A stretch of DNA of 32,380 nt. Source: Chloroflexota bacterium. GTDB taxonomy: Bacteria; Chloroflexota; Dehalococcoidia; Lucifugimonadales; UBA3495. The stretch's first letter is position 1. Every line of letters begins with the position of its first letter. A program made the translations under genes and the position numbers. Below the pieces are notes generated by a model. It saw only the letters and a list, made by a program, of their open reading frames with translations. It was not told the DNA's origin and ran no database searches. The stretch is taken from contig JAPPGG010000063.1 in the NCBI GenBank assembly GCA_028875055.1, forward strand, positions 1-32,380, written 5' to 3'. This document shows positions 1 through 32,380 of this stretch, in pieces.

Positions 1-58
1 TTCTTCGGTTTTCCTATTCTAGTTTCCCACCACTATTCATGCGATAGCCCTGTACATA

Positions 59-80
59 CCCCTGTCAGCCCTTGACGGGG
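59..80 (+). terminator. Small hairpin near left edge
   Basis: Four C residues, a bulged T and GTCA pair with TGAC and four G residues around a 5-base loop, giving an 8-bp stem with one bulge. No clear T-tract follows. It may terminate a gene that lies left of the window. Confidence 0.25.
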
Positions 81-194
81 GAAGGGACTCTTTGGTATTG
101 TCCTTTGATGGTAGGGGTGGGTTTTCCAGGGTGGCAAGGGGGTGGTGTCAGTGGGGGGTTGGGTTCCTGGAGCGGGGGTTGGGGGGAAGGAGTT

Positions 195-341
195 CAGGCC
201 CTTCGGCTGCGCTCAGGGCGACATACTCTGCGCTCAGGGCGACATACTCTGCGCCCAGGGCGACATACTCTCCGGTCAGGATGACAGGAAGATTCTTAGG
301 GTGAGATGAGAATGTTCGAGATGACAGACTCAGGGTGACAG
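195..341. repeat. Dispersed intergenic repeat, locus 1
   Basis: The segment at about 195-223 is nearly identical to the reverse complement of the left arm of the repeat at 20810-20838: both carry AGGCCCTTCGGC, then GCTCAGGGCGACAT, differing only in a few bases between. Further degenerate copies of the end motif (TCAGGATGACAGG, CAGGGTGACAGG) follow at about 275-341. No gene is visible in 1-669 apart from reading frames that overlap the lipoprotein gene and have no coding character. Confidence 0.7.
207..288 (+). repeat. 21-bp tandem repeat, 3 full copies plus one partial
   Basis: Units at 207-227, 228-248 and 249-269 are 21 bases each and differ by one base (a T to C change in the third). A degenerate partial unit follows at 270-288. 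Each unit is CTGCGCTCAGGGCGACATACT, so it looks like amplification of the end of the dispersed repeat in which it sits. Confidence 0.9.
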
Positions 342-482
342 GATTTGCAGGTGGCCAGCCAATGGGACTCAGATGGCGGCCGGCGAGGAGGTCTGACTCT
401 TCAACAGGCGAAGGGAGGCATTACTCAAGGAGTGGATATTTTGAGCAGCCAGGTAATGGGGCTCGGATTCATTCAGACAGGA

Positions 483-511
483 TTCTTCGTGGGCAAAAGC
501 TGTACTATAAT
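483..511 (+). promoter_or_regulatory. Possible promoter for the lipoprotein gene
   Basis: A perfect TATAAT lies at 506-511. The -35 position (TTCTTC at 483-488, spacing 17) is poor. The lipoprotein start is about 160 bases downstream, so the assignment is weak. Confidence 0.3.
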
Positions 512-669
512 GTCAGGATACGTTGTGACCAAGTATCAAATAGGGCGGGAAGCGTTCCATTTCGGGTGGTATGGCGCAGGCAGCACGGTCGAGATGCAGT
601 CAGGGCGGATTTCAAACCCGCCCCTGCCTGGCATAAACCACCGGAATCGCGGCGTTACCGTAGTGCAGG

Positions 670-1470
670 ATGAGAGTAACCAAGTTAATCGCAGTTGGAA
701 CATTGCTGGTGCTGGCGGTGGCGTGCGGCAGCGCCGCCGTCCCGACTCTGGCGCCCACAGAGACTCCACGGCCATTGCCTACGCCCACGGCTGAGCCTAC
801 GGCCACTCCGCTTCCCACTTCCACGCCCCGGCCTACGGCGACGGCGACTCCCAAACCCCTTCCAACATCAACGCCGGAACCCACGGACATTCCTGAGATC
901 GACGCTGCGCATGGCCCGCCTCAAGGAGAAGAGGGACACGCTGCGGGAGAATTGGAGTCGCTTTTCCCGGGAATAAGCGAGAAGATGAGGGAGATTAGAC
1001 CCGTACATACAGTCTATTTTCACAGGGATGACTGGCAGACGCCCGGAAAGGCCACGGACATTAACCAGGTGTTCGGACTGCTGAAAATGGACAACATCGC
1101 TGTCCACGAGGGATACGACGTGATCAGTCCGGCCACGGTTGTGGACCATGAACCTGACCTAATCATCGCGGATTCCATTGAGAGCGTGGTGGAGAATCCC
1201 AGCTTGTCGGGCCTTCACATGGTCAGCGACACAGCTCACATTCCGCACCATATTTTCGAGTTGAAGGAAGACCACTCCTTCGACAGGGACGATCCCCGTT
1301 TCCAGTACACCGTGGAAGCCTTTGCCGCCTTTGCCTACCCCGACACTTTCCCCGCCCCCGAAACGTCGTCCGACGGCCATGGCGCGGCGGCTGAAGAGGG
1401 GGAGGAGGAGGAAGAAGCCGGGCACGGGCATTCCCACTCGCACTCGCACTCCAACGGCCATGGACACTGA
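670..1470 (+). CDS. Lipoprotein with periplasmic-binding-protein-like domain and His-rich tail
   Basis: The 266-residue product starts with a basic n-region and a hydrophobic stretch ending in the lipobox LAVAC (Cys19), so it should be lipid-anchored outside the membrane. A Pro/Thr-rich linker (about residues 24-72) acts as a stalk. Residues about 95-230 resemble one lobe of a BtuF/TroA-type substrate-binding protein: a hydrophobic strand before HRDDW, GKATDINQVFGLLKMDNIAV, and then HEPDLIIAD, which matches the family pattern in which a Pro-Asp pair precedes a hydrophobic strand. The C-terminus is a poly-Glu block followed by alternating His/Ser and His/Gly (residues about 236-266), which suggests Zn, Ni or Co binding. 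Only about half of a normal binding protein is present and no ABC permease or ATPase is adjacent. A role in metal capture is inferred. The start has a weak ribosome site. Confidence 0.75.
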   Translation: MRVTKLIAVGTLLVLAVACGSAAVPTLAPTETPRPLPTPTAEPTATPLPTSTPRPTATATPKPLPTSTPEPTDIPEIDAAHGPPQGEEGHAAGELESLFPGISEKMREIRPVHTVYFHRDDWQTPGKATDINQVFGLLKMDNIAVHEGYDVISPATVVDHEPDLIIADSIESVVENPSLSGLHMVSDTAHIPHHIFELKEDHSFDRDDPRFQYTVEAFAAFAYPDTFPAPETSSDGHGAAAEEGEEEEEAGHGHSHSHSHSNGHGH

Positions 1471-1566
1471 GTTCGCCAAGGGCGACGGGTGCAATGGCGG
1501 TGGGGCAGGGCCATTCGGTGGGGACGATCAAGGGGGATGGATGGAGCTGTTGCCGGGGAGATTCTC

Positions 1567-1595
1567 TTGTTTCCCCAATTCGCCCCGTGTAGAAT
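1567..1595 (+). promoter_or_regulatory. Promoter for the GlcG-like gene
   Basis: TTGTTT (1567-1572), 17-base spacer, TAGAAT (1590-1595). The predicted transcript starts near 1602, leaving a short leader that contains the GGAGAG ribosome site. Confidence 0.5.
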
Positions 1596-1628
1596 TACGC
1601 AAACTTTGAAGAACCGGAGAGAGTGGCA

Positions 1629-2048
1629 ATGTACGATAAGCCGATGCTCAGCCTGGAGCAGACACGCAAGGCCATGGACGCGATGCTGGACAAAGCCACC
1701 CAGGAGCCCCACCGGCCGGTGGCGATAGCCATAGTGGACGACAGCGGAAACCTCTTGAGCTACGCCCGGATGGATGGCTGCCGCGCCAACCCGCAGACCT
1801 TCGCCATCCGCAAGGCCTACACCTCCGCCATGTCCGGCCAGGACTCAGCCGCCTATGCCGAGCGGCTGCAGAGCCAGGGCCGGACAGTTGCGGATATGGG
1901 CAACCCCAGCCTGGTTTCGGCCCAGGGCGCCGTAGTTGCCCCGCATCCGGAGTCCGGAGCGGTGCTGGGCGCCATCGGGATAAGCGGGCTCAGTTCGCAG
2001 GAGGATGAAGACCTGGCCAGGCTGGGCGTCACCGCCATGGGACTTTAG
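1629..2048 (+). CDS. GlcG/HbpS-family heme-binding-like protein (DUF336)
   Basis: A 139-residue single-domain protein of the GlcG/HbpS (DUF336) family. Recognisable features are the early helix with RKAMDAMLDKA, the strand PVAIAIVDDSGNLLSYARMDG, the ATP-free helix region FAIRKAYTSAMSG, and the Gly-rich end GAVLGAIGISGLSSQEDEDLA. Family members include the heme-binding sensor HbpS and glycolate-cluster GlcG proteins of unclear activity. The gene could start at GTG 1623, but ATG 1629 is preferred because GGAGAG (1616-1621) lies 7 bases before it. It has its own promoter and is followed by a hairpin before the deacetylase gene. The role in this genome is unknown; a small-ligand or heme-binding role follows from the family only. 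Confidence 0.85.
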   Translation: MYDKPMLSLEQTRKAMDAMLDKATQEPHRPVAIAIVDDSGNLLSYARMDGCRANPQTFAIRKAYTSAMSGQDSAAYAERLQSQGRTVADMGNPSLVSAQGAVVAPHPESGAVLGAIGISGLSSQEDEDLARLGVTAMGL

Positions 2049-2096
2049 TCGCCAGCTTCCGCCGAGGCTTAATCTCAGACCTGGTTGGTTAACCGG

Positions 2097-2118
2097 ACGG
2101 GACGCCCAGGCGTCCCGT
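2097..2118 (+). terminator. GC-rich hairpin between GlcG-like and deacetylase genes
   Basis: A perfect 10-bp inverted repeat (ACGGGACGCC at 2097-2106 with its complement at 2109-2118) with almost no loop. Only a weak TGTCTC tail follows. The next ribosome site is about 13 bases away, leaving no room for a promoter, so it may act as an attenuator or RNA-processing structure rather than a full stop. Confidence 0.55.
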
Positions 2119-2141
2119 TGTCTCAATAGTATGGAGGTAAC

Positions 2142-3005
2142 ATGGCCAACCCCCGCGCCGAATATTCGCCCATCTTCCACCGGCCCCCCTTGAAGCTGCC
2201 CAACAATGCCCGGGTGGCGGTGTGGGTCGTGATAAACGTTGAGGAATGGGACATCAACGAGCCCATGGCCCGCACCGTACTGCCCACCCCGCAGGGGGTG
2301 GAAGTCATTCCCGACATCCCCAACTTTGGCTGGTTTGATTACGGGCTGCGAGTCGGCTTCTGGCGAATGAAGCGGGCGCTGGACCGGCGGGGAATACGCG
2401 CCACCGTGAGCCTCAATGCGTCGGTCTGCAACAGCTATCCGTTCCTGGTGCAGGAGTGCCTGGACTCGGGCTGGGAGCTGATGGGGCACAGCTACATCCA
2501 GAGGGTGATTAACCGGGAGCCCGACGAGCGGGAGGCCATACGGCGGACGATCGATACGATTCGTGAATTCAGCGGGGTTGCTCCCCGGGGCTGGATGGGG
2601 CCTGGACTGGCCGAAACGTTTGATACGCCCGACATCCTGGCGGAGGAGGGCATTGAGTACGTCTGCGACTGGTGCAATGACGACCAGCCCTATCCGATGA
2701 ATGTAAAGAGCGGGGAACTGGTTTCGGTGCCTTACACGGTGGAACTGAACGATATTCCCATATATATGGTCCAGCACCACCAGTCGCCGGAGATATTCAA
2801 CCGGGCCAGGGACCAATTCGACACCCTGTACGAGGAAGGGGCGGAGAGCGCGCGGATATTTTGCGTATCCACCCACCCTTACATAACGGGCGCCGCGCAC
2901 CGGATCAAGTACTACGAGCAGATTTTCGACTACATCAGCCGCTTTGAAGGGGTGGCCTTCATGACGGGTAGTGAGATCCTGGACTGGTACAAATCGGTGG
3001 CATAG
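2142..3005 (+). CDS. Polysaccharide deacetylase family protein (PuuE-like)
   Basis: A 287-residue NodB-type carbohydrate esterase-4 fold protein, closest in pattern to the allantoinase-like PuuE subgroup. The usual TFDDG motif is replaced by NVEEW (residues 32-36), the helix-strand region has GIRATVSLNASVCNSYP, the second metal motif is GWELMGHSYIQR (His116), and the third is RGWMGPG (149-155). His245 in STHPY fits the late catalytic His. Family members act on amide bonds in sugars or on allantoin-like compounds; the substrate here cannot be told from sequence. GGAGGT lies 7 bases before the ATG. It may be co-transcribed with the upstream GlcG-like gene (93-base gap containing a hairpin). Confidence 0.85.
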   Translation: MANPRAEYSPIFHRPPLKLPNNARVAVWVVINVEEWDINEPMARTVLPTPQGVEVIPDIPNFGWFDYGLRVGFWRMKRALDRRGIRATVSLNASVCNSYPFLVQECLDSGWELMGHSYIQRVINREPDEREAIRRTIDTIREFSGVAPRGWMGPGLAETFDTPDILAEEGIEYVCDWCNDDQPYPMNVKSGELVSVPYTVELNDIPIYMVQHHQSPEIFNRARDQFDTLYEEGAESARIFCVSTHPYITGAAHRIKYYEQIFDYISRFEGVAFMTGSEILDWYKSVA

Positions 3006-3048
3006 GCAACCGGCCTACTAGGCAGTCGGGGAGATGCAGACCGCAAAC

Positions 3049-3072
3049 GGGGCAGGCACCTGGGCCTGCCCC
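3049..3072. terminator. Bidirectional terminator-like hairpin
   Basis: A 9-bp perfect stem (GGGGCAGGC at 3049-3057, complement at 3064-3072) with a 6-base loop lies between two converging genes. T-rich tails are weak on both sides. The rest of the 172-base spacer shows no gene. Confidence 0.6.
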
Positions 3073-3177
3073 CTGGCTTGCGTGGTGAGGCTGTTGCCGG
3101 GGCGTTGGCGGTCGCCTGTTTTCGGGGCACAACCCGGATTGACTCGGGAAGGCTGCCGGAAACAAGGCTGATGCCGG

Positions 3178-3693
3178 TTAGTCGTCCTCGCCGCTGCCGT
3201 TGTTGGCGGCCATGGCGGCGCTGGCGAGAGTGGTGCCGGCCAGCATATCGATGCCCTTGCGAATGCTGCCGCTGATGCCATTGATTTCGCGTTCCAGGGA
3301 ACGGAGGGTGCGGAGAGCGTAGGCGTCGGCCTCGGTGCGGCGCGACTGGGCCTCGGCCTCGGCCATCTGAAGGATACGGGCGGCTCGCTCCTGGGCGTCC
3401 TGCAAAATCTGTTCGGCGCGGCGGTGCTGCTCTGATTCGGTAAGCTGCCTGGAGAATTCGTCCTCGGCCTTGGCCTTGGCGCGGCGGGCATCGGCCATGG
3501 CCAGGTTCATAATCTGTTCCTTCTGGGAGAGCATTTCCTCGGCGGCCTTCATTTCCTGGGGAATGCTGATTCGCAGCTGGTCAACCAGCTCCAGCAGCTT
3601 GTCCTTGTCCATCATAAGGTTGCCGGTAATGGGCATAACCTTGCTGTTATTGATGAGGATTTCCAGTCGGTCGATTGCATTTATAATATCTAT
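3178..3693 (-). CDS. SepIVA/DivIVA-like coiled-coil protein
   Basis: Acidic and basic heptad-rich coiled coil (about residues 40-130), ending in an Ala/Gly/Asp tail. The N-terminus resembles actinobacterial SepIVA (Rv2927c type): a short helix, a PIT turn, and KLLELVDQLRISIPQEM. The first ATG is at 3636, but the frame is open back to 3720 and encodes DIINAIDRLEILINNSKV, which looks like the family's own N-terminal helix. No ATG, GTG or TTG occurs there. AAGGGGG at about 3698-3704 sits 4-5 bases before ATA 3693-3691, so an ATA or ATT start is proposed, giving 171 residues; with ATG 3636 it would be 152. It follows coaD by 27 bases and shares its operon. A role in cell-envelope growth or division is inferred from the family; no catalytic motif is seen. 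Confidence 0.75.
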   Translation of the reverse strand: MDIINAIDRLEILINNSKVMPITGNLMMDKDKLLELVDQLRISIPQEMKAAEEMLSQKEQIMNLAMADARRAKAKAEDEFSRQLTESEQHRRAEQILQDAQERAARILQMAEAEAQSRRTEADAYALRTLRSLEREINGISGSIRKGIDMLAGTTLASAAMAANNGSGEDD

Positions 3694-3720
3694 GATGTCC
3701 CCCTTTCTCCCAACTACCCT

Positions 3721-4209
3721 TTACGGAGCAGGAATGCCAAATTTCTTGTAAACTGCGCCGGCCACCCGGGGTGTCACCATTTCGGTGATATCGCCGCCCA
3801 GGCGAGCAACTTCCTTGAGCAGGCTGGAACTGACAAACATGTGCTCCTGCGACGTCATGAAGGACACCATGTCCACGTCGGGAGCGAGCTTGCGGTTCAT
3901 GAAGGCCATTTCGTACTCGTACTCGAAGTCGGAGCCGCTTCTCAGGCCCCGAACTATGACGGCGGCCCCCAATTCCTGGGCGCAGCGGACCACGAGCCCC
4001 TGGAATTGCTGGACTTCCACGTTGGGAAGGTGGCCAACCGCATCCTGAAACAGGTCCACCCTTTCTTCGGTGGTGAAGAGCAGGTTCTTGGAGGGAGAGG
4101 CATACACCGCGACGATGACCCTGTCGAACAGGGCTGCCGCCCGGGTTGCCACGTCGATGTGCCCTTGGGTGACCGGGTCAAAGCTCCCCGGGTAGAGAGC
4201 CGTTACCAT
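3721..4209 (-). CDS. coaD: Phosphopantetheine adenylyltransferase
   Basis: CoaD transfers AMP from ATP to 4'-phosphopantetheine, the penultimate step of coenzyme A synthesis, in the cytoplasm. The 162-residue protein has the nucleotidyltransferase signature YPGSFDPVTQGH near the N-terminus, VIVRGLRSGSDFEYE in the middle and the C-terminal VSSSLLKEVARLGGD motif, all typical, and its length is normal. The start at ATG 4209 overlaps the rsmD stop codon by one base (TGATG), with GAGGAGGG just upstream, so translation is probably coupled. A TTG at 4212 is an in-frame alternative but less likely. The rsmD-coaD pairing is common in bacteria. Confidence 0.97.
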   Translation of the reverse strand: MVTALYPGSFDPVTQGHIDVATRAAALFDRVIVAVYASPSKNLLFTTEERVDLFQDAVGHLPNVEVQQFQGLVVRCAQELGAAVIVRGLRSGSDFEYEYEMAFMNRKLAPDVDMVSFMTSQEHMFVSSSLLKEVARLGGDITEMVTPRVAGAVYKKFGIPAP

Positions 4210-4763
4210 CAATTCCCTCCTCGCTGGTAGAAGTCCACCAGGTTGTCCCCGTAGCGCCTTCCAGAGGTCAGCGCCAGGTTGCCGTAATGGGGCTCCAGGG
4301 TCACATGCCTGGAGTGGCCCACCACCACCACTCCCTCATCCTCTACCAGTTGCCCGGTGGCGCCCAGGCGTTCTATAAACTGCCCCAGGTCCGCCATCTT
4401 GTAGGGCGGGTCCAGCAGCACCAGGCGATAGGGGCCGGGCAGGGTCTCCAGCAACCTTGCCGCGTCACCGCAGTAGGCCCTGGACCGGTCTCGAAAGCCC
4501 GTGTTGTCCAGGTTGGACTGCAATGCCTGAAGCTGACGCCGGTTCCTTTCCACGAAGTCCGCCCAGGCGGCGCCCTGGCTGAGGGCCTCTATTCCCAGGC
4601 TGCCGGTGCCGGCAAACAGGTCCAGCACCCGCGCGTCTTCGAGAATCTGAGGGGGGAGTACGTTAAAGATTGCTGCCCTGGCCCGCTCGGAGGTTGGGCG
4701 CACCCCTGGTATCACCGCACCCCTGAGGCGATGGCCCTTTGCCGTGCCTCCCACTACCCGCAT
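4209..4763 (-). CDS. rsmD: 16S rRNA (guanine966-N2)-methyltransferase
   Basis: RsmD methylates G966 of 16S rRNA using S-adenosylmethionine. The 184-residue product has the N-terminal family pattern MRVVGGTAKGHRLR, the SAM-binding loop LDLFAGTGSLGIEALSQGA, and the N-methylase catalytic motif LLDPPY. An ATG at 4781 is in frame, but ATG 4763 is preferred because family proteins begin with this MRV pattern and because a perfect TATAAT box (4785-4780) covers the 4781 codon, which would put the transcript start near 4773. It is the first gene of the rsmD-coaD-SepIVA-like operon. Confidence 0.95.
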   Translation of the reverse strand: MRVVGGTAKGHRLRGAVIPGVRPTSERARAAIFNVLPPQILEDARVLDLFAGTGSLGIEALSQGAAWADFVERNRRQLQALQSNLDNTGFRDRSRAYCGDAARLLETLPGPYRLVLLDPPYKMADLGQFIERLGATGQLVEDEGVVVVGHSRHVTLEPHYGNLALTSGRRYGDNLVDFYQRGGN

Positions 4764-4779
4764 GTTATTTAACGGGGAC

Positions 4780-4785
4780 ATTATA
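4780..4785 (-). promoter_or_regulatory. Candidate -10 box for rsmD operon
   Basis: TATAAT on the minus strand at 4785-4780, about 17 bases before ATG 4763. No good -35 box is present at 17 bases spacing. A second weaker choice is TAGAAT about 25 bases further upstream. Confidence 0.4.
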
Positions 4786-4990
4786 ATTCACACCCGTGAC
4801 GGCAATTCTATCTGGTTAGCCGGTAGATTTTGAGCATTTTTGCCGTCGGCCCGCAGGGATGGAGACGGACAGGGAGGCATCGGTGGGCCGGCTATCGAGC
4901 GCGGCAAGAACTGGGACCTGCTTCAAAGTCCGGTTCCCCTGGCGGTCCGCCCACTTGAAACACGATGCCGGTCCGCATCGAATCTTCCTG

Positions 4991-5020
4991 TTGACAGATT
5001 TGTTGAGGGGTTCATAATAT
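4991..5020 (+). promoter_or_regulatory. Strong promoter for the BFN gene
   Basis: TTGACA (4991-4996, perfect), 18-base spacer, TAATAT (5015-5020); CATAAT at 5013-5018 with 16-base spacing is an alternative. The transcript would begin near 5027, leaving a leader of about 30 bases that includes GGAGG. The remaining divergent spacer from 4786 shows no gene. Confidence 0.75.
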
Positions 5021-5057
5021 TCTGGCAGGTCAAGGGTATCACACGGAGGCGGCGGAT

Positions 5058-5609
5058 ATGCTAAGAATGTCTATTGACAGCATAAGAGTCAGCCCGATGA
5101 ACTATCAAAGGGTCGTCATTCTGAAAGAGAACGACTCCGACCGCTATCTGCCCATCTGGATTGGACCGGCCGAGGCCGATGCCATCGCCGTGAAACTCCA
5201 GGACCTCAGCGTTCCCCGCCCACTGACTCACGATCTGCTGAGGACGGTAATAGATACCCTCGGCGGTTCGGTAGTCCATATCCTGGTCAGCGATCTTCAT
5301 AACGACACCTTCTATGCCAAGATAGTCATAGAGGTGGACGGCGACACGAAGGAGATCGACTCCCGGCCCAGCGACGCCATGGCCCTTGCGGTCCGCGCCC
5401 AGGTTCCCATATTTGCGGAAGAGTCGGTGATGGACAAGGCCGGAATCCTGCTGGACAAGGAGACCGGAAAGCCGCTGACCCCGGAGCGGGATAACGTGGA
5501 ACCCACGGGTGAAGTGAACGAGGAAGAACTTCGGCGAATGTCGGCGTTTACCGACTTCATAAATGACCTGGACCTGGAGGACTTTGGTCGGGAACAGCAG
5601 GGCCGATAA
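5058..5609 (+). CDS. Bifunctional nuclease family protein (BFN/DUF151)
   Basis: A 183-residue protein whose first ~135 residues form a BFN domain. Characteristic strings are LPIWIGPAEADAIAVKLQ, RPLTHDLLRTVIDTLGG, FYAKIVIEV and IDSRPSDAMALAVRAQVPIF. Family members are reported to have DNase and RNase activity, mainly from plant work; bacterial roles are less clear. The C-terminal ~45 residues are acidic and carry no UVR motif. The start is supported by GGAGG 8-12 bases upstream and by a near-consensus promoter. The gene is monocistronic and followed by a strong hairpin at 5661. Confidence 0.9.
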   Translation: MLRMSIDSIRVSPMNYQRVVILKENDSDRYLPIWIGPAEADAIAVKLQDLSVPRPLTHDLLRTVIDTLGGSVVHILVSDLHNDTFYAKIVIEVDGDTKEIDSRPSDAMALAVRAQVPIFAEESVMDKAGILLDKETGKPLTPERDNVEPTGEVNEEELRRMSAFTDFINDLDLEDFGREQQGR

Positions 5610-5660
5610 AGGCGGGCGTGGCCCGTGGCCAGGGAGAACCGGCCAACGATAATGGAGGAA

Positions 5661-5695
5661 TCGAATGCCCCAGCGCACCTGGCTGGGGCATTCGA
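5661..5695 (+). terminator. Strong 14-bp hairpin after the BFN gene
   Basis: A perfect 14-bp inverted repeat (5661-5674 with 5682-5695) encloses a 7-base loop GCACCTG. The tail GTTAGAGG lacks a T-tract, so it may terminate inefficiently or stabilise the 3' end. Confidence 0.7.
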
Positions 5696-5768
5696 GTTAG
5701 AGGCCCCGGCGGAGCGAACTGGGGCAGGGCAATTGCTTCTTGAATGGAGGCTGATACTTTAACCGATG

Positions 5769-5831
5769 GTCATGCCGCCCTGGGCCAGGCCGAAGGCTCA
5801 AGGTGACAGTCAATTAAGACGCGATTGCCCT
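5769..5831. repeat. Dispersed intergenic repeat, locus 2
   Basis: A short copy of the repeat at 20810-20949. Its last 28 bases (5804-5831) match 20922-20949 at 26 positions, and it opens with the same GTCATGYCGCCCTG. The middle is much shorter than in locus 3. Between this repeat and the atp promoter (5832-6018) I see no gene or convincing structure. Confidence 0.8.
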
Positions 5832-6018
5832 TTGAACTGGGAGCCCTGGATTGCAGCCGCTCCGTTTCCGTATATTTCCGTGGCCCATTCCGGCAGCGGG
5901 GCATCAGGGTAAAGGGCGGGGCCGGAGGCCCGACGCGGCCCTGTCCCAATTCAATGACGGTGGTTACAGCTTGCATCCCATACCTGCCCCTGAAATTCCG
6001 AAAACCCTTCCCGGTAAA

Positions 6019-6047
6019 TTGACTTTTCGTAACCCCGGTGTTAATAT
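6019..6047 (+). promoter_or_regulatory. Promoter of the atp operon
   Basis: TTGACT (6019-6024), 17-base spacer, TAATAT (6042-6047). The predicted start of transcription is about 6054, only a few bases before the possible first codons (TTG 6057, GTG 6060, ATG 6069), so the mRNA would be leaderless or nearly so. Confidence 0.75.
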
Positions 6048-6059
6048 CCTCAACGTTTG

Positions 6060-6311
6060 GTGACCGGCATGTCCTGGTGGGTCGTTGCCCTGCGCCTGAC
6101 CGGTTTAGGTTGGTACATCGCCTTTTGCGTGGTGGCCGGGATTGCCCTGGGAATAGGTATGGATAGATTGACCGGACTGTCCCCGCTATTTGCAATTGTC
6201 GGAGTAATCCTGGGAAGCGTGGTCGCTTTCTGGGGCGTGTATCGGATGATTCTGCCGGTTCTTTACGGATCTCGTAAGCCGGACGCTGCCGAACAAGGGA
6301 GAGACGAATAG
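6060..6311 (+). CDS. atpI: AtpI/AtpZ-type ATP synthase accessory membrane protein
   Basis: A small protein (about 83 residues) with two transmembrane helices (about residues 13-37 and 42-66) joined by GIGMDRLTGLSP. Its place as first gene of the atp operon is that of AtpI/AtpZ, which are reported to help c-ring assembly or to move Mg or Ca. No ribosome site precedes any of the three possible starts (TTG 6057, GTG 6060, ATG 6069); GTG is chosen as a compromise because the promoter makes a leaderless message likely. Its stop codon overlaps the first base of the atpB GTG (TAGTG), which suggests coupled translation. Confidence 0.8.
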   Translation: MTGMSWWVVALRLTGLGWYIAFCVVAGIALGIGMDRLTGLSPLFAIVGVILGSVVAFWGVYRMILPVLYGSRKPDAAEQGRDE

Positions 6312-7366
6312 TGCCGTCGGGTGCTGCTGCCAAGAGAGTAATGCTGCTGGCCGGACTGGTCATGGTGGCGCTTTTAATCGCAGGGTTTGTAGTTGGCGCC
6401 ATTGGCTCCCAGATGTTTGGCACCACCAGGTTCCTGGCCCAGCCCGCCATCCACCTGCCACCGCAACCCGTATTCCCCTTTTCCGCAGTCAAGACCAGCC
6501 TCGGTTATGGTTCCGACTACGATGCCAAGAAGGAAAAGGCGGAAGCTACCGCCGATTCCGAGCACCCTCCCGCCGCTGAGGCCGGAGACCACGGTGATGG
6601 CGCAGAAGAGGAGCACCACTTCACCCCGCTGGGCGTTTCCGAATTTGCAATAACCAACACGCTGCTGTCCGCCTGGGTGGCCAGCCTGGTAATTATCCTT
6701 TTCTTTGTCCTGGGCGCCCGCAAGAAGGCCATGGTGCCCGGCCGTTTCCAGTCCCTGGTGGAAAGCATATTTGAGGGGGTATTGAGCTTCGGCTCCAGCG
6801 TCCTGGGTCGGGATATGGCCCGCAGGACGTTCCCCGTTGTCGCCACCATCTTCTTCTTTGTTCTGTTCAATGCCTGGATTGCCCTGTTCCTGGTGCCTCT
6901 GTACCAGGCGGTTGGATTCGGGTCTGGCGGATTGTGGGATTTCAAGCTGGAGGCCCACCTGATCCGGCCTGCCGGAACCGACGTTAACATGCCGCTGGCG
7001 CTGGCGCTGATTTCCTTTGTTTTCGTGGAGTACTGGGGCATTCGAACCCTGGGGCTGGGATATTTCAGGAAGTTCTTCGCCTTCGGGAACCTGCTTCGGG
7101 GCCGCCCCAGCGGATTGATCGACATTTTTGTGGGAATCCTGGAGTTGATCAGCGAACTGGTAAGGATTGTCAGCTTCACATTCCGGTTGTTCGGAAACAT
7201 GACCGCCGGCGAAATCCTGGTGGTGATGATCACCTTCCTGGTCCCCTTCGTTGCCAACATTTTTGTCTTCGGGCTGGAATTGCTGGTTGGCCTCATTCAG
7301 GCGGTAATATTTGCCGGTCTTACCCTGGTGTTCCTGTCGCTGGCGGTACACCACGAAGAGCATTAG
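6311..7366 (+). CDS. atpB: F1Fo ATP synthase subunit a
   Basis: Subunit a forms the proton half-channels next to the c-ring. At 351 residues it is longer than the usual 240-290. The extra length is an N-terminal hydrophobic helix (about 10-33) followed by a charged Glu/Ala/His-rich segment (about 75-110, outside or in a loop). The conserved C-terminal part holds the channel helices and the essential Arg in FRLFGNMTAGEIL (Arg292). The start is GTG 6311, with GGGAGAG upstream, overlapping the atpI stop. The extension is unusual but occurs in some Chloroflexota-like proteins as far as I recall. Confidence 0.95.
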   Translation: MPSGAAAKRVMLLAGLVMVALLIAGFVVGAIGSQMFGTTRFLAQPAIHLPPQPVFPFSAVKTSLGYGSDYDAKKEKAEATADSEHPPAAEAGDHGDGAEEEHHFTPLGVSEFAITNTLLSAWVASLVIILFFVLGARKKAMVPGRFQSLVESIFEGVLSFGSSVLGRDMARRTFPVVATIFFFVLFNAWIALFLVPLYQAVGFGSGGLWDFKLEAHLIRPAGTDVNMPLALALISFVFVEYWGIRTLGLGYFRKFFAFGNLLRGRPSGLIDIFVGILELISELVRIVSFTFRLFGNMTAGEILVVMITFLVPFVANIFVFGLELLVGLIQAVIFAGLTLVFLSLAVHHEEH

Positions 7367-7463
7367 GGTTGCAAATAACTGAAACAGCCGGTTTAACCTG
7401 GTTGGAAAGAACTTCCCGAATGGACGGGGAGGCTGGACCCAAGGGGTTCTAAAGACTACATAA

Positions 7464-7739
<276 letters not shown>

Positions 7740-7743
7740 CGAT

Positions 7744-8244
7744 ATGGTCGAACTAGGAATCAACCTGCCCCTGCTGATCGCCTATCTGGTTACCTTCGTC
7801 ATTCTGGTGGCGATACTGTACCAGTTCGCCTACAAGCCCCTGATGGCGGCGATGGACCAGCGAACGGAGCGAATCCAGGAGGGTCTTTCCGCGGCTGAGC
7901 GGGCGCGAGAGGATGCAGCCAGTTCCCAGGCGGCCATTGAGGAGCAGTTGAATGAAGCCCGGCGCGAGGGGCAGCGGCTCCTCGATCAGGCCCGCGAAGC
8001 ATCCCAGCGTTTCCGGGAGACGGAGATGGAACGGGCTCGCCAGGAAGCTGAAGCTTTCGCCGAACGGGCCCGTGCCGATATTCAGCGGGAACGGGACGCG
8101 GCCCTGGAAGAACTGCGGGCCAGTTTTGGCGATCTGGCCATTACCGCCGCCGAGCGGGTAATCCGGCGGTCCCTGGACCGTCAGGCCCATGAAGAGCTCA
8201 TCACCCAGGTCCTGGAAGAGGGTGAGAGCTTGCGGCGAGGTTAG
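7744..8244 (+). CDS. atpF: F1Fo ATP synthase subunit b
   Basis: One N-terminal membrane helix (about residues 9-28) is followed by a long Glu/Arg/Ala-rich amphipathic helix and a C-terminal part (RASFGDLAITAAERVIRRSL) that docks on delta. At 166 residues it is the normal length, and no second b' gene is present, so the stalk should be a homodimer. The gene starts 4 bases after the atpE stop. Confidence 0.95.
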   Translation: MVELGINLPLLIAYLVTFVILVAILYQFAYKPLMAAMDQRTERIQEGLSAAERAREDAASSQAAIEEQLNEARREGQRLLDQAREASQRFRETEMERARQEAEAFAERARADIQRERDAALEELRASFGDLAITAAERVIRRSLDRQAHEELITQVLEEGESLRRG

Positions 8245-8250
8245 GGCGCC

Positions 8251-8796
8251 ATGGCCACTCAGGTTGGAGGCCAGCGGTACGCCAGAGCGCTGTTTGACCT
8301 GGCAGTAGAAAGGGACGCCACGGACAATTGGGCCACGGACCTGGCACAATTGGTAGAGGTGATGCAGGACGAGCAGTTCAACCTGTTTTTGAAGCACGCC
8401 GAAGTGCCCCTTGACCGGAAAATCGAGTCGCTGGCAACGGTGTTGCCCGGAATTGACGCGATGGTCCGCAATCTGGGCTCGCTGCTGGTCACCCGGAATT
8501 CGGTGGATGCCATCGGCGAAGTGGCCGTCGGCTATAACCGCCTGGTGGACGAGCGGCTGGGGCGGCAACGCATAGAAGTCACCACTGCCGTGGAACTGGA
8601 ACCCGCCGAAGGGGAGCGCATCCGCCAGTTTGTGGCAAACCTGGTGCAACGCGAGGTTGTGATGTCCACCCGGGTGGATGAGTCCATCCTGGGCGGTATA
8701 GTCATTCAAATCGGCGACCGGCTAATGGACGGAAGTACCCGTTCCAAGCTGGAGGACTTAAGGAAGCAGATTCGCGCGGAGGCAGCGGCCGCATAG
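8251..8796 (+). CDS. atpH: F1Fo ATP synthase subunit delta
   Basis: The delta subunit joins the b stalk to the top of F1. The 181-residue product has the N-terminal helical domain motif RYARALFDLA and the C-terminal GGIVIQIGDRLMDGS region typical of the OSCP/delta family. It begins 6 bases after the atpF stop. Confidence 0.95.
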   Translation: MATQVGGQRYARALFDLAVERDATDNWATDLAQLVEVMQDEQFNLFLKHAEVPLDRKIESLATVLPGIDAMVRNLGSLLVTRNSVDAIGEVAVGYNRLVDERLGRQRIEVTTAVELEPAEGERIRQFVANLVQREVVMSTRVDESILGGIVIQIGDRLMDGSTRSKLEDLRKQIRAEAAAA

Positions 8797-8841
8797 TGGC
8801 CTGAGCCTCCCGCTTCCATTTCGTAGTAAGGAGAGTCCCCA

Positions 8842-10350
8842 ATGGCGATTAGGGGTCAGGAAATCGTTTCATTAATTCGACGCCAGATCGAGGAATTTGG
8901 CGGCGACCTGAGCATGGTTGATGTGGGCACCGTCGTCCAGGTAGGTGACGGTATTGCCAGCATCCAGGGCCTCCAGGGGGTACGCTCCAACGAATTGCTG
9001 GACTTCGGTAACGACATTCTGGGATTGGCCCTTAACCTGGAGTCCGACCTGGTAGGCGCCGCCATCCTGGGCGATGCCAACGCGGTTAAAGAGGGCGACC
9101 AGGTGCGCTCCACCGGCCAGATTATCGAGATTCCGGTGGGCGATGCCCTCATAGGACGGGTGGTAGATCCCCTGGGTCGTCCCCTGGACGGCAAGGGTCC
9201 CATCAATACCACCGGCACCCGGGCTGTCGAACAGGTGGCCCCCAACGTGGTGGTCCGACAGTCTGTAGATACTCCCGTCCAGACAGGCATCAAGGCCATT
9301 GACGCCATGATTCCCATCGGCCGCGGTCAGCGGGAACTCATCATCGGCGACCGTTCCACCGGCAAGACCGCCATCGCGCTGGATACCATCATCAATCAGC
9401 GGGGCGGCGACCTGATTTGCATCTATGTAGCGGTGGGGCAAAAACAGGGCAAGGTGGCCCAGGTGGTGGGAATTCTCGAGGAAAACGACGCCATGGGCCA
9501 TACCATTGTGGTGAACGCCGGCGCTTCCGATTCAGCGCCGCTTCAGTTCATCGCCCCTTACGCCGGCTGCGCCATGGCCGAAGAGTTCATGGACCAGGGC
9601 AAGGACGTTCTGGTGGTTTACGACGACCTGACCAAGCATGCGTGGGCGTACCGCCAAATGTCACTGTTGCTGCGCCGGCCGGCCGGCCGCGAAGCTTACC
9701 CCGGTGACGTTTTCTACCTGCACAGTAGGCTCCTGGAGCGAGCGGCGAAGCTGGACCAGGAACATGGCGGCGGTTCGATTACCGCCCTGCCCATCATCGA
9801 AACCCAGGCCGGTGACGTTTCGGCCTACATTCCCACTAACGTGATCTCCATTACCGACGGCCAGATTTACCTGGAGCCGGAACTGTTCAACATTGGTATT
9901 CGACCGGCGGTAAACGTGGGCCTTTCCGTGTCCCGCGTGGGAGGCGCCGCCCAGACCCGGGCGATACGGCAGGTGGCCGGTCGCTTGCGCCTGGACCTGG
10001 CCCAGTACCGGGAGCTGGCCAGCTTTGCCCAGTTCGGCACTTCGGACCTGGATGCTGCCACCCGCGCCCAGCTGGCCCGAGGTCAGCTTTCCACGGAGGC
10101 CTTGAAGCAGCCCCAGTACCGGCCCCTGCGCCTGGAGCAGGAAGTGATTATCCTGTACGCCGTCAACGCCGGTTTGACGGACGATGTACCCCTGGAGCGG
10201 GTGGGAGCCTTTGAAGAGCAGCTGCTGGAGTACATGGGAAGCACCCATCCGGAAATCGGCGAGGCCATCGCCTCCAGTGGCAATCTGCCCGAAGAGGCGA
10301 TAACCCAGCTGAACGAGGCAATTGCCAATTTCAAGGCCACCTTCAGCTAA
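8842..10350 (+). CDS. atpA: F1Fo ATP synthase subunit alpha
   Basis: The non-catalytic nucleotide-binding subunit of F1, 502 residues, normal length. The Walker A is GDRSTGKTA (169-177), where most bacteria have Gln in place of the Ser. The Arg finger region is present in [18 protein letters not shown] and [26 protein letters not shown] lies upstream of the ATG. Confidence 0.98.
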
Positions 10351-10381
10351 ACGAAGGCAACCAGGAAGGAACTCTTTCCAT

Positions 10382-10427
10382 TGATTTTCGTTCAGAAGGG
10401 TCCGGTAGCCAGGTCTGGCGAAAATCA
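10382..10427 (+). other. Inverted repeat in the atpA-atpG spacer
   Basis: A 9-bp perfect inverted repeat (TGATTTTCG at 10382-10390, complement at 10419-10427) with an inner CAGA/TCTG pairing. It lies in the 102-base atpA-atpG gap and is followed by two direct copies of ATCAGTG. It might affect mRNA stability or the alpha to gamma ratio. Confidence 0.5.
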
Positions 10428-10452
10428 GTGTCTATCAGTGGATGAATAAGAC

Positions 10453-12770
<2,318 letters not shown>

Positions 12771-12805
12771 TGTTGGTGCGAGAAGCGTAAGGAGCGGTTA
12801 ACACT

Positions 12806-13255
12806 ATGGCCTCCATGCGACTGGAAATAATTACGGCGGAACGCGAGGTTTATGCCGACGACGTGGACATCGTTGTCGCGCCTGGTGTCGAGGGGCAGCT
12901 GGGAATTCTGCCCCACCACGCGCCGTTGATGACCGCCCTGCAGCCGGGAGAAATCCTGGTTCGCAAGGACGGGGAACCCTCCTACCTGGCGGTTTCAGGT
13001 GGATTCATGGAGGTCATGGCCAACCGGGTGACCATCCTGGCCGAGACCTGTGAGTACACCGATGAGATCAACGAAGAACGGGCCCAGGCCGCCATGGAGC
13101 GGGCCCAGGAGCGCATTCGCAACCAGGGAAGCGAAGCGGAACTGGCGGAGGCTTTGAGTTCCTTGCGCCGGGCCCAGGTAAGGTTGAACATCGTGCGCCG
13201 ACGCCGGCCCCGGGGAGACATGCGTTCCTCGATATCAACTCAGCCTGGGGGGTAA
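12806..13255 (+). CDS. atpC: F1Fo ATP synthase subunit epsilon
   Basis: A 149-residue epsilon subunit with the beta-sandwich motif GQLGILPHHAPLMTAL and a C-terminal two-helix part (about 85-130) able to inhibit rotation. AAGGAGCGG lies upstream. It is the last gene of the operon and is followed by a terminator. Confidence 0.95.
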   Translation: MASMRLEIITAEREVYADDVDIVVAPGVEGQLGILPHHAPLMTALQPGEILVRKDGEPSYLAVSGGFMEVMANRVTILAETCEYTDEINEERAQAAMERAQERIRNQGSEAELAEALSSLRRAQVRLNIVRRRRPRGDMRSSISTQPGG

Positions 13256-13291
13256 GCTATCTACCCGACCACCAGGATACGGAGAGAAGAA

Positions 13292-13319
13292 GGGGCGCCT
13301 GATGCAAGTCAGGCGCTCC
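13292..13319. terminator. Bidirectional terminator between atpC and rex
   Basis: An 11-bp stem with one G-T pair (13292-13302 with 13309-13319) and loop TGCAAG. The plus tail is GGTTTCTT and the minus tail is TCTTCTCTCC, so it can serve both converging units. Confidence 0.8.
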
Positions 13320-13332
13320 GGTTTCTTGGGGG

Positions 13333-14007
13333 CTACAGCTCCTTTTCCGGTGACAGGCCGTTGGCCAAATAGTAGGTCATGGACTGGAGAGACAGGAGAG
13401 GATCAATGCTCCGGACGTTAACGTCCTCCGGTACCTGGGGCATTATGGGGGCATAGTTCAGGATGGCCTTTATGCCGCAGTCCACCAGCCGGTCCACCAC
13501 GGTCTGGGTGTAGGCGATGGGGACGGCCACGATGGCGATGGTGACCTGAAAGTTGTCGATAACCTCCGACAGCTGGGAGACGGGGCGGACCAGCAGCCCG
13601 CCAACCTCCTGGCCCACCACGCTGGGATTGTCGTCCAGCGCTGCCACCAGTTGAAACCCGTCGGGAGTAAAACCGGGGTAGTTAAGGATGGCCCTTCCCA
13701 GCCTTCCCACGCCCACAACGGCGACGTTCCAGGTAACGGTCAGACCCAGAATCTGCTTCAGTTCCTCCAGCAGATGATCGACGCGATAACCCCTTCCCTG
13801 CTTGCCGAAACGGCCAAAGTAGCTAAGGTCTTTGCGTATTTGCGCGGGGGTTATCTGCAGTTTTTCGCCGAGCTGCTGGGAATTGGCGATTTGCACTCCT
13901 TCCGCCAGCATCTGGCTCAGGGTGCGAACGTATTGGGGTAAACGGCTGACTACTACGTCAGGAACTTCGGTCCTGCCGGTTATGTCTCTCTCGAAACTGC
14001 TCGCCAT
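13333..14007 (-). CDS. rex: Redox-sensing transcriptional repressor Rex
   Basis: Rex senses the NADH to NAD ratio and represses respiration and fermentation genes when NADH is low. The 224-residue protein has an N-terminal winged helix (ITPAQIRKDLSYFGRFGKQG) and a Rossmann domain with the dinucleotide loop VGVGRLG, followed by the AALDDNP strand and the ILNYAP region. The length is typical. The ATG at 14007 has only a short CAAGG upstream. It converges on the atp operon; a palindrome in its promoter region may be an operator. Confidence 0.95.
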   Translation of the reverse strand: MASSFERDITGRTEVPDVVVSRLPQYVRTLSQMLAEGVQIANSQQLGEKLQITPAQIRKDLSYFGRFGKQGRGYRVDHLLEELKQILGLTVTWNVAVVGVGRLGRAILNYPGFTPDGFQLVAALDDNPSVVGQEVGGLLVRPVSQLSEVIDNFQVTIAIVAVPIAYTQTVVDRLVDCGIKAILNYAPIMPQVPEDVNVRSIDPLLSLQSMTYYLANGLSPEKEL

Positions 14008-14032
14008 GCCTTGAGGCCACTTCTCAGTGTAG

Positions 14033-14049
14033 TTATCCGGCCCGGATTA
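14033..14049. promoter_or_regulatory. Palindrome upstream of rex
   Basis: ATCCGG-C-CCGGAT (14035-14047) is a perfect 6+1+6 dyad, nearly extended to TTATCCGG/CCGGATTA. It lies about 26-42 bases upstream of the rex start, between plausible promoter boxes. It does not match the classical Rex site TTGTGAA-N6-TTCACAA. Confidence 0.4.
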
Positions 14050-14253
14050 CAAAATGAGTGCGCTGGCAGTTGAAGGCTCGCCTTAAGCGGAAACCAGCGC
14101 CACCCGGGCAATGTTATTATGTATTACTTGGTTTACAATCTATAGGTTCACTGTAAATGCGTCAAGACTGATACCTGCTGGCAGGCCGCGCTGCCGCTGG
14201 AGCTCAGCATGCTCGATATATCTGCTCTGGCCGAGGAAACTGGAGGTTAAGCC

Positions 14254-14547
14254 GTGCATATTGGCGCCTGCAGATTGACCCTGTATCTGCCCGACTCCCG
14301 CAGCCTCAAGGACAGGCGCCAGGTGGCGCGGTCCCTCACCGCCCGAATCAGCAACAAGTTCAATGTCGCTGTGGCGGAAGAGGCTGATAGTGAACTGAGG
14401 CAGCGCTTGACCCTCCTGGTCTGCGCCGTCAGCAGTGAAGCCGACCACGCCAACGAAATGCTGTCCCAGGTGGTTGATTTCGTGGAGGAAGTCAGGCCCG
14501 ATGTGGCGGTGCTGGCCAGCCAGGTAGAAATGATTTCCGGTGTCTAG
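14254..14547 (+). CDS. DUF503 family protein
   Basis: A 97-residue single-domain DUF503 protein, recognised by the N-terminal LTLYLPDSRSLKDRRQVARS, the FNVAVAEE strand and the ferredoxin-like alpha/beta pattern. Its function is not established; family members are often near translation-related genes. The start is GTG with GGAGG 7 bases upstream. It is monocistronic and is followed by an intrinsic terminator. The 246 bases upstream (14008-14253) contain the rex operator region and no other gene. Confidence 0.85.
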   Translation: MHIGACRLTLYLPDSRSLKDRRQVARSLTARISNKFNVAVAEEADSELRQRLTLLVCAVSSEADHANEMLSQVVDFVEEVRPDVAVLASQVEMISGV

Positions 14548-14583
14548 GCCCATGCGCCCGAGCGATTCGGGGGGCAACAAGTG

Positions 14584-14611
14584 GAGGCGGGAGATTCACC
14601 TGCCTCTTTTT
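14584..14611 (+). terminator. Intrinsic terminator after the DUF503 gene
   Basis: An 8-bp stem with one G-T pair (GAGGCGGG at 14584-14591 with 14599-14606), a 7-base loop and five T residues (14607-14611). It is the best canonical intrinsic terminator in the window. Confidence 0.9.
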
Positions 14612-14695
14612 CCGTTCGCCCCAAGGGTCTGCAGCGCTTGCTCACCTGGAGGGCGGAAGGCTGTTGAATGAAGAGCTCCATCTTTCCCCTGAGCT

Positions 14696-15589
14696 TTATT
14701 CGGCGGGAATGGGTGACCCGGAAGGCTGGTGGGCAATAAGGAGGGAGTCCAGGAATTCGCTGACGGCATTCCAGGTGTTCTCGCCTGCCCAGCCCAGCCC
14801 GTCGTTATGCATGGCCCCGGGGATTTCGTGGAAACTCTTGGGTTGATTCGCCGCTTCGTACAGGCGGCGTCCGTGGTCAACGGGTATTATCTCGTCGGCT
14901 TCCCCGTGGATTACCAGCAGTGGACCTTCGTATTCCTTGATGCGGGAAAGGGAGTCAAAGCGCTTTCCCGCCAGCAGCCGGATGGGGGAGTAAGGGTACA
15001 GGTCTCGGCCCAGGTCAGATATGCTGGTAAAAGGGGAGTAGAGAATCATTCCATGGGGCTGCCGGCGCTGGGCCAGCTCAACGGCGACGGCGGCTCCCAG
15101 GGAGCGACCGAAATAAACAAACCGGTTCTCCGACAGGTCGTCCCGGGAGTCCAGGTAGGACAGCGCAGCCCTGGAGTCGCGATATACTCCATCCTCCGAT
15201 GGCTTTCCCTGGCTATTCCCGTATCCCCGGTAGTCAAAGATGAACACATTGACTCCCGCCAGGTAATGAAGCAGGGCCAGGTCGTCAACCCGATGGCTGA
15301 TGTTGCCGCCGTTGCCGTGCAGCCAGAGCAGGGTGATATCCGACCTGCCGCTCTCGCTGGGGGGAGTAGTAGCCGCAGCCGGGATGAACCAGCCATTCAG
15401 GAATAGGCCGTCCTCAGTTTCAAACCGGACATCCTCGTAAAAAACGCCTGCATCTGCGGGTGTCCGCTCAACCTGGGAAGAAGGGAAGAAGATAAACTGG
15501 CGTTCCAGGAAGTCGAGCAGATTCATGCCCGGCCACGCAACTCCCGCGAGGATGGCGACAACACCGAACAATTCCACAAATTTGCCCAT
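14696..15589 (-). CDS. Membrane-anchored alpha/beta hydrolase (Bem46/ABHD13-like)
   Basis: A 297-residue serine hydrolase with an N-terminal signal-anchor helix (about residues 7-25). The oxyanion region is LWLHGNGGN (89-96), followed by FDYRGYGNSQG. The nucleophile elbow is GRSLG (Ser163), the acid is Asp232 in HGEADEIIP, and the base is His261 in GAMHND. The pattern fits the Bem46/ABHD13 group; the substrate is unknown. It follows the dehydrogenase gene by 19 bases in the same direction, so the two are likely co-transcribed. Confidence 0.88.
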   Translation of the reverse strand: MGKFVELFGVVAILAGVAWPGMNLLDFLERQFIFFPSSQVERTPADAGVFYEDVRFETEDGLFLNGWFIPAAATTPPSESGRSDITLLWLHGNGGNISHRVDDLALLHYLAGVNVFIFDYRGYGNSQGKPSEDGVYRDSRAALSYLDSRDDLSENRFVYFGRSLGAAVAVELAQRRQPHGMILYSPFTSISDLGRDLYPYSPIRLLAGKRFDSLSRIKEYEGPLLVIHGEADEIIPVDHGRRLYEAANQPKSFHEIPGAMHNDGLGWAGENTWNAVSEFLDSLLIAHQPSGSPIPAE

Positions 15590-15608
15590 ACGGGACCCTG
15601 ACTCATGG

Positions 15609-16598
15609 CTAAGTGCGAAACCCTTGCGCTACCACGTTTACGGGTGAGCCTGCCGCGAACCGCTCCAGGTTTTCGATGGACATTTCCAGGCCGCGCATGG
15701 TGCCATTATATGCCATGCTGCCGGCGTGGGGCGCCAGGACCACGTTGTCCAAAAGGGTCAAGGGGTGCCCGGCCGGCAAGGGTTCTACCTCGAAAACGTC
15801 CAGGCCCGCGCCGGCTATACGTCCCTGTTGCAGGCATTCCAGAAGGGCGGCTTCATCCACCACTGCCCCGCGTGCCACGTTCACCAGGATGGCAGTGGGC
15901 TTCATCAGGGCCAGTTGGTCCCGGCCAATCAGTCCCTGGCTGTCGGGAGTCAGCGCGACGTGGAGGGAAACAACGTCGGAAACGCGCAGCAACTCCTCCA
16001 GTTCCAGGAATTCTACCCCGTACTCCTTCGCCCGTTCGCGGGTAGGATTAAAGGTCCAGGCTACTACGTTCATCCCAATACCCTGACCCAGCTGGACCAT
16101 TCGGCGGCCGATGGCGCCTGTGCCCACCACGCCGAGGGTCTTGCCGTATAGTTCGTCAATGTAGCCGGCGGCCCAGCCTCCGTCGCGTATGCGGCGGTCG
16201 TTCTGGACTATCTGGCGGGAGACGGCCAGGGCCAGGGCGAGGGCATGTTCGGACACATAGGGGGCGCCATAGCCGGGGGTGTTGGAAACCGTTATGCCCA
16301 GTTCTTCCGCCGCCGCCAGGTCAACGTGGTCAACCCCGGTACCCCATACCGAAAGCAGTTTCAGGTTGGGGCAGGCCTCCAGTACTTCGCGTGGGAAGGG
16401 GACGGCGGAGCGGATGTTTATGATGGCGTCAGCTTCCCGTATGCGTTCGATGGTTTCCTGGTTGTTGGCCGGCCGGGTTGTGTGCCATTCCGCTCGGTCG
16501 GCCAACTCCCTCGCCCTGGATTCTAGGGGTGTTCCCGCCAGGGCTGGGGGTTCATCATCGGGTACTGCCAGAAGGGCGAAGGGCTTTGCGTTGGACAT
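15609..16598 (-). CDS. D-2-hydroxyacid dehydrogenase
   Basis: A 329-residue NAD-dependent dehydrogenase of the phosphoglycerate dehydrogenase group, without an ACT domain. The dinucleotide loop is GVVGTGAIGRRM (156-167). The catalytic triad positions are Arg243 (VNVARGAVVDE), Glu272 (FEVEPLP) and His291 (APHAGS). It probably interconverts a 2-oxoacid and a D-2-hydroxyacid; the substrate is not clear from sequence. It lies in a run of four minus-strand genes with an AAGGTG ribosome site. Confidence 0.92.
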   Translation of the reverse strand: MSNAKPFALLAVPDDEPPALAGTPLESRARELADRAEWHTTRPANNQETIERIREADAIINIRSAVPFPREVLEACPNLKLLSVWGTGVDHVDLAAAEELGITVSNTPGYGAPYVSEHALALALAVSRQIVQNDRRIRDGGWAAGYIDELYGKTLGVVGTGAIGRRMVQLGQGIGMNVVAWTFNPTRERAKEYGVEFLELEELLRVSDVVSLHVALTPDSQGLIGRDQLALMKPTAILVNVARGAVVDEAALLECLQQGRIAGAGLDVFEVEPLPAGHPLTLLDNVVLAPHAGSMAYNGTMRGLEMSIENLERFAAGSPVNVVAQGFRT

Positions 16599-16644
16599 AC
16601 TGATTTCACCTTGAGAATTGGATTCTGAGAAGACCCTTGTGAGA

Positions 16645-17229
16645 CTACTGCGCCGGGTGGGACTGTAAGCGACGAGACGCCCATCCGGAAATCGCTCCCG
16701 CCACGACCGACCCAGCCAAACCCAGGGTCATGTCTCCGAGGGTATCAATGTAGGCCGTTTCCAGTTCGGGGGAAACCCGGATGAAAGCCACGTATTCGGC
16801 AAGCTCCCAAATGATAGCAGTTGTCGCGCCAAAGCCGATGACCAGGGCGGCGGAAATCCAGAATCCGTGTCCCAGTCTGGTGACCAGCGCGCCGACGCCG
16901 CCGGAAAGAAGGGCCCAGTTGACCAGATGGTTGGCGTCGTCCCACCACTCCACCGTGTCATAAAGGTCAAGGGAATTGCCGGCCGTATCAATCAGGAAGG
17001 GAAGAGTTATCAGGATGTCGGCGACTAAGGGGTAGGCCGATTCTCTCCGCCATGCTGTCCAGGCCACCGGCAAAACCAGTATGGCCATGGGATAGGTGAT
17101 CAATCGCCAGAGAAAGCCCTTGCCCTCGAACTGCTGCAACCCGGAGAAGGCGCCGAATACCAGCAGGCAGACCAGGGCAAGCTTCAGGAGAAGATCGATC
17201 CAGAGTATCGGCGGGTACTTGCTAATCAC
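16645..17229 (-). CDS. Integral membrane protein, DUF2238/YjdF-like
   Basis: A 194-residue protein with about five or six hydrophobic helices (near residues 10-28, 40-56, 68-84, 100-115, 122-146 and 165-183). The segment LYDTVEWWDDANHLVNWALL between helices, and the intramembrane AIIWELAEYVAF, resemble the DUF2238/YjdF family of unknown function. The start is GTG 17229 with no clear ribosome site. It lies between the iron-sulfur protein gene and the dehydrogenase gene on the same strand. Confidence 0.65.
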   Translation of the reverse strand: MISKYPPILWIDLLLKLALVCLLVFGAFSGLQQFEGKGFLWRLITYPMAILVLPVAWTAWRRESAYPLVADILITLPFLIDTAGNSLDLYDTVEWWDDANHLVNWALLSGGVGALVTRLGHGFWISAALVIGFGATTAIIWELAEYVAFIRVSPELETAYIDTLGDMTLGLAGSVVAGAISGWASRRLQSHPAQ

Positions 17230-17290
17230 TGCGCTATGGTTGACGTCATTAACCGGGTATCGGTTCGCGGGAGACGGATGCCACCGTTGA

Positions 17291-19345
17291 TTACTCTTCC
17301 AGGCTGTCCGCCAGAATCTCCAGCACGTCCCTTGCCTGCTTGGTCTGGTCTTCTCCCTTGGACTGTATGCCCTCGGTCATCATCTGGAGGCAGAAGGGAC
17401 AGGAAACACCCACCGTATCGGCATTGGTTTCGAGGAAGTGGTCAGTGCGGGCATGGTTGATGCGCTGGCCCTGGCTTTCCTCGATCCACATGTGACCGCC
17501 GCCGGCGCCGCAGCAGAAGCCCCGCTCCCGGCAGCGGGGAGTCATTTCCACCAGCCGCAGGCCGGGGATGGAGCGGGCAATGTTGCGGGGCTGGTCGTAG
17601 ATGCCGTTATGGCGGCCCAGGAAGCAGGAGTCGTGATAGGCCATATCCACGTTCATCATCTTGATGGGCTTCACCCGGCCCTGCTGGATTAGTTCGTCCA
17701 CAAACTGGCTGTAATGCAGCACCTCGTAGTCCCCGCCGAACTGGGGGTATTCGTTGCGCATGGAATTGAAGCAGTGGGGGCAGATGGTGACAATCTTCTT
17801 GACGTTGTAGCCGTTCAGAACCTCGATGTTCTGGGCGGCCAGCATCTGGAACAGGTACTCGTTCCCCATGCGGCGGGCCGGATCGCCGGTGCAGGTCTCC
17901 TCGTCTCCCAGGATGGCGAAGTCCACTCCGGCCGATTTGAGCACCTTGACCATAGAGCGGGCGGTGCCCTGGCTGCGCTGTTCCAGGGCGGCGGTGCAGC
18001 CGACCCAGAAGAGAATCTCGGCATCGGGCTTCTCGGCCAGGGTGGGGACGTCGAGACCCTCGGCCCAGTCGGTGCGGGAGAACTGGGTGCCGCGCCAGGG
18101 GTGGCCCCGCTGTTCCATGCTGAGGAGAGCGTTCATTCCCGTCTCGGGGATGCGGGACTCCTCCAGAACCAGGTTGCGGCGCAGGTCCATAATGGTGGGA
18201 ATGTGCTCCACCACCACCGGGCACTCCTCCATGCACGCGCCGCAGGAAACGCAGTCCCAGATCATTTGCTCCGGAATGGCGTGGTCGATGATGGGTTCCG
18301 GCTCCACATGCTCGGGGTCGCGCGGCCCCTGGTGGCCGATGGCAATCATATGTTCCTTGATGTTCTCGACGATGTGCATCGGGGACAGGATCTTGCCCGT
18401 GGTATTGGCCGGGCAGGCGTCCGTACAGCGTCCGCAGACGGCGCAGGCGTAGCCGTCCAGCAGCTGCTTCCAGGTAAAGTCCTGGACCCGGCCCGCGCCG
18501 AACCGCTCGGCGTTTTCCAGGTCAATGGATGCCATGGTTCCCCGGGGCTCCAGGGACCGGAAGTAGGCGTTCAGGGGCGCGCCAATCATATGGATGTGCT
18601 TGGAGGTGGGGACATAAATGCCAAAGCCCAGGATGATGCCCAGGTGCGCCCACCAGAAAATGGCGTGGAGGACCTCCGCCGCGCCGGCGCTCAGTCCCAT
18701 GCCGGTGAAGGCGTCCGAAAGCAGGCCGCCCACTGGCACGGCGGCCTCCGGCCCTTGGCCGCCCGAAGCCACGTAGAAGGCGTGGACCAGCAGGGTGGCC
18801 ACCATCAGTCCGCCAGTGAGCCCCACCACTATGACGGCGTCAATGTTGCGGGTCAGGTCAAAGCTGAGGCGGTAGGGCTTGGCCGCCCAGCGGCGTACCA
18901 GCATCCAGGCAAGTATGGCCAGGATGAGGACCGCGTACAGGTCCAGGTAAATGCTGTAAACCTTGACCCCTGTCGCGGTCAGCAGCAGTTCAGGGAGGGC
19001 GTGCCAGATGGAACCGACAAAGATGAAGATGAGGTAGCTGAGGGAGAAGGATAGGAATCCCCAGAAAACGAAGGCGTGTCCCAGTCCCGCCAGGTCGATA
19101 TTGCGGCTGCGGGCATCCACGGAACCAACCCGCTGCAGGACCTTGCGCTGTCCGACCACAATGCTGATTGCGCCGGTCAGCCGCTCCCAGGGCCGGTCAA
19201 AGCGGGCCACGCTGCGGCCCTGCCGGATGAGGTGGATGACCCGCTTGTAGGCCAGCCAGCCAGCCAACGCCTGGGTAACTACCAGGGCCAGGTACACGCC
19301 GACCCATACGGGAATAATGCCGAAAATATCGCCAGGAGGGACCAT
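17291..19345 (-). CDS. Membrane heme/iron-sulfur oxidoreductase, HdrD-like (CCG domains)
   Basis: A 684-residue fusion. The N-terminal half (about 1-270) has around six membrane helices, with His residues (GHAFVFWGF, HAIFWWAHLG, SKHIHM) placed like the heme b ligands of NarI/DsrM. Next come two 4Fe-4S motifs, CAVCGRCTDACP (about 302) and CVSCGACMEECP (about 368). The C-terminal half has two CCG-type cysteine domains (CPHCFNSM and GFCCGAGGG), as in heterodisulfide reductase HdrD. Such proteins pass electrons between quinone, or an electron-transfer flavoprotein, and a soluble partner. The partner here is not visible. It is the first of four minus-strand genes, with GGAG upstream of the ATG. 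Confidence 0.88.
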   Translation of the reverse strand: MVPPGDIFGIIPVWVGVYLALVVTQALAGWLAYKRVIHLIRQGRSVARFDRPWERLTGAISIVVGQRKVLQRVGSVDARSRNIDLAGLGHAFVFWGFLSFSLSYLIFIFVGSIWHALPELLLTATGVKVYSIYLDLYAVLILAILAWMLVRRWAAKPYRLSFDLTRNIDAVIVVGLTGGLMVATLLVHAFYVASGGQGPEAAVPVGGLLSDAFTGMGLSAGAAEVLHAIFWWAHLGIILGFGIYVPTSKHIHMIGAPLNAYFRSLEPRGTMASIDLENAERFGAGRVQDFTWKQLLDGYACAVCGRCTDACPANTTGKILSPMHIVENIKEHMIAIGHQGPRDPEHVEPEPIIDHAIPEQMIWDCVSCGACMEECPVVVEHIPTIMDLRRNLVLEESRIPETGMNALLSMEQRGHPWRGTQFSRTDWAEGLDVPTLAEKPDAEILFWVGCTAALEQRSQGTARSMVKVLKSAGVDFAILGDEETCTGDPARRMGNEYLFQMLAAQNIEVLNGYNVKKIVTICPHCFNSMRNEYPQFGGDYEVLHYSQFVDELIQQGRVKPIKMMNVDMAYHDSCFLGRHNGIYDQPRNIARSIPGLRLVEMTPRCRERGFCCGAGGGHMWIEESQGQRINHARTDHFLETNADTVGVSCPFCLQMMTEGIQSKGEDQTKQARDVLEILADSLEE

Positions 19346-19448
19346 GGTGGAGGACTCCGGTGGTGGAATTTTGCGGTGGCTAGAGCAAGGGATAGTGTAA
19401 CATACGGGGGGATTGAGAGAGATTGCTGCTTGATTTTGAGAGGTAATA

Positions 19449-20357
19449 GTGGCGGTTCCGAAGTTTAGTGAGTTTTACAATGCTATCTTGCAGATAGCCT
19501 CCGAGTCTCCCCGAAGCAAGAGGTCGGACGAATTCAAAGAAGCTGTATGCCAGCGGCTTCGACTGTCCGCCAGCGAAATGGAAGAGAAGACTTCCTCAGG
19601 TACGAAGACAAAGGTGGAAGACCGCACGCGGTGGGCGATTTACCACCTGCAGAAAAATGGTTTGCTTGAGAGCCCAAGTAGGGGCTTATACCGGATTAGC
19701 TCAAAGGGAGAAGCGTCTCCCCGCCTCCAGTCCGGCGAGCCCAACACACGGCAAGATAGTTGGGTGCAAAAGTCTATAGGGCAGAAAGCCGACCAACAGG
19801 TCGGCGGGTCAACAAGATACCCTGAAGAGGGATCAGAAGATTCCACGCCAGACGAAAAAATAGCCATCCACTACCGTGAGCAAAGGGAAAGATTGGCTCA
19901 GGAAATACTTGACAACGTTAAAGTCATTGCGCCTTCAGAATTCGAGCGCTTGGTTGTGCAGCTGTTAAAGAGGATGGGCTATGGGGATGGCGATGTAACT
20001 GGCCGAACGGGGGACAAAGGCATTGACGGCATATTGCATCAGGACGCATTAGGACTGGAAAAGGTCTATGTACAGGCCAAGCGGTTCGATTATGCCCAAG
20101 TGGGTGAACCTGAGATCAGAAACTTTTCAGGAAGCCTGGATCCTTTTGGGGCAAGTAAAGGGGTCTTCATCACCACTTCAAGTTTCTCTGCGACAGCACG
20201 CCAAACTGCTGAGCATATATCTCGGGGAGGTAAGTTTATCAGGCTTATTGATGGTCAGGAATTGGCGGAAATGATGATTACCCATAGCGTAGGTGTAGTG
20301 ACGGAAGTTACTTACGAAGTCAAGAAACTGGATGCCAACTATTTCGCAGAATTGTAG
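19449..20357 (+). CDS. mrr: Mrr-type restriction endonuclease
   Basis: A 302-residue protein with an N-terminal winged-helix Mrr_N domain (about 1-90), a variable linker, and a C-terminal Mrr catalytic domain of the PD-(D/E)XK type (about 150-280). Visible catalytic residues are Glu166 (SEFERLVVQLL), Asp193 (GDKGIDGIL) and the QAK motif (209-211). Mrr enzymes cut modified foreign DNA. The start is GTG 19449 with GAGAGGT upstream. The gene looks less GC-rich than its neighbours and stands alone, without a methylase, which fits horizontal transfer and a modification-dependent role. Confidence 0.9.
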   Translation: MAVPKFSEFYNAILQIASESPRSKRSDEFKEAVCQRLRLSASEMEEKTSSGTKTKVEDRTRWAIYHLQKNGLLESPSRGLYRISSKGEASPRLQSGEPNTRQDSWVQKSIGQKADQQVGGSTRYPEEGSEDSTPDEKIAIHYREQRERLAQEILDNVKVIAPSEFERLVVQLLKRMGYGDGDVTGRTGDKGIDGILHQDALGLEKVYVQAKRFDYAQVGEPEIRNFSGSLDPFGASKGVFITTSSFSATARQTAEHISRGGKFIRLIDGQELAEMMITHSVGVVTEVTYEVKKLDANYFAEL

Positions 20358-20406
20358 GTTTCGCTAAGGGGAAGTACCCCCGGAAGTTGCGCTACACAAG
20401 GAGAAT

Positions 20407-20679
20407 CTATTTCCCCTTGTCCTCTGTTCCCGGCGGTGGCTCGTCAAATGCCTTTCCTTCCCGCTGGGCCGCCTGCATGCGTTGGTACCAGGCTTGCCAT
20501 TTCTGACGCTCTGCTTTTTGTCCTCGCCTAAACCGGTCGACTATCAGGTACTCGACAATCACGTTGCCCACCTCCACGGCAATGATGGAAAATGCGGCCA
20601 ACCATAGTATTCGCCCCGACGCAAGGCCCATGGCTGCCGTTACAAGTTCCGCCGCATCTCTGACTCCATATACAGGCAT
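20407..20679 (-). CDS. Small membrane protein of unknown function
   Basis: Ninety residues from ATG 20679: one long hydrophobic region (about 15-45, with GRILWLAAFSIIAVEVGNVI), then a basic Arg/Lys/Gln-rich cytoplasmic tail ending in acidic and Pro residues. The frame is open for 32 more codons upstream (to 20775) and encodes another hydrophobic stretch (LLFASYFVTFSLLFVLLSGI), so the real protein is probably longer and has two or more membrane helices. No ATG, GTG or TTG lies in that part, but a good promoter places the transcript start near 20760, beside in-frame ATT 20763 and CTG 20757. I do not recognise a family. Confidence 0.5.
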   Translation of the reverse strand: MPVYGVRDAAELVTAAMGLASGRILWLAAFSIIAVEVGNVIVEYLIVDRFRRGQKAERQKWQAWYQRMQAAQREGKAFDEPPPGTEDKGK

Positions 20680-20766
20680 GTAGGTTAGCCAGGCCGCTAT
20701 TCCTGAAAGCAGGACAAACAGCAGACTGAACGTTACGAAATAGGACGCAAACAGCAGGGCAATTGC

Positions 20767-20795
20767 ACTATAGAATCAGGCTACAGGGGGCACAA
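20767..20795 (-). promoter_or_regulatory. Promoter for the small membrane protein gene
   Basis: On the minus strand, TTGTGC (20795-20790), 17-base spacer, TATAGT (20772-20767). Predicted transcript start is about 20760, which lies 80 bases before ATG 20679. Confidence 0.6.
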
Positions 20796-20809
20796 TTCGG
20801 TGGGCAGAA

Positions 20810-20949
20810 GTCATGTCGCCCTGAGCTTGCCGAAGGGCCTGAAGTCCTCATCCTCAGCCCGGCTGCGGGTAGTGAAGGTGGTTCCAGGGATAGATCTTAG
20901 ATGCTTCGGCTTCGCTCAGCATGACATTCAATTAAAACGCGATTGCCCT
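20810..20949. repeat. Dispersed intergenic repeat, locus 3 (longest copy)
   Basis: Imperfect inverted repeat of about 25 bases at the ends: left arm at 20810-20838 (GTCATG, CTGAGC, CCGAAG in order) and right arm at 20901-20925 with their complements (CTTCGG, GCTCAG, CATGAC). It is followed by a 28-base tail (20922-20949) that matches the tail of locus 2 at 26 positions. This layout resembles a small non-autonomous mobile or REP-like repeat. The rest of 20950-21130 shows no gene. Confidence 0.8.
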
Positions 20950-21095
20950 GACGCAAACAGGCTGCGACGAACCGACCAGATTGAAATCTGATATTCTGAA
21001 AGACTGCTCTCTTCCTGTCTGATTTCCACATTATCACCGTAGGGTGGTTTCCATCAAGCAACTTACACCATCCACGGGAGACATCGCTACCACCA

Positions 21096-21160
21096 ACTGT
21101 CAGTCAATTCCAGGTCGAGGCGACACTGCAATTGACAGTGTTTCTCAGGTTCCGTATCTG
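21096..21160 (+). promoter_or_regulatory. Promoter and operator-like dyad for the ABC gene
   Basis: TTGACA (21132-21137, perfect), 17-base spacer, TATCTG (21155-21160, weak). The predicted start is about 21167, next to ATG 21170. ACTGTCA (21096-21102) and TCAATT (21104-21109) are mirrored by AATTGA and TGACAGT at 21130-21139, so a dyad covers the -35 box and could be a repressor site. Confidence 0.5.
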
Positions 21161-21169
21161 TAGTAAATT

Positions 21170-23122
21170 ATGGGTATTATGGATACGGCGAATCAGCCAG
21201 CAGCAGCGCCACTGGTCCCCCGGATAATGGGTACCTTCCGGCCTTACTCGGGGCGGATTACCCTGGTGGGACTGCTCATATTGGTAACCGCCGGGCTGGG
21301 CGTGGTTAATCCGGTCCTGATCCAGGTGGTTTTCGACCAGGCCCTGTTCCCCGAGTCCGGCGGACCCGACCTGGGCCTGCTGTGGGTCCTGGCCGGGGTG
21401 ATGGCCGGAGTTACGGTGGTTACCGGCGGCCTGGGGATCGTCCAGACCTACTGGACTAATCTGGTGGGCCAGCGGGTAATGCGGGACCTGCGGGACACCC
21501 TTTATAGGCATTTGCAGAGCCTGTCCCTGGGTTTTTTCACCGACACCCGCACCGGCGAGATACAGTCCAGGGTGGCCAACGACGTGGGGGGAGTGCAGCG
21601 CGTCGTAACCAACACCGTCTCCGACGTCCTGTCCAACTGCGTGATTCTCATCAGCACCGTGGTGGCAATGCTGGTGCTTTCCTGGGAGCTTACCGTGGTT
21701 GCGGTGGCATCGGCTCCGGTCTTCTTCCTCATCAGCCGGGTAGTAGGAGCCAAACGCAGGGCGATAGCGGCGGAGGCCCAGCGCTCCACCGCGGAGATGA
21801 CCGCCATCACCCAGGAAACGCTTTCCATATCCGGCATTATGCTGGCCAAGCTGTTCGGGCGGCAAAACCGGGAGATTGACCGGTTTCACCACGAGAACCA
21901 GCGGCTATCTGACCTGATTATCCGGCAGCAGATGACGGGCCAGTCATTCTTTACCCTGATGCAGCTGTTCTTCTCCGTTTCCCCGGTGGCAATTTATTTG
22001 CTGGCCGGGTACTTGCTGGTTGGCGCCGGGGGGTTGAGTCCCATTTCCGCCGGCACCGTCGTAGCCTTTACCACGTTGCAGAGCCGGCTCTACTTTCCCA
22101 TAGGGCGGTTGCTGGAAGTATCGGTGGAGTTGCAGTCGTCGCTTGCCCTGTTCGAGCGTATCTTCGGCTACCTCGATATCGAACCGGAAATAGTGGACGA
22201 GCCAGGTGCCATTGAGCTGGAGCCGGCGATGGTGCGGGGCGCGGTCAGCTTCGACTCCGTCCGCGTCAACTACTCGGCTCACCGCGCTGCAAGGCAGCAG
22301 AACTGGCAGGAAAGCGGACCGGGGGTCATTCCAGCTGACGACCCCAACCCCCAGCAGTGGGCGCTGGACGGCGTCTCCTTCAAGATCAGGCCCGGTCAAC
22401 TGGCTGCCTTTGTAGGGCCCAGCGGCGCCGGAAAGACCACCATATCCTACCTGATTCCGAGGCTCTACGACGCCACCGAAGGCAGTATTTCGATCGATGG
22501 AATCGACGTGCGTCAGATCAGGCAGGCTTCGCTGGCTGGATTGACGGGTTACGTAACCCAGGAAAGCTACCTGTTCCACGCCAGCATTCGTGAGAACCTG
22601 CTCTACGGCAACCCCCGCGCAACCTCGGAAGAATTAGCGCAGGCTGCCCGGGCGGCCTACATCCACGAACGTATCATGGAATTTCCCGAGGGTTACGATA
22701 CGGTGGTGGGGGAGCGGGGTTACCGCCTGTCCGGCGGGGAGAGGCAGAGGCTGGCCATCGCCAGGGTAATACTGCACCAGCCCCGCATTCTGATCCTGGA
22801 CGAGGCAACTTCGGCCCTGGACACGGCCAGCGAACGATATGTTCAGTCGGCGCTGGAGCCGCTGATGCGGGGACGAACAACCGTGGCTATCGCCCACCGC
22901 CTTTCCACCATAATGGCCGCCGACGTAATTTACGTTATCGACCACGGGCGCGTCGTGGAAGAGGGGTCTCACCCGGAACTTCTGGCCCGGGGCGGACTGT
23001 ACGCCCACCTTTACGAAGAGCAGTTTGAGGGCGGAGAGGTGGAGTGCTACTGCGAGGACGGGGTGGTTATGAGCGACGGAGAGATAGTGGTTGCCGAGCC
23101 AGCCGCCGCCCTGTCAACGTAG
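21170..23122 (+). CDS. ABC exporter, fused permease and ATPase (MsbA/LmrA-type)
   Basis: A 650-residue half-transporter: six membrane helices in the first ~330 residues, then an ATPase domain. Walker A is GPSGAGKTT (416-424), the Q-loop is VTQESYLFHASIREN, the signature is LSGGERQRLAIAR (520-532), Walker B is ILILDEATSALD, and the switch His is in IAHRLSTI. It should act as a homodimer exporting a lipid, drug or peptide. An insertion of about 25 residues (HRAARQQNW to NPQQW) lies before the Walker A region, and the C-terminus ends in an unusual acidic tail with VECYCEDG. The start could be ATG 21170 or 21179; no ribosome site precedes either. Confidence 0.93.
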   Translation: MGIMDTANQPAAAPLVPRIMGTFRPYSGRITLVGLLILVTAGLGVVNPVLIQVVFDQALFPESGGPDLGLLWVLAGVMAGVTVVTGGLGIVQTYWTNLVGQRVMRDLRDTLYRHLQSLSLGFFTDTRTGEIQSRVANDVGGVQRVVTNTVSDVLSNCVILISTVVAMLVLSWELTVVAVASAPVFFLISRVVGAKRRAIAAEAQRSTAEMTAITQETLSISGIMLAKLFGRQNREIDRFHHENQRLSDLIIRQQMTGQSFFTLMQLFFSVSPVAIYLLAGYLLVGAGGLSPISAGTVVAFTTLQSRLYFPIGRLLEVSVELQSSLALFERIFGYLDIEPEIVDEPGAIELEPAMVRGAVSFDSVRVNYSAHRAARQQNWQESGPGVIPADDPNPQQWALDGVSFKIRPGQLAAFVGPSGAGKTTISYLIPRLYDATEGSISIDGIDVRQIRQASLAGLTGYVTQESYLFHASIRENLLYGNPRATSEELAQAARAAYIHERIMEFPEGYDTVVGERGYRLSGGERQRLAIARVILHQPRILILDEATSALDTASERYVQSALEPLMRGRTTVAIAHRLSTIMAADVIYVIDHGRVVEEGSHPELLARGGLYAHLYEEQFEGGEVECYCEDGVVMSDGEIVVAEPAAALST

Positions 23123-23188
23123 GAGCATCCTGGGGAGCGCATTTCTGGCTGCCGGAATTGGCGGCTGAGGCGGCGTCCGGACCTCCCG

Positions 23189-24196
23189 CTAATCCTTAAC
23201 CCTGGGTATGACTTCACTTCCCATCATCTCTATCTGCTTGAGCGTGGCTTCCTGGGACATCCCGGGCCACTGCATTCTGAAGATCATATAGTTTATACCC
23301 AGGTCCTGCTCGTAACGCTGGATTTCCGAAACTACGTCATCGGGAGAGCCCAGCAGGAACCGGTCGCGGGCCAGGTCCTGGTAGGGAATTGAGAAACTCT
23401 CGTCTCCTGGGAGGGCCTTGTCCTGGCCCCAGGCCGCGTAGGCGGCATACTTGGGAGCCAGCCAGGGTTCGCTCTCCACGTAGGCCGTCTCCCGGTCGCG
23501 GGCCACGTACAATTCCCGCATCATCGGCAGAGACTCCGGCATAGGCTGTCCTGCCTGCTCCAGAGCAGCCTGGTAGCCCTGCCACTGCTCGGCAACCATC
23601 TGGACGGTGGCGTGGGGGTTGACCAGCCACGGGTAGCCCCAGCGGGCCGCCCGGCGAATTGCTACGTCATTATTGGCCGCAACCCATATGGGGGGATGGG
23701 GTTTCCGAACGGGGCTGGTAGAGGGGGCAACCCGGGGAACGTTGTAATACTTGCCCGAGAACTCCACCTCTTCCTGCGTCCACATCAGTTTGATCACTTC
23801 CAGGGCTTCCCTAAGGCGGCCAACCCGCTCGCCGCGCTGTACGCCAAAGGCGGTGTATTCCTCGTCCCGGTAGCCCAGCCCCACGCCGAAAATGAAGCGG
23901 CCGTCGCAGATGGCGTCCATGGTGGCGATGCTTTCGGCGAGTTCCACAGGGTTGTGAAGGGGCACGAGGATTACGGTGGCAGCCACCTCCATTTCGCCGG
24001 CCTCCGCGGCGAGGCGGGCCAGCAGCGGGAAGCTGGAACTCATCTGGTAAGGGGCAGCCAGGTAGTGCTGGCCGGTGCAGATCATGTCAAAGCCGGCTTC
24101 CCTGGCCGCCTTGACCTGTTCAACGCTCTCCTGGATCTTCCCGGAAAAAGACTCCCCCGGAAGATACTGGTTGGTGACAAAAAATCCGAGCTTCAT
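23189..24196 (-). CDS. LLM-class flavin-dependent oxidoreductase
   Basis: A 335-residue luciferase-like TIM-barrel monooxygenase that uses FMN or F420. Features include MKLGFFVTNQYLPGES at the start, the early strand with FDMICTGQHY, the GRFIFGVGLGYRDEEY motif and the conserved MWTQEEVEFSGKYYNV. Substrates in this family are very varied, so none is assigned. The gene is divergent from the FAH-family gene, which suggests they may share a degradation pathway. It has a TTGTGC-17-TAGAAT promoter. Confidence 0.9.
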   Translation of the reverse strand: MKLGFFVTNQYLPGESFSGKIQESVEQVKAAREAGFDMICTGQHYLAAPYQMSSSFPLLARLAAEAGEMEVAATVILVPLHNPVELAESIATMDAICDGRFIFGVGLGYRDEEYTAFGVQRGERVGRLREALEVIKLMWTQEEVEFSGKYYNVPRVAPSTSPVRKPHPPIWVAANNDVAIRRAARWGYPWLVNPHATVQMVAEQWQGYQAALEQAGQPMPESLPMMRELYVARDRETAYVESEPWLAPKYAAYAAWGQDKALPGDESFSIPYQDLARDRFLLGSPDDVVSEIQRYEQDLGINYMIFRMQWPGMSQEATLKQIEMMGSEVIPRVKD

Positions 24197-24236
24197 TTTG
24201 GCCTGATTCCCCCGTCTGGACTCTATTGGCGGGCCG

Positions 24237-24287
24237 GTATTGAGCGACTCCGCTCAGTATTCTAAAGGTACTTGGTTCGAGGCACAA
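24237..24287 (-). promoter_or_regulatory. Promoter and +1 hairpin of the LLM gene
   Basis: On the minus strand, TTGTGC (24287-24282), 17-base spacer, TAGAAT (24264-24259). A 10-bp hairpin (24237-24246 with 24251-24260, loop ACTC) begins at the predicted start of the transcript. It could be an operator or a 5' stabilising stem. Confidence 0.55.
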
Positions 24288-24353
24288 TTGGGGCCCCAAA
24301 GAATTCGGAGAGGTTCGGTTATGGCTGCTTTGCCAATTATTTGCCAAACCCGG

Positions 24354-24382
24354 TTGTGGAACCCCCGCCCGTGCGCTAAAGT
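24354..24382 (+). promoter_or_regulatory. Promoter for the FAH-family gene
   Basis: TTGTGG (24354-24359), 17-base spacer, TAAAGT (24377-24382). The transcript would start near 24389, giving a short leader with a GGGGG-type ribosome site. Confidence 0.5.
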
Positions 24383-24409
24383 TATGTAAAATGGGGAAAG
24401 GGGGTTGGG

Positions 24410-25204
24410 ATGAAGATTGCCAGATTCCGCGCCGGCAGCCGCACCGCGAACGGGGTAGTAGTCGGTGACGAGATAGCCGAGATTCGGGGGAGTATCTATA
24501 CCAGCTTCAGGGTCACCGACACTCGCCACCAGCTGAACGACGTGAAGCTGCTGCCTCCCTCGGATCCCGCCGAGTTGTGGGGGCCGGGCCTTAACTTCGT
24601 GGACCACCTGGAATACGCCGGTTCGGTGTTTGGCCAGGGAGCCATGCCGGTCCCCGAGCGTCCACAGCCCTGGCGCAAGGGACGAAACGCCCTGACCGGG
24701 GTTAACGATCCAATCATCATCCCCAAGGACGTCGCCGGCGAAGTCCACTACGAGGGCGAGGCGGTGGCAGTTATCGGCAAGGTATGCCGCCGCGTTTCAC
24801 CGGAAAAGGCCCCGCAATATATTCTTGGCTATTCCTGCGGAAATGACGTCAGCGAGCGGACCTGGCAGAAAGACGACTGGACGTTCTGGCGGGCCAAGGG
24901 CGCCGACACCTTCGCGCCGGTGGGGCCCTGGATTGAGACCGAGGTGGACCCCCAGTCGCTGGATTTACTGGTGCGGATTAACGGGGAAGAGGTGCAGCGC
25001 TGCAACACGTCGGACATGCTCTTTTCCTTCGCGGAAATAGTCAGCTACATCAGCCAGCACGTTACCCTGCGGCCCGGAGACCTGGTCTTCTCAGGGGCCA
25101 CGGGCGTTACCCGCGCCATAGTGCCCGGGGACGTGGTGGAGGTTGACATACCCGGAATCGGACTCCTGACAAACCCGGTAATCGCCGAGTTTGAATCGGG
25201 CTAG
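24410..25204 (+). CDS. Fumarylacetoacetate hydrolase family protein
   Basis: A 264-residue FAH-fold enzyme that hydrolyses or decarboxylates 2-oxo or diketo acids in the breakdown of aromatic and related compounds. The metal ligands are visible as Glu115 and Glu117 (HYEGEAV) and Asp146 (GYSCGNDVSER). The family's Lys and substrate loop are in KGADTFAPVGPW (164-174), and the C-terminal FSGATGVTRAIVPGDVV is typical. The start has a GGGGG ribosome site. It is divergent from the LLM gene. Confidence 0.93.
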   Translation: MKIARFRAGSRTANGVVVGDEIAEIRGSIYTSFRVTDTRHQLNDVKLLPPSDPAELWGPGLNFVDHLEYAGSVFGQGAMPVPERPQPWRKGRNALTGVNDPIIIPKDVAGEVHYEGEAVAVIGKVCRRVSPEKAPQYILGYSCGNDVSERTWQKDDWTFWRAKGADTFAPVGPWIETEVDPQSLDLLVRINGEEVQRCNTSDMLFSFAEIVSYISQHVTLRPGDLVFSGATGVTRAIVPGDVVEVDIPGIGLLTNPVIAEFESG

Positions 25205-25329
25205 GGTTCGAAACGACGTAGCGTTGCTGGAGGCAACCAACCGGACCTGCTCCGCCCAGTCGGAGTTGCCCACCTGAAGAACCACATTTCTGGTCCCTCT
25301 CGCATACCGAATGCGGCCGCTTTGCCCGC

Positions 25330-26706
25330 TTATCCCCGGGCTTCCTCCGCGGGTTCTTCGGCGGGGTGTGACGCGGACTGGGGCAAGGCGGGCCGGCGGG
25401 CCAGGGCAAACATGAACGCGCTGATTACAAAAGTCGGTGCGAAGGTCATCAGCACAATTTCATAGCTGTCGGTGGTGTCCCTGATCCAGCCCGCGTAGAT
25501 GGGCGCTATGAACATGCCGATGTTGTGGAAGATGCTCATTGCCCCCATCAGGCTGGCAAACCGGTTGCGGCCAAAGTAGTCGCCCACCATTATCCAGTTG
25601 ACGGAAGTAATCCCCTCCACGATGGCCAGCCCGAGGATGAATACAACGAGGGCCGGCCACTGGGGCAGCTGCCACAGGCCCACCAGGCCAATAGCCCCGA
25701 TATTCATTCCGTAGAAGAGCAGCTTCCGAGGAGAGAGCCGCCCGCCTGCCACGCCCAGCAGGAACCGCAGGGGAATTGCCATGAAGAACATTACCGAAGC
25801 CGACAGGGTGGCTATGTCCTCGCTCACTCCCTTCCACACCAGCAGCGGGAACAGGTGAATGATGATGGAGTTGGTGGCGGAAACCCGGGTGATAACGCCG
25901 ATCAGGATGAACCAGAAGGCCTGGGTCCTCAGCGCCTGGCGCACCGTGAAATTCTGTTCTTCCCCGCTGCTCCGGGCCGCCGGCTGGTGGTGGCCGCCAC
26001 CCCGGGCAGGACGGGCGGCGGGAGCGGAGCCTGCAGGCGGATCGCCGTCCGGCCGCAGTCCCATGTCTTCGGGACGGCTGCGGATGACATAGGCCACGGG
26101 CAGGGTGAGGATGGCGATGAAGAGGCCGATAATGAAGACCGTGGGTCGCCAGCCCAGGGTAATAACACCCAGGTGAAGCAGGGGTACCACAATAGCGCCC
26201 CCACCGGCAAAGGCGGTCATCAGGGTGGACAGGGCAACAGCCTTGCGGCGGATGAACCACTGGTTTACGGTTGCCATCAGGGTCTGGCCCAGACCGGCCG
26301 TCTTCCCCACCGACACCACGCCCACGAACAGGAAAACCAGCTGCCAGTATTCCCGCGCGAAGGCGAGCAGCATCAAGCCGATGCCTGCCGTCAGGCCTCC
26401 GAAGAGTATCATGGGCCTGGAGCCGAACTTGTCCACCAGCCAGCCCACCAGGGGGGCGCCGAGGCCTCCCTCGGCGCGTGCCAGGCTGAATACCAGGGAC
26501 ATGGCGGCATAGGAAATGCCGAGGTCACCACGGATGGGTTCGAAGAACCGGGGGAAGCCGGTGGAAATGGCCCCATTGCCGAACATGCCCTGGAGGCAGG
26601 CAACAGCCACCACGTACCAGCCATAAAAAAAGCGGCCCTGCCGCCGCTGGGTTGTCCCGGTTGCCTCCGGGGACGATGTGTCGGGGTTGGATGGAGTGGA
26701 GCTCAT
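25330..26706 (-). CDS. Major facilitator superfamily transporter
   Basis: A 458-residue MFS permease with about 12 membrane helices and a central cytoplasmic loop (about 210-250) rich in Gly, Pro and His. The first cytoplasmic loop carries the family motif GWLVDKFGSRPMILFGG. The pattern resembles the oxalate/formate antiporter and monocarboxylate groups (FFYGWYVVAVACLQGM near the start), so an organic acid substrate is likely but not proven. ATG 26706 is preferred over GTG 26718 because the promoter would place the message start at about 26712. Confidence 0.9.
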   Translation of the reverse strand: MSSTPSNPDTSSPEATGTTQRRQGRFFYGWYVVAVACLQGMFGNGAISTGFPRFFEPIRGDLGISYAAMSLVFSLARAEGGLGAPLVGWLVDKFGSRPMILFGGLTAGIGLMLLAFAREYWQLVFLFVGVVSVGKTAGLGQTLMATVNQWFIRRKAVALSTLMTAFAGGGAIVVPLLHLGVITLGWRPTVFIIGLFIAILTLPVAYVIRSRPEDMGLRPDGDPPAGSAPAARPARGGGHHQPAARSSGEEQNFTVRQALRTQAFWFILIGVITRVSATNSIIIHLFPLLVWKGVSEDIATLSASVMFFMAIPLRFLLGVAGGRLSPRKLLFYGMNIGAIGLVGLWQLPQWPALVVFILGLAIVEGITSVNWIMVGDYFGRNRFASLMGAMSIFHNIGMFIAPIYAGWIRDTTDSYEIVLMTFAPTFVISAFMFALARRPALPQSASHPAEEPAEEARG

Positions 26707-26718
26707 TTCAACCGCCAC

Positions 26719-26748
26719 ATATTATCCCACCAGTAAATACTGGGTCAA
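26719..26748 (-). promoter_or_regulatory. Promoter of the MFS gene, near-leaderless
   Basis: On the minus strand, TTGACC (26748-26743), 18-base spacer, TAATAT (26724-26719), the same -10 box as the atp and BFN promoters. The predicted leader before ATG 26706 is only about 6 bases. Confidence 0.7.
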
Positions 26749-26764
26749 TAGGAGTATTGGCACT

Positions 26765-26774
26765 TGTTATAACA
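26765..26774. promoter_or_regulatory. Short perfect palindrome TGTTATAACA
   Basis: A 10-bp perfect palindrome in the divergent MFS/DUF2182 spacer, about 17 bases upstream of the MFS -35 box, in a likely activator or repressor position. Confidence 0.35.
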
Positions 26775-26910
26775 GGAGCCATTTACAGGAGGCCAGGGGA
26801 TGGCTAGGTCAGGCAGAAACGCAGGCATAAGCCAGAACCATTGTCATCGTTTGGAGTGACTGCCTGGGCACAAAGTAGCCAATCCCTAACCGCTGTGCCA
26901 AAATACCGGC

Positions 26911-27732
26911 ATGCAGGCTCCATCTTACGAATCCACACTGCTTGAAGCTGCCCTGAGAAAAGACAAGCTTATTGTCGGGGCTGGCCTGGTCATCATTTCA
27001 CTGCTGGCCTGGTCCTATCTGTTATATCTGGCCCAGGAAATGGGTGGCATGGGCGATTCGGCCGGCATGGGCGGTATGGACATGGCTGGCGCCGCAATGA
27101 TGAACGCCTGGGGGCCCGTTGATTTCCTCCTGATGTTCGTCATGTGGGCGGTGATGATGGTGGGGATGATGGTCCCTTCCGCAACTCCCATGATCCTGGC
27201 TTTTGCCAATATCAACCGGAGACGCCGCCAGGCAGGGAGTCCATTCGTACCTGCAGGCATCTTCCTGGCGGGGTACCTGGTGATTTGGGCAGGCTTTTCC
27301 GCAACGGCCACCCTGGCCCAGTGGGGGCTTCACTCCGCTTCGCTTCTGTCTCCCATGATGGCCAGCGCGAGTCCGGTCCTGGGCGGCATTCTCCTGATAG
27401 CGGCCGGAGCTTTTCAGTTGAGTCCCCTGAAAAACGCCTGTCTTCGTCGTTGTCGCACTCCCATGAGCTTTATAACCAACGACTGGCGGGAAGGACATCA
27501 GGGGGCACTGCTAATGGGCCTTCACCACGGTGGGCATTGCCTGGGGTGCTGCTGGGCCCTGATGGGACTGCTGTTCCTGCTGGGGGTAATGAATCTGCTG
27601 TGGATCGCTGCTCTGGCGGCATTTGTGCTGGTGGAGAAGGTTGGACCTGCCGGGGTCTGGGTGGGCCGCCTGGCCGGAGTGGGCCTGTTGGCCTGGGGAA
27701 TCTGGATGCTGGGTTCAGCCTACTGGATGTAA
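26911..27732 (+). CDS. DUF2182 metal-binding-type membrane protein
   Basis: A 273-residue integral membrane protein with about six helices. It has the DUF2182 signature MMVGMMVPSATPMIL, the segment LSPLKNACLRRCRTP and the Cys/His-rich GLHHGGHCLGCCWALM (203-218). A Met/Gly-rich loop (MGGMGDSAGMGGMDM, 44-58) could bind copper or another soft metal. Function is not established; a metal role is suggested by these residues. No ribosome site or clear promoter precedes the ATG. Confidence 0.85.
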   Translation: MQAPSYESTLLEAALRKDKLIVGAGLVIISLLAWSYLLYLAQEMGGMGDSAGMGGMDMAGAAMMNAWGPVDFLLMFVMWAVMMVGMMVPSATPMILAFANINRRRRQAGSPFVPAGIFLAGYLVIWAGFSATATLAQWGLHSASLLSPMMASASPVLGGILLIAAGAFQLSPLKNACLRRCRTPMSFITNDWREGHQGALLMGLHHGGHCLGCCWALMGLLFLLGVMNLLWIAALAAFVLVEKVGPAGVWVGRLAGVGLLAWGIWMLGSAYWM

Positions 27733-27830
27733 CGTGGCGGAGACACGACCGCCGGTCTTACGGTAAATTGGGCGAAGGCAACCTGGGCGTCAAGCGACAG
27801 CTGTGCCTACGCCTGGATTAGGGGAACAGG

Positions 27831-28313
27831 ATGACGAGTCGAGCCGATTCCCACGATCTGGACAAACTGCGCCGGTGGCAAAGGGACCTGGCAGATACTC
27901 CGGCGGCGGCCCCACCGGTGTTTGCCATTTTCCTGGTTGGCGGGGAGGACAGAGCCGCCCACGACGTTTTTCGCGCCTTTCGCGCCAGCTTCGAGGAGAG
28001 CAACCTGGGGTTCGCCCACCTGGTGATTTTCGGGCAGCACGGGGTTTCGGAGACTGCCATAGCGCTGAGGCAAGAGTTTGGGGTGGAAGCGGAGACCAGC
28101 CCCCAGCTGGTCCTGTTTTCGGGAGAGGGTTCCCGTCCCCGGATACACTCGTTGCCGCCTGGAGAGGCAGATAGTCCCCAAAACGGCGCCGATTCAGGCT
28201 GGCGAGATGCGCTGGAAGGGACAAAAGGGGTTGTCGCGTCCGGTCCGGCAACCGTGAATGGACCCCTGGACACATTGAAACAGATCTGCGAAGGCCTGTT
28301 GATTAAGGATTAG
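27831..28313 (+). CDS. Hypothetical protein, possibly thioredoxin-like fold
   Basis: A 160-residue soluble protein I cannot assign to a family. The alternation of strand FAIFLVGG, helix (AAHDVFRAFRASFEES), strand FAHLVIFG, helix (ETAIALRQEFGV) and strand SPQLVLFSG is compatible with a thioredoxin-like fold, but no CxxC is present. GGGGAACAGG precedes the ATG. It lies 98 bases after the DUF2182 gene and 23 bases before rmuC, so it may be in an operon with rmuC. Confidence 0.6.
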   Translation: MTSRADSHDLDKLRRWQRDLADTPAAAPPVFAIFLVGGEDRAAHDVFRAFRASFEESNLGFAHLVIFGQHGVSETAIALRQEFGVEAETSPQLVLFSGEGSRPRIHSLPPGEADSPQNGADSGWRDALEGTKGVVASGPATVNGPLDTLKQICEGLLIKD

Positions 28314-28336
28314 CGGCAGAATTCGGAGCGTGACAA

Positions 28337-29575
28337 ATGGAACTGGCAGTGTTGTTTGGCGGGATCATCCTGGGCCTGGCAGTCGGAGGTCTGGTGGGCT
28401 GGGCCTGCCGCGCCGGAAAGGCTAGCAAGGAGTCTGCGGACCGCCAGGCGGAAATCGCCCGTCTGCAGGGGCAACTGGAACAGGCGGCTACCACCCAGCA
28501 ACTGCTGGAATCGGCCAGGACCCAGTTCAGCGAGGCGGCCAGGCTGACCGCCGCCGAGGCCCTTCAAGGGAACAACGACCAATTCCTGAAGCTGGCTAAC
28601 GAGAATCTTGGAAAGACCCTGGAGTCGGCCAGCAGGGAATTGCAGCAGCGACACCAGCAGTTCCAGGAACTGGTAAAGCCCCTGGCGGAAAACTACGGCA
28701 AGCTGAACCCCCAGATCGAGTCCCTGGTGCAGCAAAGCCAGTCCCTGGCTGCGGAAACGGGCAAGCTCTCTTCCGCATTGACCGACAACCGGCAGGCAGG
28801 CCAGTGGGGCGAGGTCCAGTTGCGCCGGGTGGTTGACCTGGCGGGAATGAGCGATTACTGCGATTTCTCGGAGCAGGAATCCCTGGGATCTTCCCAAGGA
28901 CGCCCGGACCTGGTGGTAAGGCTTCCCGAGCGGAGGGCAATAGTGGTTGACGCCAAGGCTTCCACGCTGGCCTATATGGAAGCTCAACAGACGGAAGATA
29001 CAGCCGCTGCCGACGAAGCCTGGACCCGCCACGCCCAGGCCCTGCGCCGCCAGGTGGACGATCTTGGGGGCAAGAGATATGGAGCCTCGGTGGATGGGTC
29101 GCTGGATTTCGTGGTTATGTTCGTGCCGGGGGATCAGTTTCTGGCGGCGGCCCTAAGCGCCAATCCGGGGCTTATTGAATACGCCATGGCCAAGAGGGTG
29201 GCTATCACAACTCCCGCTTCCCTTATATCCCTGCTCTGGGCGGTGGCCGGCGGCTGGCAGCAGTTCCGGCTGGCCGAGGACGCGGCCCGTATCAAGGAGG
29301 TGGGTGAGGAGATGTACAAGCGCCTGATCACCTTCATGAACTACTATGCCCGAGTGGGCAAGGGCCTTGAATCGGCCGTCGGGGCCTACAACCAGTCTGT
29401 GGGTTCCTTTGACCAGCGTCTCGCGCCCCAGGGCCGACGCTTTGCGGACCTGGTGGTCGGGAATGACGCCGAACTGCCCGCCATTGACACCCTCGACGCG
29501 TCGCCCAGGGTGTCGGCCAACGTCGGCGCCGACGACACCGATGGCGGCATCGGCAGCATGGCGGCGGACAATTAG
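28337..29575 (+). CDS. rmuC: DNA recombination protein RmuC
   Basis: RmuC limits inversion at short inverted repeats and is predicted to be a membrane-tethered nuclease. The 412-residue protein has an N-terminal membrane helix (about 4-24), a long coiled coil (about 30-140), and the RmuC domain with AGQWGEVQLRRVVDLAGM (about 153-170), RPDLVVRLP and the PD-(D/E)XK-like VVDAKAS (about 204-209). The C-terminal tail is acidic and Gly-rich. The last base of its stop codon abuts the 8-bp repeat that marks the right-hand island. Confidence 0.95.
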   Translation: MELAVLFGGIILGLAVGGLVGWACRAGKASKESADRQAEIARLQGQLEQAATTQQLLESARTQFSEAARLTAAEALQGNNDQFLKLANENLGKTLESASRELQQRHQQFQELVKPLAENYGKLNPQIESLVQQSQSLAAETGKLSSALTDNRQAGQWGEVQLRRVVDLAGMSDYCDFSEQESLGSSQGRPDLVVRLPERRAIVVDAKASTLAYMEAQQTEDTAAADEAWTRHAQALRRQVDDLGGKRYGASVDGSLDFVVMFVPGDQFLAAALSANPGLIEYAMAKRVAITTPASLISLLWAVAGGWQQFRLAEDAARIKEVGEEMYKRLITFMNYYARVGKGLESAVGAYNQSVGSFDQRLAPQGRRFADLVVGNDAELPAIDTLDASPRVSANVGADDTDGGIGSMAADN

Positions 29576-29651
29576 GTAGTGTCTCAGTTTGAACCTTATG
29601 AGATTCCCCGATAATTCCCTCTGGTTTACAGTCTATTTACACCCCCATTGT

Positions 29652-29764
29652 CGACCTGAAAGAATCACACGCACACCGAGCGGACGAAGGCTGGTCTAAA
29701 AACCGCAGACGGTTAATTTAGGGCTTATCGCCGCTCGGTGTGCAGATTCCATTGTAGCAGGTCG
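29652..29764. other. Large nested inverted-repeat structure
   Basis: Four nested pairings share one axis: CGACCTG (29652-29658 with 29758-29764), GAATC (29662-29666 with 29745-29749), a perfect 13-bp GCACACCGAGCGG (29671-29683 with 29731-29743), and an inner AACCG-CAGA-CGGTT hairpin. It lies 77 bases after rmuC. It could be an RNA, an element end, or a miniature transposable element. Confidence 0.65.
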
Positions 29765-29766
29765 GG

Positions 29767-29796
29767 TTGACGCAACGGGCAAGGCGATAGTATTCT
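29767..29796 (+). promoter_or_regulatory. Promoter for the structured RNA and OB-fold gene
   Basis: TTGACG (29767-29772), 18-base spacer, TATTCT (29791-29796). The predicted transcript start is about 29803, the first base of the structured segment. Confidence 0.55.
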
Positions 29797-29802
29797 CAAT
29801 AT

Positions 29803-29923
29803 GACTCACCACAAGTCAACATCCCACTACATGTAGCCATATAGAGCCACACGTGAACCGAGTTAGGGCAGCTCATGCTCCCTTGTACGGTTCACGACGG
29901 GATGATCGCTTGTGGTGAGTTGT
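29803..29923 (+). ncRNA. Candidate structured leader RNA or small RNA
   Basis: Three nested pairings: ACTCACCACAAG (29804-29815 with 29909-29920), extended by wobble pairs to 29801-29923; CATCCC (29820-29825 with 29899-29904); and CGTGAACCG (29852-29860 with 29888-29896), which caps an inner AGGG/CCCT and AGC/GCU stem. A palindromic CTACATGTAG branch lies between. The outer stem closes at the predicted +1, and no T-tract follows, so it is probably the 5' leader of the gene at 29949. I match it to no known RNA family. Confidence 0.55.
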
Positions 29924-29948
29924 CAGCCCTACACCGCAAGGGAGCCCA

Positions 29949-30356
29949 ATGAAAGGCTGCCTCTCAGTTCTTGGATGGTGCGCCGCAGGATTCATAATTA
30001 TCGTTGTAATTCTCGCATTGTTATTTGGCGAAGAGGAAGCTCCAGACCAGATAAATAAGCCTCCACTGGATGTGACCACAAAAGAGATATATCGAGCCTA
30101 CCAGAGTAACGAAGCGAGGGCTAACGTCACATATAAGAATCGACGACTGAATCTTGAATTCAAGATACACGAAGTGGAAGACTATTATGTGATAGAGAAT
30201 TTAGGGCCTGGTGGAGACTGGGGTTCTGAGGTCACAGCAGAACTGACATTCCCTGTCGAGGATTTAATCGAGTTCAATACGGGAGAAATCCACACTCGTG
30301 AATGTACCTTAAATGGATTCCAGATGGATTCGTGGATAGAGTTCGATTGCAAATAG
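29949..30356 (+). CDS. Membrane-anchored tRNA_anti-like (OB-fold) protein
   Basis: A 135-residue protein with one N-terminal membrane helix (about 11-27) and an extracytoplasmic domain that fits the tRNA_anti-like OB-fold family: VTTKEIYRAYQSNEARANVTY (43-62) followed by KNRRLNLEFKI, and a late Cys pair (Cys119, Cys134) in the HTRECTLNG and IEFDCK segments. The family is common in lipoproteins and small exported proteins and its role is unknown. GGGAG precedes the ATG by 5 bases. It sits directly after the structured leader. Confidence 0.65.
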   Translation: MKGCLSVLGWCAAGFIIIVVILALLFGEEEAPDQINKPPLDVTTKEIYRAYQSNEARANVTYKNRRLNLEFKIHEVEDYYVIENLGPGGDWGSEVTAELTFPVEDLIEFNTGEIHTRECTLNGFQMDSWIEFDCK

Positions 30357-30365
30357 GAGTGGGTT

Positions 30366-30524
30366 ATGCCAGTCGGACCAGACGGACAAATACGGCCCGA
30401 AGACGACATCGAGAACGCCGTCCTAGTGGCTAAGATAGCGACTGGAGAGGCTAAAGAGGAATATCAGGAGCAGGTAGCTGCTTCGGCTCCCAAGAGGCCT
30501 AGAAAGCCAAAGAAGAATAAATAG
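30366..30524 (+). CDS. 52-residue basic-tailed small protein
   Basis: Starts 9 bases after the preceding stop codon, with TAGGAG upstream of the ATG. The product has an acidic middle (EDDIENAVL) and a Lys/Arg/Pro-rich end (PKRPRKPKKNK). It fits a small nucleic-acid-binding protein, but no family is recognised. The tight spacing suggests translation with the OB-fold gene. Confidence 0.5.
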   Translation: MPVGPDGQIRPEDDIENAVLVAKIATGEAKEEYQEQVAASAPKRPRKPKKNK

Positions 30525-30557
30525 CCCTTCGCTGGGGGCGGCTCTCGAGCCGTCTTG

Positions 30558-30633
30558 TGGAGCCCTCGGGGAGACTCGAACTCCCATCTTTTGGTGCGGT
30601 AAGCCAATGCTTTATCCATTAAGCTACGAGGGC
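30558..30633 (-). tRNA. tRNA-Gly (anticodon ACC) or tRNA-like gene
   Basis: On the minus strand a complete 76-base cloverleaf can be drawn: acceptor GCCCTCG/CGAGGGC, D-stem GCTT/AAGC with a GG loop, anticodon stem TTGGC/ACCAA, T-stem GGGAG/CTCCC with loop TTCGAGT, discriminator U and an encoded CCA. The 7-base anticodon loop TTACCGC gives ACC, a Gly anticodon. C35, C36, U73 and the first two acceptor pairs match glycine identity. The last pair of the anticodon stem is a C-A mismatch, and the D-arm looks more like tRNA-Arg, so function and identity are uncertain. Confidence 0.75.
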
Positions 30634-30640
30634 TTCAATT

Positions 30641-30671
30641 GAGTCCCAGGTATTGTGAGTACCTGGGGCTC
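30641..30671. terminator. 12-bp hairpin next to the tRNA
   Basis: GAGTCCCAGGTA (30641-30652) pairs with 30660-30671 with one G-T pair and a 7-base loop, followed on the plus strand by TTCTT. It lies between the 5' end of the tRNA and the transposase promoter and may isolate the two. Confidence 0.55.
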
Positions 30672-30699
30672 TTCTTATGTGTATCATGTTTCCGGGTGA

Positions 30700-30728
30700 T
30701 TTACAAGGAGTTTTCACAGATATAAAAT
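30700..30728 (+). promoter_or_regulatory. Promoter of the transposase gene, leaderless
   Basis: TTTACA (30700-30705), 17-base spacer, TAAAAT (30723-30728). The predicted +1 falls on the ATG at 30735, and no ribosome site is present. Confidence 0.65.
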
Positions 30729-30734
30729 TAGAAC

Positions 30735-31592
30735 ATGCACAAGCTACCATTAGAACAGCGAGTACAGATACTCAATATGCTGGTCGAGGGATCGTCCATG
30801 AGGTCTATCTCTCGTATTACTGGAGTATCCATCAACACCGTGACGAAGCTTCTGGTGGATGCTGGAGAGGCCTGTGCTCGGTATTCAGACAGAAGGATTA
30901 AAGGTATAGAATCTAAGAGAATTCAGTGCGACGAGATATGGTCATTCTGCTATGCGAAGGAAGACCGAAAGGTCTCGCCGTCGGCTCCGGCTGACCACGG
31001 TAACGTGTGGACGTGGACTGCAATCGATGCCGATACAAAGATGATACTCTCGTGGATGGTGAGCCCAGACCGTGGATCCCAGTACGCAACTGAATTTATG
31101 AATGACCTGCGCTCACGGGTGGTGGGGAAGCCTCAGGTGTCGACAGATGGATGGAACTCCTACATTACCGGAGTCGAGGAAGCCTTCGGTAGTGAGGTTC
31201 GATACGGTCAGCTAATCAAGGTCATTCCTGACCGAGGCATCCCAGAAGGAGAGCCTAGATACGTTTCTCCCGACCAGGAGGCCTCTCGGCGGGTGGCCGT
31301 ATCAGGCGATCCTTATCTGGACGACATCAGCACGTCCTATGTGGAGCGGCAGAACCTGACGATGAGGATGTCGATGAAACGGTTCGCTCGCCTGTCCAAT
31401 GGGTTCAGCAAGAAGCTGGAGAACCATGTCCACATGCTATCCCTGTATTTCACTTGGTATAACTTCTGTCGAGCGCACTCGTCGCTAGGGAAGCCGTATA
31501 AGGGGTTAGGAGTGACTCCAGCGATGGCCGCTGGACTAACGGAGAGGCCGTACACACTGGAAGGCATGATAAGATTAATAGACAATAGATAA
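30735..31592 (+). CDS. IS1-family-like transposase
   Basis: A 285-residue single-frame protein: an N-terminal helix-turn-helix (about 7-45, with SMRSISRITGVSINTVTKLL) and a DDE domain with Asp66 (CDEIWSF), Asp138 (STDGWNSY) and Glu204 (SYVERQNLT), then the conserved RRF-like, FSKKLENH and WYNFCRAHSSLG segments. In classical IS1 the two parts are separate frames joined by frameshifting; here they are fused. No terminal repeats flank it closely, and the next gene follows 12 bases later, so it looks like part of a larger element rather than a simple IS. Confidence 0.85.
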   Translation: MHKLPLEQRVQILNMLVEGSSMRSISRITGVSINTVTKLLVDAGEACARYSDRRIKGIESKRIQCDEIWSFCYAKEDRKVSPSAPADHGNVWTWTAIDADTKMILSWMVSPDRGSQYATEFMNDLRSRVVGKPQVSTDGWNSYITGVEEAFGSEVRYGQLIKVIPDRGIPEGEPRYVSPDQEASRRVAVSGDPYLDDISTSYVERQNLTMRMSMKRFARLSNGFSKKLENHVHMLSLYFTWYNFCRAHSSLGKPYKGLGVTPAMAAGLTERPYTLEGMIRLIDNR

Positions 31593-31604
31593 AGGAGGGT
31601 GGAT

Positions 31605-31883
31605 ATGATGGGTTCATTAGAAGGATATGATCATAAGGCTATGTTGGAATTTCTCAGGGACATTGAGAGGCAGACCAATAGAGCAGCGGGGATGGAACTC
31701 CCCTTTATTGAAGGTATTACATACGAGGAAGCGAAGGAATTGTTGGAGACGGCACAAGCTTTAGAGTATATCTGGTTCGATTCCTCTGAACCTGATCTTG
31801 TGGGTGAGATAACTTCTAAGGGCAAGTATCGAATACGTGCACTCGAAGAAGAAACTCGTCAGGAAGACATTAATAGTCTGTAA
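31605..31883 (+). CDS. Small acidic protein of unknown function
   Basis: 92 residues, Glu/Asp-rich, with a predicted helical middle (ITYEEAKELLETAQALEYIW) and end. GGAGGG 5 bases before ATG 31605 supports the start, which is 12 bases after the transposase stop. I see no known domain; the pattern could suit a winged-helix fold (KGKYRIRALEEE near the end). Likely co-transcribed with the transposase gene. Confidence 0.6.
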   Translation: MMGSLEGYDHKAMLEFLRDIERQTNRAAGMELPFIEGITYEEAKELLETAQALEYIWFDSSEPDLVGEITSKGKYRIRALEEETRQEDINSL

Positions 31884-31902
31884 GCTTACATAGTGAGAGA
31901 AT

Positions 31903-31932
31903 GACTCGGTAGCTGTCGAGGGCTACCGAGTC
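31903..31932 (+). terminator. 11-bp perfect hairpin
   Basis: GACTCGGTAGC (31903-31913) pairs perfectly with 31922-31932 around an 8-base loop. No T-tract follows; the ribosome site of the next small frame begins a few bases later, so it may control that gene. Confidence 0.55.
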
Positions 31933-31946
31933 GAGTGAGGTGAACC

Positions 31947-32117
31947 GTGGAAGAACGACCTCGGATGAATTTTGTACGAGCGGGTACCCCGTTGGAAATA
32001 CCCGATGGAACGAATCGGGTTTCCACACCTATCATCACGAAGGCCTTTCTTGAGAACCACACGGGTTGGATTGGAAGAGTGTATTTCTTAGCTGGCCGGC
32101 CTATATTTGCCATTTAG
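31947..32117 (+). CDS. Possible 56-residue protein
   Basis: GTG start 15 bases after a hairpin, with GAGTGAGG upstream; an in-frame ATG at 31965 gives 50 residues. The product is mixed in charge with a hydrophobic end (WIGRVYFLAGRPIFAI). It has no recognised family. Its end overlaps the end of the opposite-strand gene by 4 bases. Confidence 0.4.
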   Translation: MEERPRMNFVRAGTPLEIPDGTNRVSTPIITKAFLENHTGWIGRVYFLAGRPIFAI

Positions 32118-32317
32118 AATGTGAAGGATGAATTGGCCATTCCCTCCAGGCACTCAGGACAAGTAACTTCACTGGAATATCGGTGATCGACCACATCTCT
32201 GGTTCCACGGAAGTAATTCTTACCACACATTGTTAAGCCTTTCTCAATAGGTGCCGCCAGACCGAATGTAGGATTCGCTCTGGGTCTCATTGCTGAAAGG
32301 CAAATGTAACCATTCAT
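32114..32317 (-). CDS. Small Cys-containing protein, possible zinc ribbon
   Basis: 67 residues with CGKNYFRGTRDVVDHRYS followed by TCPECLEGM. Three Cys and a His are placed like a short zinc-binding knuckle. AGGTG lies upstream of the ATG on the minus strand. It resembles small phage or plasmid proteins in style, but no family is recognised. Confidence 0.5.
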   Translation of the reverse strand: MNGYICLSAMRPRANPTFGLAAPIEKGLTMCGKNYFRGTRDVVDHRYSSEVTCPECLEGMANSSFTF

Positions 32318-32380
32318 TTCTACACACCTAGTACTGAGTCACAGTTGTAGTGTCAGGGTATAGCCTGCGGAGTTTGGTTC

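Follow-up and report, generated by a model that had tools for sequence, protein, structure and literature searches.

What kind of molecule is encoded where a set of nested inverted repeats begins exactly at a predicted transcription start, just ahead of a membrane-protein gene, in a Chloroflexota bacterium? The window, as we call the whole 32,380-nt stretch analysed, is one contig of a 3.75-Mb genome, and a sequence-only reading of it had described, at 29803-29923, three perfect pairings (12, 6 and 9 bp) nested one inside the other. All three are indeed present there: ACTCACCACAAG at 29804-29815 with 29909-29920, CATCCC at 29820-29825 with GGGATG at 29899-29904, and CGTGAACCG at 29852-29860 with CGGTTCACG at 29888-29896. 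As a 121-nt RNA the region folds at -60.1 kcal/mol against -31.4 +/- 3.5 in dinucleotide shuffles (z = -8.3), a value equalled by none of 200 shuffles, and the minus strand folds about equally well at this copy. The element is single-copy in its genome. Structure called from one sequence is usually noise; here it led to a previously uncatalogued RNA family, present in at least five bacterial genomes, that catalogues have missed because its fold is kept but its sequence scarcely is. The impression that the element fits no known RNA family was borne out by Rfam (release 15), which matched neither the window element at E up to 10 nor the other four members at E up to 1.

Searches by DNA similarity returned no homologues from 59 relatives, plasmids, phages and E. 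coli genomes, and a covariance model of the single sequence (R1) matched only its own locus among 393 genomes. The homologues were reached through the downstream OB-fold gene, whose protein has weak relatives in G026 and G277, and then through covariance models built on several members. An inverted-repeat scan of the G026 and G277 loci found in each a 14-bp perfect repeat spanning 117 nt, placed directly before the OB gene in G026 and, in G277, ahead of a lipoprotein gene that the OB gene follows. Structure-guided alignment of these two with the window copy gave compensated pairs throughout, and a model of the three (R2), built without G319, matched G319 among the 393 genomes with an E value of 1.7e-8. 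A four-member model (R3), built without G564, matched G564 weakly (E 0.29, or 0.0076 in a smaller search); its membership was confirmed by its own architecture and its own 11-nt complement to the Shine-Dalgarno (SD) region at the equivalent place. A further R2 match, in G295 (E 0.6), proved to be a tandem-repeat artefact before a dnaJ-like gene, and matches of an exact-pattern scan in viral and genome contigs were due to chance, their outer stem being missing. With the window, the family thus numbers five genomes (G277 and G319 being near relatives) from searches of 393 genomes of the class and 250 of the order, a lower bound given that a limited number of candidates was scored per genome.

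The members share an architecture of 114-120 nt comprising P1, P1b, a P2/P3 junction and an apical P4 hairpin. In the window the element covers 119 nt on the plus strand (29803-29921; E 8.8e-11 with a covariance model that includes the window copy itself). P1 extends the 12-bp pairing to 14 bp (29803-29816 with 29908-29921), measures 10-14 bp across the members with variable sequence, and changes on both sides in 12 of its 14 pairs; P1b, the 6-bp pairing, does so in five of six. The P2 hairpin GTAGCC-ATATAG-AGCCAC (29833-29850) carries two A/C mismatches in the window copy and is intact in G026, G277 and G319. P3, the 9-bp pairing, contains invariant GA/UC and C-G pairs and is the helix with the highest sequence conservation (GA[A/G]C / G[C/T]TC), and P4 (AGGGcAGC-TCAT-GCTCCCT, 29865-29883) appears both in the window fold and in the covariation count. 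To force the aligner into register, segments of unequal length were padded with filler letters in the seed alignments; for the covariation count, the real sequences were aligned to the model, without filler. In these five sequences, all different, pairing is kept in 95.9% of base-pair cells. Both partners have changed in 30 of the 42 pairs (15.3 +/- 2.5 after shuffling), and pairing falls to 33-45% when partner columns are shifted by 1-3. This five-member alignment was fitted to the structure and leans towards it, and an unguided MAFFT/RNAalifold alignment was therefore also run. It recovered P1, P3 and P4 and missed P1b, with a covariation term near zero that we attribute to misalignment of divergent sequences. 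Covariation among homologues was the check that the sequence-only reading had proposed for its structure, and in the four homologues the three stems do vary with compensation.

The RNA had also been predicted to start exactly at +1. The window scan places a -35 box TTGACG at 29767-29772 and, after an 18-nt spacer, a -10 box TATTCT at 29791-29796 on the plus strand, so that the predicted +1 falls on 29803, the first base of P1. A single sequence cannot prove such a start; the same promoter spacing in four homologues lends support to a +1 at the first paired base. With that base taken as +1, TA stands at -12/-11 in all five members and at no other offset does this hold, and a -10 hexamer beginning with TA (TATTCT, TAACGA, TATAGT, TAGAGT and TAAGGC) ends 6 nt before P1 in every one. 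The -35 boxes read TTGACG, TAGACG (G026), TTCCCT, TTGCTC and TTGACG (G564). No terminator-like site, that is a GC hairpin with a T run as an intrinsic terminator or attenuator would have, occurs at 29803-29948. Just upstream of the leader lies a second strong hairpin, absent from the sequence-only reading (29651-29771, z = -6.9), with a 13-bp GCACACCGAGCGG stem and an outer 11-bp stem; it overlaps the -35 box and is not recognised by the leader covariance model.

The clue to function comes from the apex of the fold. Positions 29877-29885 (GCTCCCTTG; nt 75-83 of the element) comprise the 3' strand of P4 and two unpaired bases and are a perfect 9-nt complement, hereafter the anti-SD, of the SD region CAAGGGAGC at 29937-29945. 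Perfect complements of the member's own SD occur in the homologues as well (11, 9, 8 and 11 nt in G026, G277, G319 and G564), although the sequences differ (anti-SD/SD: GCTCCTTGCTG/CAGCAAGGAGC, CCCTCCTGC/GCAGGAGGG, CCCTCCTG/CAGGAGGG and CCTCCTCACGG/CCGTGAGGAGG). In every member the anti-SD falls within element nt 74-87, and 16-22 nt separate the element from the SD. Shuffle P values are 0.003, 0.0005, 0.0075, 0.055 and 0.0005 for the window, G026, G277, G319 and G564 (a separate run for the window gave 0.004). Against the SDs of other members the longest complement is only 5-7 nt, except between the similar pair G277 and G319 (8-9 nt). Among 245 other SD-led ORFs of the same loci, a control set that includes spurious ORFs and possibly the members themselves, complements of at least 9 nt occur in 4.5% and of at least 11 nt in 0.8%. 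SD pairing and P4 are mutually exclusive, and the computed energies of the two states in the five members (-65.1/-63.2, -66.9/-70.3, -76.5/-75.8, -78.0/-71.5 and -67.2/-73.6 kcal/mol, without pseudoknot penalty) lie within about 7 kcal/mol of each other, making the SD-blocked and P4-formed states nearly balanced alternatives before any such penalty. A 4-bp tail hairpin that would also mask the SD (P5; in the window CCCT 29927-29930 with AGGG 29939-29942) has an equivalent in all five members; its chance probability is 0.27-0.44 for each copy, and we therefore dropped it as a proven hairpin and regard it as no more than suggestive. The element thus has the marks of a cis-acting translational leader, namely a conserved RNA structure between promoter and start codon on the gene's strand and, with the 245-ORF control in hand, an alternative pairing, likewise conserved, with the mRNA's own SD.

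We consider it quite likely, from the computed fold, covariation, promoter position and cis-specific SD complementarity, that the element is a cis-acting 5' leader RNA of a new family that gates translation of the downstream gene. As each member holds a stretch that would block its own SD, the leader is probably an on/off switch for translation. The idea of a new leader or small RNA is upheld in its leader form: since the apical strand of every one of the five members complements the SD of its own transcript, we prefer this form to a free small RNA. Transcription from the first base of P1 would give the mRNA a 5' end consisting of a closed multi-helix domain, with the anti-SD strand held in the P4 hairpin at its tip. 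In a putative open state P4 would be formed, and the ribosome could reach the SD that lies 16-22 nt past the domain; in the shut state the anti-SD would quit P4 and pair over 8-11 bp with the SD, turning translation off through a helix that forms a long-range pseudoknot in the P3 loop. P1, P1b and P3 would stay paired in both states as a rod of about 28 bp, bridged by a spacer of 15-21 nt. By general helix and chain dimensions such a rod measures roughly 75-80 A, which a spacer of this length can span, and the anti-SD reaching the SD is geometrically feasible. Anti-SD bases in the P3/P4 internal loop could act as a toehold for exchange. Co-transcriptional folding may close P2-P4 first, leaving the SD open on emergence, and relaxation or a signal might then shift the anti-SD onto it. 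Most likely, we are dealing with a pseudoknot switch before accessory membrane-protein and lipoprotein genes, the regulation itself being what we infer; exchange would take place in cells between these states, either of which may dominate there, with a ligand, a protein or temperature as a conceivable driver.

The genes behind the leaders fit a common theme of accessory, exported proteins. In the window the leader precedes a 135-aa membrane-anchored protein (29949-30356, plus strand), as first described, whose OB-fold (tRNA_anti-like) label is sustained by homology. The protein itself (P0001) has no Pfam match, and a single-sequence AlphaFold model was unusably poor as a route to the fold (pLDDT 47); it shares 24-32% identity with its homologues in G277 and G026 (29% and 31%), both of which match PF12869 above cut-off. 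An OB-fold membrane protein is likewise the first gene behind the leader in G026, while proline/threonine-rich lipoproteins take that place in G277 and G319, the latter with RCC1 repeats. In G277 the order is leader, lipoprotein, OB lipoprotein and a pentapeptide/FRG gene. This last gene (L100:11349-12578), with pentapeptide repeats and an FRG domain, strongly matches the PADLOC phage-defence candidate PDC-S15 (E 3e-68). The downstream ORF in G564 has only 41 codons and is perhaps a broken gene.

The element had been taken to belong to an island, which the neighbourhood supports. Homology with the sister genomes G002 and G003 runs through rmuC and stops at its stop codon (29575), past which the sister species carry a gene that by eye looks glyoxalase-like. 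In the window's genome this gene sits at the start of another contig (C29), preceded by a mobile repeat and GACAATTA, and the same 8-bp GACAATTA is thus found at both island junctions (29567-29574 and the start of C29, L026:1-70). The left end of the island, GGTAGTGTCTCAG (29575-29592, plus strand), follows directly after it, and GC drops there from about 63% to 45-52%. The island (29567-32380) holds cargo, a tRNA-like gene and, at 30735-31592, a transposase with an IS1-family DDE match; another multi-copy repeat cuts the island at about 32328. Two related IS1-family-like transposase loci (L083, L085) have ends GGTAGTGTC that resemble GGTAGTGTCTCAG. Together, the homology break, the GACAATTA repeat, the GC drop, the transposase and the GGTAGTGTC-like end place the element within an island, probably of transposon type. 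At the far junction lies one of about 25 genomic copies of a MITE-like repeat of ~150 bp (L026:1-53; L034-L041), with ends GGGTGTCCGTCAA...TTGACGGACACCC and 9-bp target duplications. The tRNA-like gene (30558-30633, minus strand) is called Gly with anticodon ACC, which is unusual for bacteria, and has a weak anticodon stem; it is perhaps a decayed island tRNA. Elsewhere in the window, at 5661-5695, the inverted repeat TCGAATGCCCCAGC pairs perfectly over 14 bp around a 7-nt loop.

Could the same features arise without switching? In a constitutive leader, the 5'-terminal P1 would guard the mRNA against decay that depends on the 5' end, and translation would be fixed at a low level by the SD complementarity. 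This would account for a P1 that begins at +1 in all five members and stays paired although its sequence varies, as expected of any protective stem, and nothing points to a trigger. We nevertheless think it unlikely, as protection alone requires neither P4 nor an anti-SD of 8-11 nt at a fixed place, nor the near-equal energies of two exclusive states. Far less probable is a stable trans-acting or antisense small RNA from this locus: a long closing stem, a promoter at its start and a C-rich apical anti-SD strand would suit one, as would the good folding of the minus strand, but no terminator follows the element, the anti-SD fits the SD of its own transcript rather than those of other members, and inspection of the member tails revealed no matching promoter position on the other strand. 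An RNA from the minus strand, hinted at by three minus-strand G-U pairs in the window's P2, was rejected since the homologues and the SD pairing settle the plus strand.

The island setting raises one more reading, to which we give marginally less credence still: a DNA element near a mobile-island end, acting as a folded single-strand site for recombination or replication or representing a small inverted-repeat transposon. In its favour, the element forms a strong inverted repeat on either strand, lies 228 bp in from the edge of an island that carries a transposase gene, and adjoins a second hairpin. Yet the element is single-copy, no target duplication was seen around the repeat, its position relative to promoter and start codon is conserved in five genomes, and SD complementarity would be superfluous for a DNA site. 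Integron attC sites have conserved core boxes, RYYYAAC and GTTRRRY, at their palindrome ends, whereas here the ends are the most variable part: those of the window, GACTCACC and GGTGAGTT, differ by inspection in every member. A role in the transposon machinery was likewise discarded, related transposase loci in other genomes being without such an element. A retron RNA finds no partner, as no reverse transcriptase is present among the scanned neighbour genes, either in the window or at the homologous loci. The sequence ...TGTACGGTTC pointed to domain V of a group II intron, a 34-nt hairpin with a catalytic AGC triad; this reading was rejected, the candidate having 39 nt and AAC instead, with no Intron_gpII match at E up to 10.

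The switching leader that we prefer has partial precedents. Translational riboswitches with SD-sequestering pseudoknots, such as the preQ1 classes, likewise have a structured 5' leader in which a pseudoknot takes up the SD; the present element is far larger and rod-like, starts at +1, keeps its anti-SD in an apical hairpin distant from the SD, and has neither a recognised conserved ligand pocket nor, as noted, a place in Rfam. Long-range pseudoknots and alternative pairing around the ribosome site control initiation in ribosomal-protein (S4 alpha operon) and plasmid-replication (IncI/IncB rep) leaders, which serve other genes with another architecture; no sequence or model similarity to our family was found. 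In fold-back inhibition of IS10 and IS50, an inverted repeat near a mobile-element end can hide the SD, with only read-through transcripts folding, whereas here the element's own promoter would yield the whole fold. The tisB-type toxin mRNA leader has a standby site and a local 5' pseudoknot (5-bp stem 2) that aids 30S binding (PMC7708055). It shares with our leaders a highly structured 5' end and a masked ribosome site, and its product is a small membrane protein (PMC7708055); in our family it is the SD itself that enters the proposed long-range helix, the products have 135-404 aa (the G564 ORF, 41 codons), and no antisense RNA was seen.

More speculatively, the family might be a riboswitch-like or protein-sensing translational switch, a new orphan class carried with mobile membrane-protein and lipoprotein genes and answering to a novel signal, though no ligand-like conserved loop is evident in the five members. 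Equally tentatively, such a class could be defined almost wholly by geometry: a rod of ~28 bp from +1, an apical SD-specific strand and a spacer just long enough. Because SD and anti-SD co-vary leader by leader, compensatory mutation offers a direct test of the proposed mechanism. If driven by a ligand, the leader would be a new orphan riboswitch candidate; if not, it would clearly exemplify control through RNA geometry that moves together with accessory genes for surface proteins.
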